Shown here in pieces: positions 1 to 59,456 of a DNA stretch of 59,456 nt. Made by a program: the position numbers and the translations under genes. Numbering within the stretch: position 1 is the stretch's first letter; every line of letters starts with the position of its first letter. The notes under the pieces were generated by a model. The model was given only the letters and a program-made list of their open reading frames with translations, did no database searches and had not been told where the DNA came from. Where the stretch lies: positions 211,792 through 271,247 of the forward strand of contig JAHEGG010000001.1 in assembly GCA_024639845.1 (NCBI GenBank). Direction: 5' to 3'. Origin of the DNA: Microbacteriaceae bacterium. GTDB lineage: Bacteria > Actinomycetota > Actinomycetes > Actinomycetales > Microbacteriaceae.

Positions 1-678
1 GTTGGTGAGAAGCAGATCAACCCAGACGGTATCTTCATTTCAGCTAATGCGAGTTCTGGGCTGAATGTGACTCTGGTCTTCAGCACTCCTTCGGTGTGCA
101 AGAAGGGCACCTACTCAGCATTCCACGTGATTAACCTGAAGACTGGCGCTTGCAAGATCTCGGTCGTCCAACAGGGAAATGCTGAATGGGCTCCAGTAAG
201 CAAGCTGGTTACCTACACCGTCACTCCTGCTGGAACCAAGAAGTTTGTTGACGCAGGAAACGTCGGCGCACCAGTTGCCCTTGGTATCAGCGGTGCCAAG
301 ACCAACGTGCTGAGTGAGGTTGTTTCATTCAAAAAGTCCACCGGTGCCCTAACGATCAACTCGAAGGGTGTTTGGGTCGGTCCAATTGTGGCTACGGCTT
401 CATTCAAGATTGACGGCAAGAGCTACACCTGTACTCTCAAGTACGGCACCTTGAAAGCTGTCTCTGCCAAGTTGGCTAACACTCAGAAGACTTTCGCACC
501 AGCGACTTCTTTCTGCGCCGGCACAAAGACTGCTGACAAGGCCGCTGTAGCTGCACTCAAGAAGCTCAGTGCGCCAGTAACCGTCAAGATTACAGTCTGG
601 CGTGACCTTCACAACCCCGTGAAGTATGCCACCCGTGGAACACAGATCGAACGCGCGATCTATGTAACCATCGGTTAG
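1..678 (+). CDS. C-terminal part of a secreted/surface protein (partial, 5' end outside window)
   Basis: The frame is open from base 1 to the TAG at 676-678, so the true start lies upstream of the window. The visible 225 residues are rich in Thr, Ser, Val and Lys, with alternating beta-strand-like stretches and four spaced cysteines, as in Ig-like or cell-surface domains of actinobacterial secreted proteins. No catalytic motif is recognisable. A strong terminator follows at once. Function unknown; a surface or envelope protein is an inference from composition. Confidence 0.6.
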   Translation, partial: VGEKQINPDGIFISANASSGLNVTLVFSTPSVCKKGTYSAFHVINLKTGACKISVVQQGNAEWAPVSKLVTYTVTPAGTKKFVDAGNVGAPVALGISGAKTNVLSEVVSFKKSTGALTINSKGVWVGPIVATASFKIDGKSYTCTLKYGTLKAVSAKLANTQKTFAPATSFCAGTKTADKAAVAALKKLSAPVTVKITVWRDLHNPVKYATRGTQIERAIYVTIG

Positions 679-693
679 TTCAACAAGAGATTA

Positions 694-724
694 CGGGGAT
701 GTCCGCCAAGGGCATCCCCGTTTT
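694..724 (+). terminator. Rho-independent terminator
   Basis: Perfect 8-bp stem CGGGGATG (694-701) / CATCCCCG (713-720) with an 11-nt loop, followed by TTTTC. It ends the partial secreted-protein gene. Confidence 0.85.
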
Positions 725-745
725 CTTTGCCTCAAACCCAGGATT

Positions 746-751
746 TAGGAT
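746..751 (+). promoter_or_regulatory. -10 box of a leaderless pyrE transcript
   Basis: TAGGAT lies 6 nt before the pyrE ATG, the spacing expected when transcription starts at the initiation codon. No clear -35 box was found. Confidence 0.5.
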
Positions 752-757
752 TGAGTT

Positions 758-1321
758 ATGAACTTCCACTCTTCTCCCAAACCACGTCTCGTCGAACTCA
801 TCAAGCAGCTCGCTGTGGTACACGGGCGAGTGACACTCTCAAGCGGGCTCGAGGCCGACTACTATGTTGACCTTCGTCGCGCAACACTTCACCACGAGGC
901 TGCACCGCTGATTGGCCGAGTCATGCTCGACCTGCTTGACGCAAACGGTGTGACCGATTTCGATGCAATTGGTGGGCTCACCATGGGTGCAGACCCGGTA
1001 GCCACTGCCGTGATGCATCAGGCCGCCGCGCTTGGTCGCAACATTGACGCCTTCGTGGTGCGCAAGGCAGCTAAAGCGCACGGAATGGGTCGTCAGGTTG
1101 AAGGCCCGGATGTCGCTGGGCGCCGAGTCGTAGTTGTTGAAGACACCTCGACCACTGGCGGTTCGCCGCTAACCGCCGCCGAAGCTCTGAAAACAGCTGG
1201 TGCAATTGTGGTGGCCGTGGCCACGGTGGTCGACCGAGACACCGGTGCCCAAAAGGTGATCGAAGACGCGGGATTCCGCTATCTCACGGCAGTCACCTTG
1301 GATGACCTTGGCCTTCGCTAA
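758..1321 (+). CDS. pyrE: Orotate phosphoribosyltransferase
   Basis: 187 residues, the usual PyrE length. The enzyme joins orotate to PRPP to give orotidine 5'-monophosphate, the fifth step of pyrimidine synthesis, in the cytoplasm. The diagnostic PRPP-binding motif VVVVEDTSTTGGS lies near residues 124-136, preceded by the RKAAKAHG loop that supplies the catalytic Lys/His. The start ATG is supported by a -10 box 6 nt upstream rather than by a Shine-Dalgarno. The stop TAA touches the GTG of the next gene, so the two are probably cotranscribed. Confidence 0.93.
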   Translation: MNFHSSPKPRLVELIKQLAVVHGRVTLSSGLEADYYVDLRRATLHHEAAPLIGRVMLDLLDANGVTDFDAIGGLTMGADPVATAVMHQAAALGRNIDAFVVRKAAKAHGMGRQVEGPDVAGRRVVVVEDTSTTGGSPLTAAEALKTAGAIVVAVATVVDRDTGAQKVIEDAGFRYLTAVTLDDLGLR

Positions 1322-2530
1322 GTGCGCGCCTTCGTTCTAACCGAACTTTCGAACCTGGCCGGAGTGATTTCGGGCAGCATCCTATTTATTGCCATGCCTT
1401 GGCTGGTGCTCGATCAGACCGGCTCGTCTGCGCAGTCGGCACTTGTTATCGCATTCAGCAGCATCCCTGGACTATTGCTCTCGCCCGTAATGGGGTCATT
1501 CATCGACGCGATCGGACGCAGACGCGTGGCCTGGGCGGCTGAGGCCATCACTGTTATCACCACCATCGCTTTTCCGATTGTTGCGCTGTTCGGTGCAATC
1601 AATCTTGGAACCATGATTCTGCTGGCCGTGCTGCGCAACTTGATTGCACCGGGTGGTCAGTCGGCTCGAAAGGCGCTTCTTCCGGATGTGGCGGCAAAGG
1701 CCGGCCTGTCACTCGACCGCGCTAACTCGATTCACGAGGCGGTGTTCTCGGCAGGGTTTGCCGTCGGTCCTGCCGTTGGTGCACTCGCAATTGGCGCGAC
1801 AGGGCCATTTTCGGCCTTTTGGTGGGCGGGCGGTGCAGGGCTTGCAGCGGCTGCTTTTGCGTTTGCCGTGCGAGTTGTCGAGAAGCAAGAGCCAGCATCC
1901 GCCGATGACGACAAGAGCAAACCGCTGCGTTATGCCCTCGAAGGCATCAGGGCCCTGGGGCGTTTTCCGGCTGTGGGTATTATCTTTGCGGCGCTGCTCT
2001 CGATTAGCCTCATCTACATTCCAACCGAGATGGTCGTATTGCCTCGCTACTACAACTCGATTGACTTGCCAGAAGATCTCGGCACTCTCATATCTTGTAT
2101 GGCCGGCGCTGGCGTAGTCGGTTCGCTTGCGTTCGAGTGGATTCATCGCAGAATGTCGTATGCAAACATTCTGCGCACAACGATGTTCGGCATCACGCTA
2201 GGCATCGTGCCAATGTCATTCCTGCCTCCTCAGCCCTTCATGCTTGCCTTCGGGCTGATTCTCGGATTCACCTGGGGTCCGGTGATTCCACTCCTCAACA
2301 CTGTGGTGCTGACCATGGTGCCGGCTAACCTGCGCGGTCGAGTGTTCAGCCTCGAAATGGCGATCTGGAACGCTTCTCCGATGATTTCGTTCATCGCGGT
2401 CGGTGTTGCCGTGGATGCCCTCGGCGTGCAACCCGTCTACTGGGCTCTCGCGGCGGGGGTACTTGTGGCGAGTATCCTCGTGGCAATCGCACCGCAGATG
2501 CGCAACCTCTCTGAAAGTCGCGCCCACTAA
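1322..2530 (+). CDS. MFS-type permease
   Basis: 402 residues with about 10-12 hydrophobic segments and the loop signature DAIGRRR after TM2, typical of major facilitator superfamily exporters of the DHA/macrolide-efflux type. The GTG start immediately follows the pyrE stop without a gap, suggesting translational coupling. A second Arg/Gly-rich loop (LRGRVFS) is seen near residue 340, as in MFS proteins with internal symmetry. The substrate cannot be read from the sequence; the pyrE linkage is not by itself evidence for nucleobase transport. Confidence 0.8.
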   Translation: MRAFVLTELSNLAGVISGSILFIAMPWLVLDQTGSSAQSALVIAFSSIPGLLLSPVMGSFIDAIGRRRVAWAAEAITVITTIAFPIVALFGAINLGTMILLAVLRNLIAPGGQSARKALLPDVAAKAGLSLDRANSIHEAVFSAGFAVGPAVGALAIGATGPFSAFWWAGGAGLAAAAFAFAVRVVEKQEPASADDDKSKPLRYALEGIRALGRFPAVGIIFAALLSISLIYIPTEMVVLPRYYNSIDLPEDLGTLISCMAGAGVVGSLAFEWIHRRMSYANILRTTMFGITLGIVPMSFLPPQPFMLAFGLILGFTWGPVIPLLNTVVLTMVPANLRGRVFSLEMAIWNASPMISFIAVGVAVDALGVQPVYWALAAGVLVASILVAIAPQMRNLSESRAH

Positions 2531-2619
2531 CTTCATTCCACTTTGGTTTCGGTCACACCGCGCGACGGCGCTATTTACCCAATTTATGGCAACTCAATAA
2601 CGAAACCATAAACTTTTCG

Positions 2620-2646
2620 TGAAACCGCTTACTGAAACCGCTTTCA
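2620..2646 (+). promoter_or_regulatory. LacI-type operator pair upstream of the secreted glucan-locus protein
   Basis: TGAAACCGCTTTCA at 2633-2646 is a near-perfect LacI/GalR palindrome. A 13-bp direct repeat of its left part (TGAAACCGCTTAC, 2620-2632) abuts it. The same palindrome recurs at 8353, 9535 and 9567 beside sugar genes, which marks it as the probable site of the LacI protein encoded at 5783-6787. Confidence 0.8.
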
Positions 2647-2704
2647 CTGGGTTACTTTTAGACCTAAGGACGTGCCATACATCGTCGCACGCCGGAAGGA
2701 CAAA

Positions 2705-4198
2705 ATGAAACTCTCTTGGAAGAAGCTCACTGCGACACTCGCTGTTGCAGCATTCAGCACCTTGGGCCTCAGCGCAATCTCGCCGGCACAAGCAGCGACC
2801 ACTCCTTATGTTGGCGCGAAAATCACTCTTGTCACCCCAGTTCTTGACGCCGGCAACACCAGCGAGGCCACCAAGAACCAGGCCATGGCTAACGGATGGG
2901 TTGCCAACGGTTGGTTCGGCGAAGGCCTCATCTACCAGCGCTCATGGGCACCGGTAGGCTCGAAGATCTACCTGACCTACCACGTTGCTGACGACAAGGG
3001 AGCGCCTCTAGTAGGCCAGACCGTCATCCTTCGCTGCAACAAGCAGTACTCCGACTCGCGTGCACAGATTCTGTGTGATGGTGTGAAGGCCAAGGATGCG
3101 ACATCCGCTGCCGACGGTGGACGCGTTTCACGCGTGACCGACGCATTCGGTAACGTCACCTTCACCGTGCAAAACCTTGACAGCGAGGGTGAGACCATGC
3201 CTGCCAAGTGGACCGACGCCCCGATCATCTCTGAAGATGGTCTTGACGACACCCACGCGCAGTTCTTGCCTCAGATCGCTGGCGAGAAGCCAGACCACTC
3301 GGTCATCAGCGAGTTCCACTTCTACACCCCTGGTTCGAGTGCCGCACAGCCGATCACCTCGCCAACCACTCGCCTGGCTGCACCTCAGCTGACCGACACC
3401 AACTCGATTCACCGCAGTGACCTCGAGACCCTGTTCAGCGTTACCAACAACTGGTACAAGCCAGGCATCGGTTTCCGTCAGGTTTACGCCGCAGCAGGCA
3501 GCTCGACCAACCTGGTCTACAACGTGAAAGACGACAACGGTGCGCCGTTGATCAACGCGCCATTCAAGTTGAAGGTTGGAAAGGCTAATTCGAAGTCGAC
3601 CGCCAAGGTGACCAACGGCACCACGGCGACCAACACGGCAGCGGCTGAAAACGCCGATCAGGCAGTGTGGGAGACCACGACTGACGCCTTCGGTAACGTC
3701 TTCTTCGACTTCAAGAGCACCGACACCGTCGGTGAGCCTGTTCCTGCCAGCGCAATCGCTCCGGTTCCAACGACCGGTGCAAAGTTCACTCAGATGTGGC
3801 CTGATGTTGCCGGCGCAAACGACGTTGCTGACATGATCGAGTTCCACTTCTACAGCGCTCAGCCGGTGACGGTTGCACCTGTAATGAAGACTGCGGCCTC
3901 GCTATCTGGCACCGCCAAGGTGGGAAGTACCATCACTGTAAACAAGGGAAGCTGGACCGGAACCCCGACTCCGACTTACACCTACAAGTGGTACCGCTGC
4001 ACAGTTTCGGCAAGCAGTGCTAGCACCGCATCCGCTCCTTCGGCAGCCGCTAAGTGTGCTGTGATCAGCGGAAAGACCACGAGCACCTACAAGCTGACCA
4101 CCACCGACAAGTCCAAGTACATCCGTGTACTCGTTACGGTCAAGAACAGCAAGGGCACCAAGTACTCGCTGACCAAGACCACCGGTAAGGTCGGCTAG
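2705..4198 (+). CDS. Secreted protein with two homologous ~165-residue repeats and a C-terminal Ig-like domain
   Basis: 497 residues from the ATG preceded by AAGGAC (an in-frame start at 2672 has no ribosome site). Residues 1-30 are a signal peptide ending in AQA. Two tandem domains follow (about 35-200 and 205-390), sharing the blocks DDKGAPL/DDNGAPL, TDAFGNV and the ending EFHFY. A C-terminal Ig-like module contains KVGSTITV and YKWYRC. No enzyme motif is recognised. Tandem LacI operators lie upstream and a GH16 glucanase follows, so it may bind or present beta-glucan at the surface; this is an inference from context only. Confidence 0.75.
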   Translation: MKLSWKKLTATLAVAAFSTLGLSAISPAQAATTPYVGAKITLVTPVLDAGNTSEATKNQAMANGWVANGWFGEGLIYQRSWAPVGSKIYLTYHVADDKGAPLVGQTVILRCNKQYSDSRAQILCDGVKAKDATSAADGGRVSRVTDAFGNVTFTVQNLDSEGETMPAKWTDAPIISEDGLDDTHAQFLPQIAGEKPDHSVISEFHFYTPGSSAAQPITSPTTRLAAPQLTDTNSIHRSDLETLFSVTNNWYKPGIGFRQVYAAAGSSTNLVYNVKDDNGAPLINAPFKLKVGKANSKSTAKVTNGTTATNTAAAENADQAVWETTTDAFGNVFFDFKSTDTVGEPVPASAIAPVPTTGAKFTQMWPDVAGANDVADMIEFHFYSAQPVTVAPVMKTAASLSGTAKVGSTITVNKGSWTGTPTPTYTYKWYRCTVSASSASTASAPSAAAKCAVISGKTTSTYKLTTTDKSKYIRVLVTVKNSKGTKYSLTKTTGKVG

Positions 4199-4225
4199 TA
4201 ACTAGTACCAAAAATCGATGAAGTA

Positions 4226-4263
4226 CTCGAGGGCGGGGTCGTTATGGCCTCGCCCTTGAGTCT
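4226..4263 (+). terminator. Probable Rho-independent terminator
   Basis: 10-bp stem CTCGAGGGCG (4226-4235) / CGCCCTTGAG (4251-4260) with one G-T pair, followed by TCTTA. The U-tract is weak, so partial read-through into the following GH16 gene is possible. Confidence 0.6.
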
Positions 4264-4335
4264 TATCTAAGTGAGCATTACCTCCAAACCAGCTCCACCA
4301 ACCGAACCAAACGTTCAAACCGAAGGCATTCGAAG

Positions 4336-5727
4336 ATGAAGAAGACTCTGTTGGCCATCCTGGCTGCCACACTCCTGCTAAGCGGAATCACCTCAGCACC
4401 AGCGAGCGCTGTCACTGTGAAAGTGCTTTCTGCGCCAACCATCACGAGCTATGCCAAGGTGGGGTCGAAAGTGACCGCAGTCGCCGCAAAATTTAGTGTG
4501 AAAACTACGAAGGTGACCTGGCAGTGGTACTACGCCGGAAAAGCAATCCCTGGCGCTACCGCAAACACTTATGTCGTAAAGTCCACTCAGAAGACGGGCA
4601 GCCTCAAGGCAGTCGAAACGGCATACATAGGCTCCTTGAAAAAGGTTTTGACCTCGAACGTGATCTTTGTCGGAAAACTTTCGGTGTCTGGCAAAGCAGT
4701 GCTTGGTTATGCGAACAATGACCAAAACTCTCTTTCGGTCGTGGTGCCCAAAATCCTGCCTGCACCGGCAGGCGTCAGTTATACCTGGATGCGCGATGGC
4801 CTGGATCTTTATACCGAGAACCCAGTCGCCTCGAGAGCTTTGAGCCTGACCGACCGTGGGGCAATCATGAGTGCCAAGGTAGTAATCAAAGCGCCGACCG
4901 GTTATTCCGATATCACGCTCACCACCAACAACTTTCAACCGGCCGCCGTTGCGCGCACTTATGAGCAGGTTTGGAGTGATGAATTTAATGGTTCCGCTGG
5001 TGCCACAGTCAACGAAACGTTCTGGCACGGTGAAAACGGAACCGGCAGCGAGCAGGGACTTCGCGGTTGGGGCAACAACGAGCGACAATACTACAAGTTT
5101 GAAAATGCCGTAATGGACGGTCAGGGCTCACTAACCATCACCGCCACAACGGAAGGCGCAAGCCAGACGCAGTGCTATTACGGACCTTGTGAATGGTATT
5201 CGTCGAGAATCGCTACCAAGGGTCAAGTCAGCTTCCTGTATGGCCGCCTAGAGGCGCGAATCAAAGGTGCTCCGGGTGTCGGCACCTGGGGAGCGTTCTG
5301 GACTCTAGGAACCGACATCGACACCATCCTTTGGCCTTGGTGTGGTGAAATCGACGTTACCGAGTTGGTGGGTAAAGACTCGTCGCTCGTGCTCGGTTAC
5401 ATCCACGGTCCAGGTGGCAACAGCCGAGGAACCAAGTATGACCTGACCCAGAACTGGGCCGACGACTATCACACTTATGCCGTCGACTGGCTTCCAGACC
5501 AAGTGGTCTGGTATGTGGACGGGCACAAGTATTCAGTGATTAGCCGCGAGGGCAAGCCGTGGGCCTACAGCAAGCAGAACTACATCTTGTTGAATCTGGC
5601 CATGGGAGGAAACCTCGGCGGCGCGATTGACCCCGCACTTCAAAAGACCGAAATGAAGGTTGACTGGGTCAGGTTTAGCAAGATCAATGGCTTAGGCGAA
5701 GTGTTCTTCAACGCCCCGCTGCCTTAG
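4336..5727 (+). CDS. Secreted GH16 beta-glucanase (laminarinase type) with N-terminal Ig-like domains
   Basis: 463 residues. The signal peptide ends near residue 25 (PASA). Residues 30-205 are Ig-like modules (WQWYYAGKAIPGAT). The GH16 domain runs from about 210 to the end. The catalytic ExDxxE motif is WCGEIDVTE with E338, D340 and E343; the form with the extra residue (beta-bulge) is typical of endo-beta-1,3-glucanases. Preceding blocks (WSDEF, GWGNNERQYY, GRLEARIK) also match the family. It likely cuts extracellular beta-1,3-glucans for import by the ABC system at 9613-13005. No LacI palindrome lies directly upstream, so it may rely on read-through from 2705 or have separate control. Confidence 0.9.
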   Translation: MKKTLLAILAATLLLSGITSAPASAVTVKVLSAPTITSYAKVGSKVTAVAAKFSVKTTKVTWQWYYAGKAIPGATANTYVVKSTQKTGSLKAVETAYIGSLKKVLTSNVIFVGKLSVSGKAVLGYANNDQNSLSVVVPKILPAPAGVSYTWMRDGLDLYTENPVASRALSLTDRGAIMSAKVVIKAPTGYSDITLTTNNFQPAAVARTYEQVWSDEFNGSAGATVNETFWHGENGTGSEQGLRGWGNNERQYYKFENAVMDGQGSLTITATTEGASQTQCYYGPCEWYSSRIATKGQVSFLYGRLEARIKGAPGVGTWGAFWTLGTDIDTILWPWCGEIDVTELVGKDSSLVLGYIHGPGGNSRGTKYDLTQNWADDYHTYAVDWLPDQVVWYVDGHKYSVISREGKPWAYSKQNYILLNLAMGGNLGGAIDPALQKTEMKVDWVRFSKINGLGEVFFNAPLP

Positions 5728-5782
5728 GTTGAGGCGTGGCTAAAAAGGCTTGAGAGTTATCGGAACGCTTGGTTCGTTTGGG

Positions 5783-6787
5783 TTAGGCAGATTCGCGGAG
5801 AACGAGCTCGATCGGCATGATTCGAGATTCGACCAGTTCACCGTTTAGCTGAGCAATCATCAGCTGTGCAGCAGCCTCACCGAGAGCATTGATGTCTTGT
5901 CGAACGGTTGAGAGCTGTGGGCGAGAAGTGCGGGCTGGAATCGAGTCGTCAAAGCCAATAACCGCTACATCTCCTGGAACACTTTTGCCAGCCTCTTCGA
6001 TTGCCGCAATCGCTCCAAGTGCCATGAGGTCGTTACAGGCAAACACGCCATCGACGTCTGGATTCTCGGCCAAGAGATGCTGCATCTGTATGTGACCACT
6101 CTCATATGAGTAGTCGCCCTGCTTGACTAGCGTCTTGGCCGGCACTCGACCGAGCTCACGATAAACCTGGTTGTAACCGTCAAGACGTTGGTGTCCAGCG
6201 GTTGTTTCGATGTCACCGGTGATGATCGCGACCTTTTTGCAGCCGCGGTTCATTAGGTGCTTGGTGGCCGCGTAGCCACCGCCGAAGTTGTCGGTGTCGA
6301 CAAACGTGAGGTCGGCATCCGTGTGCGGGCTGCCCGTAATTACGATCGGCAGCCCAGCCTTGGCGAGCTTGCGAACCATTGCGTCTTTGTGCAGCTGAAA
6401 GAAAATTGCGCCATCCACTTCACGGCTCTCTAGATAGTGTGCAACCGGCCCGTCGACGTTGTTCACCGAGGTCACCATGAGCACGGTTTGCAGGTGATTT
6501 TCCATCAGAACTCGGCTGATTCCCGATGTAACGGTTCCCCAGAACGGGTCATCAAAGATCGAGAGGTCGTCGTCGATTACCACGGCAATCAAACCCGTTC
6601 TACCTGACGCGAGTGCAGTAGCGGCGCGGTTCTTGCGGTATCCGAGGTCGTCAACCGCTTTCAAAACGGCGGCGGTGCGCTCAGGGTTGACTCGTTCGTC
6701 CCCGTTTAGAACGCGCGAAACGGTCGCTTCTGAAACCCCCGCGGCCTTGGCAATGGCAGAGTAGGTTGGGCGTGCTTTTGCGCTCAT
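5783..6787 (-). CDS. LacI/GalR-family transcriptional regulator of the glucan locus
   Basis: 334 residues. The start is the ATG at 6787 with GGAGAGG at good distance; a TTG three bases earlier also fits but is less likely. The N-terminal helix-turn-helix (about residues 7-30: YSAIAKAAGVSEATVSRVL) and hinge are classic LacI, followed by a periplasmic-binding-like effector domain with blocks such as ACNDLMALGA and VIGFDDS. It follows the GH1 gene by 18 bp, so both probably form one transcript. Four LacI-type palindromes nearby are likely its operators, with a beta-glucoside or oligosaccharide as inducer; the effector is inferred from neighbours. Confidence 0.9.
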   Translation of the reverse strand: MSAKARPTYSAIAKAAGVSEATVSRVLNGDERVNPERTAAVLKAVDDLGYRKNRAATALASGRTGLIAVVIDDDLSIFDDPFWGTVTSGISRVLMENHLQTVLMVTSVNNVDGPVAHYLESREVDGAIFFQLHKDAMVRKLAKAGLPIVITGSPHTDADLTFVDTDNFGGGYAATKHLMNRGCKKVAIITGDIETTAGHQRLDGYNQVYRELGRVPAKTLVKQGDYSYESGHIQMQHLLAENPDVDGVFACNDLMALGAIAAIEEAGKSVPGDVAVIGFDDSIPARTSRPQLSTVRQDINALGEAAAQLMIAQLNGELVESRIMPIELVLRESA

Positions 6788-6805
6788 CAAAACCTCTCCG
6801 TGAAA

Positions 6806-8194
6806 TTAAACGGACACTGCTTTCAGGCTTTCACCGTTGGTCTCAATAATCGTAGCGTAGGTCTTTGCTGAGAGTTTCGGCGTGCGGGCCTGGGTGTTGA
6901 AATCGACGTGGATCAGTCCGAAACGCTTAGCGTAACCTTCTGCCCACTCGTAGTTGTCAAGCAATGACCATGCGTAATAACGGGTGACCGGAGCACCTTC
7001 CTCGATGGCTCGACTCAGTGCTTCGAGGTGCCGGGTCAGGTAGTCGACGCGACGGTAGTCTTCTACTTCGCCATCTTCGTTCGGTTCTTCAGGGTAGGCG
7101 GCACCGTTCTCGGTGATCATGATTTCTGGGATGCTCGGCCAGTCTTTCGCAACGCGAAGCACCAAATCGTGGATACCCTCCGGGGTGATTGGCCAACCCA
7201 TGTCGGTCAGCGGCTGCGGAGGCGTGCCGTTGCTGCGCTGAGGGAATGGGTGAAGCCCACCCTCGCTCATTGGCTTGTCCTCTGGGCGAGGAGTTGCGAC
7301 GAACGAGTCGGAGTAGTAGTTGATGCCAACGAAGTCGGCGTCGATCTTCAGGAGCTGTTCGTCACCAGGCAGGAGGATGCGGTCGAGGGTCTTACCGTAA
7401 TAAGGCTGAAGCACTTCGGGGTAGTGGCCGGTGGTCATCGCGTCAGTCCACCAGCGGTTGATGTTCGCGTCGAGCAGATCGGCTAGTTCGACAAGTTCGG
7501 AGTTGCTTTCGTCATCAACCCGGTAGTTGCTCATGTTGAGGACAATGCCAACCTTGAGGTCGCTGCGCACCGAGCGCATTGCGCGGGTTGCCTCGGCGTG
7601 AGCCAAGGCGGTGTGGTGAGCTGCTGAAATAGCGTGGTCAAGGTCTTTCACGCCTGGTGCATGCACGCCGACGCCGTAGCCCAACCAGGATGTGCACCAC
7701 GGCTCGTTCAGCGTCGACCACATCTTGACAACGTCGCCGAATTCTTCGGCCATCACGCCTGCATAGTCGGCAAAGGTATTCACGATATCGCGATTAGCCC
7801 ATCCGCCTTTGTCTTGCAGCGTTTGTGGCAAGTCCCAGTGATAAAGCGTTGCAAAAGGCTCGATACCGTTTTCTAGAAGTTCGTTGATGACTCTCTTATA
7901 GAAGTCAAAACCCCGCTGCTCTCGGCGTGAGTCGCCGGTTGGAAACATGCGCGGCCAGGCAAACGAGAAGCGGTAAGTCTGGATGCCCAGATCTTTCATT
8001 AGCTTGATGTCTTCTGGATAGCGGTGGTAGTGGTCGCACGCGACGGAGCCGTTTTCCATGTTGACTACTTTGCCTGGCGTTGCGGCAAAGGTGTCCCAAA
8101 TGCTTGTTCCTCGACCGTCAAGGTCGGTGCCACCTTCGATTTGGTAGCTTGCGGTTGCGGCTCCCCAACGGAAGTCTTCTGGCAACGCGGTCAT
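6806..8194 (-). CDS. GH1 beta-glucosidase, cytoplasmic
   Basis: 462 residues, full GH1 length, no signal peptide. The acid/base glutamate is E164 in STLNEPW and the nucleophile E362 in ITENGAAY. The N-terminal FRWGAATASYQIEG block, which binds the sugar, is intact, as is the aglycone-side WSLLDNYEWAEGY. It should hydrolyse imported beta-glucosides or laminari-oligosaccharides to glucose. It is first in a two-gene unit with the lacI regulator. The region upstream (8353-8420) holds LacI-type operators, so the gene is probably repressed in the absence of glucan. Confidence 0.93.
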   Translation of the reverse strand: MTALPEDFRWGAATASYQIEGGTDLDGRGTSIWDTFAATPGKVVNMENGSVACDHYHRYPEDIKLMKDLGIQTYRFSFAWPRMFPTGDSRREQRGFDFYKRVINELLENGIEPFATLYHWDLPQTLQDKGGWANRDIVNTFADYAGVMAEEFGDVVKMWSTLNEPWCTSWLGYGVGVHAPGVKDLDHAISAAHHTALAHAEATRAMRSVRSDLKVGIVLNMSNYRVDDESNSELVELADLLDANINRWWTDAMTTGHYPEVLQPYYGKTLDRILLPGDEQLLKIDADFVGINYYSDSFVATPRPEDKPMSEGGLHPFPQRSNGTPPQPLTDMGWPITPEGIHDLVLRVAKDWPSIPEIMITENGAAYPEEPNEDGEVEDYRRVDYLTRHLEALSRAIEEGAPVTRYYAWSLLDNYEWAEGYAKRFGLIHVDFNTQARTPKLSAKTYATIIETNGESLKAVSV

Positions 8195-8352
8195 TTTGAC
8201 TCTTTCTCTTTAGAAGGCGGATTTGGTGGATTGCACTCGGCCGCTCTTCCCTTTTCTGGCTAAGGGGCCCGAGAGTCGGTGTGCGCCGCTCTCAAGCCCC
8301 CTAGACCTCGGAAAGGTTTTTCTTGATTCGCTTCATCTGTCTCGCGCAAGCG

Positions 8353-8366
8353 TGAAACCGATTTCA
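8353..8366. promoter_or_regulatory. LacI-type operator upstream of GH1-lacI
   Basis: TGAAACCGATTTCA, same palindrome as at 2633, 9535 and 9567. It lies about 160 bp upstream of the GH1 start, beside a candidate -10 box. Confidence 0.8.
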
Positions 8367-8406
8367 CAATAATAACAATAGGCACGGTCCCTGAATATCG
8401 AAATCG

Positions 8407-8420
8407 TGAAAGCGGTTTAT
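8407..8420. promoter_or_regulatory. Degenerate LacI-type operator
   Basis: TGAAAGCGGTTTAT matches the operator in the left half and centre but loses the last bases. It is 54 bp from the stronger site at 8353, a spacing that would allow looping or cooperative binding (inference). Confidence 0.5.
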
Positions 8421-8505
8421 TTATGAATTCGTTACTTTCATTTCAGGGATGCCTGAGCGCAGGCGCTTGGGTCTGTCGACTGTCGCTTTAGTTACGACAA
8501 GAGAA

Positions 8506-8531
8506 ATGGCCGAGACTTGAGTCCCGGCCAT
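8506..8531 (-). terminator. Terminator of the second GH16 gene
   Basis: Stem ATGGCCG (8506-8512) / CGGCCAT (8525-8531) with extra GAC/GTC pairing inside the loop. Read on the minus strand it is followed by TTTCTC, 15 nt after the GH16 stop. Confidence 0.65.
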
Positions 8532-8546
8532 CCCTGCAAAAATCAC

Positions 8547-9431
8547 CTAGTGCTTGACAACCTTGCCAACCCCGTTGACCGAGTAGACGCGGATGTAGTC
8601 GACATACATCTTGGCCGTCTTTACCGAAGGGTCAACATCGCCCGCAAAAGTACCACCCATCGCCAGGTTCAGAATCAAGAAGAATTCTGCGTTGTATGGC
8701 CAGAGGTTTCCCATCACATCGGTAGGAGTCAGGGTGTGGTAGAGCTTTCCGTCAAAGTACCATTCAACCCGGTTCGGCTTCCAGATGATCGAGTAGGTGT
8801 GGTAAGCGGCAGACAACGGCTGGTTGTTCACGAACACGTTGCCGATGCCCTGACCGCCCGAGTAGTTCGGGCCGTGTGCGGTTCCGAAAACCAGGTTGCT
8901 CTGAGATTCCTTTGCTTCAACAATGTCGAGCTCGCCACAGTCAGGCCAGGTTCCACCTTCGTTGAGGTCTTGGCCCAACATCCAGAAGGCCGGCCAGACG
9001 CCTTGCCCTGCAGGCATCTTGATGCGTGCGCTGATTTTGCCGTACTTAAAACCGACCAAGTTCGAGGTCTTTAGGCGCGCGCTCGTATACCAACAGGTAT
9101 CGGTCAGGTCGGGCAGGCAGAAGTTGTAGTAGGGGCTGGATTCCGTGATCAGACGAGAGGTGATCACCATGTTGCCTTTGCCGTCGTGCTGCGAGTTCAG
9201 TCGGCTTGTTGTGTAGTACTGCTTCTCTGAGTTTGGACCAAGCATGGTGTCGTAGGTCCACTTAGTTAGATCCGGACCCCAACCGGCCTTGCGGCTGAAT
9301 TCGTCTGACCAAATCAACTTGTAAACCGGAGCTTTGGTCACTCCCTGAGCGCTCGATTGAGCTAGCGGGACCACCAAAAGCGAAGAAACCGCCAGGATGC
9401 CAACTGCCCTTAATAAACCGCGTAACTTCAT
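8547..9431 (-). CDS. Secreted GH16 beta-glucanase (second paralogue)
   Basis: 294 residues from the ATG at 9431, preceded by AGGGAGAG. A longer frame to 9770 is open but has no ribosome site and would bury the signal peptide. Residues 1-29 are a signal peptide (LAVSSLLVVPLA). The single GH16 domain has the catalytic motif CGELDIVE with E167, D169 and E172. The C-terminus (VYSVNGVGKV) resembles the other two GH16 proteins of this window (4336 and 30711), so they are probable paralogues. It is divergent from the binding-protein gene; both share a control region with two LacI operators. The product likely degrades extracellular beta-1,3- or mixed-linkage glucan. Confidence 0.9.
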   Translation of the reverse strand: MKLRGLLRAVGILAVSSLLVVPLAQSSAQGVTKAPVYKLIWSDEFSRKAGWGPDLTKWTYDTMLGPNSEKQYYTTSRLNSQHDGKGNMVITSRLITESSPYYNFCLPDLTDTCWYTSARLKTSNLVGFKYGKISARIKMPAGQGVWPAFWMLGQDLNEGGTWPDCGELDIVEAKESQSNLVFGTAHGPNYSGGQGIGNVFVNNQPLSAAYHTYSIIWKPNRVEWYFDGKLYHTLTPTDVMGNLWPYNAEFFLILNLAMGGTFAGDVDPSVKTAKMYVDYIRVYSVNGVGKVVKH

Positions 9432-9528
9432 GTCTCTCCCTGATGAATCTATAAGAGGTATGGTCTCAGGCAACTTTCTGAAAATCATCACGCTTCGATA
9501 ACGAATCTCTAGGGATTTCCAAAACTGG

Positions 9529-9559
9529 TTGATATGAAACCGCTTTCGCAGTTTACTAT
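9529..9559 (+). promoter_or_regulatory. Candidate promoter of the sugar ABC operon
   Basis: TTGATA (9529-9534) and TACTAT (9554-9559) are separated by 19 bp. A LacI operator fills the spacer and another lies just downstream, an arrangement expected for steric repression. Confidence 0.45.
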
Positions 9560-9580
9560 AAGTCTGTGAAATCGGTTTCA
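9535..9580. promoter_or_regulatory. Two LacI-type operators between GH16 and the ABC operon
   Basis: TGAAACCGCTTTCG (9535-9548) and TGAAATCGGTTTCA (9567-9580) are 32 bp centre to centre, about three helical turns. They sit between divergent GH16 (minus) and binding-protein (plus) genes and could control both. Confidence 0.85.
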
Positions 9581-9612
9581 CAACGCTTTTTCGGAACCCT
9601 GAGGAGACTCTA

Positions 9613-11076
9613 ATGAAAATCAAGAAGTTTGCAGCCGGCCTGGCAATCGCTGGTCTTGCTCTGGGAGTAGGTGTATCGGTTCCAGCTACCGCTACCGCAG
9701 CTACCCCGGTGACCATCACCATTTGGACCTTCGGCGATGTTATCGAGCCGAACCTAATCAAGCAGTACAAGCTGATTCACCCAGAGGTAACGCTTTCTAT
9801 TAAGAAGTCAGATCTCGACCCGCTGAACGGCACCAACATGATCACCGCTTGTACTTCGAAGCAGGGTCCAGACATTGCTGCCGTTGAGGTTAGCTATGCA
9901 GGCTACTGGCGTTCATACCCGAAGTGTTTCACCGACCTTCGCACCATGAAGACCTCTGACGCTAACGTTAACGCCGACAAGGGAACCGACAAGAACGGCA
10001 ACCCAGTGGATGTGACCTACATCGATTCGACCGGAAAGAAGCTCACCGTCGGCACCGTAGCCGCAAACCTTTCGGCTACTTCGATCAAGCCAAACTACCT
10101 GCCATGGCGTTGGGAACAAGGCGTCGGCTATGACGACAGCGTCATCGGTATTCCTACCGACGTCGGTGGTCTCGAAGTCGCCTTCCGCACCGACCTCATG
10201 GTCAAGGCCGGTCTAGTAACCGCCGCACAGGTCAAAAACGGCACAGCCCGCGATGTTTTGTCAAAGAAGTGGCCAACCTGGAGCAAGTTCATTGAGGTTG
10301 GCAAGCAATACATGGCCAAGCTCAGTGCCGCCGACAAGAAGGCCGGCAAGGGCTTCATCGACAACGTCGGAACCATCTATGCAGCCGTGCTCAACCAGGG
10401 CACCGAGAAGTACTACCGCAATAACGGAACCGACCAGGGACAGTTGATCTACAAGACCAACAAGAACATCAAGACCGCTTGGGACACCACGCTAAACGCT
10501 CACAAGGCAGCAATCGGCACCCGCATCGGTCAGTTCTCGTCAGACTGGAACATCGGTATGAACAAGGGCACCTTCGCTACCATGCTGGCCCCGGCCTGGA
10601 TGATGGACTACATCAAGCAGCAGGCTCCAGACACCAAGGGCAAGTGGGACATCGCAAGCCTGCCTGGCGGTGGTGGAAACCAGGGTGGAACCCAGTTGAC
10701 CATCCCGTCGTATGCAAAGAACAAGCAAGCCGCTTGGGACTTCATCGCTTGGTATCTCGCTCCTGAGCAGCAGCTTCAGGTCTTCCGCACCTACGGCCTC
10801 TTCCCATCGACCAAGTCGATCTATGGAGACTCTTCGGTTAAGGACTTCAAGGACCCATTCTTCAACAACGCACCAGTCGGAAAGATCTACTCGACGGGCA
10901 TTACCAAGTTGAAGCCAATCTTCGAGGGCAAGCTGCAGCGCGGTATCGACCAGGCATTCGGTGCAGGTCTTGGTCGCGTAGTTTCGGGCAAGAAGAACGA
11001 GAAGACCAAGAAGCCTTGGACTTCGGCCGAATCGTGGGCACAGTCGATTGCTGACATCGACAAGCTAACTCGCTAG
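9613..11076 (+). CDS. Sugar ABC transporter substrate-binding protein
   Basis: 487 residues, with signal peptide 1-29 (ATATAA) and GAGGAGAC upstream of the ATG. The mature start VTITIWTFGD and the later blocks DIAAVEVSYAGYW, PGGGGNQGGTQ and AAWDFIAWYLAPEQQ are those of family 1 (MalE-like) carbohydrate-binding proteins. There is no lipobox cysteine at the signal end, so membrane anchoring is not evident, which is unusual for a Gram-positive binding protein. It is followed at 19 bp by two permease genes. LacI operators upstream and GH16/GH1 neighbours suggest that beta-gluco-oligosaccharides are the ligand (inference). Confidence 0.9.
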   Translation: MKIKKFAAGLAIAGLALGVGVSVPATATAATPVTITIWTFGDVIEPNLIKQYKLIHPEVTLSIKKSDLDPLNGTNMITACTSKQGPDIAAVEVSYAGYWRSYPKCFTDLRTMKTSDANVNADKGTDKNGNPVDVTYIDSTGKKLTVGTVAANLSATSIKPNYLPWRWEQGVGYDDSVIGIPTDVGGLEVAFRTDLMVKAGLVTAAQVKNGTARDVLSKKWPTWSKFIEVGKQYMAKLSAADKKAGKGFIDNVGTIYAAVLNQGTEKYYRNNGTDQGQLIYKTNKNIKTAWDTTLNAHKAAIGTRIGQFSSDWNIGMNKGTFATMLAPAWMMDYIKQQAPDTKGKWDIASLPGGGGNQGGTQLTIPSYAKNKQAAWDFIAWYLAPEQQLQVFRTYGLFPSTKSIYGDSSVKDFKDPFFNNAPVGKIYSTGITKLKPIFEGKLQRGIDQAFGAGLGRVVSGKKNEKTKKPWTSAESWAQSIADIDKLTR

Positions 11077-11095
11077 TAAACGGAGTAGTTAGTCA

Positions 11096-12130
11096 ATGTC
11101 CAGCACCGCGGTGAACGATTCACCATTGATTGACAAGAAGGGGGGACGTCCCAAGACGTCCCCCTCTCCTTGGAAGCCTAAGAAGAACAAGAAGGAGCGC
11201 GAAGACTTTCCTGGTCTGCGTTCACTCAACGGAAAATGGGGTTACCTTTTCGTAGCCCCGTTCATCGTGATGTTCATCATCTTCGGCATGTTCCCTGTGC
11301 TCTACTCGACGGTTATCGCCTTCTATGAGTTTGACCCGCTGGCCGGCGCCGGTGGTTTGTCACTCGAAGGTCAGACCTTCGTAGGCTTCGAGAACTTCAT
11401 TTATCTGCTTCAGGATGACCGCCTCTACACCGCCATCGGAAACACTTTCGATATCTGGTTCTGGTCGACCTTTCCTCAGATGGTTATCTCGATCGGTCTT
11501 GCCGCCGTTCTGCGCAACCGCTTCTTGAAGGCCAAAACTTTCTGGCGCACCATCCTGTTGGTTCCAAACATCACCTCGGTTCTGGCCGTGGCTATCGTGT
11601 TCGGCCAGCTGTTCGGTCGTGAGTTCGGAATCATCAACTGGGTGCTTGGTCTTTTCGGTGTCGACAACATCGACTTCGTCGAAGACCCGCTGGCATCGCA
11701 CATCGCTATCGCCACGATGATCACTTGGCGTTGGGCTGGCTATAACGCTTTGATCTTCTTGGCATCGATGCTCGCGATTCCCGACGAGCTCTATGAGTCA
11801 GCATCCCTCGATGGCGCCTCGGCATGGCAGCAGTTCCGCTATGTCACGCTGCCGGGTCTGCGCAACACCATCACCTTCACCTTGATCGTCGGAACAATCG
11901 GTGGTCTGCAGGTGTTCGCTGAACCTCTCACACTCGCCGGAACGACCGACGGCGGAAGCACGCACCAGTTGCTGACGCTGACCATGTTCCTTTATGACAG
12001 TGCGTTCGGCGCATCATCCAAGTGGGGTTATGGAGCCGCAGTTGGAATCATCATCACCATCATCGTGCTGATTGTTTCACTCGTGAACTTCCTTGTGACC
12101 CGCAAACTAGCGAGCGGAGAAGCCAAATGA
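11096..12130 (+). CDS. Sugar ABC transporter permease (MalF type)
   Basis: 344 residues. A Lys/Pro-rich cytoplasmic tail of about 45 residues precedes six membrane segments. The EAA loop that docks the ATPase is seen near residues 225-245 (YESASLDGASAWQQFRYVTLP). Its stop overlaps the start of the next permease by 4 nt (ATGA), indicating a tight operon. No ATPase gene is present in the cluster; actinobacterial sugar importers of this class usually share one MsiK-like ATPase encoded elsewhere. Confidence 0.92.
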   Translation: MSSTAVNDSPLIDKKGGRPKTSPSPWKPKKNKKEREDFPGLRSLNGKWGYLFVAPFIVMFIIFGMFPVLYSTVIAFYEFDPLAGAGGLSLEGQTFVGFENFIYLLQDDRLYTAIGNTFDIWFWSTFPQMVISIGLAAVLRNRFLKAKTFWRTILLVPNITSVLAVAIVFGQLFGREFGIINWVLGLFGVDNIDFVEDPLASHIAIATMITWRWAGYNALIFLASMLAIPDELYESASLDGASAWQQFRYVTLPGLRNTITFTLIVGTIGGLQVFAEPLTLAGTTDGGSTHQLLTLTMFLYDSAFGASSKWGYGAAVGIIITIIVLIVSLVNFLVTRKLASGEAK

Positions 12131-13005
12131 CAACTCTCGAAGCTAAACCACCGGTAATCAAGTTGCCTCGCCGTCGTCGCCCGAAGTGGCAGAAGGTTGG
12201 CCTGGGCGGTTACATTGCATTGACTGTCATGGCGTTGCTCTCGATGTTCCCGTTCTATTGGATGCTCATTGTGGCCTCCAACGGAACCGAGGAAGTTTCG
12301 AAGATTCCGCCAACGATGATTCCGGGACCTCGATTCTTTACGGTTATCGAGAACGTTTATAAGGTCGTCGACTTCAATGTGGCACTTATGAACACGGTCA
12401 TCGTGGGATTCACGGTTGCTGTCGCGCAGGTGCTGTTCTCTGCGCTGTCGGGCTTTGCCTTCGCCAAGCTCAACTTCAAGGCGCGTCGCGGACTCATATT
12501 GTTTGTGATCGGAACCATGATGCTCCCGAGCCAGCTGGGAATCATCCCTCTCTATATGCTCGTTTCGGGATTCGGCTGGATAGATACCCTGAACGCACTG
12601 ATTGTGCCTGCGCTGGTTACCGCGTTTGGTGTGTTCTGGATGCGTCAGGTGATCGATGCGCAGGTTCCAAACGAAATGCTCGAGGCTGCCAGCATCGACG
12701 GTGCCGGCGTGCTGCGAATCTATTGGAGCATCGTGCTGCCAATCATCAGCCAGAGCAGCTTCGTTCTTGGCCTGTTCAGCTTCTTGGCAACCTGGAACGA
12801 CTTCCTTTGGCCAAACTTGGTGCTGCAAAGCCCAGGAAGCTTCACCGTTCAGGTTGCTGTTCAGCAGCTGAAGGCGAGCTACTTCATCGACTACGCACTC
12901 AACTTGGGTGGTGCCTTCATGGCAACCGCTCCGTTGCTCCTATTGTTCGTATTCGTCGGTCGTCGACTCGTCAGCGGTGTTATGGATGGTGCCGTAAAGG
13001 GCTAG
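12127..13005 (+). CDS. Sugar ABC transporter permease (MalG type)
   Basis: 292 residues from the ATG at 12127, which overlaps the previous stop and follows GGAGAA; a longer upstream frame is an artefact. Six membrane segments are visible, and the EAA motif is present as LEAASIDGAGVLRIYWSIVLP. It forms the inner-membrane channel with the MalF-type partner. It is last in the operon and is closed by a strong terminator. Confidence 0.92.
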   Translation: MTTLEAKPPVIKLPRRRRPKWQKVGLGGYIALTVMALLSMFPFYWMLIVASNGTEEVSKIPPTMIPGPRFFTVIENVYKVVDFNVALMNTVIVGFTVAVAQVLFSALSGFAFAKLNFKARRGLILFVIGTMMLPSQLGIIPLYMLVSGFGWIDTLNALIVPALVTAFGVFWMRQVIDAQVPNEMLEAASIDGAGVLRIYWSIVLPIISQSSFVLGLFSFLATWNDFLWPNLVLQSPGSFTVQVAVQQLKASYFIDYALNLGGAFMATAPLLLLFVFVGRRLVSGVMDGAVKG

Positions 13006-13017
13006 TCCGAAAAGCGA

Positions 13018-13050
13018 AAACGGCTCAGACTTCGGTCTGGGCCGTTTGCT
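13018..13050 (+). terminator. Rho-independent terminator with UUCG tetraloop
   Basis: 13-bp stem (13018-13030 / 13035-13047) closed by C-TTCG-G, an exceptionally stable tetraloop, followed by GCTTTAA. It ends the ABC operon. Confidence 0.8.
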
Positions 13051-13144
13051 TTAACTGGGATGCTCGCGCAAACGCACGCGCGGGTGCCGACTTAGGTGTG
13101 GTGGCTCACTCGCGCACTTATGCTCGACCCAGCGTGCGCCTGAA

Positions 13145-13918
13145 CTAGTCGAGCAGGTCGGCGATCGAGTTGAGAATCTCGTTCGGACGGAACGGGTACT
13201 TCGCGATCTCGGCGTCGTCTGCGATTCCAGTGAGCACGAGAACCGTGTGGAGTCCCGCCTCAATACCAGCCACAACATCAGTGTCCATGCGATCGCCGAT
13301 CATCCCAGTTGATTCTGAGTGAGCGTTGATCTTGTTCATGGCCGAGCGGAACATCATCGGGTTTGGCTTGCCGACTATATAAGGGTCGCGTCCGGTCGCC
13401 TTGGTGATGAGTGCCGCCACAGAGCCAGTCGCCGGAAGAACGCCGTCGGCCGAAGGGCCGGTGGCATCCGGGTTGGTGGCAATGAATCGAGCGCCATTGT
13501 TGATCAGGCGAATCGCCTTGGTGAGGGTTTCGAATGAGAAGGTGCGGCTCTCGCCGAGCACCACATAGTCAGGGTCGACGTCGGTCTGAATGTAGCCAAC
13601 CTCGTGCAGCGCTGTGGTCAAGCCCGCCTCGCCAATCACGAACGCCGAGCCCTTAGGCTTCTGCGACTTCAAGAAATCGGCGGTGGCCAGGGCTGAGGTC
13701 CAGATCGATTCTTCAGGGATGTTCAAGCCGGTGGCACGCAGACGAGCGGAAAGGTCACGCGGGGTATAGATCGAGTTGTTGGTTAGCACCAAAAAGCGTT
13801 GTCCCGCATCCTGCCACTGTTTGATGACGTCACCTGCGCCTGGCAGCGCGTGTCCTTCGTGCACGAGCACGCCATCCATGTCGGTCAACCAGCATTCGAT
13901 TTTTCTGCGTTCAGCCAT
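13145..13918 (-). CDS. HAD-superfamily phosphatase (class IIA, NagD-like)
   Basis: 257 residues. All HAD motifs are present: nucleophile motif DMDGVL (D13, D15), TNN with the following S/T, the lysine in VGKPNP, and the acidic motif GDRMDTDV. The cap is of the C2A type seen in NagD and phosphoglycolate/p-nitrophenyl phosphatases. It would remove phosphate from a small metabolite in the cytoplasm; the substrate is not deducible. The ATG has a TAGCCT box 6 nt upstream, so the transcript is probably leaderless. It is divergent from the RNA methyltransferase gene. Confidence 0.85.
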   Translation of the reverse strand: MAERRKIECWLTDMDGVLVHEGHALPGAGDVIKQWQDAGQRFLVLTNNSIYTPRDLSARLRATGLNIPEESIWTSALATADFLKSQKPKGSAFVIGEAGLTTALHEVGYIQTDVDPDYVVLGESRTFSFETLTKAIRLINNGARFIATNPDATGPSADGVLPATGSVAALITKATGRDPYIVGKPNPMMFRSAMNKINAHSESTGMIGDRMDTDVVAGIEAGLHTVLVLTGIADDAEIAKYPFRPNEILNSIADLLD

Positions 13919-13924
13919 GGGTTA

Positions 13925-13950
13925 AGGCTACCAGCGGGCTTGGTTAGGCT
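13925..13950. promoter_or_regulatory. Divergent leaderless promoters
   Basis: On the minus strand TAGCCT (13925-13930) is 6 nt before the HAD ATG. On the plus strand TAGGCT (13945-13950) is 6 nt before the GTG of the methyltransferase. Both start codons lack a ribosome site. Confidence 0.65.
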
Positions 13951-13956
13951 TGATGC

Positions 13957-14649
13957 GTGAGCGATGAACAGGCCATGAACGGCCCAACTGATACCCCCGA
14001 GCAAACCACGTGGGGTGTTGGCCCGTGGCAGGGGGAGTGGCCGGTCGGAGCGGGCACCGACCCAGACTCGCCGTTCGACCCCGAACTGCTCGAGCACGGT
14101 GACACCAGAAACGTTCTCGATCACTACCGCTACTGGCGCATGGATGCGATCGTTGCCGACCTCGACTCGCGCCGTCATAAGTTTCACGTAGCCATCGAGA
14201 ACTGGCAGCACGACCTCAATATCGGCTCGATCGTGCGAACAGCAAATGCGTTCTTGGCTGCCGAAGTGCACATCATTGGGCATCGCCGTTGGAACCGGCG
14301 CGGGGCAATGGTCACAGACCGCTATCAACACGTTCGTCACCACGCCACGGTCGAGGAGTTCGTCGAGTGGACCCGCAACTGCGGTCTAGGAGTCGACGGT
14401 GGCGCGCTACCAGTCATCGGCATCGACAACGTGCCAGGTTGTCAAAAGATCGAAGAGTATGTTCTGCCAGAAGTTTGTGTGTTGCTGTTTGGTCAGGAAG
14501 GTCCGGGGCTTAGCGAGGCTGCGCTCGGAGCATCCGAGGTGATTTTAGAGATTAGTCAGTTTGGCTCGACGCGTTCGATAAATGCGAGTGCGGCGGCGGC
14601 CATCACGATGCACTGCTGGGTTGAGCAGCACGTTTTCGGTCGTCGTTAG
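13957..14649 (+). CDS. SpoU/TrmH-family RNA 2'-O-methyltransferase
   Basis: 230 residues. The SPOUT motifs are clear: NIGSIVRTAN (motif 1, near residue 88), LLFGQEGPGLS (motif 2) and FGSTRSINASAAAAI (motif 3), which form the knotted S-adenosylmethionine site. It methylates a ribose in tRNA or rRNA; the exact target is not deducible. The GTG start is supported by TAGGCT 6 nt upstream. The N-terminal ~70 residues are acidic and Pro-rich without known domain. Its stop overlaps the stop of the convergent next gene by 4 nt. Confidence 0.88.
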   Translation: MSDEQAMNGPTDTPEQTTWGVGPWQGEWPVGAGTDPDSPFDPELLEHGDTRNVLDHYRYWRMDAIVADLDSRRHKFHVAIENWQHDLNIGSIVRTANAFLAAEVHIIGHRRWNRRGAMVTDRYQHVRHHATVEEFVEWTRNCGLGVDGGALPVIGIDNVPGCQKIEEYVLPEVCVLLFGQEGPGLSEAALGASEVILEISQFGSTRSINASAAAAITMHCWVEQHVFGRR

Positions 14650-15353
14650 CCCGATCCGAAGCAATAGACGGCGTCGACAGCCAGGAACTGTGATTTGTCA
14701 CTGTGTGCCACGATGCCGATGGTCACGCGCTCGCCGGGTTGAATGAACTCAGCGTTCTGAGGCTTGTGGTGTTCTTCGAAGGTTTCTATGGTCGGCGAGA
14801 GAAGGCCATCTTTTTCGGCGGTGTGCGCCTCGACAACTATCTCGGTGCAGTCGGTCTTGACCGGAATCGCATAGAGGCACCAGTTGTCGCTCATCAGACA
14901 CGAAGCATCGTTTTCGTATTCAGCATCGGTCAAGAAACGATAGGCAACATCATCGATCGTGCAGTGCTTGCCGCCACCCGTGCAGGTGCGGTCATAGCCC
15001 TCGTCTTTTTGCTGTTGGGTGAGTTGGTAGGCCGGCGGATCGATTAGGTCTCCGAGCATTGGCACGGCCACCCAGAGCCCTAGCAGAATCACAAGCCCAG
15101 TCGCATAGAGGGTCAGCTGCAAGATGGCTAGTTTGCGACTGCCACCCTTGGTGCGCTTTAGTTTGTTTGCAAACCTGCTCCAGCGTTTGCCATACCAACT
15201 CTTTTTGAAGCTCTCTTCGGTGCGTTTTTCGGCCTCTTCGGCCATCTCTTCGCCGGCTTCGTCGGTTTCACGCATCATCTTCCAGAACAGCGCCCAAGAA
15301 ACCTTGGACTCATCTGGTTCGTAGTTGTGATCCCACTTGTCGTCATTCCCCAC
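14646..15353 (-). CDS. Single-pass membrane protein of unknown function
   Basis: 235 residues from a GTG with TAGGCT 6 nt upstream (15360-15365). A charged N-terminal half (residues 1-70, many Lys/Glu) precedes one membrane helix (about 76-100: LQLTLYATGLVILLGLWVAV). The C-terminal ~130 residues would be outside and contain six cysteines that could pair, with a DUF4352-like beta-rich look (KPQNAEFIQPGERVTIGIVA). No enzyme motif. Together with the next gene, which has a similar external Cys domain, it may be an envelope protein of unknown role. Confidence 0.7.
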   Translation of the reverse strand: MGNDDKWDHNYEPDESKVSWALFWKMMRETDEAGEEMAEEAEKRTEESFKKSWYGKRWSRFANKLKRTKGGSRKLAILQLTLYATGLVILLGLWVAVPMLGDLIDPPAYQLTQQQKDEGYDRTCTGGGKHCTIDDVAYRFLTDAEYENDASCLMSDNWCLYAIPVKTDCTEIVVEAHTAEKDGLLSPTIETFEEHHKPQNAEFIQPGERVTIGIVAHSDKSQFLAVDAVYCFGSG

Positions 15354-15359
15354 TCGTTT

Positions 15360-15365
15360 AGCCTA
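15360..15365 (-). promoter_or_regulatory. -10 box, leaderless
   Basis: TAGGCT on the minus strand, 6 nt before the GTG of the membrane-protein gene. Confidence 0.55.
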
Positions 15366-15394
15366 GCGGTTCGAGACGTTCCTGCGGCCCAGCT

Positions 15395-15880
15395 TTACTG
15401 ACAGTTGAAGCCGCCGACCTCGACGTATTCGGCGTCAGAATCGTCGGTGCCGACCTCGATGTTCTTCAAGACTTGGCCAGTTTTGAGCTTGCCCAAGTCG
15501 ACCGCTTCTTCGTCGTAGTCTTCGTCATCCGCATTGAAAAGTTCGATGAAAACCTGGCCCAGGCTGCACCCGGCCTCGATTTGAACTTTGACGTTCACGA
15601 AAGTGCACACTTCATAAATGGTGCAGTTGCCCTCGCCTAGGTCTTCGACAAGCAACGCCTCGTATGCGGGGTCGAGATAGCTCGGGTCGCTGGCACTCTC
15701 GGTGGGTGACGGGGATGCATCATCGGGGTTGGGCGAAAGCTTGCCGCTCGGCACCTCAACACTGCTCGAGTTCGACGGGGATGGCGAGCTCGAGTCGCTC
15801 GTCGGATTCAGGACGTTGCCCAGCAAGCCGATGGCAATGAACCCGGCGATTGCGTATCCCCAAACTGCACGCTTTTGCAT
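15395..15880 (-). CDS. Small membrane-anchored extracellular protein, unknown function
   Basis: 161 residues. One N-terminal hydrophobic helix (about 7-25: VWGYAIAGFIAIGLLGNVL) without a lipobox is followed by a Ser/Pro-rich linker (28-65) and an acidic domain with four cysteines. The C-terminal acidic run DDEDYDEE resembles extracellular DUF4352-type domains only loosely. TAAACT 6 nt before the ATG (15887-15892) suggests a leaderless transcript. Not recognised as a named family. Confidence 0.65.
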   Translation of the reverse strand: MQKRAVWGYAIAGFIAIGLLGNVLNPTSDSSSPSPSNSSSVEVPSGKLSPNPDDASPSPTESASDPSYLDPAYEALLVEDLGEGNCTIYEVCTFVNVKVQIEAGCSLGQVFIELFNADDEDYDEEAVDLGKLKTGQVLKNIEVGTDDSDAEYVEVGGFNCQ

Positions 15881-15886
15881 GGGTTC

Positions 15887-15892
15887 AGTTTA
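15887..15892 (-). promoter_or_regulatory. -10 box, leaderless
   Basis: TAAACT on the minus strand, 6 nt before the ATG at 15880. Confidence 0.5.
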
Positions 15893-16016
15893 TGGGCGGG
15901 TGCGGACAGGTGGGGAGTTCGGCTGGCTAGCAAGCAGGCTAGAAGGTGGCACGGCTCGTAGGTGCACAGCCCCAAATCACCTATTGGCTGGGCTCAATAC
16001 GCCTCGGCGAGCTCCC

Positions 16017-16718
16017 TCAGCCTGCCACTAGTTCGCGGGGGGGGGGGGGGGGGGGGGGGGTACTTGCACTTAGTAGTTCGCGCCCGGCACGAAGCGCAGC
16101 CGATCGGCCCGAGACCCCGAAGAACCTAAATATTCGGGTCACTTCGAGTTTTACGAGAGACTCGCTCACATGAAGGTTTGATGCGATTTGAGCATAGATT
16201 AGTCCTTCGTCCATGCCCCTCAGTATTTGTAGTTGTCTGGTGGTGAGTTGATCTGGTTTTGAGTTTGCAAAGTCAGATTTTGACTTGCGTAAAGTTGCCA
16301 GGCCCGAAATGAAGCTACCGACGGCAGAGCCTAGTACCAACATCTCTTCTGGATCAACGTTTATAGAACTCACGCTCAGTGGTTCGAGCACAAAAACTCC
16401 CTGAAGCCAGCCACCAGTTCGAATCGGCATTGCAACGGACTTGTGTTTTTTCAGGTCGAGGCAAGCCTCCCCGGTTTTGGCCGCGATTGTTGCGGGGTGG
16501 TTTGCTGAGAATGGGATTTTTCGATCTTCGTCTTGAGGGCCATCGAGAAAATAGCCGGCCGCTCGGTCTAGGAATCCGTCGGGCGAGAGAGTAAAGAATT
16601 GAGCCGAATTAAAAGTGAATGTTGGCCAAAGGTTGTGAATCGCGTTTCGACAGAAACTGTCGAGGTCGTTTGATTGCGCCGTGACTTGGAACAACCGCCC
16701 AATAAAATCAACGTTCAT
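16017..16718 (-). CDS. LuxR-type regulator with GAF-like sensor; 3' end runs through a poly-C tract
   Basis: 233 residues, ATG preceded by AGGGGGC. Residues 1-145 resemble a GAF-like sensory domain (FFTLSPDGFL, VAMPIRTGGWLQGVFVLE). Residues 156-212 are a LuxR/NarL helix-turn-helix (LTTRQLQILRGMDEGLIYAQI). The last 14 residues are seven prolines and RELVAG, encoded by 24 C followed by an imperfect copy of the upstream RELLSA-coding bases. Frame shifts in the tract would change only the tail after the DNA-binding domain. It is divergent from the giant repeat protein at 16933, so it may control it; this is an inference from position. Confidence 0.75.
   Translation of the reverse strand: MNVDFIGRLFQVTAQSNDLDSFCRNAIHNLWPTFTFNSAQFFTLSPDGFLDRAAGYFLDGPQDEDRKIPFSANHPATIAAKTGEACLDLKKHKSVAMPIRTGGWLQGVFVLEPLSVSSINVDPEEMLVLGSAVGSFISGLATLRKSKSDFANSKPDQLTTRQLQILRGMDEGLIYAQIASNLHVSESLVKLEVTRIFRFFGVSGRSAALRAGRELLSASTPPPPPPPRELVAG
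16037..16060. repeat. Homopolymer of 24 G (24 C on the coding strand)
   Basis: Uninterrupted run of 24 G inside the 3' end of the LuxR-type gene. It is flanked by short direct repeats (AGTTCGCG just left, again at about 16076-16083). It could be a phase-variable tract or an assembly/sequencing artefact. Confidence 0.9.
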
Positions 16719-16932
16719 TTTGCCCCCTGTTTAGGTGTAATTCTACTTTTCCTATACCCCACTACTAAGACTAGGCACCTCGTCAGACAGCGCAAAAACT
16801 AATAAATACAAATAACGCACAATGCCCTTTGTCTGTTCTTTTTCTGCTGGTTTTGATCCGTGTCAGCAACTTCAATAATGGAAAGCAGGCAGTTTTGCTT
16901 GCGTTCACTTGATGTGGATAAGGAAAGAATTG

Positions 16933-19900
16933 ATGAACAAGAAACTTGTAAGTGCACTTTTGCTTCCGGGCCTAGCACTTGGTACGAACCTCGTTGCGAC
17001 AGTATCAGCTCAGGCTGTTACTCAGGCTGAGCTAGATACACTCGGTGAGCGAATTGCAGAGATGCAGATCGGCGCAACTAAGACGGCCCTGACCGCACAA
17101 CTTGCTGCACTACAAGAGGCACTCGATGTGGTGAACGCCACTTCGGCAGTCGAAGCCATCGAGGCGAGTGCATCAACCGCCGGGATTGCCAATGCCAATC
17201 TGAAGTTAACTGCTGTAAATGCGAGCGCGGCAAAAACCGCGTTAGAAGCTCGCGTCGAGATTGTGGCAACCGCATGGGCAACCGCCAAAGTCGTAGTTAC
17301 CGAAACCTCTCACACAGCAGCGTCAAGAACCGTTGCGCAAGAGGCAGTCAATGTTCTGGCCGCAGGCGCAACCAAAACTGCTCTTCAGGCTCGCATCGAT
17401 TCCGAACAGGCTGACGCAGTAACTGCTGCGCAAGCGGCAATTCTGTCTGCTCAGAACAGCGACGCACAGGTTGATCTGGACGCAGCTCAGGTTCTAGTAA
17501 ATGAAGTCTTGTCGCCTGACCAGGCAGCACTGCAGGACGACATCAACGCCCAAGCGCCTGAGACGGCCGTAGCTGAGGCCGAGTCTTCAAGTCTGCAGGC
17601 AGACCTAAACGCGGCTCAGATTCTGGTCAACTTGCTTCCATTCGGTGCAGCCCGTGCAATTCTTCAGGCCCGTATCGTGACCGAGCAGGGCGTTATCAAC
17701 GGTGTAGCAAGCGCTGCTGTAACAAACGCCGAGAATTCCGACACCCAAGGTGACCTTGACGCAGCAAATAGTCTGGTTCAGGCTCTTCCGGCTTCGGCAG
17801 TGAAGACATCGCTTGTTACCCGAATCGTTGATCAGCAGGCAGTCGTTGACGCGAATGCCTCTGCAGCAATTGCTGCCGCTACGGCATCGGTAGTCACAGC
17901 CGAAGGTGCCAACACTCCTGCAAGCCGCGCCACTGCTCTCGCTCTCGTGAACGCACTTCCTGCCGGCGCGACCAAAACAGGTCTTTCAGGCCGACTCACT
18001 TATGTTCTTCAAGTAATCAATGCGATCAATGCCATTGATACCGCAGAGGCCAGTGACGTTCAGGGTGACCTAGACGCCGCTCAGATTCTCGTTTCAGCTC
18101 TTACAAACGGCGCCACCAAGACCGCTCAGCAAGCACGTATCACCGCTCAGCAGGCAGTTATCGACCAAAACACAGTCGATGCCGCCACTGCTTTGGTCAA
18201 CGCCGCAGTGCTCAGTGACCTTCTTGTCGATTGGAATGACGCAAACGTTGCAGTAACAGCTCTACCGGCTGGAGCAGCCAAAACCACTTTGGTCGCAACT
18301 CTTGCAGCTCAAGTTCCTTACACTCTCGTTGCACAAGCCGAGCTAAGTGATCTCCAGGCAGACCTTAACACTGCTTCTGCTGCGGTGAACTCTATGTCTA
18401 CCGGCGTTGCAAAACTGGCTCTGCAAGACCGTGTTGACGCTGAACAGCTTGTCATCAATGGCTTGGCAACCGCCGCCGTCGTTGCAGCCGAAGTCGCAGA
18501 CACCCAGGGAACTCACGACACCGCATTCGCTCTCGTGAACGCCCTACCTTCGTCGCCGGTGAGAACCTCGTTGCTTGCCCGGTTGGCAGCAGAGCAAATA
18601 GTTATAAACGCCGCTGCGTCCGCCGCCGCGGCCGCCGCTATTGCCGCGGCCGAGGCCGCCGCACTTACGGCTGCTACAAACTCAGTCACTGCAGCAGAGG
18701 CTTCGGCAGACTACGAAGACTGGGATGACGCGAACGCACTTGTGACCGCTCTACCTACCGGCCTTGCCAAAGCGGTTCTTGTGAGCCGACTGGCAGCTAT
18801 CGTTGCCGCCGTCGAAGCAAATCGTCCAGCTGATTCTGTCGCACACGCTGTTAGCGAGGGCACTCAGTCTTCTCTCAACTACGCCAGCGCTCTCGTGTCA
18901 GCAATGCCCGACGGTGCAGCCAAGAATGTCCTGTTGACCGCGATTATCAATCAACAGTTAGTTCTAAACACCGCAGCAACGGCATCGGTGGCTGTGGCAG
19001 AAGCTTCAGAAATTCAGTCTGACTTGGATGCGGCTCTCGATATTGTTGTCACCTTGCCTTCCGGATCGGTTCGAACATCTCTTCTCGCTCGATTGGCAAC
19101 TTTGCAAGGCGAAGTGAATGACATTGCTACGGCAGCTGTCACAGCGGCAGAACTAGCAGACACACAGGTTTCTTGGAACACCGCCTCCGCTCTTGTTGGT
19201 CAATTGGCTACTTCGAGTACCAAGACCGCTTTGCAGGCTAGGTTGGTGGCACAGCAAACTGCCATTGACCTTGCCGCATACACCGCTTCGGTCAACGCAG
19301 CCACCGGGCTTGTGGAAGATGCAGAAGACAGTGATGTTCAGGTGGACTTGAACGCGGCTCAGGCAGCGGTCACGGCCCTTATTGCTGGCGCAGACAAGAC
19401 TGCACTTCAGTCCCGAGTAACTGCACAGCAGATAATCGTCGATGCAACAGAATCGGTTACAACCGCGGCGACGTCACTCGTCCAAGGTGACATCGATGCT
19501 GCACTACTCGAGGTTGAAGCTCTAGTTAGCGGCTCTGCCAAGACAGCACTACTCGCAGAGGTTGCAGCTGTCCAGGAGGCGGCCGATTTGAGCGATGCTC
19601 CTGCCGGTGCAATCCGTGATGCTGCAAATGCGGCTGTAGTCACAGCAGAAGCTCAACACTCTCAAGTTTCAGTGAATGCTGCAAACTCGGCGATCGCTTT
19701 GCTTCCTTCTGGGCTTTTGAAGGTCAGGTTGTCGGATCGCACCGCGGCCGTAGCGGCAACTGTATCTGCAGTTGAAGCCGCTGTTGCCACTGCTGAAGCA
19801 GCAGTTACTCAAAGCGCCCTGAACTCTGCAGTCACTCTTATCGATGCCCTACCATCAGGCGCAGGCAAGACAGGTTTCAGCTCAAGAGCTGCGGCTGTGC

Positions 19901-21066
19901 AGGTGAGCATAAACGGCACCAATGCCGTTGCAGCGCTCGCAGATGCAATTGCTGCCGCGAACCAGGCAGTGGCTTCGGACTCGTCCGACGACCTGGCCTC
20001 TGCATCCGTTCTTGTAAACGCGCTTCCAGCAAGCGCGATCAAGAGTGCGCTTATGGACGTCATTTCAGCTCAGACCGATGTCATAGATGCAAATACAACG
20101 GCTGCTCTCGCTACCGCCGACAAGATTGCTGCTCTGGCTGCTCAATCGGCAGCTGAGGTGGCGCGTACCGTTGCTCTGACTGCAAAGGCTACTGCGGAGG
20201 CTGCTCAGGCTGCTGCTGTGGCGGCTCAGGGATCTGCCGAGTCTGACAAGGCTGCTGCTTTGGCGGCTAAGGCTACTGCGGAGGCTGCTCAGGCTGCTGC
20301 TGTGGCGGCTCAGGGATCTGCCGAGTCTGACAAGGCTGCTGCTTTGGCGGCCAAGGCTACTGCCGAGTCTGACAAGGCTGCTGCTTTGGCGGCTAAGGCT
20401 ACTGCCGAGTCTGACAAGGCTGCTGCTTTGGCGGCTAAGGCTACTGCCGAGTCTGACAAGGCTGCTGCTTTGGCGGCTAAGGCTACTGCGGAGGCTGCTC
20501 AGGCTACGGCAGAAGCTGCCAAATCTGCTGCTCTAGAAGGTCAGGCGCTGGCTCAGGCCAACGCTGCCGAACTTGCTGCGACAGCTGCATCTGCAACGGC
20601 AGCTAAGGAAGTTGCTCTTGCTGCGAAGGCTGCAGCAGAAGCCGACAGTGCTGTCTCAAAGGCAGAACGCACCAAGAACTCGGCTGACGTTGATGCCGCA
20701 TCCGCTTTGGTGAGTGCTTTGCCAGCCGGTGCTAACAAGACTGATCTTGAGGTTCGCCTGGGTGCGGTTCAGGCATCTTCTGAAGGCAAGGGAAGACTTT
20801 TGTCACTCGTAACCTTCGCTCCTGGTAGCAGCAACTTGTCGTCTTCGGCTCTCAAGAGCCTGACCGCCAAGGCCAAGGCTGCCAAGGGCCACAAGATTGT
20901 GTTCGTTCAGGTGACTGGTGTTGGTGCAAACCGAGACCTATCTCTTGCCCGCGCGGTCTCAATCATCTCGGCGCTCAAAAAGCTCGGCGTAACCGCGCGA
21001 GTCAGTTTGTCGACCCAGACCAAGGCCTCGAGTGTTGCTCGAGTGGCCTTCAACTGGCAGGACTAG
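16933..21066 (+). CDS. Giant alanine-rich repeat surface protein with OmpA-like C-terminal domain
   Basis: 1377 residues. The ATG at 16933 follows AAGGAAAG; codons at 16909 and 16912 are in frame but lack a ribosome site. A signal peptide ends near residue 26 (VSAQA). About 20 degenerate repeats of 45-65 residues follow, with consensus ALVxALPxGAxKTALxARLxAxQ, predicted to be all helical. Residues about 1080-1185 form a heptad-like coiled coil of KATAESDKAAALAA units. Residues about 1286-1377 resemble an OmpA-type peptidoglycan-binding domain (VTFAPGSSNL, NRDLSLARAVSIISALKKLGV). It is probably an extended cell-wall-tethered fibre. Strong terminator after it. Adhesion is an inference. Confidence 0.8.
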   Translation: MNKKLVSALLLPGLALGTNLVATVSAQAVTQAELDTLGERIAEMQIGATKTALTAQLAALQEALDVVNATSAVEAIEASASTAGIANANLKLTAVNASAAKTALEARVEIVATAWATAKVVVTETSHTAASRTVAQEAVNVLAAGATKTALQARIDSEQADAVTAAQAAILSAQNSDAQVDLDAAQVLVNEVLSPDQAALQDDINAQAPETAVAEAESSSLQADLNAAQILVNLLPFGAARAILQARIVTEQGVINGVASAAVTNAENSDTQGDLDAANSLVQALPASAVKTSLVTRIVDQQAVVDANASAAIAAATASVVTAEGANTPASRATALALVNALPAGATKTGLSGRLTYVLQVINAINAIDTAEASDVQGDLDAAQILVSALTNGATKTAQQARITAQQAVIDQNTVDAATALVNAAVLSDLLVDWNDANVAVTALPAGAAKTTLVATLAAQVPYTLVAQAELSDLQADLNTASAAVNSMSTGVAKLALQDRVDAEQLVINGLATAAVVAAEVADTQGTHDTAFALVNALPSSPVRTSLLARLAAEQIVINAAASAAAAAAIAAAEAAALTAATNSVTAAEASADYEDWDDANALVTALPTGLAKAVLVSRLAAIVAAVEANRPADSVAHAVSEGTQSSLNYASALVSAMPDGAAKNVLLTAIINQQLVLNTAATASVAVAEASEIQSDLDAALDIVVTLPSGSVRTSLLARLATLQGEVNDIATAAVTAAELADTQVSWNTASALVGQLATSSTKTALQARLVAQQTAIDLAAYTASVNAATGLVEDAEDSDVQVDLNAAQAAVTALIAGADKTALQSRVTAQQIIVDATESVTTAATSLVQGDIDAALLEVEALVSGSAKTALLAEVAAVQEAADLSDAPAGAIRDAANAAVVTAEAQHSQVSVNAANSAIALLPSGLLKVRLSDRTAAVAATVSAVEAAVATAEAAVTQSALNSAVTLIDALPSGAGKTGFSSRAAAVQVSINGTNAVAALADAIAAANQAVASDSSDDLASASVLVNALPASAIKSALMDVISAQTDVIDANTTAALATADKIAALAAQSAAEVARTVALTAKATAEAAQAAAVAAQGSAESDKAAALAAKATAEAAQAAAVAAQGSAESDKAAALAAKATAESDKAAALAAKATAESDKAAALAAKATAESDKAAALAAKATAEAAQATAEAAKSAALEGQALAQANAAELAATAASATAAKEVALAAKAAAEADSAVSKAERTKNSADVDAASALVSALPAGANKTDLEVRLGAVQASSEGKGRLLSLVTFAPGSSNLSSSALKSLTAKAKAAKGHKIVFVQVTGVGANRDLSLARAVSIISALKKLGVTARVSLSTQTKASSVARVAFNWQD
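20185..20478 (+). repeat. Near-perfect tandem DNA repeats inside the giant gene
   Basis: Two 84-bp units (20185-20268, 20269-20352) are followed by three 42-bp units (20353, 20395, 20437) that are a deleted form of the same unit. Identity is almost complete, unlike the diverged protein repeats upstream, so the array is recent and probably variable in copy number. Confidence 0.9.
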
Positions 21067-21086
21067 TTTCCGGCTTGTTCCCACAC

Positions 21087-21130
21087 AAGAGAAAGAGCAA
21101 GGTTACCCCACCTTGCTCTTTCTCTTTTTA
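21087..21130 (+). terminator. Strong Rho-independent terminator
   Basis: Perfect 16-bp stem AAGAGAAAGAGCAAGG (21087-21102) with 21111-21126, loop TTACCCCA, then TTTTTA. It ends the giant repeat-protein gene. Confidence 0.92.
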
Positions 21131-21144
21131 ACTGGAAGGTGAGT

Positions 21145-21306
21145 ATGAACTGGGTGATGTTGGCCGTGTTTTTGGCAATTGCCGGCACTGGCGTTGGCCT
21201 GATCCACATGAGAAACCAAGCACTGCGCGACGCATCCGTTGAGGATGGCGAGCTTGAGAGCGACTTTGTATCGAGCGACACATCGAGTGTTCGCATAGAT
21301 GTCTGA
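21145..21306 (+). CDS. Small single-pass membrane protein (53 aa)
   Basis: ATG preceded by GGAAGGTGAG, a very good ribosome site. The peptide starts with one hydrophobic helix (residues 2-21: NWVMLAVFLAIAGTGVGLIH) and ends with an acidic, Ser-rich tail (ELESDFVSSDTSS). It lies between the terminator of the giant gene and purA. No family is recognised. The good ribosome site and the helix-plus-tail pattern support a real gene. Confidence 0.6.
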   Translation: MNWVMLAVFLAIAGTGVGLIHMRNQALRDASVEDGELESDFVSSDTSSVRIDV

Positions 21307-21394
21307 AACTTCTCTTTAGGCGCTAGTCGCGAGCGACTAAACTTGGAGTGTGCCCTTTCTGGCACCGCATCCCTTTTGAAGAATAGAGATAGCC

Positions 21395-22687
21395 ATGCCT
21401 GCGGTTGTGATTGTGGGAGCCCAGTGGGGCGATGAAGGCAAGGGCAAAGCCACCGACCTGCTCGCCGAGCACATCGACTATGTGGTCAAGTTCAACGGCG
21501 GCAACAACGCCGGTCACACCGTGGTTATCGGTGACGAAAAATACGCCCTACACCTGCTTCCGTCGGGCATTCTGACCCCTGGCGTCATCCCAGTGATTTC
21601 TAACGGCGTGGTTATTGACCTGGCCGTGCTGTTCCACGAAATCGACGCACTCAACGCTCGCGGCATCGACACTTCGCGCCTGCGCGTTTCGGCCAACGCC
21701 CACGTCATCACTCCTTATCACGTCACCGTCGACAAGACCACCGAACGCTTCTTGGGCAAGCGCGCCATCGGCACCACCGGTCGCGGCATCGGCCCGACCT
21801 ATGCCGACAAGATCAACCGCGTTGGCATCCGCATTCAAGACCTATTCGATGTGTCGATCCTGCGCCAAAAGGTTGAGGGTGCGCTGGTTCAGAAGAACTC
21901 GCTATTGACCAAGGTCTATAACCGCGCCGCAATCCGCGTGGATGAAGTGGTCGCCGAACTGCTTAGCTATGCCGAGCGTCTGCGTCCGATGGTCGCTGAC
22001 ACCGCCCTAGAGCTTCACGAAGCCCTGGTGGACGGCAAGACCGTGCTCTTCGAGGGCGGCCAGGCCACGATGCTCGACGTCGACCACGGCACATACCCGT
22101 TCGTCACCTCGTCGAGCGCAACCGCCGGCGGTGCCGCGACCGGGTCGGGCATTGGTCCTCGTCAGTTCAAGACCGTCATCGGCATCGTCAAGGCATACGC
22201 CACCCGCGTCGGTGCCGGACCATTTCCAACCGAGCTTTTCGACGAGTGGGGCGAGCTGCTTCGTGCCACCGGCCACGAATACGGCACCACGACTGGCCGT
22301 CCACGCCGCTGCGGCTGGTATGACGCCCCGGTCGCTCGCTATGCCGCACGCATCAACGGCCTTACCGACTTTGTGCTGACCAAGCTCGATGTGCTGACCG
22401 GCATCAAGAGCATCCCGGTTTGTGTCGCCTATGACGTCGATGGTGTGCGCGTCGACGAGGTTCCCGTTTCGCAGAGCGATTTTCATCACGCCAAGCCGAT
22501 CTATGAAAACTTTCCAGGCTGGGATGAAGACATCTCGGGTTGCCGCACGTTCGAAGAGCTTCCGCAGAACGCAAAGGACTACATCCTTGCTCTTGAAAAG
22601 ATGAGCGGATGTCGCATCTCGGCGATCGGCATTGGCCCGGCTCGTGACGCCATCATCGTGCGCCACGACATGCTCGCCTCGGCTTAG
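21395..22687 (+). CDS. purA: Adenylosuccinate synthetase
   Basis: 430 residues, full length. It uses GTP to join IMP and aspartate, the first committed step to AMP. The N-terminal signature [12 protein letters not shown] with the P-loop and catalytic Asp is intact, as are the switch block [20 protein letters not shown] and the guanine-binding KLDVLTG. The start is the ATG following AGAGATAG. A separate box TAAACT (21338-21343) is 6 nt before a GTG that opens a 9-codon frame ending at 21379, so transcription probably starts at about 21350 and gives a 45-nt leader. Confidence 0.97.
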
Positions 22688-22733
22688 ATCTAGTCTGGAC
22701 TCGTTGCCCGGCCGACTCCCGATTGAGTGTGCT

Positions 22734-23303
22734 CTAGTTGGTGTTTGACTCTTCTTTGAGCTTCTTGGCTCGGTCTTCTTGCAGCACCGCATAGCAAATC
22801 TCTTCGGTTCGCTGAATCTCTGCGTTGAAGTTTTCGGCCGCTAGCTCTGGAAAACTTAGGCCCGAAATGCCGACATCCGCAATGCGAAGCATCGCCTCAT
22901 AAACCTTGCCAAAGTGCGGGTCTTGGTCGCTATAGGTAGGGTCATAGAGTTCGATGGCGTCGTCAACCTTGACCAACACCTTTTGCATCGCGTCTTTGAG
23001 GTCGGTTTTGTCGGCCTTGAGGCCGTCATAAAAGAGGTTGCAGGCTTTGACGTTCTTTTCGTCTAAGTTCGCGGACTGAATCGACGGAAACACATAGGTG
23101 CCATAGATCCACACGCCGCCAACCAGACCAACGGCGATAGCGCCAGTGGTGATGCCGATCCAAAAGCCAACGGACTTCTTCTTATTGGCTGGCTGGGGTT
23201 TGGTGCTGGCTTTGGTGCTGGCTTTCGTGCTCGCTTTTGGCGCGGCAGTATCCGCACTCAACTTGGTCGAAGCCTTGCCTTTGGTGCTCTTCTTTTCGGT
23301 CAC
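22734..23303 (-). CDS. Membrane-anchored protein with Lys/Thr-rich tail, unknown function
   Basis: 189 residues from a GTG with GGAGG five bases upstream; a longer in-frame ATG at 23387 has no ribosome site. Residues 1-50 are repetitive Lys, Ala, Ser and Thr (KASTKASTKAST). One membrane helix follows (about 58-82: VGFWIGITTGAIAVGLVGGVW). The outer ~105 residues are helical and acidic with two cysteines (KACNLFYDGL, EEICYAVL). No named family recognised. It stands alone after purA on the other strand. Confidence 0.65.
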   Translation of the reverse strand: MTEKKSTKGKASTKLSADTAAPKASTKASTKASTKPQPANKKKSVGFWIGITTGAIAVGLVGGVWIYGTYVFPSIQSANLDEKNVKACNLFYDGLKADKTDLKDAMQKVLVKVDDAIELYDPTYSDQDPHFGKVYEAMLRIADVGISGLSFPELAAENFNAEIQRTEEICYAVLQEDRAKKLKEESNTN

Positions 23304-23448
23304 AAGTTCCTCCAAAGACAAGGATAAACGCCAGCGCGAGAGACGGTTTTCACCGCGGATGCTTGCACCGGCGCTTGCGGTCGGCAAGTCAGTTTCACAG
23401 GGGTGGGCGCGGTTTGGTCATCCGTGAAAAAGGGCAGACAATTGACCC

Positions 23449-23982
23449 ATGGATTTGCACGACGAACTCGACGCTCCCGATGAGGCGATCGAAACTTGGG
23501 GTGAAACCGTCGTCGCGCATGCTCCGTTTTATCGCACGCTTTATTACCCGGATGTGCTCGACCTGCGTCGCTGCGGCTATGAGGTTTCGGCTTTCGCTGA
23601 GCTCTTTGACCGGCTCGATGGCGCTTATGTTTCACACGCTCGCATCGTTCATGCGCTCTTGCACCAGCCGGGTGGCAACGCGATTTGGAACCCACACCGC
23701 ACTCGCCAAATCGAGTTCAGTGTGCGTGCAGCGTTGCACCGTTTTGGCCTGAGTGACGCCCCAACCCTGCTGCGACGGATGCTCGGGCGCGCGTATCCCG
23801 GAGACTCGGTCACCCACCTGGCCGTCGACATGCTCAACGTGTTCTTTTGGGCGGCGCTGGCGCAAATCGCGCGTGACTATGCCTGGCGCTCGCCGCAACT
23901 GGCCATGTATGCCGACTATCTCGAGTATCCGGTGGTGGCTGCCTTCGGGCCGGCCGCTGCGTCTCAGGCTCGGGCGGCTTAG
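23449..23982 (+). CDS. Hypothetical protein (177 aa)
   Basis: No family recognised. The sequence is rich in His, Arg, Tyr and aromatic residues (HAPFYRTLYYPDVLDLRR, NPHRTRQIEFSVRAALHRFG) with a helical look and one hydrophobic stretch near 130-142 (VDMLNVFFWAALAQI) too short to be sure of a membrane helix. The ATG has no clear ribosome site. The Ala-rich tail of about 12 residues is uninformative. The open frame is long and has biased third positions, so it is likely real. Confidence 0.5.
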   Translation: MDLHDELDAPDEAIETWGETVVAHAPFYRTLYYPDVLDLRRCGYEVSAFAELFDRLDGAYVSHARIVHALLHQPGGNAIWNPHRTRQIEFSVRAALHRFGLSDAPTLLRRMLGRAYPGDSVTHLAVDMLNVFFWAALAQIARDYAWRSPQLAMYADYLEYPVVAAFGPAAASQARAA

Positions 23983-24081
23983 GGGCGCAGGCGCAGGCGG
24001 GCCGTATTCGGTTGCGCACGCCGCGCAGGTTTGGCGATGGACGCGCTCGCGGGCTAGGTTACTGCTCGTGCGCTCCCCGAG

Positions 24082-24624
24082 TTAGTTCGAACCGTGGCCT
24101 GGCTTGATTTTCTCGGCGATAAAGTCCATCGCCGCAAACATCACGCCCGAAACCACAAAGACCAGGTGAATAACGATGCGCCAGATGGTGCCGTCGCCGA
24201 TTTTGGCCGAGGTGTCTTCGCCGAGGTGGATGAAGTCTTTCAACAGCTCGATAACCGAGATGGCAACCAGTGAGCCGATGAGCTTGAGCTTGAGGCCCGA
24301 AAAGTCGATGGTGCCCATCCAGTGCGGACGATCTTCGTCGTCTTTAGCGGCGTCGATCTTCGACACGAAGTTTTCGTAGCCTGCAAAAATCACAATCAAA
24401 ATCAGGTTGGCGAGAAGAACTAGGTCGAGCAGCGCCAGCAGTTCGAGCACAAAACCGTGGTCGTCGCCCGCAGCCACATTGGTTGCCAGCTTGATGAACG
24501 CCTCGCCAAAACGCCACAGCACAAGGATGAGCGCTCCAGCCAAACCTACATATAGAGGTGCTAGCAGCCAACGACTGGCGAAGAGTCCTTTTTCAAGCAG
24601 AGTCGAGACGCGGTTGTGGCTCAT
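24082..24624 (-). CDS. YqhA/UPF0114 family membrane protein
   Basis: 180 residues with three to four membrane helices. The blocks SRWLLAPLYVGLAGALI, LALLDLVLLANLILIVIFAGYENFVSK and the later KLIGSLVAISVIELLKDFI are characteristic of the UPF0114 (YqhA) family, conserved in many bacteria without an agreed function. AAGGAGCC precedes the ATG, with TAGTCT further upstream as a likely -10 box. It is the last ordinary gene before the A+T-rich island. Confidence 0.88.
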   Translation of the reverse strand: MSHNRVSTLLEKGLFASRWLLAPLYVGLAGALILVLWRFGEAFIKLATNVAAGDDHGFVLELLALLDLVLLANLILIVIFAGYENFVSKIDAAKDDEDRPHWMGTIDFSGLKLKLIGSLVAISVIELLKDFIHLGEDTSAKIGDGTIWRIVIHLVFVVSGVMFAAMDFIAEKIKPGHGSN

Positions 24625-24730
24625 TTGGCTCCTTGATTCGTTTGAGTAAAGACTACTGAACGAACATGTAGTTCGGCTCGATGAAACCTACTTCTTTGGA
24701 GGCTTGCCTGCGCTGCTTGCCGCAGCGGGC

Positions 24731-24979
24731 CTAACTGATCTTGACTGCAGAGCTAGTTACATGGGCAGTGGTATGTCCGGGAGCGCTTTGTGAAACCCTC
24801 ACCGAAATCTTCTTTCCCTTTTGGGTGGAGAGTGTCTTGTAGGTAGATTTGGTTGCGCCAGAAATGGACTTTCCGTCGAGTAGCCACTGATAAGTAATTT
24901 GTATTCCTCCAACTACCAAGGTGAACCACTCGATGCTCTCCTTTGAAACTGGGAGTCTTTCATGTAAGCCGAGTTCACG
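24731..24979 (-). pseudogene. Remnant of an Ig-like domain of a secreted protein
   Basis: An 83-codon open stretch between two stops. Its last ~55 codons clearly encode the Ig-like module used by secreted proteins here (TYQWLLDGKSISGATKSTYK, GKKISVRVSQSAPG). No start with a ribosome site, no signal peptide and no upstream partner are present. It looks like the 3' end of a gene whose front was lost, probably when the adjoining A+T-rich DNA arrived. Confidence 0.65.
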
Positions 24980-25234
24980 TTATGGCGTTGGCAATTTTTG
25001 GAAATTATGAGGATGAGGGCCAAGCTTCGACCAGGCAGGATAGCTGACCTCTGACCATCGCCTTTTTATTGCACTTTGCCCAATGGCTAATCCTCAATTT
25101 CGAAATTTTCTGTGGAGTGTTCAAGAGTGCCGATTCTCAAACTTGATTGAAGAAAAAAGCAAAGTGAAGAGTTGTCGCAAAGGTTCTGGGCCTTTTATTT
25201 AAACTCATCTGGTATCTCAAAGGAGGTCGCTTTA
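24980..25234. other. Non-coding A+T-rich stretch
   Basis: No gene, tRNA or clear terminator seen between the Ig remnant and the end of the DUF2075 gene. Base composition is clearly more A+T-rich than the flanking purA and purL regions. Confidence 0.5.
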
Positions 25235-26956
25235 CTACGAATTTATTTTTAGCTTTAGATAATTTCTTAGCCTTGCGTCACATACATACAAGTAAGTGCC
25301 TCTAATTCCTCGCGTTAGCAAGACTCGGTAAATGCTAAGCACGTATTGAAGCAAGTCGTCGTCGGTGTAATTAATGCCAAGAGTCGGGTTGTTTTCTTTT
25401 CCCTTTTTGTCAAAGTAGTTTTCTCTTGAGAAAGCAACAGACTGTGTTTCCTCATTGAAAAACAAGTCAGGGCCTATGATCACACCGGCGTAATTGAGGT
25501 CATACCCCTGGATGGTGTGAATTGAGCCGACTTCCTCTGCCGAGGTAGGGGAGTTCACCCAATCGTAGTTGCGACGGTTCCATGGAAGACGTATGCCTTC
25601 GATTTCAATATCGAAATCTGCCTTCCCTCCTTTTGACTGCCACGGCCAAGCAAAACCTGCCAGAAGACGAGATAATCCGTGTTCTTGATCTCTCTTTTGA
25701 ATCGCTTGGTGCATTTCGGCAAAGCTATCGAAAAAGCGGAGGTCGTAGTCGCCGAAAGTTTTTGGTTGCCCCTCATACTCCCCTCGGATGACTGAGCCGA
25801 TGTATTCGATGTAGTCAGAACCACCTGCCACTCTCAACTGTGAAATCAGCCGGAATAGGGTGCCTTCGTTTCTCGCCTTGGCTACTAGAGGTGTGAGATG
25901 TTTTGGTTGAAGGTCTGCAGGCTTCACGCTTTGGGCGGTGTCCAGCAGGAAAATCTGGTGCTTACTGCGCGCTTTAATCCAATCGAGCTGGGTTTTAGTT
26001 TTGTCGTCTGAGCCAAACAACTTTACGTTTATCGCAGCGTACTTAAGATTTCGCTCTGCGGCTGGCTGGTTTGCCCTCTGCTGTAGTCGGTGAGTCTCGT
26101 CAACTATCAGTAGGTCAAACTGAGTATCGCTGTCGCCCACCTCAAATGGGTCAAGCACCATGTCAGCCGACAGCCCTGGCGTTCTGCCGAAAACTTTCTG
26201 AACCGTCTTCCTGAGTGAAATCTGTGGGATCACGAGGCCAATTTTTAGGTTGTGGAGCAATTCGCGGAAACCAACTTGAAAAAAGTCCGAGAACAAACTG
26301 TCTGATTCGAGGGGTTCCATTTCATCAAATAGGGAGATGTCCTTCAACAACTTGACCAAGTAAATCGCAACAATGGTCTTTCCTGTTCCCGGGTCTCCCT
26401 GAATCACAGTGCTTGAATTGGAGTCTTTCTCAAGCTCGTGGATCAAGCTTTCTAGGAGTCCTTCGATAGCGATGGCTTGGTCTGTTGTGAGTGCCTTAAA
26501 GGGCGAATACTTGAACAGGTCACTGTTGACAATGTCTGGAATTGTTCTTGAAAGTACACCGTCATTCACAAGTGAATCGAAAATCTCCTTGAACGACTCT
26601 CGATAGTAATCTCGCTGAAAATAGTCTGAGTCGGTGATTCCGGCATTCCCATTCAAAACCCGGTATTTCTCATCAGCTGCGAAATATCGAATCAAGTGTG
26701 ATTCCAGATCTAGACAGGCGGACTTGTTGAAGTCGTTTCGAAAAATAACTCGCGCTTCACGAAGATGTTGTTTGCTGGGCGTACCTAGGTGACTGCTGAA
26801 TCTCATGGCGGCGTTTGAAGTTTCACCCACGTAGATATGGTTCGCACCGTTTATCGTATAAACAACCGGCCAGTTCGAGTTTTCAATCCGCTCGGATGCC
26901 CATGCCCCGAGCACATCGCGGTCAAAAGGTAGTTTCTCGATTCTAAAGTCGGTCAT
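25235..26956 (-). CDS. GIY-YIG nuclease fused to DUF2075 (Schlafen-type) P-loop ATPase/helicase-like protein
   Basis: 573 residues from the ATG at 26956, which overlaps the end of the MazG-like gene by 14 nt. Residues 30-95 form a GIY-YIG nuclease: Y33, Y42-V-G44, R52, H56 and E85 fit the catalytic set. Residues 180-573 are a DUF2075 ATPase with Walker A GDPGTGKT (K193), Walker B DLLIVDETHR (D286, E287), a TIQGYDLNYAGVIIG block and the C-terminal arginine motif RVLLTRGIRG (from residue 544). Codon use is visibly more A+T-rich than purL next door, suggesting transfer. It would cut nucleic acid under ATP control. An antiviral role is an inference from architecture and cassette layout. Confidence 0.85.
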   Translation of the reverse strand: MTDFRIEKLPFDRDVLGAWASERIENSNWPVVYTINGANHIYVGETSNAAMRFSSHLGTPSKQHLREARVIFRNDFNKSACLDLESHLIRYFAADEKYRVLNGNAGITDSDYFQRDYYRESFKEIFDSLVNDGVLSRTIPDIVNSDLFKYSPFKALTTDQAIAIEGLLESLIHELEKDSNSSTVIQGDPGTGKTIVAIYLVKLLKDISLFDEMEPLESDSLFSDFFQVGFRELLHNLKIGLVIPQISLRKTVQKVFGRTPGLSADMVLDPFEVGDSDTQFDLLIVDETHRLQQRANQPAAERNLKYAAINVKLFGSDDKTKTQLDWIKARSKHQIFLLDTAQSVKPADLQPKHLTPLVAKARNEGTLFRLISQLRVAGGSDYIEYIGSVIRGEYEGQPKTFGDYDLRFFDSFAEMHQAIQKRDQEHGLSRLLAGFAWPWQSKGGKADFDIEIEGIRLPWNRRNYDWVNSPTSAEEVGSIHTIQGYDLNYAGVIIGPDLFFNEETQSVAFSRENYFDKKGKENNPTLGINYTDDDLLQYVLSIYRVLLTRGIRGTYLYVCDARLRNYLKLKINS

Positions 26957-27263
26957 ATTTGTCGCTTTTCCCTCGCGATTTATCGACAGGATACTTAGAT
27001 TCGTTTTTTGCAATCTTTTCGAGGATGAGTTCGTCAATGTCGACGCCTAAGTCGTCAGCCAAATGTAGACAGTAGGCAAGAACGTCGGCTAGCTCCTCTC
27101 GAACTCTTGCTTCGTCAGGGGCCTCGCCCCACTGATAAAGCTCCAAGAGTTCCGCCGCCTCAATGGAAATGCTTTTTGCTAGGTTTTCGCGGGTATGAAA
27201 TTGCTTCCAGTCGCGGTCCGCCACGAACTGTCTCAATGCATCTAACGCTCGGTTATGCCCCAT
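26943..27263 (-). CDS. MazG-like nucleotide pyrophosphohydrolase
   Basis: 106 residues, typical of single-domain MazG/dCTPase-like proteins. The metal-binding glutamates of the family are present as E35xxE38 (IEAAELLE) and E57xxD60 (EELAD), after the block RDWKQFHT. It would hydrolyse an (d)NTP to the monophosphate and pyrophosphate. It lies 35 bp after purL on the same strand but has its own TAGACT box 7 nt before the ATG, so it may be transcribed alone or by read-through. Its 3' end overlaps the DUF2075 gene, so the two are translated together. Confidence 0.88.
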   Translation of the reverse strand: MGHNRALDALRQFVADRDWKQFHTRENLAKSISIEAAELLELYQWGEAPDEARVREELADVLAYCLHLADDLGVDIDELILEKIAKNESKYPVDKSRGKSDKYDRL

Positions 27264-27267
27264 AACC
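27251..27267. repeat. Perfect inverted repeat over the MazG start codon
   Basis: GGTTATG (27251-27257), CCC, CATAACC (27261-27267). The start codon is the CAT of the right arm. It could be an operator or an RNA hairpin that hides the start. Confidence 0.75.
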
Positions 27268-27270
27268 TAG

Positions 27271-27276
27271 AGTCTA
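27271..27276 (-). promoter_or_regulatory. -10 box of the MazG-DUF2075 pair, leaderless
   Basis: TAGACT on the minus strand, 7 nt before the MazG ATG, between purL and the cassette. Confidence 0.5.
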
Positions 27277-27298
27277 TCTTTGGCTTCTGAAGTTGAAA

Positions 27299-29668
27299 CT
27301 AACCAAACAGCTCAGCAAGCGTGCCCCCATGCACACCCGCAAGCTCAGTGAGCGACCAAGATGCCACGCCCTGAATCTCGAGGCGGGCATCCGTGCCGTC
27401 ACCACTGGCCGTGCCACCCGAAGGCGACCCAGCCGAGCCACCCAGCACCGCGCGACCATCGGTAACGCCGATGCGCAACACCGGAATTCCGCGAGCCTCG
27501 CACAGGCCAACAAACTTGACGTCGTCTTCGCGTCCGACCGAAACCAAGACGCGGCCGGTTGACTCACTAAACAGCGCAGCGGTGTCATCGATGCCGCCAA
27601 CCTGCTTGATCTCATCGAGCCAAACCCTCGCACCAACACCGAAGCGCAGCACCGACTCAACCAAGGCCTGAGCCAAACCGCCCTCGCTCAAATCGTGCGC
27701 CGAAGCAATCAAACCCTGCTCTGAAGCCGCATTCAACGCAGAAGCCAGCGACAGCTCGAAAGCCAGGTCGACAACCGGCGGCTTGCCACCGAGGTGGTCG
27801 TGAATCACGCCGGCCCACACCGAGCCGTCGAGTTCGTCGCGTGTGGTGCCGAGCAGATAAATGTTGTGGCCCTCATCTTGCCAGCCCGAAGGAATGCGGC
27901 GAGCAACGTCGTCGATCACGCCGAGCACACCGACAACCGGGGTTGGGTGAATGGCAACGTCGCCGGTCTGGTTATAAAAACTCACGTTTCCGCCGGTCAC
28001 CGGAATGCCGAGTGCCAAACATCCGTCGGCCAAACCAGCGGTGGCCTGCTTGAACTGCCACATGACCTCTGGGTTCTCTGGTGAACCAAAGTTGAGACAG
28101 TTGGTTACGGCCATAGGGGTGGCACCGGTCACGGCAACGTTGCGATAAGCCTCGGCCAGAGCCAGCTGCGCGCCGGCATAAGGGTCGAGTTGGCCATAGC
28201 GACCGTTGGCATCGGTGGCGATTGAAATGCCTAGGCCAGTTTCTTCGCTCACGCGCACCATTCCGCCGTCATCTGGCATGGCCAGCGCGGTGTTGCCGCC
28301 AACATAGTGGTCGTATTGGTTGGTGATCCAGTTTTTCGAAGCTTGGTTAGGCGACGAAACAACTTCGACAATCTGCTCGGCCAACGCCGCCGCATCAACA
28401 GCGCGTGGCAAACGAGCCGACGAATCGGCGTTCAGTGCGTCGATCCACGCTGGGTAGGCAACGGGGCGCTCATAAACCGGGCCGTCGTGAGCCACGGTGC
28501 GCGGGGGAACGTTGACAATCTCTTCGTCACCCCAGTTGATATAAAGCCTCGGTTCGCGAATCACTTCGCCGAGCACCGAATGCTCAACCTCCCACTTGTC
28601 GACAATCGCGGTGAAGGCGGCCACATCACGCTTCGGCACGATAGCCATCATGCGCTCCTGCGACTCCGACATCAGAATCTCTTCGGGGGTCAGCGACTCA
28701 TCGCGCAGCAGCACGTTGCGCAGTTGCACGCGCATACCTGCCTGGCCGTTCGAAGCCAACTCGGATGTGGCACAAGACAAACCGGCACCACCGAGGTCTT
28801 GAATACCGGCCACAACACCAGCGGCATAGAGCTCGAGGCAGCACTCAATGAGCACCTTCTCGGCGAACGGGTCGCCAACCTGCACGGCCGGGCGGCGGCT
28901 CGGGCCATCGGCGTCGAAGGTCTCTGATGCCAGCACCGAAACGCCACCGATGCCATCGGCACCGGTGCGAGCACCAAACAAAATCACCTGATCGCCAGGG
29001 TTCGACGCCTTGGCAAGCTTCAAATCTTCGTGACGCAGCGCGCCAACCGACAGCGCATTCACCAGCGGGTTACCTTGATAAACCTTGTCGAACACGGTCT
29101 CGCCGCCGATGTTTGGCAGCCCGAGGCAGTTGCCATAGAACGAAATTCCGCTCACCACGCCGTGCACCACGCGTGCGGTGTCGGGGTGCGATACATCGCC
29201 GAATCGAAGCTGATCCATCACGGCTATCGGGCGTGCACCCATCGTCAAAATGTCGCGAACAATGCCACCAACGCCCGTCGCCGCACCCTGAAATGGCTCT
29301 ATATAAGAGGGATGGTTGTGGCTCTCGACCTTGAATGTGACGGCCCAGCCTTCACCAATGTCGACCACGCCGGCGTTCTCGCCCATGCCAACCATCAGGT
29401 GTTCGCGCATCGCGTCGGTGACCTTCTCGCCAAACTGACGCAGATAAATCTTGCTCGACTTATACGAGCAGTGCTCCGACCACATCACCGAATACATCGC
29501 GAGCTCGGCGCTGGTTGGGCGGCGTCCCAAAATCTCACGGATGCGCGCATACTCGTCTTCTTTTAGCCCGAGTTCCTTCCACGGTTGGTGCTTCTCAGGT
29601 GTCGCGGCGGCGTTGGCCGTGGTGTCGACGTTGCTCGGTGCAGCCGAGCCCTTCTTGAAAAGTGCCAT
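27299..29668 (-). CDS. purL: Phosphoribosylformylglycinamidine synthase, large subunit
   Basis: 789 residues, the small (three-component) PurL type. It makes formylglycinamidine ribonucleotide from FGAR with ATP and ammonia supplied by PurQ. Typical blocks are present: [31 protein letters not shown] and a second PurM-like half with [12 protein letters not shown]. Its ATG overlaps the PurQ stop by one base (TAATG). The N-terminal ~25 residues before KELGL are a non-conserved tail. It is third in a purS-purQ-purL operon. Confidence 0.96.
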
Positions 29669-30363
29669 TACGCGTTCACCACCGAGTTTAAAACCGACTT
29701 GAAGAACCCGAGGCCGTCAACACCCGAGCGCATCGCGGCGCTGGTGTCTGGGCCGAATCCAGGTTCGACCGCGTGCTCTGGGTGAGGCATCAGACCAACC
29801 ACGTTGCCGCGTTCGTTGCGAAGGCCGGCGATGTCGTTCATCGAACCGTTCGGGTTGAAGTCCTTATATCTAAAGGCCACCAGACCTTCGCCCTCGAGAC
29901 GCTTGAGGGTTTCGGCATCCGCGATGTAACCGCCCTCGCCGTTCTTGAGCGGAATCGTGATCTCTTGACCGAGCGTGAACTCGTTGGTCCATGCGGTGTC
30001 GACATTTTCGACGATCAGCTTCTGGTCGCGGCACACAAAAGTCTGCACGTCGTTGCGAATCAGGCCGCCAGGCAGCAGGTGGCTCTCGACCAGCACCTGA
30101 AATCCGTTGCAAATACCTAGGACGGGCAAGCCACCACCAGCCGCCTTGATGATGCTTTCCATGACGGGTGCCTGTGCGGCAATCGCGCCGCAGCGCAGGT
30201 AGTCGCCAAACGAGAATCCACCAGGCAGCACGACCGCGTCAACCTTGTGCAGGTCGGTGTCGGCGTGCCAGAGGGCTACCGGCTCGCCGCCGGCAAGTCG
30301 AACCGCACGCTGAGCGTCGCGGTCGTCTAGGGTTCCCGGAAAAGTTACAACACCGATGCGCAT
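29668..30363 (-). CDS. purQ: Phosphoribosylformylglycinamidine synthase, glutaminase subunit
   Basis: 231 residues, a class I glutamine amidotransferase. The nucleophile elbow is [10 protein letters not shown] and the His/Glu of the triad lie in [11 protein letters not shown]. It releases ammonia from glutamine for PurL. It starts with [16 protein letters not shown]. It lies 12 bp after purS and overlaps purL. Confidence 0.96.
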
Positions 30364-30375
30364 GGCCGACCCCGC

Positions 30376-30624
30376 CTAGTTCTCGACGGTGACCGAGACC
30401 ACGTCTTCGATCACGGCGTTCGAAAGAAAGTCTTCGCCAATCTTGGTGGCGGCCGCGATATCGTCGTCGGTAACCGCGCGGTCGAAGTGCAGCTCGATGC
30501 GCTTGCCGATGCGAACGTTGGTGATTTCGCTGTGGCCGTTGCGGTGCAGCGCGTTGTTCACGGCTTTGCCGGCTGGGTCTAGCAGGTCTGCCTTAGGCAT
30601 GACTTCGACGATGATTTTTGGCAC
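30376..30624 (-). CDS. purS: Phosphoribosylformylglycinamidine synthase, PurS subunit
   Basis: 82 residues, the usual PurS length. It bridges PurQ and PurL. It begins PKIIVEVMPKADLLDPAGKAV, the standard PurS N-terminus. The start is a GTG preceded by GGGAGAC. It is first in the operon, with a TAAACT box about 67 nt upstream. Confidence 0.95.
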   Translation of the reverse strand: MPKIIVEVMPKADLLDPAGKAVNNALHRNGHSEITNVRIGKRIELHFDRAVTDDDIAAATKIGEDFLSNAVIEDVVSVTVEN

Positions 30625-30690
30625 GGATGTCTCCCAAAAGGTGTGGCTCGTGGCTTGTTTTTGCGCCCGACCGCAGCGGCGAACACCTCT

Positions 30691-30696
30691 AGTTTA
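30691..30696 (-). promoter_or_regulatory. -10 box of the purSQL operon
   Basis: TAAACT on the minus strand. Transcription from here would leave a ~60-nt leader with the purS ribosome site. No PurR or riboswitch signature recognised. Confidence 0.4.
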
Positions 30697-30710
30697 GTCG
30701 GGCTGGGAGC

Positions 30711-31574
30711 CTAGTGAACGGTGACTTGCCCGACCCCATCGAGCGAATAGACGCGCACGTGGTCGATCGCCATTTCGGCATGAGTCAGCGCAGGGTCGAT
30801 AGCACCCGTGAACCCGCCGCCCATGGCCAGATTCATGATGATGTAGTGCTCGTGGTCGAACACCCATTCGTTCGGTGCGACATCCGCTGGGGTTTTGGTT
30901 TGATAGTGACGGTCGTCGATGTACCACGAAATCGAGCCGGGCAACCATTCGACGGCAAAGGTGTGGAAACCCTCGCTCATGTCGGCCTCGACCGCAATCT
31001 CGGTGCCAGAGCCGTGCTCGCCAAAATAGCCAGGACCGTGGATGGTGCCAACCAGGGTGTGTGGGTCGCGCCCGCGCACCTCGAGAATGTCGATCTCGCC
31101 GCACTGAGGCCAGGTGACTTCGACTAGGTCGGTGCCGAGCATCCAGAATGCCGGCCAGGTGCCGGCGCCTTTAGGAATTCGAACTCGCGCCTCGACTCGA
31201 CCATAGAGCACCGAGATTTTGCCGGCGGTGTGCAACTTGGCGCTCGCCCACTCGGCGGGCTTGCCGTAGTAGGCGTGGTGGGAGTTGTCGGCCGGCAACT
31301 TGGTGGCCGTGATCACCAGTGAACCAGCGCCATCGGTGGCCGCCTGCTCTGGCAAATACCACTCGCGCTCCATATTGCCCCAACCAGGGATGCCCGCACT
31401 CGAACCGTCGCCAAGATCGAAGTTCCAGAACCGCGGGTTCGGCCTCGAGCCTTCTGGTTCGGCGAACTCCTGCGACCACAAAAGTTTCAGGGCTGCACCG
31501 CTCGGCGATACGGCATCGACCGCAAGTCCAGTGCCGCTGTTTGGAGTGGCGTTGGGTTCTGAGTGGGGAGTCAT
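30711..31574 (-). CDS. GH16 beta-glucanase without signal peptide
   Basis: 287 residues from the ATG at 31574, preceded by GAAGGG; longer in-frame starts at 31589 and 31673 lack a ribosome site and also give no signal peptide. The domain is intact: WSQEFAEPEG, GWGNMEREWY, GRVEARVRIP and the catalytic CGEIDILE with E160, D162 and E165. It resembles the secreted GH16 proteins at 4336 and 8547 and ends VYSLDGVGQVTVH like the one at 8547. With no export signal it should act in the cytoplasm or leave by another route, which is unusual for GH16. No LacI operator was found here. Confidence 0.85.
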   Translation of the reverse strand: MTPHSEPNATPNSGTGLAVDAVSPSGAALKLLWSQEFAEPEGSRPNPRFWNFDLGDGSSAGIPGWGNMEREWYLPEQAATDGAGSLVITATKLPADNSHHAYYGKPAEWASAKLHTAGKISVLYGRVEARVRIPKGAGTWPAFWMLGTDLVEVTWPQCGEIDILEVRGRDPHTLVGTIHGPGYFGEHGSGTEIAVEADMSEGFHTFAVEWLPGSISWYIDDRHYQTKTPADVAPNEWVFDHEHYIIMNLAMGGGFTGAIDPALTHAEMAIDHVRVYSLDGVGQVTVH

Positions 31575-31724
31575 GGTGATGCCCTTCATAAAAGTCGCTA
31601 CACCGCGACCGGTTGACAGCGATTGGCTTTCGGGCTCGAACGCACACTCGAGATGCCACAAATTTACCAACAAACTCTCACGCTCACAGTGGATAACTTG
31701 GTTTCATTCGTCGGTTGCCGAACA

Positions 31725-31730
31725 TAGGCT
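31725..31730 (+). promoter_or_regulatory. -10 box, leaderless CotH gene
   Basis: TAGGCT 6 nt before the ATG at 31737. No ribosome site is present. Confidence 0.6.
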
Positions 31731-31736
31731 TATGGC

Positions 31737-33992
31737 ATGGGCAAAACTTGGTCAAAATCAAAGCGGATGTTGGTCTCGGCGCTGCTCGCGCTCATCCTGT
31801 CTTTCAGCTCAACCCTGCTCGGGTCATCCGCGGCTAACGCCGTGGAAGGCGCGTCAGGTGCCTCTTATATAGAGGGAGATGACCCAGCCGCCTCGATCTT
31901 TGACCCACTGGTGGTTAACAGGGCCGACATCACGCTGCCGACCGACAGCTTCAACAACCTGCAGGCAAACGGCAAGGGCGATTATCAGCCCGGCAAGTTT
32001 GTGTTCACCACAAACGATGGTGCATCCCAGCAGTTCGACGTTGGCGTTCGTCTCAAAGGCGGTTGGGGTTCTTATCGCAACCTCGACGGCAAAGCCGGTT
32101 TCAAGGTCAAGATGAACTTCTCGGTCAAGGGACAAAAACTCTTTGGAATAAAAAAATTCACCTTCAACAATATGGTTCAAGACCCATCGATGTCGCATGA
32201 GGCAGTCGTCTACCGACTATTCCGAGCGATGGGGGTGCCAGCACCACGCATCGGCTATGTGAGGGTGTTCGTCAACGGCTTCGACTACGGTTTGCACCTA
32301 AACGTCGAAACTTATGACGATGTGATGCTTAAGCGCTGGTATGCATCGACCCAACATCTATATGAAGGTGCTTATTGGCAAGACATTGTCGACGGACAAT
32401 ACCAAGCGATGCAAATCGATGAGGGTGATCTAACCCAACGCGATGATTTGGCGGCGCTGGCTCTGGTAAACAACACCAAAACCGGAAAAGAATGGTTCGA
32501 CGAGGTTCAGAAATATCTCGACCTCAGTGAGTTCGTGAAAGAACTGGCAGTCGAACGCTACATTGGCCACTGGGACGGCTACGGCTGGACCATCAAGAAC
32601 AACTACTACGCGCACAGCACCGCAGAAGGAATCTTCACGATTCTTCCTTGGGGTACAGACCAAACCTTGAACGGTTGGGTTGACGTATTTGGCACGGGCG
32701 ACATCGGAATCATGGCAACTCGGTGCATCGAATATTCTCCATGTCAGCAGCTTTATAAAGGGGCAATGCTCAAAGTCAACGACACCGCAAAGTCACTCAA
32801 GCTAGACACGATGATCAACGATGTCTGGGCGGTCATTTCGGCTGACGTTCAGTCTGATCCTCGCAAAGAAGCCGGTTATGACTGGGCCATCCAAGTTAAA
32901 GATGGGGCAAAGAACCATGTCAACTGGGTCACCGGCTATGCCCCCGACGCCGTCAACTCAAACAATTTGCCGAACACTCCCAGACTCGAGCACTCGTCGA
33001 ATACCAAAGTTACCTACGCCATCCCAGAGGAGTTAGCCGCCGGCTCGATTCTGTCGCCAAGCGTGACCAAAGATGGCGGTGACGGTGCCGTAACCTATCA
33101 AGTCGTGAACGGTCAAGAAAACTGCTCGATCGTTTTTGGCACCGGCGTGCTCACCGTTAAGCAGTTGGGTTATTGCCGCATCTCAGCGAAAACCGCGGCA
33201 GCTGGATCTTGGGCTGCCAGCATCGACTATTTCGAGCTTCTGAATGGCGGAGTCAGTGGGCAGGTTTCGATCAAGTCGATCGAAAGTCTCAAGTTTGGCA
33301 AAACGGCGACCATCGAATACACCGCGAGATCTAAGGCACCCGCCACGCTCACCGTGATCGGTGACTGCAGCAACCCTTCGGGTTTCGTGGTGACCCCGAC
33401 CATCGCCAATGGTGAGTGCACTGTGACCGTTGATGTTCCAACTGACGGCACCTGGGACGCCGCTTCCGCCACCATGAGTTTCACCACCGAGCGCGGCGAC
33501 ACAATAAAACCACTGACTCGAGACCTTGACTACACGGGGTCCCTCCCAAACGGTGGCTCGATTGAGATGACGCAGATTCCAAGCAAAATCGTCGGAAACT
33601 GCAAAAGAGTTGGCCGGGTCTTATATGCCAAGGCGGCAATCGGCCTTTGCCTCGTCTACTACTCGGCCACGCAAGATTCAACCTGGAACTACACAGCAAC
33701 CACACACACCGTGAAACTAACCACCGGTGTGAACAAGATCGTCGGCAGCCTAACCCCGCAAGGAACCTACACGGTTGGCTCATCCAAGTGGTTGATAGCT
33801 CGGCAGGGCGCGCCAAAGACCAGCCTGGGCATCGGCACAGTTTGGAGCACCGCCGGAAAGTGCTCGGTGAGCATCGTCGGCAGCAACACCTATGTGACTG
33901 TTCGCGCCAAACCGAGTTGCACCGTCACACTCAAGAGCAAGCCATACCTGGGTGTGCCCATCATCACCATGACCTGGGTGCTGAAGTATTAG
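31737..33992 (+). CDS. Secreted CotH-family kinase with C-terminal beta-rich domains
   Basis: 751 residues. The signal peptide ends near residue 35 (AANA). Residues 45-430 are a CotH-type domain, the atypical secreted kinase fold named after spore-coat CotH, with FNNMVQDPSM, VRVFVNGFDYGLHLNVE, a catalytic-loop-like GHWDGY (D280) and a metal-binding block PWGTDQT (D308). Residues 430-751 are beta-rich, with several Cys pairs, probably Ig-like modules. The organism shows no sporulation genes here, so the target is probably a surface protein or polymer. Second copy at 37533. Confidence 0.82.
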   Translation: MGKTWSKSKRMLVSALLALILSFSSTLLGSSAANAVEGASGASYIEGDDPAASIFDPLVVNRADITLPTDSFNNLQANGKGDYQPGKFVFTTNDGASQQFDVGVRLKGGWGSYRNLDGKAGFKVKMNFSVKGQKLFGIKKFTFNNMVQDPSMSHEAVVYRLFRAMGVPAPRIGYVRVFVNGFDYGLHLNVETYDDVMLKRWYASTQHLYEGAYWQDIVDGQYQAMQIDEGDLTQRDDLAALALVNNTKTGKEWFDEVQKYLDLSEFVKELAVERYIGHWDGYGWTIKNNYYAHSTAEGIFTILPWGTDQTLNGWVDVFGTGDIGIMATRCIEYSPCQQLYKGAMLKVNDTAKSLKLDTMINDVWAVISADVQSDPRKEAGYDWAIQVKDGAKNHVNWVTGYAPDAVNSNNLPNTPRLEHSSNTKVTYAIPEELAAGSILSPSVTKDGGDGAVTYQVVNGQENCSIVFGTGVLTVKQLGYCRISAKTAAAGSWAASIDYFELLNGGVSGQVSIKSIESLKFGKTATIEYTARSKAPATLTVIGDCSNPSGFVVTPTIANGECTVTVDVPTDGTWDAASATMSFTTERGDTIKPLTRDLDYTGSLPNGGSIEMTQIPSKIVGNCKRVGRVLYAKAAIGLCLVYYSATQDSTWNYTATTHTVKLTTGVNKIVGSLTPQGTYTVGSSKWLIARQGAPKTSLGIGTVWSTAGKCSVSIVGSNTYVTVRAKPSCTVTLKSKPYLGVPIITMTWVLKY

Positions 33993-34044
33993 GCGTTCGA
34001 GGGTGTCGCAGCCGAGAAACCTGACCAAGCCCAGGTCCAAACCA

Positions 34045-34050
34045 TAGACT
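34045..34050 (+). promoter_or_regulatory. -10 box, leaderless
   Basis: TAGACT 6 nt before the ATG at 34057. Confidence 0.6.
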
Positions 34051-34056
34051 GCGAAT

Positions 34057-35118
34057 ATGAACCGCCGTCACCTTTATCGCTCTCTGGCCATCACTTCAGT
34101 TGCCTTCGTATCGCTCATTATCAGCGGATGCGCACCAACCCCCGAAGCCAAACCGACACCGACCGTGACCCCAAAGGTTTATGTTTATGCGCCACTAACA
34201 GGTGCTAAATATGAGGCAGGCACCAACCCCGCACTTGACGGACCATCGGTGGCTTGCAAGATCGACAACCTCGGGGTTGCTAGACCCCAGATAAACCTGA
34301 ACCAGACCGATATCGTGTTCGACGAGATGGTCGAAGGTGGTCTCACTAGACTCGTTGCCGTCTGGCATTCGCGCCTGCCAGAGCAGGTCGGGCCGGTTCG
34401 CTCGATTCGCCCGATGGACCCTGACATCGTCAGCCCATTCGGTGGAATCGTCTGCTACTCGGGTGGCCAGCTCAAGTTCGTGAAGATGATGCAAGCCACC
34501 AATGTATTCAATGCGAACGAAACCGAAGAGCAAGGAAAAGGCACATTCACTCGCGCGTCAGATCGTGAGGCGCCGCACAACGTCATCGTCAACGTAAATA
34601 AACTCGCTCAAGCCCACCTTGAGCTTGCTCCGCCTCAGCAGATGTTCACGTTTGCGAAAACGGTTGAGCAGACCACCGCAGTGCTCGAGGGCACTCCGGT
34701 TGAGCATCTGCGAGTTGACTTTCCAGATGCCAGAGCCGAATGGGAACCAACCGCCGACGGCACCCGCTGGCAGCGCATCCAAGATGGAAAGCCACACACC
34801 GACATCGTTGACGGTCAGCAAATCACGGCTAAAAACGTGGTCGTGCTTCAAGTCAAGATCGACCGAAAATACGGCTACGTTCCAAAGACCGTGATGGTCG
34901 ACTCGGGCAAGGCCTGGGTCTTCACGGGCGGCAACTACGTCGAAGGCATCTGGTCAAAGGCCAGCCAGACCGCGCCGATCGTTCTCAACACCGCAAACGG
35001 CGACACCATCGAACTTGCCCGTGGCAACACTTGGGTCGAACTTATGCCTGTAGCACCAGAGGGTGCGATCAAGGTAACCGAAGGCGTCAAGCCATCACCA
35101 AAGCCGACCCAAAAGTAG
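34057..35118 (+). CDS. DUF3048 (YerB-like) lipoprotein
   Basis: 353 residues. A signal peptide ends in the lipobox IISGC (Cys 25), so the protein is lipid-anchored outside the membrane. A Pro/Thr-rich spacer precedes a domain with blocks PSVACKIDNLGVARPQ, VFDEMVEGGLTRLVAVWHS and GPVRSIRPMD, which are those of DUF3048, a family without known function found in Gram-positive bacteria. It lies between a CotH kinase and an MFS gene on the same strand but has its own leaderless-type promoter. Confidence 0.88.
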   Translation: MNRRHLYRSLAITSVAFVSLIISGCAPTPEAKPTPTVTPKVYVYAPLTGAKYEAGTNPALDGPSVACKIDNLGVARPQINLNQTDIVFDEMVEGGLTRLVAVWHSRLPEQVGPVRSIRPMDPDIVSPFGGIVCYSGGQLKFVKMMQATNVFNANETEEQGKGTFTRASDREAPHNVIVNVNKLAQAHLELAPPQQMFTFAKTVEQTTAVLEGTPVEHLRVDFPDARAEWEPTADGTRWQRIQDGKPHTDIVDGQQITAKNVVVLQVKIDRKYGYVPKTVMVDSGKAWVFTGGNYVEGIWSKASQTAPIVLNTANGDTIELARGNTWVELMPVAPEGAIKVTEGVKPSPKPTQK

Positions 35119-35189
35119 CTTGCTCGTTTGAATACTGACGCAAAACCACCGCACCAACCCGAAAAACAACGATATCAAGCTAGGTAAAA

Positions 35190-36425
35190 ATGAAAACTCC
35201 TTGGGCCAAACTTTATGTGCTCTCGTTCGCCGGTGCGATTTCTTGGATGGGCAGCGCGCTAACCACCTTCGCCGTCATCCTCCGCGACAAAGACACGGTT
35301 GGCGCTAGTGGAATCTCGGGTTACCTCTTGGTTTTCAGCATCCCGACTATTTTGATGGCTCCGGTTTCTGGAATCATTGCCGACAAGTTTTCATCGAGAG
35401 CCGTTGTGGTGCCCGCGCTCACCATCATGGGTCTTAGTTCGCTGAGCCTGTCGTTCGGCTGGCCTCTCTGGTGGACGCCGATAGCGCTGTTTATCACCGC
35501 ATGCGTTGGCGCACTCGTCGGCCCGGCCTGGCAAGCGGCCGAAGTCTCGGTGACCGCGCCAGAAGATCGAGCACGTGTCTCGGGACTAATGCAGTCAACC
35601 GCCGTGGCCGGAACTCTGTTTGCACCTGGCCTCGGCGGCATCCTGGTTTCGACCACCGGCTATTTTTGGCCTTTCATCATCGATGGCATAAGTTTCTGGA
35701 TTCTCGCGATCACCTGGCTCTTCGTCAACATCAACAGAAAGCCGGTCAAACACGAAACCGGCGAAAAGATGAGTGCAACCGCTGGCCTCAAGTTCGTCTT
35801 CGAAGACCAACTAATCCGTTCGATGGTCATCTTGGTTTCGGTGCTCATTATCGCCCTAGCTGGAGTCAACGTCGGTGAAGTCTTCTTGGTCCAAGACGAA
35901 CTTCACGGGAATGCCTTCATCTATGGCGTCGTCGGAATGATTTTTGCCAGCGGCAGCATCCTGGGTTCCTTGGGAACGGCAACATTGAAACTGCCGTTGA
36001 AATATCATGCCCGCGCCGTAATCATTGCAATCGCCGTGTTGGTTTGCGCCGTTGGTTTGATGTCGGTCGCTTGGCACTGGTGGGTGGTGATGGTGCTTTC
36101 GTTCGTTGCCGGATTGGGCAACTCAGTGCTCAATGCCTATGCCATCGGAATCATCATGACCAAGTCACCACAAGAAAAACTCGGCCGAATTCAAGCCGCC
36201 ATCGGTGCAGTGATTCAGACCGGAAGTGTGTCTGGAATCATAATTGCAGGTCAGGCCATCGCCATTTTCTCGGTTAGACCGGTGCTCATGGTTGGCGCGA
36301 TCGTTTCGGCATTAATTCTTGTAGTTCTAGCGCCTGCAGTGCTCAGAGCAGGTCGCGAGCATCGGATCGAAGAATCGCCAGAATTCGCTCAGCCGACTGT
36401 CCAGGATAGGGAACCGCAGCACTAA
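35190..36425 (+). CDS. MFS transporter
   Basis: 411 residues, about 12 membrane segments, with the loop ADKFSSRAVVVPA between TM2 and TM3 in the place of the GXXXDRXGRR motif (degenerate). It resembles the enterobactin/macrolide exporter branch of MFS. No substrate can be assigned. TAGGTAAAAA precedes the ATG. The last 83 bp are antisense to the end of the glycerophosphotransferase-like gene, so the C-terminal tail (about 27 residues, polar) is probably a recent extension. Confidence 0.8.
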   Translation: MKTPWAKLYVLSFAGAISWMGSALTTFAVILRDKDTVGASGISGYLLVFSIPTILMAPVSGIIADKFSSRAVVVPALTIMGLSSLSLSFGWPLWWTPIALFITACVGALVGPAWQAAEVSVTAPEDRARVSGLMQSTAVAGTLFAPGLGGILVSTTGYFWPFIIDGISFWILAITWLFVNINRKPVKHETGEKMSATAGLKFVFEDQLIRSMVILVSVLIIALAGVNVGEVFLVQDELHGNAFIYGVVGMIFASGSILGSLGTATLKLPLKYHARAVIIAIAVLVCAVGLMSVAWHWWVVMVLSFVAGLGNSVLNAYAIGIIMTKSPQEKLGRIQAAIGAVIQTGSVSGIIIAGQAIAIFSVRPVLMVGAIVSALILVVLAPAVLRAGREHRIEESPEFAQPTVQDREPQH

Positions 36426-37536
36426 ACAACTGCTCGATTTCGGTTTTTCGGCTCGGCAGCCCCCACTCGATAGCCTGCTGGATCGCCTGCTCGAACTCGT
36501 GAAAGTCGTGCACGCGAACCGTGGTTGCCGCGGCCAACTCACCAAGCGGGTTGAACTCCCAGTGGCCCGCTTTCTCCCAATAGATGGCAGGCCGCTTGGT
36601 GACCAGAGGGTATTCGGCGATGAACGAGATGCCGTCGGTAAACATGAGGTCGGCAGCCAGCATGAGCGCAGCATACTCGCTGTGTTCATCGGTGGCCGTG
36701 TTTGGCAGCGCATCCCAGTTAGCCCGCCACGTTGCCAGTGCTTCAGCCGACATGTAACCCTGCGCGACCAAAGTTCCGAACATATACGGATGCGGGCGCA
36801 GCACAAATTCGATGTCGTGGTGCAACCTTGCAAACTCAAGCATCTGCTCATGCATCGAGTCGAAAACTCCGAAGTTCAACCACGCCTCGCCAAAGCTGTG
36901 GTGGGGTGCCCACAAAACCTTGAAGCGCTTCGACTCGTTGCCGAGCGGCCAATAGGGATGCGTGTTCGACATCTTCTCAATCAGCGAATCGACCTTCGGA
37001 GTGCCAGTAAAGTGCGCGTGATGCGCGCCACGCTCGGTGTGCTCGAATGCGTCGCGAACCGAACGGTCTTGCAAAAACAACAGATGCGCAAGCCGGTGGG
37101 TGGTTTGCCGAAATAGGTGCGGGGCCACCCCGCGAATGCCGGGTTCGTTGACCAACGGCAACGAGAAATACGGCACATAACAAACGCGGGTGAACGCGAT
37201 CAGGCTCTCGATCTTGTAGGCCGGCTGATAGTTCTTCTGCCACGGATAGTTCAAAAACAGATAGTCGGGAGCAAGCCGTTTTAGCTCGGCCAGGCCGCGA
37301 TAGGAATCTTCGAAGTCGAGTCGCACATGTTCGATCTCGAGGTTCGTGAAAAAGTCGCTAACAGCCTCCTCGTTGCCAAAGTCGGCATCGCCGGTGAGTT
37401 TGCGCGGGATCGTTACAACGATCGGCTCGAAGTCTTCAGACTCCAGCATTTGCCGATAGATTTCGGCCAGGGCATCCCAAGCTTCAAAATAGAAAACCAA
37501 AAACGCTACACGGATGCGCCCGCGCGCCTTGCTCAC
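36343..37536 (-). CDS. CDP-glycerol:glycerophosphotransferase-like protein (TagF family)
   Basis: 397 residues from a GTG whose bases overlap the CotH stop (GTGA); a longer frame to 37593 would overlap CotH by 60 bp. The fold resembles the GT-B TagF family: VLWAPHHSF near residue 230, FVLRPHPYM, and LMFTDGISFIAEYPLVTKRPAIYW, which contain the conserved His and the acceptor-binding Asp/Ser. Such enzymes transfer glycerol-phosphate (or a similar CDP-activated unit) to build teichoic-acid-like polymers. Translational coupling with a secreted CotH kinase suggests a common surface role. The exact donor is unknown. Confidence 0.75.
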   Translation of the reverse strand: MSKARGRIRVAFLVFYFEAWDALAEIYRQMLESEDFEPIVVTIPRKLTGDADFGNEEAVSDFFTNLEIEHVRLDFEDSYRGLAELKRLAPDYLFLNYPWQKNYQPAYKIESLIAFTRVCYVPYFSLPLVNEPGIRGVAPHLFRQTTHRLAHLLFLQDRSVRDAFEHTERGAHHAHFTGTPKVDSLIEKMSNTHPYWPLGNESKRFKVLWAPHHSFGEAWLNFGVFDSMHEQMLEFARLHHDIEFVLRPHPYMFGTLVAQGYMSAEALATWRANWDALPNTATDEHSEYAALMLAADLMFTDGISFIAEYPLVTKRPAIYWEKAGHWEFNPLGELAAATTVRVHDFHEFEQAIQQAIEWGLPSRKTEIEQLFSAAVPYPGQSAERILAILRSDARDLL

Positions 37537-38798
37537 TTGATGCCGTACTTCTTCATTAGGTTGGCCACGTTGGTTTGCTGCTTTTTTAGCCAAGCGATTG
37601 AGCGAGTCTGTTCAGACTTGGCGGTGTCGTTGCTGAACGCCACTACCAGCTTGGCGGTGTTGGTCATGAATCCGGCCAGGTTAGAACTAGTTGCCTTGGC
37701 CGAGACCAGCTTGAGATTGTTCAGGTATTCGGTCTTGCACGGTTTGTAATCGAGGCACCTCTGAAACAGCAGGCCACGAGGAATCGCAGGCTTTTTGTGC
37801 GACTGCATTACCCACGGATAACCGACCTCGCGTGCATCCATGGCGAAGAAGTAGTCATCAGCAAGAACTGTGGTTTGACGGTTTTCACCGAAAGTTTGGT
37901 CGACACCCCAGGGAATCATGGTGAAAACGCCTTTGTCGTTGCTGCGCCAGAAGTGGTTGTTGATGATTGGGCCGGAATAGGAGTCCCAGTGGCCCAGGAA
38001 GTTCTCGACGGCGAACTGTTTGATCAGCAAACTGCGGTTGGTGTATTTATTCATTGCCGTCCACCAGGATGCCGGACTGCTGATATTCGCAACCTCGATG
38101 AGTTTCTTCAAGTCGAGCTTGTTAGGGGTGGTTCCCCAGCCCTCATCAACCGTGAACTTTCCGGTGTTCTCTCCGCCGGCATCGTTGCCGATCATCAGAT
38201 CTTTGAAAGCCTGTGCTTCATAGAGATGCTGGGTCGGGTCGGCGAAACGCTTGCTCAAAAAGATGTCGTCAGGGGTTTCAATGTTGAGATAAAGACCCTT
38301 GAGCGTGCCGTTTATGAAAACTTTGGCATAGCCGGTCTTGCTGGCGGGAATGCCCATCGCGTTGAACAACCGATAGGCGGCAGTCTCGTGAATCATCGAA
38401 GTGTCTTGGGTCATCGCGTTCAAGGTCATTCCCTTGAGACCTAAAAAGCGGTTGCCTTTCAGGTCTTTCCAGTTGAACTTGAGTTTGAACGAAGGTCGAC
38501 CGGAGAGCTTTTCGAGTGAAGTGGAGCCTTTCAGACGAAGACCGATACTGATTTGACCACTCGATGATCCGTTTGCTGTCTTGAACTGAACCGTTGCGGC
38601 TGTGTAGTCCTTGGGGGCTTTATCAAGGTTGGTAGACGAAGCAGAGTCGATCGTCAGATATACCTCGTGAATGTTTGTCGAGTTATAGAAGTCACCTAGT
38701 GACTGGGCTGCGCTGGCCGGCGACGCACCTAAGGTGCTCGCCACCATTCCGAGTGCGAGCAAGATCGACCACAGGGTTCGCATGCTTCGTTGCTTCAT
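37533..38798 (-). CDS. Secreted CotH-family kinase (second copy)
   Basis: 421 residues. The signal peptide ends near residue 31 (ASAA). A CotH-type domain fills the rest: LNAMTQDTSMIHETAAYRL, KVFINGTLKGLYLNIE, GHWDSY (D272) and PWGVDQTFGE (D300), matching the CotH protein at 31737 but without its beta-rich tail. Its start codon is only 18 bp from the divergent DUF4956 start, and both have leaderless-type boxes. It is coupled to the TagF-like gene by a 4-nt overlap. DUF4956 and CotH genes are often neighbours in other bacteria, usually with a VTC-type polyphosphate polymerase, which is absent here. Confidence 0.85.
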   Translation of the reverse strand: MKQRSMRTLWSILLALGMVASTLGASPASAAQSLGDFYNSTNIHEVYLTIDSASSTNLDKAPKDYTAATVQFKTANGSSSGQISIGLRLKGSTSLEKLSGRPSFKLKFNWKDLKGNRFLGLKGMTLNAMTQDTSMIHETAAYRLFNAMGIPASKTGYAKVFINGTLKGLYLNIETPDDIFLSKRFADPTQHLYEAQAFKDLMIGNDAGGENTGKFTVDEGWGTTPNKLDLKKLIEVANISSPASWWTAMNKYTNRSLLIKQFAVENFLGHWDSYSGPIINNHFWRSNDKGVFTMIPWGVDQTFGENRQTTVLADDYFFAMDAREVGYPWVMQSHKKPAIPRGLLFQRCLDYKPCKTEYLNNLKLVSAKATSSNLAGFMTNTAKLVVAFSNDTAKSEQTRSIAWLKKQQTNVANLMKKYGIK

Positions 38799-38804
38799 TG
38801 CTAT

Positions 38805-38811
38805 TAGTCTA
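38805..38811. promoter_or_regulatory. Overlapping divergent -10 boxes shared by CotH and DUF4956
   Basis: TAGTCTA carries TAGTCT on the plus strand (6 nt before the DUF4956 GTG) and TAGACT on the minus strand (7 nt before the CotH ATG). Only one polymerase can occupy it at a time. Confidence 0.65.
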
Positions 38812-38816
38812 ACTTT

Positions 38817-39389
38817 GTGACCTCTATTGATTACGTGCAGTTCTTCTTGAGCTTGGCTCTCGACCTATTGTCTGTCGCCCTGCTCTCTTATGTTTTCTAT
38901 TACCGCAGACATCAGAACCGTGAAATGTTCGTGGCCATTTCGATCATCAACGTGACCCTCTTTGCGCTCGCGGGTGCTCTTGCTTCGTTCACCCTGTCAC
39001 TCGGTGTCGGTTTCGCCCTCTTCGCAGTCATCTCCATTATTCGCCTTCGCTCGGATGAAGCGGGCTGGGTCGAAATGGCCTACCTGTTGGTTGGGCTGTC
39101 TGTCGGTCTGATTCTCGGTCTCCCCGGCTATTCGCTCAACGAAAAAGCAATCTATGCCAGCATGCTGGTGCTGGCGATGTTCATCATCGACCACCCGAGC
39201 CTGCTTATCCGCAAACGTTCGCGAAAACTTTCCCTCACTCTTGAAGGAACCAACATCGGTGACGGCACGCTGCACAAACGCGTCGAAGATTTGCTCGGTC
39301 GATCCGTCGACGAGGTAACCATAAAGTCGGTAACCGTCGTGCCTCCTGCGATTAAGGTCGAAGTGCGTTTCACCGAGAACACGAAATAG
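38817..39389 (+). CDS. DUF4956 membrane protein
   Basis: 190 residues, leaderless GTG start. Four membrane helices lie in the first ~125 residues (FFLSLALDLLSVALLSYVFY, FALAGALASF, GFALFAVISIIRLRSDE, AYLLVGLSVGLILGL), then a soluble C-terminal domain. The block FALFAVISIIRLRS is typical of DUF4956. The function of the family is unknown; its members are found next to CotH kinases and VTC-domain polyphosphate polymerases. Only 8 bp separate it from the DUF1003 gene. Confidence 0.85.
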   Translation: MTSIDYVQFFLSLALDLLSVALLSYVFYYRRHQNREMFVAISIINVTLFALAGALASFTLSLGVGFALFAVISIIRLRSDEAGWVEMAYLLVGLSVGLILGLPGYSLNEKAIYASMLVLAMFIIDHPSLLIRKRSRKLSLTLEGTNIGDGTLHKRVEDLLGRSVDEVTIKSVTVVPPAIKVEVRFTENTK

Positions 39390-39397
39390 AGTTCGTC

Positions 39398-39865
39398 ATG
39401 GCAAAGCCAAGTTACCGATACGAGCAGCATCCTCGTGTCGAACAACGCAAGGATGAGCATCCATCGTCTAAGCCAACTGCAGACCGCATCGGACTCAATG
39501 AACGCGTCGGACTGGTAATCACCAAAGGCGTCGGCACAATGTGGGCCGCTTATGTATTTTTTGCGCTGACCTTGGTTAGCCTGCCCGCAGCGCTCGCCAG
39601 TGGCAATACTTTGATCATCGTTAGTTGGCTTGCCCAAACCTTCTTGCAGCTGGTGTTGCTGCCGATCATCATCGTTGGCCAAAACCTGCAAGCCAAGGAT
39701 GCCGAACGACGCGCCATCGCCACCTATGAAGACGCCGGAGCGATTCTCGAAGAAACCAAAGAGATTCAGTCGCACCTTCTCGACCAAGACAAGGCGCTAA
39801 CTCACCTGATCGACCGTATGGAGACCCTCGAAAAGATTGTCGCCAAGCAGGTCGGCAAGAACTAG
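39398..39865 (+). CDS. DUF1003 family membrane protein
   Basis: 155 residues. Two membrane helices lie at about residues 48-68 and 74-94; the blocks [18 protein letters not shown] and [17 protein letters not shown] are those of DUF1003. A C-terminal coiled coil follows ([16 protein letters not shown], heptad-like). The family has no agreed function. It is probably cotranscribed with DUF4956 and possibly nucS (15 bp downstream). Confidence 0.82.
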
Positions 39866-39879
39866 CCAGTCGAGCTCGA

Positions 39880-40575
39880 ATGCGTCTCGTTATCGCCAAA
39901 TGCACAGTCGACTATGCCGGTCGGCTAACCGCCCACCTTCCGCTCGCGAATCGTCTTTTGATGCTCAAAGGCGACGGCTCGGTGCTGGTGCACAGCGACT
40001 CGGGTTCGTATAAACCGCTCAACTGGATGAACCCGCCCTGCACGGTTTCTGTGCACGAGCCAGACGAAGACCAATCGGCCGCGGGTGTGATCGAGGTTTG
40101 GCGAGTGTCGCAGGCGAAAACAGCAGACATCCTGTTCATTTCGATTCACGAGGTTGTCAGCGAGATTGAACATCACCTTGGCGAAGAACCGGGGCTTCAA
40201 AAAGACGGCGTCGAGGCGCATCTGCAAGAACTTCTAGCGGAGCAGCTGCAAGTTTTCGAAGAGGGTGCGACGCTCATCCGTCGTGAATACATGACCGCAA
40301 TCGGCCCGGTTGACATTCTTTGCAAGGATGCCGCCGGCCAAACCGTCGCGATCGAAATCAAGCGGCGCGGTGAAATCGACGGGGTCGAGCAGTTGACCCG
40401 TTATCTCGAGTTACTCAACCGCGATCCGCATCTGGCACCGGTGCGCGGGGTTTTCGCTGCCCAGGAGATCAAGCCGCAAGCCCGCACCCTTGCCGAAGAT
40501 CGAGGCATCGAGTGCCTGGTGCTCGATTACGACCACCTTCGCGGCCTCGAAACTAAGCACTCCAGACTGTTTTAG
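39880..40575 (+). CDS. nucS: Mismatch-specific endonuclease NucS/EndoMS
   Basis: 231 residues. The N-terminal DNA-binding domain begins [20 protein letters not shown], and the RecB-like nuclease core has [12 protein letters not shown] and [17 protein letters not shown] with the catalytic Asp, Glu and Lys. It cuts both strands at mismatches and replaces MutS/MutL repair in most actinobacteria. The C-terminal HSRLF fits a sliding-clamp-binding tail. It follows the DUF1003 gene by 14 bp. Confidence 0.95.
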
Positions 40576-40597
40576 TGCGTTTCGGCCGCGGGAGACT

Positions 40598-40603
40598 TAG
40601 GCT
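40598..40603 (+). promoter_or_regulatory. -10 box, leaderless
   Basis: TAGGCT 6 nt before the ATG at 40610, right after nucS. Confidence 0.6.
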
Positions 40604-40609
40604 GAACGC

Positions 40610-41335
40610 ATGACCCGTGCTTCTCGCATCCTCGTGATTCAACACAACCTCGACGACCACCTAAACGAGCTCGCCCTGCCGCTGATGCAAGCCGGAATCG
40701 ATGTGGTTCCCTGGGATGTCGAGAACGCTCCAGCCCCGACCGACCCAATCGACTCTTTCGACGGCATCATTTCGCTCGGCGCGATTGCTGGAGTCCTGGA
40801 GGAGTCGCAACATTCGTGGATGCCGATCGAACGCCGAATGTTCGAGCGCGCTCTCGAGCTGCAGGTGCCACTGCTCGGAATCTGTTTTGGCTCTCAGATG
40901 CTCGCATCGGCCGCCGGTGCAGAGGTTTATAAGTCGGCCACCCCAGAGGTTGGTTGGACCGAAGTCGTGATGGGCGACGCTGCTGCCAGCGAACCGGTGA
41001 TGGCCGCCCTCGGTTCGAACCCTAAGGTTTTTCACTTTCACTACGACACTTTCGACCTGCCAGCCGGAGCTGAGCTCTATGGCGTGACCGGTGACATCAA
41101 GCAGGCTTTCAAGGTCGGGCCCAAGGCCTGGGGAATGCAGTTTCACATCGAGGTTGGTGCCGCGGCGATGTTCTCGTGGTTTGCCACCTATGCCCGCGAG
41201 TTCGAAAAACTCGCCGGTGGGGTCGAGCATCAGAAGGCGCTCACCGTGGCCAACTGGGATACCTACCGCCAGCGGTCGCTCGCGGTCGGCGAGGCATTCG
41301 CGGCCGAGGTGCTGGGATACGCTTCTGCGCGCTAG
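40610..41335 (+). CDS. Class I glutamine amidotransferase-like protein
   Basis: 241 residues. The nucleophile elbow LGICFGSQMLA supplies the Cys; the His/Glu pair lie in WGMQFHIEVG. Stand-alone proteins of this type (annotated GMP-synthase-like or type 1 GATase) often act on small amides or polyamine conjugates. The partner is unknown, as no synthetase is nearby. Leaderless start. Confidence 0.85.
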   Translation: MTRASRILVIQHNLDDHLNELALPLMQAGIDVVPWDVENAPAPTDPIDSFDGIISLGAIAGVLEESQHSWMPIERRMFERALELQVPLLGICFGSQMLASAAGAEVYKSATPEVGWTEVVMGDAAASEPVMAALGSNPKVFHFHYDTFDLPAGAELYGVTGDIKQAFKVGPKAWGMQFHIEVGAAAMFSWFATYAREFEKLAGGVEHQKALTVANWDTYRQRSLAVGEAFAAEVLGYASAR

Positions 41336-41422
41336 GCGCCTGCGGCCGCGAAATTCTGTTTACCTTTTGAAATGTTCGTGAACTCTAGTTGTCTTGCAAG
41401 AAAACTTTGCGAAACTTGACAC

Positions 41423-41926
41423 ATGAGCACACCACGCAAAGCACCGGCACGCGCTGCCGCAAAACCAGCAGCCAAGGCTGCACCTAAGACCACTGTCGCT
41501 GCTAGGCCAGCTGCACCAAAGGCGACCGCCAAGGCACCTGCAAAGCCGGCGGCTCCAAAGGCGCCGGCTAAGCCAGTCGCTAAGCCAGCCTCCGCAAGAC
41601 CAGCGGCGAAGGCTACCCCAAAGGCTGCGGCGAAGGCTGCCCCAAAGGCTGCGGCGAAGGCTGCCCCAAAGGCTGCGGCGAAGGCTGCCCCAAAGGCTGC
41701 GGCGAAGGCTGCCCCAGCCAAGGCCGTCATCAGCACCGAGAAGCGTTACAAGTTCCTCTCGGGTATCGACGACGGCAACTTCTGCCAGAAGGTCAGCGAT
41801 CACCTCGACGCAGGTTACGAGCTCTATGGCTCGCCGACCATGGTGGTCAAGGGTAGCCAGGTCTTCGTCGGCCAGGCCGTAACCCTCAAGAAGCCTGTCA
41901 AGGGCAAGAAGAAGGGCAAGAAGTAA
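41423..41926 (+). CDS. Histone H1-like Ala/Lys/Pro-rich protein with DUF1737-like C-terminal domain
   Basis: 167 residues. Residues 1-100 are almost only Ala, Lys and Pro with AAKAAPK units, strongly basic like eukaryotic H1 tails and bacterial HU-tail proteins that compact DNA. Residues 105-155 form a DUF1737-like module (YKFLSGIDDGNFCQKVSDHL, YELYGSPTMVV), then a Lys-rich end (KGKKKGKK). Nucleoid or RNA binding is inferred from charge; the DUF1737 role is unknown. Strong terminator after it. Confidence 0.75.
   Translation: MSTPRKAPARAAAKPAAKAAPKTTVAARPAAPKATAKAPAKPAAPKAPAKPVAKPASARPAAKATPKAAAKAAPKAAAKAAPKAAAKAAPKAAAKAAPAKAVISTEKRYKFLSGIDDGNFCQKVSDHLDAGYELYGSPTMVVKGSQVFVGQAVTLKKPVKGKKKGKK
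41603..41722 (+). repeat. 24-bp tandem repeat in the H1-like gene
   Basis: Units of GCGGCGAAGGCTGCCCCAAA plus GGCT at 41603, 41627, 41651, 41675 and a partial one at 41699, nearly identical. They code for the 8-residue AAKAAPKA unit, so copy number can change without shifting the frame. Confidence 0.9.
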
Positions 41927-41978
41927 CTCGCTTCTAACCACGCGGATGCATCGCTGATCCGCCTCAATCAAACAGATC

Positions 41979-42010
41979 AACCCGCTCAACTTGAGCGGGT
42001 TTTTCTTTTG
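41979..42010 (+). terminator. Rho-independent terminator
   Basis: 9-bp stem ACCCGCTCA (41980-41988) / TGAGCGGGT (41992-42000), short loop, then TTTTCTTTT. Confidence 0.88.
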
Positions 42011-42102
42011 TAAAAAAGTTATCCACAGGCCTTAAACGGGATTTTGCAAAAAGGCATAGGTTAACCACGACCCGCCAAGGTGGTGGGGGCAAGGTGGACA
42101 AA

Positions 42103-42492
42103 ATGTTCAACAATGAAATAGTTATCGCAGCGATTCGCATCGAAGGCGCAAGCGCAGCAGAGGCAGCCACGCAGACAGATCTCTTGGCAGGCGCGATTGA
42201 GTCGGTCAGAAGCACCGGCCTGGTCGACGTCGTGGTCGTGCTCACCGACTCCGAGTCGGCGTTGAGTGTAGCCAGAGCTAACAACGCCGTAGATCGGTTT
42301 GTCGGTGCATCCGTGTCTCTAGACGAAGCGCTCGACGAGTTGCTCGACTCAGAAGACGGGTTCATCGACGAAGACGAACAACCCTGGGTGCTGGTGTTTG
42401 ACCTTAGCTTTGACGACAACCGGGCGCAGGCCGTGGTTGCCGCCTCGCAAGCCGGTCAGCAGAGCGGCCTGCGTCGACTTCGTCGCAGCTAG
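42103..42492 (+). CDS. Small acidic protein, unknown function
   Basis: 129 residues from the ATG at 42103 with AAGGTGG five bases upstream; a GTG at 42094 would sit inside that ribosome site. It alternates beta and alpha segments (EIVIAAIRIEGA, DVVVVLTDSE, VLVFDLSFDD), perhaps a small Rossmann-like or ACT-like fold. It is strongly acidic in residues 65-100 and ends in a basic RRLRRS. No family recognised. Its stop overlaps the end of the convergent EamA gene by 4 nt. Confidence 0.6.
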   Translation: MFNNEIVIAAIRIEGASAAEAATQTDLLAGAIESVRSTGLVDVVVVLTDSESALSVARANNAVDRFVGASVSLDEALDELLDSEDGFIDEDEQPWVLVFDLSFDDNRAQAVVAASQAGQQSGLRRLRRS

Positions 42493-43364
42493 TTGTGTCG
42501 GCGGCTGGCAAAATACGAGCCAGCTGCCACCAACGGCAACCCGACTGCCATGCCGATGGTGAAAGGCTCGTTGCCGAAGGCCACTCCGAGCAAAATCGCA
42601 ACCGCGGTGTTTGCATAGGTGATCAGTGTGCTGCGGCTGTAGCTCACCTCGCGAATCAGTGCAAAGAACAGCACAAATGCGAGGGCCGAGCAAACCGCGC
42701 CTAGCACGGCGAGCGAAAGCCAGGAGTCTAGACCTGGCTTGGTCACGCCTGGCGCAAGAGGATTGAGCAATGCAGGCACCAGATAGATCAGCGCTGTCAC
42801 GGCCATCGATAGAGACAGAATGCCGACCATCTCGACATCTGGAGCGTTTTTGGCGGTTACCGCCGGGGCAATGGCATAGCCGATTGCCGCCAGAATCATT
42901 GCGCCTACCCAAAGCACCTCGAGGTTTTCGGTGAAGGCATCGATGCCGACCAGCAGAATGATTCCCGCAAAGCCGAGAACCAATCCGAGCACGTTCTTGG
43001 GGTGCGCCGCCGTCTTGTCACCCAGATAGAAATAGCCGATGGCCATGGCAAAAAACGGCACGGTAGCGATCAACAACCCGGCAAGCCCGGAGTTGATGTG
43101 ACCATCCTCGGCGTTGTTGATGAGCCACCACGGCACCGCCATTTCGAGCACCGCAAAAGCCAACACGGCCTTCCACTTTTTTAGCGCCGGGATGAATGCC
43201 TTGCGTTTGATTGCGAGCGGTACCAGAACGAGCGCGCCGATCAAGGTGCGAGCCAGGATTATGGTCGGTGCGCTGAAATCTTCGACTGCAATTTTGATGA
43301 AGAAATAGGGGATGCCCCAGACGATTCCGCAGGCTAGAAAGAGAAGCAGTCCTTTTCGTGACAT
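42489..43364 (-). CDS. EamA/DMT-family transporter
   Basis: 291 residues with ten membrane helices in two five-helix EamA repeats. It starts LLLFLACGIVWGIPYFFIK and ends the first repeat with VPFFAMAIGYFYLGDKTAAHP; the second holds ALAFVLFFALIREVSYSRST. These are typical of drug/metabolite exporters for amino acids or small metabolites; the substrate is unknown. TAGGCT 7 nt before the ATG (43372-43377) indicates a leaderless transcript. Confidence 0.88.
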   Translation of the reverse strand: MSRKGLLLFLACGIVWGIPYFFIKIAVEDFSAPTIILARTLIGALVLVPLAIKRKAFIPALKKWKAVLAFAVLEMAVPWWLINNAEDGHINSGLAGLLIATVPFFAMAIGYFYLGDKTAAHPKNVLGLVLGFAGIILLVGIDAFTENLEVLWVGAMILAAIGYAIAPAVTAKNAPDVEMVGILSLSMAVTALIYLVPALLNPLAPGVTKPGLDSWLSLAVLGAVCSALAFVLFFALIREVSYSRSTLITYANTAVAILLGVAFGNEPFTIGMAVGLPLVAAGSYFASRRHN

Positions 43365-43371
43365 AAGAGCC

Positions 43372-43377
43372 AGCCTA
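43372..43377 (-). promoter_or_regulatory. -10 box, leaderless
   Basis: TAGGCT on the minus strand, 7 nt before the EamA ATG. Confidence 0.6.
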
Positions 43378-43446
43378 ACCGAGCACTCGCAGCCCGCTTC
43401 GCACGCGACTACGCGAGAGGTTTAGACGGCGAGCATTGCCGCTTGT

Positions 43447-43452
43447 TAGGCT
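43447..43452 (+). promoter_or_regulatory. -10 box of the DUF6421-like operon
   Basis: TAGGCT followed 22 bp later by the ATG with GAGGAGG in between, so this transcript has a short leader, unlike the neighbouring EamA gene. Confidence 0.5.
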
Positions 43453-43474
43453 GAAAGGGTACGAGGAGGTACGC

Positions 43475-45568
43475 ATGCTCGCCCGAGTAACATTCGATGA
43501 GTCGCACCGCCCAGCGTGGTCCACAAGACCTGAAGTTGCGGAGCAAATCAACCCGGCAAATCCTGCAGACGCCGGTTACACCAAGGCCGCTCAGGCCCTG
43601 AACGCAGACGGTTTCGAAGTCGCAGTGCACGAAACCGGATCCATCGCCAACGCGCTGGCAACATCCAAGGTGTTCGTCAGCTTGCACGCGTCGAAAGACG
43701 AATTCGAAGCCACCACCGGAGTCGGTGACCCAACCTATCAACCCGAAGAAATCGACGCGCTAGTCGACTGGGTAGCCGCCGGCGGCGGGCTCGTGCTCTT
43801 CGCCGAAACCGAGCAGCTCAAATATGGCAACTCGGCAGCCCAAATTGCAGAACGCTTCGGCATCAAGGTGCTCAACGTGACCGCCCAAGACTCTCAATCA
43901 AACTACAAGGATGTCGCCACCTGGGTGCTCGGAGATCTGATGCCGTCGACCCGCCACAACCTTGTTGCCGGGGTCGGGCAGGCCTGCTTCTATCGATCTG
44001 GTGCGCTCGAAATCTCGGCGGGGGTTGCCGAAAACACGTTCGTCGTCGCGGCCACCTCTGGCAGCGCATCGCCGGCGAATGCCCCGTTGCTCGTGGTGCA
44101 AACCCACGGCCTCGGCCGCGTGGTGATCTGCGCCGACTCCGACATTTTTGGCGATGATTCGATCGACGACCTAGACCACCTGACACTCTGGCGCAACCTG
44201 GTCACCTGGGTAGCAGCGACCACCGACGGATCGAGTGCGGGTCACGCAGCCGCCTGGACCGCGACCGACTCGAACTGGCAGGCGCTGGTCGCAGCCGTCG
44301 AAGGCATTCGCGAACTTCAAATCAAGGATGGCTCGCTCAACCCCGAGCTCGGCGATCAAGCCAAAGGCACGGCACTAGACCTCAGCAACCGCATGATCGC
44401 GGCCATTGGGGCACTCGCGCCGCGTTTCGCGCACCAGGCCGAGCAGCTCGAGGCGACCATCCGCGACATCGAAAAGTGGCAGACCGGCGGATTCGGCGAG
44501 CCGGACTTTCTCGACTCGCTGCTGCTGTTTCGGCCGGATCAACACCGCGTCGATGGGCTCGAAAACCTCGTGGTGTTTCCGATGTATACGCAAAACGGAA
44601 ACCCAAATCGCAACTTCGAAGCCGTGGTCACCCGCACGGTTTGGCCGAACTGGATTGCCGAGCTCGAAGCCAAGCAATACAACAACCCAGCGTTCGTGCC
44701 GATCGAGTTCGTCGCGTTCACCAAAGGTTATGACACCAACTCGGCGGTGCTTTTTCCTGAGACGGTCGCCACGCGTGAACTCGCTAAGTTCTATTGGGGC
44801 GGAATCTTCTGCGACCGCGAGGCAGCCCGCTTCAGGCGCATCACGGCAGCGGCATCCGAGCTTTTGAAACTTGCGCTGCCGGCCGACGCCGAATATCTGC
44901 TGGCCGACCAGCACGTGACCCAAGAAACCTACATGCTCTGGGATCTGGTGCACGACCGCGCTCACAGCCACGGTGACCTGCCGTTCGACCCATTCATGAT
45001 CAAGCAGCGGATGCCGTTCTGGATGTATGCGCTCGAAGAACTGCGTTGCGACCTCACCACCTTCAGAGAGACACAGAAGCTCGAAGAGCAGGGCGTTTAT
45101 CTGGCTCGCTTCGTGCGTCTAGCGATTCTGTTCGACCGTCTGTTCCGTTTTCCGATCACGGGCGATCGTGTTCGCAACTACGACGGGCTCGGTGGTCAGA
45201 TCATCTTTGCTTGGTTGCACAAGAACGGCGTGCTGCACTGGACCGACAACCAGCTCTCGCTGGACTGGGACCGTCTGAATGACTCGATGGTCGAGTTGTG
45301 CGAGCAGGTTGAAGACCTCTATCGCACGGGCATCGACCGCAGTCGCCTGGCGCACTGGTTATCGTCATACGAGTTTGTTGCCGGGCTGGTCGAACCGCAT
45401 CCTGGCTCGGCTTGGGCCAAGGGCACCGACCACTTGCCGGTGACCGGCGAACTGCGCGAAATGGTCGATCTGGTGATGCCAGACGAGTTTCCGCTGAACG
45501 TGTTTTATGAAGCGCTTCGAAAGAAGCTAACCCCCGAAATCGCAGCTACGGCAGGAATCACAGCATGA
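43475..45568 (+). CDS. Large protein, tentatively DUF6421 family, with ThuA-like N-terminus
   Basis: 697 residues from the ATG with GAGGAGG at 43463. Residues 1-260 look like a glutamine-amidotransferase-like/ThuA fold (ALVDWVAAGGGLVLFAET, GLGRVVICADSDIFGDDS). Residues 270-697 form a helical domain with conserved-looking WDLVHDRAHSHGDLPFDPFM, RMPFWMYALEELRCDLT and YDGLGGQIIFAWLH, which I associate with actinobacterial DUF6421. The His/Asp/Glu-rich HDRAHSHGD and EELRCD could bind metal (inference). It overlaps a threonine aldolase gene by 4 nt. Function unknown. Confidence 0.65.
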   Translation: MLARVTFDESHRPAWSTRPEVAEQINPANPADAGYTKAAQALNADGFEVAVHETGSIANALATSKVFVSLHASKDEFEATTGVGDPTYQPEEIDALVDWVAAGGGLVLFAETEQLKYGNSAAQIAERFGIKVLNVTAQDSQSNYKDVATWVLGDLMPSTRHNLVAGVGQACFYRSGALEISAGVAENTFVVAATSGSASPANAPLLVVQTHGLGRVVICADSDIFGDDSIDDLDHLTLWRNLVTWVAATTDGSSAGHAAAWTATDSNWQALVAAVEGIRELQIKDGSLNPELGDQAKGTALDLSNRMIAAIGALAPRFAHQAEQLEATIRDIEKWQTGGFGEPDFLDSLLLFRPDQHRVDGLENLVVFPMYTQNGNPNRNFEAVVTRTVWPNWIAELEAKQYNNPAFVPIEFVAFTKGYDTNSAVLFPETVATRELAKFYWGGIFCDREAARFRRITAAASELLKLALPADAEYLLADQHVTQETYMLWDLVHDRAHSHGDLPFDPFMIKQRMPFWMYALEELRCDLTTFRETQKLEEQGVYLARFVRLAILFDRLFRFPITGDRVRNYDGLGGQIIFAWLHKNGVLHWTDNQLSLDWDRLNDSMVELCEQVEDLYRTGIDRSRLAHWLSSYEFVAGLVEPHPGSAWAKGTDHLPVTGELREMVDLVMPDEFPLNVFYEALRKKLTPEIAATAGITA

Positions 45569-46602
45569 CCGAACGAAAAATCTGGCGGGGTTTTGCCAGC
45601 GATAACTATGCCGGAGTGCACCCTGAGATTCTGGCTGCCATCGCCGCAGTGAATGATGGGCACGAGATCGCCTATGGCGAAGATTCGGTCACAGCTCGTC
45701 TCGACGCAATGATGCAGGCCGAGTTCGGTCCTCAAGCCCTGGCGTTTCCGGTGTTCAACGGAACCGGCGCTAACGTGGTCTCGCTTCAGGCATGTCTCGA
45801 ACGTTGGGAGGCGGTTATCGCGGCCGAATCCGCGCACATCAACGCCGACGAGGGTGGAGCGCCCGAGAAGATGGCGGGCCTCAAGATCTGGACCGTGCCA
45901 ACCCCAGACGGCAAGCTCACCCCAGAACTAGTCGATTCGGTTATGTTCGACATTGGCTCGGTTCACCGCGCTCAACCCGGCGCGATTTCGATCACCAACA
46001 CCACCGAGATGGGCACCCTGTATACGGCCGACGAGATTCGTGCGCTCGCCGATTACGCTCACTCACACGACCTGCTGTTGCACCTCGACGGCGCTCGCCT
46101 TTCGAACGCTGCGGCTGCGCTAGGAATGCGGTTCCGTGAGTTCACCACCGATGCTGGTGTCGACATCGTTTCGTTCGGCGGCACCAAGATTGGAGCGCTC
46201 GCTGCCGAGGCGGTTGTGGTGCTGAACCCAGACCTAACGCACAAGATCCCGTTCTTGCGCAAGACTTCGATGCAGCTGGCATCCAAGATGCGCTTCGTTA
46301 GCGCTCAACTGATCGCGGTTCTCTCGAACGACCTTTGGAAGCGAAACGGTGAGCACGCGAACTCGATGGCGGCGCGCTTGGATGCTGGGCTGCGAGCTCT
46401 TGGCGTCGAGATTCCTAACCCCACTCAGGCCAACGCGGTGTTCCCGATCTTCACAGCAGCCCAAACGGCTGCCCTGCAGCAGGAGTATCGCTTCTATGTC
46501 TGGAACTATGCAACCGGGCAGGTGCGACTGATGTGTTCTTGGGACACCAGTGTCGAAGATGTTGATGGCTTGTTAGCAGCCGCTGAACGGGTTCTCAGCT
46601 AG
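45565..46602 (+). CDS. Low-specificity L-threonine aldolase-type PLP enzyme
   Basis: 345 residues, a fold-type I PLP enzyme of the beta-eliminating lyase family. It begins GFASDNYAGVHPEILAAI. The cofactor region is LHLDGARLSNAA (Asp to pyridine N) and SFGGTKIGALA with the Schiff-base Lys. It cleaves threonine or similar beta-hydroxy amino acids to glycine plus aldehyde. The ATG overlaps the previous stop, so it is cotranslated with the DUF6421-like gene. Confidence 0.85.
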   Translation: MTERKIWRGFASDNYAGVHPEILAAIAAVNDGHEIAYGEDSVTARLDAMMQAEFGPQALAFPVFNGTGANVVSLQACLERWEAVIAAESAHINADEGGAPEKMAGLKIWTVPTPDGKLTPELVDSVMFDIGSVHRAQPGAISITNTTEMGTLYTADEIRALADYAHSHDLLLHLDGARLSNAAAALGMRFREFTTDAGVDIVSFGGTKIGALAAEAVVVLNPDLTHKIPFLRKTSMQLASKMRFVSAQLIAVLSNDLWKRNGEHANSMAARLDAGLRALGVEIPNPTQANAVFPIFTAAQTAALQQEYRFYVWNYATGQVRLMCSWDTSVEDVDGLLAAAERVLS

Positions 46603-46749
46603 CTGGTTCACCGAAAGAGTCAGCCGTTGGCGGGTTTGCCAAGCCGGTGCTCACTTGCGCAATTGAAAATTATCTGGAATAAAGTAAAGCCCCACTTGTT
46701 AAGATGGAAGAGTTGACTTGAAGTTGACGCGACCGATTCGAAGGAAATC

Positions 46750-47328
46750 ATGAAAAAGACAGCAATCACCAGTGCCGAAATCGCCCCAGTTCTAGCCGAA
46801 CGTTGGAGCCCGCGAGCCTTCGATGAAACCCACACTTTGAGCCAGCATGAAGCGCTTTCGCTTCTCGAGGCCGCTCGCTGGGCGGCATCCGCTAACAATG
46901 CGCAGCCTTGGCGCTTCTCGCTGCTCTACCGCGGCGACGCACTGTGGCAGAAGGTTGTGGCAGAGGGACTCACCGGATTCAATCAGTCTTGGGCTCCGCG
47001 TGCATCCGCGCTTCTGGTTGTCTCGATTAAGAACCAAACCCCAGATGGTCGCCCTTATGAGATTGCCCGCTATGACGCCGGGCTGGCGGTGGCGACACTG
47101 AGCATTCAGGCTGAGGAGCTTGGCCTTCGCACCCACCAGATGGCAGGGCTCGTGCACGCGTCGATTCACAGCACCCTAGAACTTGCCGATGACCTCGACG
47201 TTTTGGTGGCCGTGGCAATCGGCAAGCAGGCAGCGGCCGAAACTTTGCAGGGTCCGGCTTTCGAGCGCGAAGTTGCCCCGCGCACCCGCCTCGAACTAGA
47301 CGAAATCGTGCTGCACGGCAAGCCTTAG
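46750..47328 (+). CDS. Nitroreductase-family FMN oxidoreductase
   Basis: 192 residues. The family start RWSPRAFDETHTLSQ and the FMN-contacting ARWAASANNAQPWRF are clear; AGLAVATLSIQAEELGLRTHQMAG follows. Such enzymes reduce nitro groups, quinones or other acceptors with NAD(P)H. The physiological substrate is unknown. GAAGGAAATC precedes the ATG. The TAG stop is also the first three bases of a TAGGCT box for the next gene. Confidence 0.9.
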   Translation: MKKTAITSAEIAPVLAERWSPRAFDETHTLSQHEALSLLEAARWAASANNAQPWRFSLLYRGDALWQKVVAEGLTGFNQSWAPRASALLVVSIKNQTPDGRPYEIARYDAGLAVATLSIQAEELGLRTHQMAGLVHASIHSTLELADDLDVLVAVAIGKQAAAETLQGPAFEREVAPRTRLELDEIVLHGKP

Positions 47329-47331
47329 GCT
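47326..47331 (+). promoter_or_regulatory. -10 box overlapping a stop codon
   Basis: TAGGCT, 7 nt before the DedA ATG. Its TAG is the stop codon of the nitroreductase gene. Confidence 0.5.
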
Positions 47332-47338
47332 TGAAGGT

Positions 47339-47980
47339 ATGCCCCTAATCATTCACGCTGCCAGCATCTCTGACCAGATTGCGGGTTGGTACACCGACCT
47401 TGGTCCTTGGCTGTTTTATGGCGTGGTCTGGTTGCTGGTTTTCGCTGGCACCGGACTGTTTATCGGGGCTTTTGTGCCTTTCGTCACCGGCGACTCGCTC
47501 GTTTTTGCCGCCGGCCTCGTGGCTGCCACCAACCCTGGCGGCGACAACATTTGGATCATGGCAACAGGTGTCGGCATCGCTGCCTGGCTCGGTGATCAGG
47601 TTGGTTACACGCTCGGTCGCCACTACGGCCGCCCCTATCTAGAGCGTCGCAAGGGTCAATGGCTTCGCACGGCGATCGCGAAGTCTGAAAAGTTTTATGA
47701 AGCGTGGGGATGGTGGGCCGTGGTCATCGCCCGCTTCATGCCCTGGGCTCGCGTGTTCGTGCCGGCCATCGCTGGCATCGCACGGATGAACTACTACAAG
47801 TTTTTCTCAGCGAACCTGGTTGGCGCGGTCGCTTGGGGTGTGGGTTTGACGGTGGCAGGCTACTTCGCCGCATCGATTCCCGCGGTCAAAAACGCCTCGT
47901 ATGCGATAGCAGGGTTCTTCATTCTTGCCTCGCTTGTGGCAGGGGTGCGGGTCTGGCTCAAGAACCGCAAGAGCGCTTAG
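47339..47980 (+). CDS. DedA-family membrane protein
   Basis: 213 residues with about five to six membrane segments. Family blocks: FIGAFVPFVTGDSLVFAAG, WLGDQVGYTLGRHYGRP and VVIARFMPWARVFVPAIAG, in which the Arg and Pro are conserved. DedA proteins are flippases of undecaprenyl phosphate or related lipid carriers in several bacteria. The ATG is 10 bp after the nitroreductase, with GAAGG in front and a box in the stop codon. Confidence 0.9.
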   Translation: MPLIIHAASISDQIAGWYTDLGPWLFYGVVWLLVFAGTGLFIGAFVPFVTGDSLVFAAGLVAATNPGGDNIWIMATGVGIAAWLGDQVGYTLGRHYGRPYLERRKGQWLRTAIAKSEKFYEAWGWWAVVIARFMPWARVFVPAIAGIARMNYYKFFSANLVGAVAWGVGLTVAGYFAASIPAVKNASYAIAGFFILASLVAGVRVWLKNRKSA

Positions 47981-48552
47981 CTCAAACGAATTGCGGCCAG
48001 CGCCGCCGAGCGCTCACGCGCATAAAAGTCGAGCTCCTGAGCGGCCCAAGCGGCCCAGTGCTCGTCGGAACCTTCGCGCGCTAACCAGCGCTTGAGGCGA
48101 ACATCCTCGTCGACTTCGAGCCAAACCGAGAACTGCGCTAGGTCGATGCTGTTGGTGTTGATCGCGCCGCAACCTTCGATGATCAGGGGGGTTCCACCTG
48201 AAAATTCGCGCCACTCACGGCGTTCGCCGAGAGCCCAGTCGAACAGCTGCCAGTGCGCGGTCTTGCGGGCGGCAATCGGCCCGAGCACGAACCGCTGCAG
48301 GTATTCGGCTCCGGCGGCTAGCCCATCCCAGCCTGGATATAGGTCGTCCATGTGCACGATTCGGGGCAGGGTTTCACCCTCTTTGAACAGGCGACGTTGC
48401 AAAGCATCGGCCAGGGTTGACTTGCCCGAAGCGGCCCGCCCATCAATCAACACAATAGGAGTCGCAACGCCTTCGTCGATTGCATCGAGCACGGCCGAAG
48501 TCAGGTCGGCGACAAGCGTCTCGGCATCTTGGTATTCGGGCTGAAGGCTCAC
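47977..48552 (-). CDS. P-loop uridine-kinase-like phosphotransferase
   Basis: 191 residues. Walker A is IDGRAASGKSTL (near residue 40), followed by HMDDLYPGWDG with the Asp pair typical of uridine/panthothenate-kinase-like proteins, then EGCGAINTN. The substrate is not certain; small-molecule kinase activity is inferred from the fold. GTG start with TAGCCT 6 nt upstream. Its end overlaps DedA by 4 nt on the other strand. Confidence 0.82.
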   Translation of the reverse strand: MSLQPEYQDAETLVADLTSAVLDAIDEGVATPIVLIDGRAASGKSTLADALQRRLFKEGETLPRIVHMDDLYPGWDGLAAGAEYLQRFVLGPIAARKTAHWQLFDWALGERREWREFSGGTPLIIEGCGAINTNSIDLAQFSVWLEVDEDVRLKRWLAREGSDEHWAAWAAQELDFYARERSAALAAIRLS

Positions 48553-48558
48553 CAGAAC

Positions 48559-48564
48559 AGGCTA
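48559..48564 (-). promoter_or_regulatory. -10 box, leaderless
   Basis: TAGCCT on the minus strand, 6 nt before the GTG at 48552. Confidence 0.55.
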
Positions 48565-48569
48565 ACCCG

Positions 48570-49220
48570 TTAGATCTGGTAGTTGTCGACCAGCACGTCA
48601 GGGTGGCGGTCGAAACGATAGCCGCCGCCACGGATGGTGCGAATGATGTCTTCGTAACCACCGATCTTTGCGCGCAGTCGGCGCACGTGCACGTCGATGG
48701 TGCGATCGTTCGGGGCCGAGTCGGGGTCATCGGCCCAAACGGCTTCGATCAACTCGCGTCGGCTGATCGTTTCGCCCTGGTTGTTGATCAGATAGTTGAT
48801 GAGCTCGAACTCCCGATAGGTGAGTCCGGCGTTCTCTCCGTCGGCAATCAGGCGGCGGCGTGGCAGGTCGATCACGATGCCAGGTTGCCTTTCTGCCTCG
48901 ATCTGGGGCACCTTCGCGCTCAACTCGGGGTCTCGCAGAGCGGCACGAACCACGTCGATGTTGCGGCCACCCACATCCTTGGGAGCTAGGGCCACGGCTG
49001 CGTGAGTTTCGGCGCCAGAACCGGGCACGAGTTCATCCAAGGTTTTTCGCAGGGCGGCAGCGATCTGACTGAGGCTGGTTCCGTTTTCGAGTGCTTGGTT
49101 GGCGTCGATTCCGATGTAGAGAGCGAAGCCGCGGGCGATCGGTTGAGTTGCCGCTTGGTTGGCTGGCTGGCTTTGAGGTGTTGCATTTGCCGGAACTGGC
49201 TTTGGGTTGGTTGCGTTCAT
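48570..49220 (-). CDS. Winged-helix (OmpR-type) transcriptional regulator without receiver domain
   Basis: 216 residues from the ATG at 49220 with AAAGGATTC; a frame open to 49253 is less likely. Residues 1-25 are a Pro/Gln/Asn-rich tail. Residues 30-105 form an uncharacterised domain (LYIGIDANQALENGTSLSQI). The C-terminal ~100 residues are an OmpR-type winged helix (LTYREFELINYLINNQGETI, DVHVRRLRAKIGG, IRGGGYRF). There is no phosphoacceptor Asp, so control must be by another signal. The 5' region holds a Met/Cys-rich leader ORF (49327-49422). Confidence 0.85.
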   Translation of the reverse strand: MNATNPKPVPANATPQSQPANQAATQPIARGFALYIGIDANQALENGTSLSQIAAALRKTLDELVPGSGAETHAAVALAPKDVGGRNIDVVRAALRDPELSAKVPQIEAERQPGIVIDLPRRRLIADGENAGLTYREFELINYLINNQGETISRRELIEAVWADDPDSAPNDRTIDVHVRRLRAKIGGYEDIIRTIRGGGYRFDRHPDVLVDNYQI

Positions 49221-49326
49221 TTTTGAATCCTTTGACTTTTGTCTATGCGTCATTGCGTTGCTGTTGAGAGGTTCGGTGAGTTCACCGGTGTTCAGCGGGT
49301 GCGCGTCGTCGCGCGTTTAGTGCGGC

Positions 49327-49422
49327 TTAGCGGCACATTCGCATGCACATGTCAGCACACATCATCTGGGTGCCTGCGAACGCAGAAGCCACCGAGATCT
49401 GTCTTGAAGTGCTGTTAGTCAT
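49327..49422 (-). CDS. Met/Cys-rich 31-residue leader peptide upstream of the winged-helix gene
   Basis: ATG at 49422 to TAA at 49327-49329. The peptide ends MMCADMCMRMCR: five Met and three Cys in the last 12 residues. There is no ribosome site, but TAAAGT (49430-49435) is 7 nt upstream, as for other leaderless genes here. Between it and the regulator start are two small hairpins (49301-49314, GCGCG/CGCGC; 49274-49287, CGGTG/CACCG). It may be an attenuator-like leader sensing Cys/Met supply, or a metal-binding peptide. Neither is proven. Confidence 0.5.
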   Translation of the reverse strand: MTNSTSRQISVASAFAGTQMMCADMCMRMCR

Positions 49423-49429
49423 AGAAAGA

Positions 49430-49435
49430 ACTTTA
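49430..49435 (-). promoter_or_regulatory. -10 box of the leader-peptide transcript
   Basis: TAAAGT on the minus strand, 7 nt before the leader ATG. Confidence 0.45.
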
Positions 49436-49469
49436 ACATGAAAGAAGTCAGATTCAGAAAGACGACCTT

Positions 49470-49916
49470 TTGAACATTCTCATGGTTTGCCTTGGCAACA
49501 TTTGTCGCTCACCTATGGCCGAGTTGATGCTGCGTTCGGCCGTGGATGCTGCCAACTTGTCGGCCGTTCGCATCGAGTCTGCTGGGGTGGCTGCCGAGGT
49601 TGGTGAATCGGCAACCCCGAACACCGTGACAGTTTTGGCCGAGCAGGGAATTGATGGTTCGAACCACGTTGCTCGCCAATTAACCGAGCAAATGCTCGCC
49701 GACGCCGATCTCGTTTTGGTGGCGACCGAGGCCGTGCGACGCAGGGTGTTGAACTATCGAAACTCAGATGCAAGCAAGGTTCGACTGATGCTCGGTGAAG
49801 GCGACCTCGCCGACCCGTGGGGGTTCAGTCTCGAAACCTATCGCTCGACCGCCCGAGAGTTGCAGCCCGCCGTCGAGGGTTGGCTCGAAGAAATAATCGC
49901 AGGGATGCGCGCCTAG
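49470..49916 (+). CDS. Low-molecular-weight protein tyrosine phosphatase
   Basis: 148 residues. It starts with a TTG directly before the family N-terminus [17 protein letters not shown], which contains the CX5R phosphate loop (C7, R13). The general-acid Asp is in LADPWGF. It would remove phosphate from protein Tyr (or Arg). Its stop overlaps the end of upp on the other strand by 4 nt. No strong ribosome site; start chosen by homology of the N-terminus. Confidence 0.9.
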
Positions 49917-50548
49917 TCGGCGGTGCCAAACAGACGGTCACCGGCATCGCCGAGTCCGGGAACGATGTAGCCCTTTTCGTTGAGGTGCGAGTCAAGGGCA
50001 CCCAACACGATCTTCACGTCTCGGTCACCGAAACGCTTTTCCACCGCGGCAACACCCTCGGGAGCGCCAATGAGACAAATGCAGGTCACGTCTTTGGCTC
50101 CGCGTTCGAACACATAGTTGATCGAGTCGATCAGGGTTCCACCGGTGGCAAGCATCGGGTCGATGATGTAAACCTGCCGACCGGAGAGGTCTTCGGGCAG
50201 GCGGTTTGCATAAGTGAATGGTTCGAGGGTTTCCTCGTTGCGCTTGATTCCCAAGAAACCGACCTCCGCGGTTGGCAAAAGCTTGACGATTCCTTCGAGC
50301 ATTCCGAGCCCCGCGCGCAGAATCGGAACGATGATTGGCCGTGGGCGGCTCAACTTGACGCCGACGGTGGCGGTCACGGGGGTTTCGATGCCGAACTTTT
50401 CGACCGAGACATCCCTGGTGGCTTCATAGGCGAGCAGCGTGACAAGCTCTTCGACGAGCAGTCGGAACACTGGCGACGGGGTGTTCTTGTCGCGAAGCAC
50501 GGTCAGCTTGTGGGTGATCAGGGGATGGTCGGCAACAAAGACTCGCAT
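49913..50548 (-). CDS. upp: Uracil phosphoribosyltransferase
   Basis: 211 residues, normal length. It makes UMP from uracil and PRPP (salvage). The PRPP motif [12 protein letters not shown] and the uracil-binding C-terminal [17 protein letters not shown] are present. TAGATT 6 nt before the ATG (50555-50560) fits a leaderless transcript, divergent from tadA. Confidence 0.95.
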
Positions 50549-50554
50549 AGGCTA

Positions 50555-50560
50555 AATCTA
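50555..50560 (-). promoter_or_regulatory. -10 box of upp, leaderless
   Basis: TAGATT on the minus strand, 6 nt before the upp ATG. On the plus strand TAGGCT (50549-50554) could serve tadA. Confidence 0.5.
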
Positions 50561-50575
50561 TATGAGGAGGATGCC

Positions 50576-51067
50576 GTGAACGACAGGTTTTTTGCGCCAA
50601 TGCGTGAAGCGCTCGCCGAAGCCGCGCTCGCCGCATCCGAGTCTGACGATGTGCCGGTCGGTGCAGTGCTAATCGACGCCGAAGGCAACGTGGTTGCCCG
50701 CGGTCACAATCTGCGCGAAGCCACCGGCGATCCAACCGCTCACGCCGAAGTCGTTGCCGTTCGCGCTGCTGCGGCGTCATTGGCCGAGGTTTCTGGCGCG
50801 AACACATGGCGGCTAGAAGATCTCACCCTGGTGGTGTCGCTCGAACCTTGCGTTATGTGTGCCGGCGCGATTGTTGCGGCGCGAATCCCGCGGGTGGTTT
50901 TTGGCGCTTGGGACGAACGAGTTGGCGCGGCCGGCTCTCGCTATGATCTGCTTCGTGACTCTCGGCTCGGCCCAGCGGTCGAGGTCATCGGGGGAGTGCT
51001 TGAGGACGAATGTTCGGCGGTGCTAACTCAGTTCTTCGAGTCCAAGCGGATGTCTGGCTCAAGATAA
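50576..51067 (+). CDS. tadA: tRNA-specific adenosine deaminase
   Basis: 163 residues from a GTG with GAGGAGG upstream; the much longer frame to 49817 is antisense to upp. It converts A34 of tRNA-Arg(ACG) to inosine. Zinc/proton residues are in THAHAE-type block DPTAHAEVV and in SLEPCVMCAGA. The last 40 bp overlap the CDF gene on the other strand. Confidence 0.93.
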   Translation: MNDRFFAPMREALAEAALAASESDDVPVGAVLIDAEGNVVARGHNLREATGDPTAHAEVVAVRAAAASLAEVSGANTWRLEDLTLVVSLEPCVMCAGAIVAARIPRVVFGAWDERVGAAGSRYDLLRDSRLGPAVEVIGGVLEDECSAVLTQFFESKRMSGSR

Positions 51068-51948
51068 ATCACTCGTGCCGCTGGCACTGCGGCGCGCACC
51101 GAGGCTTCGGCATCGTTGATGATCTTGGCGATCTGTTCACCCGAAGCGGTCGGGGCTACAGCAATCTTCGCCGCCAGCATCAACTCTTCTGGCCCTAGAT
51201 AAAGGGTCTTGTAATGAATGATCGATTCGACGCCGCTACTTGCACCAAGCGCTTCGGCGATTTTTGCGTCATCGGCCGGGCTAGCGCCCTCACCCACCAG
51301 AAGGCTCGAAGTTTCAATACCGAGGATGATCGCCACAAGCACCAGCAATCCACCGATGGCGAGCGTTCCGTAGGCATCCCAAATCGGGTCGCCCGTTAGA
51401 ACAGTGAGCCCTACGCCGGCGAAGGCCAGCACCAAACCGACCAGCGCGGCCAAGTCTTCGAGCAGCACGACCGGAAGTTCTGGCGACTTCGCGTGCCGAA
51501 TGTAAGCAACCAAGCCGGTGTTGCCTCGGTCATCCTTGGCGGCTTTTAAAGCGGTCGCGAGGCTAAAGCTTTCGAGGGCGATCGAAACGCCAAGCACGGT
51601 CAGCGGCAACCAGGCCTCGTGGAGTTCGTGAGGTTCGGCGAGTTTGTTCACGCCCTCGATGATCGAGAACATGCCACCGACGCTGAAAAGCACAATCGAA
51701 ACCATGAAGGCATAGATGTAACGTGAGCGGCCATAGCCGAATGGGTGAGTCTTGGATGCTTCGCGCTTGGCGCGCTTGCCTCCGATGATGAGCAGAACCT
51801 GGTTGCCCGAGTCGGCAACCGAGTGAATGCCTTCGGCAAACATAGATGCCGAACCAGACACCGCGGCCGCGATGAACTTGGTGATGGCGATACCAATGTT
51901 CGCCCCCAAAGCCGCGGCTATCGCCTTGGCAGAACCTTCACTACTCAC
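51028..51948 (-). CDS. Cation diffusion facilitator (CDF) metal transporter
   Basis: 306 residues. Five to six membrane helices lie in the first ~210 residues, then a soluble dimerisation domain (GVESIIHYKTLYLGPEELML). The metal site of TM2 is seen in FAEGIHSVADSGNQ, with His and Asp. It exports Zn, Fe, Mn or a similar divalent ion in exchange for protons; the ion cannot be read. GTG start with GGAGGCACTT. It overlaps the tadA end by 40 bp. Confidence 0.9.
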   Translation of the reverse strand: MSSEGSAKAIAAALGANIGIAITKFIAAAVSGSASMFAEGIHSVADSGNQVLLIIGGKRAKREASKTHPFGYGRSRYIYAFMVSIVLFSVGGMFSIIEGVNKLAEPHELHEAWLPLTVLGVSIALESFSLATALKAAKDDRGNTGLVAYIRHAKSPELPVVLLEDLAALVGLVLAFAGVGLTVLTGDPIWDAYGTLAIGGLLVLVAIILGIETSSLLVGEGASPADDAKIAEALGASSGVESIIHYKTLYLGPEELMLAAKIAVAPTASGEQIAKIINDAEASVRAAVPAARVIYLEPDIRLDSKN

Positions 51949-51978
51949 AAGTGCCTCCGATGTAGTAGCCTATTCCAC

Positions 51979-52068
51979 GGTGACGTGTCCGAGCGGCCGA
52001 AGGTGCAACTCTCGAAAAGTTGTGTGGGTGAAAGCCCACCGTGGGTTCAAATCCCACCGTCACCGCCA
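51979..52068 (+). tRNA. tRNA-Ser (anticodon CGA)
   Basis: 90 nt including an encoded CCA. Acceptor arms GGTGACG/CGTCACC, anticodon stem CAACT/AGTTG with loop CTCGAAA (anticodon CGA, reads UCG), a long variable arm GTGGGTGAAAGCCCACC as expected for Ser, T arm GTGGG TTCAAAT CCCAC and discriminator G. Confidence 0.96.
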
Positions 52069-52076
52069 CTAAAAAA

Positions 52077-52104
52077 CCTCGAGTTCGCTCGGGGCTTTTT
52101 ATTT
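52077..52104. terminator. Terminator after tRNA-Ser
   Basis: Stem CCTCGAG (52077-52083) / CTCGGGG (52088-52094) with TTCG loop, flanked by AAAAAA and TTTTTATTTT, so it can work in both directions and also ends the gene at 52099 (minus). Confidence 0.85.
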
Positions 52105-52842
52105 TCCGGCGGAAGACTTGGTCTGTTTGGCTGTAGCCGCAGGTTTCTTGCGAGCAACGACTTTTGGCACCTCGATAACTGGCCAAGTCACCTGAGCCGG
52201 GCCAAAGACTTTCTTTGCCGACTTGATGATTCCCGTTGCAAAAAGTGCGTTTCCAGCACCACCGATGGCGGCCCCGATCATCAAAGGAATCTGTTTTCCT
52301 GCTACCAGAACTCCAGTTTTGGTTCCGTATATCGTGATAAAGCGAGGGCCCATGACCCTGTTTATGTTCTTGATCACTTCTCTCGATAAGACCTTTGGGC
52401 CAACCAATTGTCTACCCCAATGAGGCACTACTTTGCCTATGATTTTCTCAAGAACACCTGTGGCAGATTGCCCGAGTAAAACAGCTGACACAAGCAGCCT
52501 CTTACTCTCAAGGTCTTCAGGATGCACTCCGGATAGTTCGGCGGCAGTGTAGACGTACAAGACCGAAGCTTCTAGGAAGCCGGCAAAATCGAGTGCCGCC
52601 GCGACACCCTGACCAACCAGATTCGGCACCGCCGCCGCAGCACCCGCACCTGCACCCGAGGCCGCTACAGCGCCCACGTACCATTTGTTTACGAAGTCGA
52701 GCATCTCTTGAGGAGTTTTGTCGGGGTGAACTCGGCGCAAGCGCTCGAGATTACTCAGAGCTACCGTCTGTTGGCTTAGCAGCGCTCTGTGAAAAGTGCG
52801 CTGAACGATGTTCGTGGTTGATTTTTCTGAAGTGTTCCCCAT
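52099..52842 (-). CDS. Hypothetical membrane-associated protein, weakly EcsC-like
   Basis: 247 residues. Amphipathic and hydrophobic helices (YVGAVAASGAGAGAAAAVPNL, IPLMIGAAIGGAGNALFATGI) precede a Lys/Ala-rich C-terminal tail (ARKKPAATAKQTKSS). The Gly-rich helix pairs and the order of helices are reminiscent of EcsC-family proteins, but no motif settles it. TATTGT 7 nt before the ATG would fit a leaderless start. Confidence 0.6.
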   Translation of the reverse strand: MGNTSEKSTTNIVQRTFHRALLSQQTVALSNLERLRRVHPDKTPQEMLDFVNKWYVGAVAASGAGAGAAAAVPNLVGQGVAAALDFAGFLEASVLYVYTAAELSGVHPEDLESKRLLVSAVLLGQSATGVLEKIIGKVVPHWGRQLVGPKVLSREVIKNINRVMGPRFITIYGTKTGVLVAGKQIPLMIGAAIGGAGNALFATGIIKSAKKVFGPAQVTWPVIEVPKVVARKKPAATAKQTKSSAGK

Positions 52843-52871
52843 ACGCCAAACAATAATGCATTTGACCTAAA

Positions 52872-52877
52872 TAAACT
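52872..52877 (+). promoter_or_regulatory. -10 box, leaderless
   Basis: TAAACT 6 nt before the ATG at 52884. Confidence 0.45.
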
Positions 52878-52883
52878 TGTGCC

Positions 52884-53240
52884 ATGCCAACTATTCACAT
52901 CGACGGTCGCGCGCTGCGAGTTGAACTCACCGCCGCCGAGAAAATCTGGGCGATGCATGGCAGCATCTCGCTGCCGGCCGACAAGGTCATCGGCGCCGAG
53001 CCGCTTCAACCGCGCTGGTGGAAAACACTCGGCTTGCGCATCCCAGGCACAGCCCTGCCAGGTGTGATTGTTGCCGGCACCTATCGCGCCTACGGCGACC
53101 GCGTTTTCGTCTATTGGACCCGCAAAAAGCAACCTTTGCAGATCAACCTTTTCGACCATCACTTCAATCGCATCATTATTGGTGTGGATGATGCAGAGGC
53201 CTACGCCGACCAAATCAACGCCGCTCTGACCAGCTGCTAA
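52884..53240 (+). CDS. Small beta-rich protein, PH-like domain, unknown function
   Basis: 118 residues with no signal peptide or membrane helix. Strands alternate (TIHIDGRALRVELTA, PGVIVAGTYRAYGDRVFVYW, NRIIIGVDD) and end in a helix, as in bacterial PH-like domains; the RVFVYWTRKKQPLQINL stretch is typical. No function known. It lies just before the rpoB promoter. Confidence 0.65.
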   Translation: MPTIHIDGRALRVELTAAEKIWAMHGSISLPADKVIGAEPLQPRWWKTLGLRIPGTALPGVIVAGTYRAYGDRVFVYWTRKKQPLQINLFDHHFNRIIIGVDDAEAYADQINAALTSC

Positions 53241-53260
53241 AAATTTCTTGAAAATTTTGG

Positions 53261-53290
53261 TTTACAAGCGCTAAAAAGCAGTTGTAAGAT
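53261..53290 (+). promoter_or_regulatory. Promoter of rpoB-rpoC
   Basis: TTTACA (53261-53266), 18-bp spacer, TAAGAT (53285-53290), giving a leader of about 130 nt before rpoB. No terminator-like structure or ribosomal-protein site recognised in the leader. Confidence 0.6.
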
Positions 53291-53424
53291 AGTGGTTTGC
53301 TCCCAAACCTTCTGCGCGCATATGTTGGCGTGCTCAAGTGACTGCATATTTAGGCGTCACAAAAGTTTAGGGTCGCGATCTCACATCCGCTCACACTACG
53401 AGTAATGCCCTTGGAGGGATCTTC

Positions 53425-56400
53425 TTGGCTGCGAAAAACGCAAAATCCATTAAGAATGACCGATCGGCCCAGCGCCCATCATTCGCCAAAGTAACCGAAC
53501 CTATCTCAGTTCCTGACCTGCTGAGCCTACAAACCGAGAGCTTTGACTGGCTCGTAGGCAACCCAGCATGGCGCGAACTGGTTGGTCCAGATGCAAAGAC
53601 CGGCCTCGAGGAGATCTTCGAAGAGATCTCGCCAATCGAGGACTCGGCTAACAGCACGCAAGACGCCAAGATGGGCCTCTCGTTCGCTGCTCCTGAGCTC
53701 TACGACCCGACCTACACTCCTGACCAGTGCAAGGAGAAGGGCAAGAGCTACACCAAGCCTCTATACATCAAGGCGGAGTTCACCAACTACCTGACCGGTG
53801 AAATCAAGAGCCAGACCGTGTTCATGGGTGACTTCCCAGTCATGACCGAAAAGGGCACCTTCGTGATCAACGGCACCGAGCGTGTTGTTGTTTCGCAGCT
53901 GGTTCGTTCGCCAGGTGTCTACTTCTCGGTAACCACCAACACCACCGGTAACCTCGATGTTCGCAACAACAAGGCTCAGATCATCCCGAGCCGTGGTTCA
54001 TACCTCGAGTTCTTGACCGAATGGGTTCGCGAAGATCGCAAGCCAATCGCACGTTTCGGCAAGCCAATCGTTCAGGTTCAGGTCGACCGCAAGACCAAGA
54101 TCTCAGCAACCATCTTCTTGAAGGCTCTCGGCCTCACCGAAGAGCAGATTCGTGACGAGTTCGCCGACATCGCAACCGCAGTCGGCAAGGATGCTCCGAA
54201 CTGGGTCTATGACGCAGACCTGGTCGAGAACACTCTCGCCTACGACCGCTCAAAGGTTTTCGCAACCCCGATCGTCACCAAGGAAGACGCTCTACGTGAG
54301 CTCTACCGCAAGGTGCGCGGCGAGGCTGCTGGCCCAGACACCGCCGAAGCTTGGTTGCGTTCAACCTACTTCGAAACCAAGCGTTACAACTTGGCCAAGG
54401 TTGGTCGTCACAAGCTCAACCGCAAGCTCGGTCTGAACGAAGCCGGCGACATCACCACGCTGACCGTCAACGACATTGTGGCAACCCTCAAATACCTTCT
54501 CCTGTTCGACCAGAGCATTTCGAACGCCGCATCCGTGGCTGTCGGCTCGTTGCTCGAGTTCAACATCAAGATGGGCGGCAAGAACGCCAAGATCACCGTC
54601 TCGTCTGACGACATCGACGACTTCTCGAACCGCCGCATCCGCTCGGTCGGTGAGTTGATTCAGAACCAGGTTCGTATCGGTCTAAGCCGTATGGAGCGCG
54701 TTGTTCGTGAGCGTATGTCGACCCAAGACATCGAAGCGATCACCCCGCAGACTCTGATCAACCTGCGCCCAGTCGTGTCGGCAATCAAGGAGTTCTTCGG
54801 AGCATCCCAGTTGTCGCAGTTCATGGACCAGAACAACCCGCTTGCTGGCCTTGCCCACAAGCGTCGCCTTTCGGCCCTCGGCCCTGGCGGTATCGCTCGT
54901 GAGCGTGCCCAGATGGAGGTTCGTGACGTTCACCCATCGCACTACGGCCGCATGTGTCCGGTTGAAACCCCTGAAGGTCCGAACATCGGTCTGATCGGTT
55001 CGCTAACCGCATACGCCCGCATCAACACCTTCGGCTTCATCGAGACCCCTTATAACAAGGTTGTCAATGGCAAGGTTTCGGGCAAGATCGAATACCTCGA
55101 TGCCGCAGCCGAATCCGGCAAGGTCATCGGTGGTGCAGACGTTCCACTGAATGCCGACAAGACCTTCGCAAACAAGAAGGTTTTCGCGCGCTTCCGCGGC
55201 GACGTCGTTGAGGTTGACAACACTCTTGTCGACTACATCGACATCTCGCCTCGCCAGCTCGCATCGGTCAGCACCTCGCTGATTCCATTCCTCGAGCACG
55301 ACGACTCGTCGCGTGCACTGATGGGTGCAAACATGCAGCGTCAGGCAGTTCCACTGCTTCGCTCGGATGCTCCACTCGTCGGAACCGGTATGGAGCGCGT
55401 TGCCGCAATCGACTCCGGCGCGGTAGTGGTCAACGAGACCGCTGGTGTTGTCGAAGAAGTTTCGGCAGACCAAATCGTGATCGCCCAGGATGCCGGTGGC
55501 ACCCGCACCTACAACCTGCGCAAGTTCGAGCGCAGCAACCAGGGAACCGCAATCAACCAGCGCGTAATCGTTGAAGCCGGAAGCCGTGTCGAGGCTGGCG
55601 AAGTTCTCGCCGACGGCCCTTCGACCGACAACGGTGAACTCGCCCTCGGAAAGAACCTACTCGTGGCGTTCATGCCATGGGAAGGCCACAACTTCGAAGA
55701 CGCGATCATCATCAGCCAGAACCTGGTCAAAGACGACACTCTTTCTTCAATTCACATCGAAGAATATGAGGTTGACGCTCGAGACACCAAGCTCGGAAAA
55801 GAAGAGATCACCGCAGACCTGCCTAACGTTTCGGGCGAAGCCTTGGCTCAGCTCGACGAGCACGGCATCATCCGCATCGGTGCAGAGGTTCGCCCAGGCG
55901 ACATCCTCGTCGGTAAGGTCACTCCAAAGGGTGAGACCGAACTGACCGCCGAGGAGCGCTTGCTTCGGGCAATCTTCAACGAGAAGAGCCGCGAAGTTCG
56001 CGACACCTCGCTCAAGGTTCCACACGGCGAGCAGGGCACCGTCATCGGTGTCAAGGTCTTCGACGTCGACAACGACGACGAGCTCGGTGCCGGAGTCAAC
56101 CAGCGCGTTGTGGTTCACATCGCTCAGAAGCGCAAGATCACCGAAGGTGACAAGCTTGCTGGTCGTCACGGAAACAAGGGTGTTATCTCGAAGATTCTGC
56201 CTGTCGAAGACATGCCGTTCCTCGAAGATGGAACCCCTGTCGACGTTGTTCTGAACCCACTCGGTATTCCTGGTCGTATGAACTTCGGTCAGATTCTCGA
56301 AACCCACCTCGGATGGATCGCATCGCAGGGTTGGAAGGTTCCAGACGCCGCCAAGTGGGCTGCCGACCTAGCTGCTTCGATGCGCGAAGGCGCCGCGGGC

Positions 56401-57051
56401 ACCAAGGTTGCAACGCCGATCTTCGATGGCGCATCCAAGGATGAAATCGTGCACCTGCTCGAATCGACCGTTCCAAACGAATGGGAGAAGGAGAACAAGC
56501 GCAAGCGCATCGACGGAACCGGAAAGGCACGTCTGTTCGATGGCCGTTCGGGCGAACCGTTCCCAGCCCCAATCTCGGTTGGTTACATGTATGTTCTCAA
56601 GCTGCACCACTTGGTTGACGACAAGATCCACGCGCGTTCGACCGGTCCTTACAGCATGATCACCCAGCAGCCGCTCGGTGGTAAGGCTCAGTTCGGTGGT
56701 CAGCGCTTCGGTGAAATGGAAGTTTGGGCACTGCAGGCTTATGGTGCAGCGCACACTCTCCAAGAGTTGCTCACCATCAAGTCTGACGACATCCAGGGTC
56801 GTATTCGCACCTACGAGGCAATCGTCAAGGGCGAAAACATCCAGGCTCCTGGTATTCCAGAGTCGTTCCGCGTTTTGGCTAAAGAAATGCAGTCGCTCGC
56901 ACTCAACGTTGAGGTTCTCAACGGCAAGGGTGACGTTGTGACGCTCAAGGAAGAGGAGTGGACCGATGCGGACCGCGCTTCTGAAGAGCTCGGCATCAAC
57001 CTGTCTAAGAACGAATCCCTGTCGGCCGACACCGAGTACACCGGTTTCTAA
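53425..57051 (+). CDS. rpoB: DNA-directed RNA polymerase beta subunit
   Basis: 1208 residues, actinobacterial length. TTG start with GGAGGG at 53413. The rifampicin-pocket block begins at about residue 457 ([17 protein letters not shown]) and continues [12 protein letters not shown] with the usual Ser, so no classical resistance change is seen. Catalytic and structural blocks [18 protein letters not shown] and [10 protein letters not shown] are intact. The gene is 25 bp before rpoC and forms one transcript with it. Confidence 0.98.
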
Positions 57052-57076
57052 GAGTTAGTTAAGAGGAAAGCAAAAA

Positions 57077-59456
<2,380 letters not shown>

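Follow-up and report, generated by a model that had tools for sequence, protein, structure and literature searches.

Gabija-type defence systems comprise two genes, encoding a nuclease and an NTPase, with possible nucleotide sensing; in Gabija itself, the nuclease is restrained by normal NTP levels. The type IV enzyme SauUSI cleaves m5C- and hm5C-containing DNA, as stated in an excerpt of PMC3874153. Bacterial Schlafen defence proteins are the topic of a preprint cited in an excerpt of PMC12839542, a paper that itself refers to Schlafen-family RNases. Among nucleotide-hydrolyzing enzymes, mouse RS21-C6 and human DCTPP1 hydrolyze 5-methyl-dCTP, as does E. coli Orf135, with Nudix being a second such family (excerpt of PMC10742078). 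Here, we describe a gene pair of a small freshwater-type bacterium that may be an undescribed defence module. We put at roughly 50% the probability that it is a mobile, translationally coupled module of the defence kind, combining a dCTP-type pyrophosphatase, a DNA-cutting helicase, and nucleotide cleaning or starvation.

The pair lies within the window, i.e., the whole 59,456-nt stretch of DNA that was analyzed, and has the following features:

26943..27263, minus strand: MazG-family gene, 106 aa (ORF and Pfam PF12643)
25235..26956, minus strand: gene for a GIY-YIG/Schlafen-group-3 helicase fusion, 573 aa (ORF and Pfam)
26943..26956, minus strand: 14-nt overlap of the MazG gene and the large gene, conserved among paired relatives
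24625..27298, no strand: A+T-rich stretch from purL to the UPF0114 gene, containing the pair and a 62-aa ORF
24731..24919, minus strand: 62-aa ORF, a possible surface-repeat gene remnant (similarity to a 501-aa frame)

An earlier note on this DNA had described a MazG-like gene overlapping a 573-residue protein by 14 nt, in DNA more A+T-rich than the preceding purL operon and beside a broken gene. The two ORFs and their overlap are as described, with the last codons of the MazG gene (KYDRL-stop) overlapping the first codons of the large one (MTDF). The large gene uses the ATG at 26956 as its start codon; a listed 600-aa ORF that starts with TTG is an upstream extension of it. The pair follows purL, which ends at 27299, with 35 nt separating purL from the MazG gene. 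The compositional difference is also borne out: GC content is 0.476 for 25235-27263 and 0.471 for 24625..27298, versus 0.567 in the window outside the insert. None of 528 overlapping 2029-base segments elsewhere has a GC content as low (lowest 0.520), making the pair the most A+T-rich 2 kb of the window. The broken gene stands in part. The 62-aa ORF is present and is similar (E 7e-5), with 44% over 34 residues, to part of an open frame of 501 aa in this genome, so that a surface-repeat gene remnant is plausible but not proven.

Judged by family, from sequence profiles and a predicted fold, the small protein is an all-alpha (MazG superfamily) dNTP pyrophosphohydrolase of the DCTPP1/RS21-C6 type. 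It matches the Pfam MazG-like family PF12643 (E 1.6e-20), and a PDB profile search matched it to 4qgp (E 1.6e-28) and to RS21-C6/dCTP pyrophosphatase 1 (E 4.6e-25, covering residues 7-106); E. coli MazG is absent from the 12 matches to E 0.01. In a Foldseek search with the predicted structure (pLDDT 86.8), mouse dCTPase 6sqw was matched at E 2e-5 with 36% identity, and E. coli MazG 3cra at E 0.05 only. Since DCTPP1 is closer in both sequence profile and Foldseek, an E. coli-type MazG identity is ruled out, and the nucleotide-degrading MazG of the earlier note is narrowed by sequence and fold to a DCTPP1-type (dCTP) pyrophosphatase. The metal motif, E35-x2-E38 ... E57-x2-D60, is intact; among 76 paired relatives, E57, D60 and Y64 are kept in all, and E35, E38 and W45 in 75, with one gap. 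The conserved W19 and W45 align to W47 and W73 of RS21-C6, which have a role in the substrate pocket. By analogy, the small protein probably cleaves dCTP and 5-substituted dCTP, and the label “MazG” gives way to a concrete substrate prediction.

The large protein consists of a GIY-YIG endonuclease domain (residues ~25-110) and a Schlafen-group-3 SF1-type helicase (~150-570). The helicase matches SLFN-g3_helicase PF09848 at E 1.5e-63 (215.7 bits versus a cut-off of 24); this is the family that the earlier note called DUF2075. The match to GIY-YIG PF01541 (E 7.8e-4, 20.1 bits) falls slightly below the Pfam cut-off of 22.6, which four relatives (L177, L178, L151 and L153) exceed, and endonuclease II 2wsh matches residues 25-90 (E 0.006). 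The GIY-YIG catalytic motif comprises Tyr, Tyr, Arg, His/Tyr, Glu and Asn. Y33, Y42, G44, R52, H56, E85 and N102, together with the Walker A/B residues K193, D286 and E287, show no variation across the 76 paired relatives, in agreement with the intact nuclease and ATPase residues reported earlier. The predicted structure (pLDDT 88.6) has Foldseek matches to Upf1, Dna2, RecBCD chain D, SLFN14 and Dda. These features suggest that the large protein is probably a helicase that cuts DNA. The Schlafen-group-3 helicase domain and the SLFN14 match would also fit a protein that targets RNA (tRNA or rRNA) like animal Schlafens, with MazG as an accessory. We consider this very unlikely: among Pfam families to E 0.01, no Schlafen RNase core (AlbA/Slfn) was found, the nuclease is instead GIY-YIG, or in relatives a PD-(D/E)XK-like motif, both typical of DNA-cutting nucleases, and several neighbours are DNA restriction genes.

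The two genes are linked across genomes, in answer to the search suggested in the earlier note. Among the closest 80 of 339 relatives, MazG is immediately upstream of the helicase in 76, with the helicase lacking MazG in the other four, and 74 of the 76 pairs have the identical 14-nt offset with a start codon. Divergence of the two proteins is correlated (Mantel r 0.78; reached in 0 of 1000 permutations). In an evenly drawn phylum sample, MazG adjoins a related helicase in 13 of 21 helicase-bearing genomes, and the helicase is without an adjacent MazG in the other eight; a PD-(D/E)XK-like motif replaces GIY-YIG in six of the 13, suggesting that the nuclease domain has apparently been exchanged between relatives. 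DCTPP1-like genes also exist elsewhere without the helicase. The pair is not confined to one lineage: 11 of 21 plasmid records with MazG also carry the helicase (six within 1 kb, five at ~3.6-10 kb), and these come from Bacillota, Bacteroidota, Pseudomonadota, Actinomycetota and one archaeon. In a phage collection, all four helicase-bearing records have MazG as well; a scan of viral contigs gave no relative. The locus and genome sets are not independent, since L073, L077, L096 and L127 correspond to G013, G064, G076 and G028. In addition, a single Leucobacter contig carries two copies (L131 and L132) whose flanks overlap, and L097 and L098 come from two scaffolds of the same Micropruina genome. 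Of 37 genomes with MazG, 30 have loci, and the neighbour survey omitted G207, G325, G397 and G452.

Within the genus, the insert of abnormal composition is not fixed, consistent with the acquisition suggested in the earlier note. Of 60 genomes, 8 have the pair, in most cases after purL; G072 has the purL-UPF0114 order without the pair, and G003 holds a truncated copy. In 9 of 12 readable genomes, which were chosen and not random, the purL-downstream site holds cargo (this pair, type I RM, type II RM, DISARM DrmAB or a Mrr-like nuclease), so that relatives have restriction genes (type I, II or IV) or DISARM genes in this place. The location is a defence hotspot. Because the pair is patchy in the genus and occupies a site with restriction and DISARM cargo, we regard it as mobile, defence-type cargo. 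These observations also bear on a possible repair or house-cleaning pair without a phage role, in which MazG would clear damaged pyrimidine nucleotides and the GIY-YIG/helicase protein would process lesions, like UvrC with a helicase. UvrC, too, has the GIY-YIG fold. Excerpts of PMC7162842 and PMC10742078 are compatible with this idea, placing DCTPP1 in dNTP-pool homeostasis and presenting Nudix enzymes as nucleotide-pool sanitizers. However, the patchy distribution, the A+T-rich DNA at a location where relatives keep RM and DISARM genes, the occurrence on plasmids and phage-collection records, the apparent exchange of the nuclease domain, and the truncated copy make a repair role unlikely.

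A minority of pairs are accompanied by a modification-dependent nuclease and a Nudix enzyme. In 9 of the best 80 of 339 loci, a SauUSI-like enzyme is encoded no more than 10 kb from the pair (a tenth match is weak); Nudix genes are nearby in eight, and both occur together in seven. The profile seeds for the two families include L096 and L127, and two of the nine SauUSI-like loci are seeds. In L. plantarum, the operon order is Nudix, SauUSI-like, MazG, GIY-helicase, with the Nudix protein fitting the general Nudix model best. In Priestia, the order is Nudix (annotated MutT), MrcB_N, MazG, helicase, followed by type I RM genes. A fecal “phage” contig has SauUSI-like, MazG, GIY-helicase, and Ligilactobacillus has HsdS/HsdM-like genes, helicase, MazG. 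Not every Nudix neighbour is of the pyrimidine-nucleotide type. An obligate association of Nudix with SauUSI-like enzymes is rejected: of 30 SauUSI-like genes examined in the phylum sample, two have Nudix within 1.5 kb and none has MazG. A general type I RM neighbourhood was set aside, as searches with a single query each (E 1e-10) found no HsdM, HsdR, DrmA or DrmB relatives in the DNA flanking the 80 loci, of which 51 had ~10 kb available on both sides. A conserved third gene was also set aside; SauUSI-like and Nudix were the only flank clusters that could be named, and the ORF calls were partly spurious.

If the large protein were a simple 5mC cutter, 5mC methyltransferases would be expected to be scarce in carriers, which was not found. 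Cytosine-5 methyltransferases are encoded by 21 of 50 carriers and, across the order, by 74 of 149 genomes (Fisher p 0.41). The 50 carriers derive from the 80 loci (52 at first, with L114 and L131 left out), and 19 of them have N6 methylases. Five of the best 80 of 339 loci have a Dcm-like gene within 10 kb, one locus (L071) has a cytosine-5 methyltransferase ~1 kb away, and the window's own genome encodes one. Such enzymes are not clearly rarer in carriers, which argues against indiscriminate cutting of 5mC DNA by the large protein. The same result would suit a nucleotide-gated abortive defence, in which MazG or invader replication drains dNTPs and so unlocks the helicase-nuclease, which normal NTP levels would keep in check as in Gabija, with modification being irrelevant; the sharing of one coupled operon by a P-loop NTPase, a nuclease and a dNTP hydrolase is likewise in keeping with it. 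We think this improbable, given that a minority of pairs have SauUSI-like, MrcB_N and Nudix neighbours, which hint at modified cytosine.

In the module that we favour, the small protein, going by its family, would hydrolyze dCTP, 5-methyl-dCTP and 5-hydroxymethyl-dCTP to the monophosphate. The large protein, going by its domains and motifs, would travel along DNA as an SF1-type helicase while its GIY-YIG domain cuts. During the attack on foreign DNA, the pyrophosphatase would hold (modified) dCTP low. Low dCTP may starve a replicating invader and/or block the reuse of cytosine derivatives from cut modified phage DNA, barring them from host DNA, where their presence would draw in modification-dependent nucleases. 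If true, this would tie nucleotide-pool cleaning to the restriction of DNA, possibly modified DNA, and offer one answer to how cells escape self-attack after digesting modified phage DNA.

A broader and more tentative proposal, which we consider rather unlikely, is a general, unrecognized form of modification-dependent immunity in which modified-DNA nucleases travel with sanitizing pyrophosphatases of unrelated folds (DCTPP1-type MazG and Nudix). The pyrophosphatase would be a safety device that excludes phage-released or phage-made modified cytosines from the host chromosome, and would also deny them to the phage polymerase. The pairing of MazG with helicases of the GIY-YIG or PD-(D/E)XK type, and with HNH nucleases, could then form one sanitizer-nuclease family.

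The earlier note did not recognize the pair as a named system. No model in PADLOC 2.0.0 (2023) covers the pair: MazG is without any match, and the large protein has only partial matches (best E 1.6e-6), with weak local similarity of its GIY-YIG part to PDC-S14 and of its helicase end to PDC-S41. The Nudix proteins that neighbour the pair in L052 and L177 belong to PDC-S07 (E 6e-38 and 2e-46, respectively), but none of these three models spans the large protein or its MazG partner. A literature search, covering titles, abstract openings and excerpts of open-licence papers, gave no description of the pair. Candidate defence systems gain a widespread module in which a nuclease-helicase is tightly linked to a nucleotide enzyme, and which is unnamed in the sources searched. 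The pair is like Gabija and other nuclease/ATPase systems in the general features given above, but the families differ and there is no PADLOC match of the Gabija kind. Bacterial Schlafen defence proteins share the Schlafen name, whereas the large protein has the group-3 helicase, and Pfam reports no RNase core in it. SauUSI (PLD nuclease, helicase and DUF3427) is alike in fusing a nuclease to a helicase-type NTPase, but its nuclease and helicase class are different, and the large protein has no Pfam match to DUF3427. Lastly, the small protein resembles DCTPP1/RS21-C6 in near full-length sequence, in fold, and in the E-x2-E ... E-x2-D motif; unlike them, it sits in an operon with a nuclease-helicase, and its activity is a predicted one.

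The two genes lie on the reverse strand, and the reading frames proposed for them in the earlier note, overlapping by 14 nt, were borne out:

26943-27263, reverse strand: MazG gene, 106 aa (Pfam MazG-like PF12643, 1.6e-20)
26956 (ATG) to 25235 (stop), reverse strand: large gene, 573 aa (Pfam SLFN-g3_helicase PF09848, 1.5e-63)

The large protein also matches GIY-YIG (PF01541) at 7.8e-4, slightly below the Pfam cut-off, and sequence profiles of its N-terminal part weakly match endonuclease II (0.006, 2wsh) and 1mk0, an endonuclease associated with an intron (0.022). Its model (pLDDT 88.6) matches Upf1, Dna2, RecBCD chain D, SLFN14, and Dda, with E-values from 2e-10 to 4e-7 and low TM-scores (~0.3); as modeled, the protein is an SF1-type helicase. 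The A+T-rich insert described in the earlier note is real: the 2-kb stretch containing the pair has a GC content of 0.476, compared with 0.567 for the window without the insert, and none of 528 overlapping windows of the same size elsewhere in the window is as low. GC at the third codon position is 0.52–0.53 in the pair stretch, 0.69 in purL, and 0.74 in purA. The source assembly comprises 1.40 Mb in 20 contigs. Elsewhere in the window, 16909-21066 encodes an alanine-rich repeat protein of 1385 aa whose end, read by eye, resembles an OmpA-type peptidoglycan-binding region.

A profile of 27 MazG relatives, compared with the PDB, best matches an archaeal pyrophosphatase (4qgp, 1.6e-28), followed by RS21-C6/dCTP pyrophosphatase 1 (4.6e-25, residues 7-106). 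The MazG model (pLDDT 86.8) matches 4qgp (1.2e-5, 44%) and 6sqw, the mouse dCTPase bound with 5-Me-dCMP (2e-5, 36%). We rejected E. coli-type MazG, which is not among the PDB profile matches up to 0.01 and gives a weak structural match (0.05). By hand count on the alignment, MazG residues W19, E35, E38, W45, E57, D60, and Y64 correspond to W47, E63, E66, W73, E95, D98, and Y102 of RS21-C6, which have roles in its pocket. Both dCTP and its modified forms are high-affinity substrates of DCTPP1 according to PMC7162842, and 5-methyl-dCTP hydrolysis is recorded for E. coli Orf135, mouse RS21-C6, and human DCTPP1 (PMC10742078).

The two genes are tightly linked. We scanned one genome per species for relatives of the large protein and kept the best 80 of 339, nearly all from Actinomycetota. 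MazG is immediately upstream in 76 of these 80 (the exceptions being loci L069, L072, L122, and L144), and in 74 of the 76 pairs a start codon is found precisely 14 nt upstream of the MazG end. Pairwise identities of the two proteins are correlated (r = 0.78; 0/1000 permutations equally high), as shared descent alone would also produce. The catalytic residues named in the earlier note are invariant in all 76 paired relatives, comprising Y33, Y42, R52, H56, and E85 of GIY-YIG, together with G44 and N102, and the helicase Walker K193 and D286/E287. In MazG, E57, D60, and Y64 are kept in 76/76, and E35, E38, E41, and W45 in 75/76, with one gap. Two copies of the pair occur ~16 kb apart on a single Leucobacter contig (L131/L132), and two on separate scaffolds of one Micropruina genome (L097/L098).

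Within the genus, the pair is patchy rather than fixed: MazG occurs in only 8/60 genomes, with the large gene adjacent in all eight. The large gene is full length in seven; in genome G003 it is cut to a 149-aa GIY-YIG stub (L055:5989-6438), either through decay or as a minimal natural variant, and the MazG frame is still open. We selected 18 genus regions, not at random; 12 include purL (13 with the window), and 12 are readable, since one (G001) stops at purL. Defense-type genes lie downstream of purL in 9 of these 12 chosen genomes:

Defense-type genes downstream of purL, by genome
MazG/large-gene pair, up to ~10 kb from purL: G000, G013, G028, G070, G076
Type II restriction-modification (RM): G016
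Type I RM: G006
DISARM DrmA/DrmB: G009
Mrr-like nuclease: G074

None was recognized among the part of the genes searched in G072, G075, and G079. In G028, G070, and G076, a ~1045-aa PLD-helicase-DUF3427 protein sits between purL and the pair; that of G028, the one scanned with PADLOC, is mREase_IV (E 5e-255). The stretch downstream of purL (window 24625-27298; L052, L056, L057, L059, L060, L063) is a defense hotspot of the genus, its cargo, type IV genes included, differing between species. A gene whose protein reads as serA-like flanks the pair copies of both G003 and G064, possibly marking a second site.

In an evenly drawn phylum sample, 21/296 genomes encode a related helicase (E 1e-20), 13 with MazG alongside (one divergent) and 8 without. 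A GIY-YIG-containing profile match extends into the N-terminal domain in 7 of the 13 (PF01541 in two of three scanned, L151 and L153 but not L155). In the other six (L156, L158, L159, L160, L163, L164), GIY-YIG is replaced by R.D ... ELKQW, invariant across eight proteins, two from genomes without adjacent MazG. Pfam reports no nuclease family in these stretches; read from the motif alone, this would be a PD-(D/E)XK-type nuclease. The nuclease domain seems exchangeable, while helicase and MazG remain together. MazG of the window type occurs in 37/396 phylum genomes, adjoining the helicase in at least 17 of the 37 (four left out), with others having none within 1.5 kb. In three genomes (G145, G359, G466), an HNH_2 endonuclease adjoins this MazG. 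HNH_2 endonucleases, a second type of nuclease partner, adjoin a DCTPP1-like MazG at the following loci:

L227:1861-2781, DCTPP1-like MazG with HNH_2 endonuclease
L229:558-1478, same arrangement
L230:1857-2522, same arrangement
L253:13157-14158, same arrangement

Among 21 plasmid records matching the L. plantarum MazG, 11 also have the helicase, within 1 kb in six and ~3.6–10 kb away in five; those with both include the archaeon Halalkalicoccus (gap 5 nt). All four phage-collection records with the helicase have MazG too; the unannotated fecal contigs among these four may instead be bacterial DNA. Directly 5' of MazG, both a phage record from Microcystis (L254:5943-7961) and a Hymenobacter plasmid (L247:6783-8834) encode a TPR-repeat protein, possibly a further partner.

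Within 10 kb of the best 80 of 339 loci, a SauUSI-like protein (PLD nuclease, helicase, DUF3427) occurs at nine, Nudix at eight, and both at seven; two of the nine were profile seeds, and a weak tenth match was left out. SauUSI-like genes occur in 36/396 phylum genomes. Because only ~0.04 would be expected in 1.33 Mb of flank (estimating ~3.3 Mb per genome), they are near the pair far more than by chance, an excess that could reflect general clustering of defense genes. An L. plantarum plasmid has the row Nudix, SauUSI-like, MazG, GIY-helicase. L. fermentum has Nudix, fragmented SauUSI-like, and MazG without the helicase (L257:4565-8312), and its GIY-helicase on another replicon, adjoining type III-A CRISPR cas6 and cas10 (L182:5905-10904). 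MrcB_N, a reader of modified DNA, recurs: Priestia has Nudix (annotated MutT), MrcB_N, MazG, and helicase, followed by type I RM genes, and Paenibacillus an MrcB_N/HNH protein immediately 5' of the GIY-helicase, with MazG ~10 kb away. For the Nudix neighbors in G028 and G003, NCBIfam PRK10546, a pyrimidine (deoxy)nucleoside triphosphate diphosphatase of the NudG/Orf135 type, is top or within 2-fold of top; for L. plantarum the general Nudix model is top and MutT second, all below curated cut-offs.

The families, intact motifs, coupling, patchiness, and neighborhood of the pair are direct observations, from which we infer the activities, the joint working of the two proteins, and an invader as target. 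We put the probability that this is a defense pair with a dCTP-type pyrophosphatase, leaving its target aside, at roughly 0.5. Modified cytosine is suggested by the presence, at a minority of loci, of two pyrophosphatase families with different folds near modification-dependent nucleases; both families (DCTPP1-type MazG and Nudix) include a recorded 5-methyl-dCTP hydrolase, and SauUSI cuts m5C and hm5C DNA with ATP (PMC3874153). That nucleases attacking modified DNA travel with such pyrophosphatases as a safety device is given a low probability, lowered slightly because the Nudix neighbors are not uniformly NudG-like. Broad 5mC cutting by the large protein predicts that carriers lack 5mC methyltransferases; no clear scarcity was found (21/50 carriers versus 74/149 genomes across the order; p = 0.41, Fisher test). 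Such a gene lies ~1 kb from the pair at L071, and the window's own genome has one. Either, therefore, the large protein does not cut 5mC DNA, or its cutting depends on a particular context or another modification.

PADLOC 2023 has no model for this MazG and gives partial, weak matches to the large protein; the earlier note, too, did not recognize a named system. We found no description of the MazG and GIY-helicase pair in the open-licence, non-preprint literature searched. The GIY-YIG/DUF2075 fusion itself is an entry in NCBI's domain database. The pair is a nuclease-helicase module of defense type, with a nucleotide partner that is uncommon and well defined.
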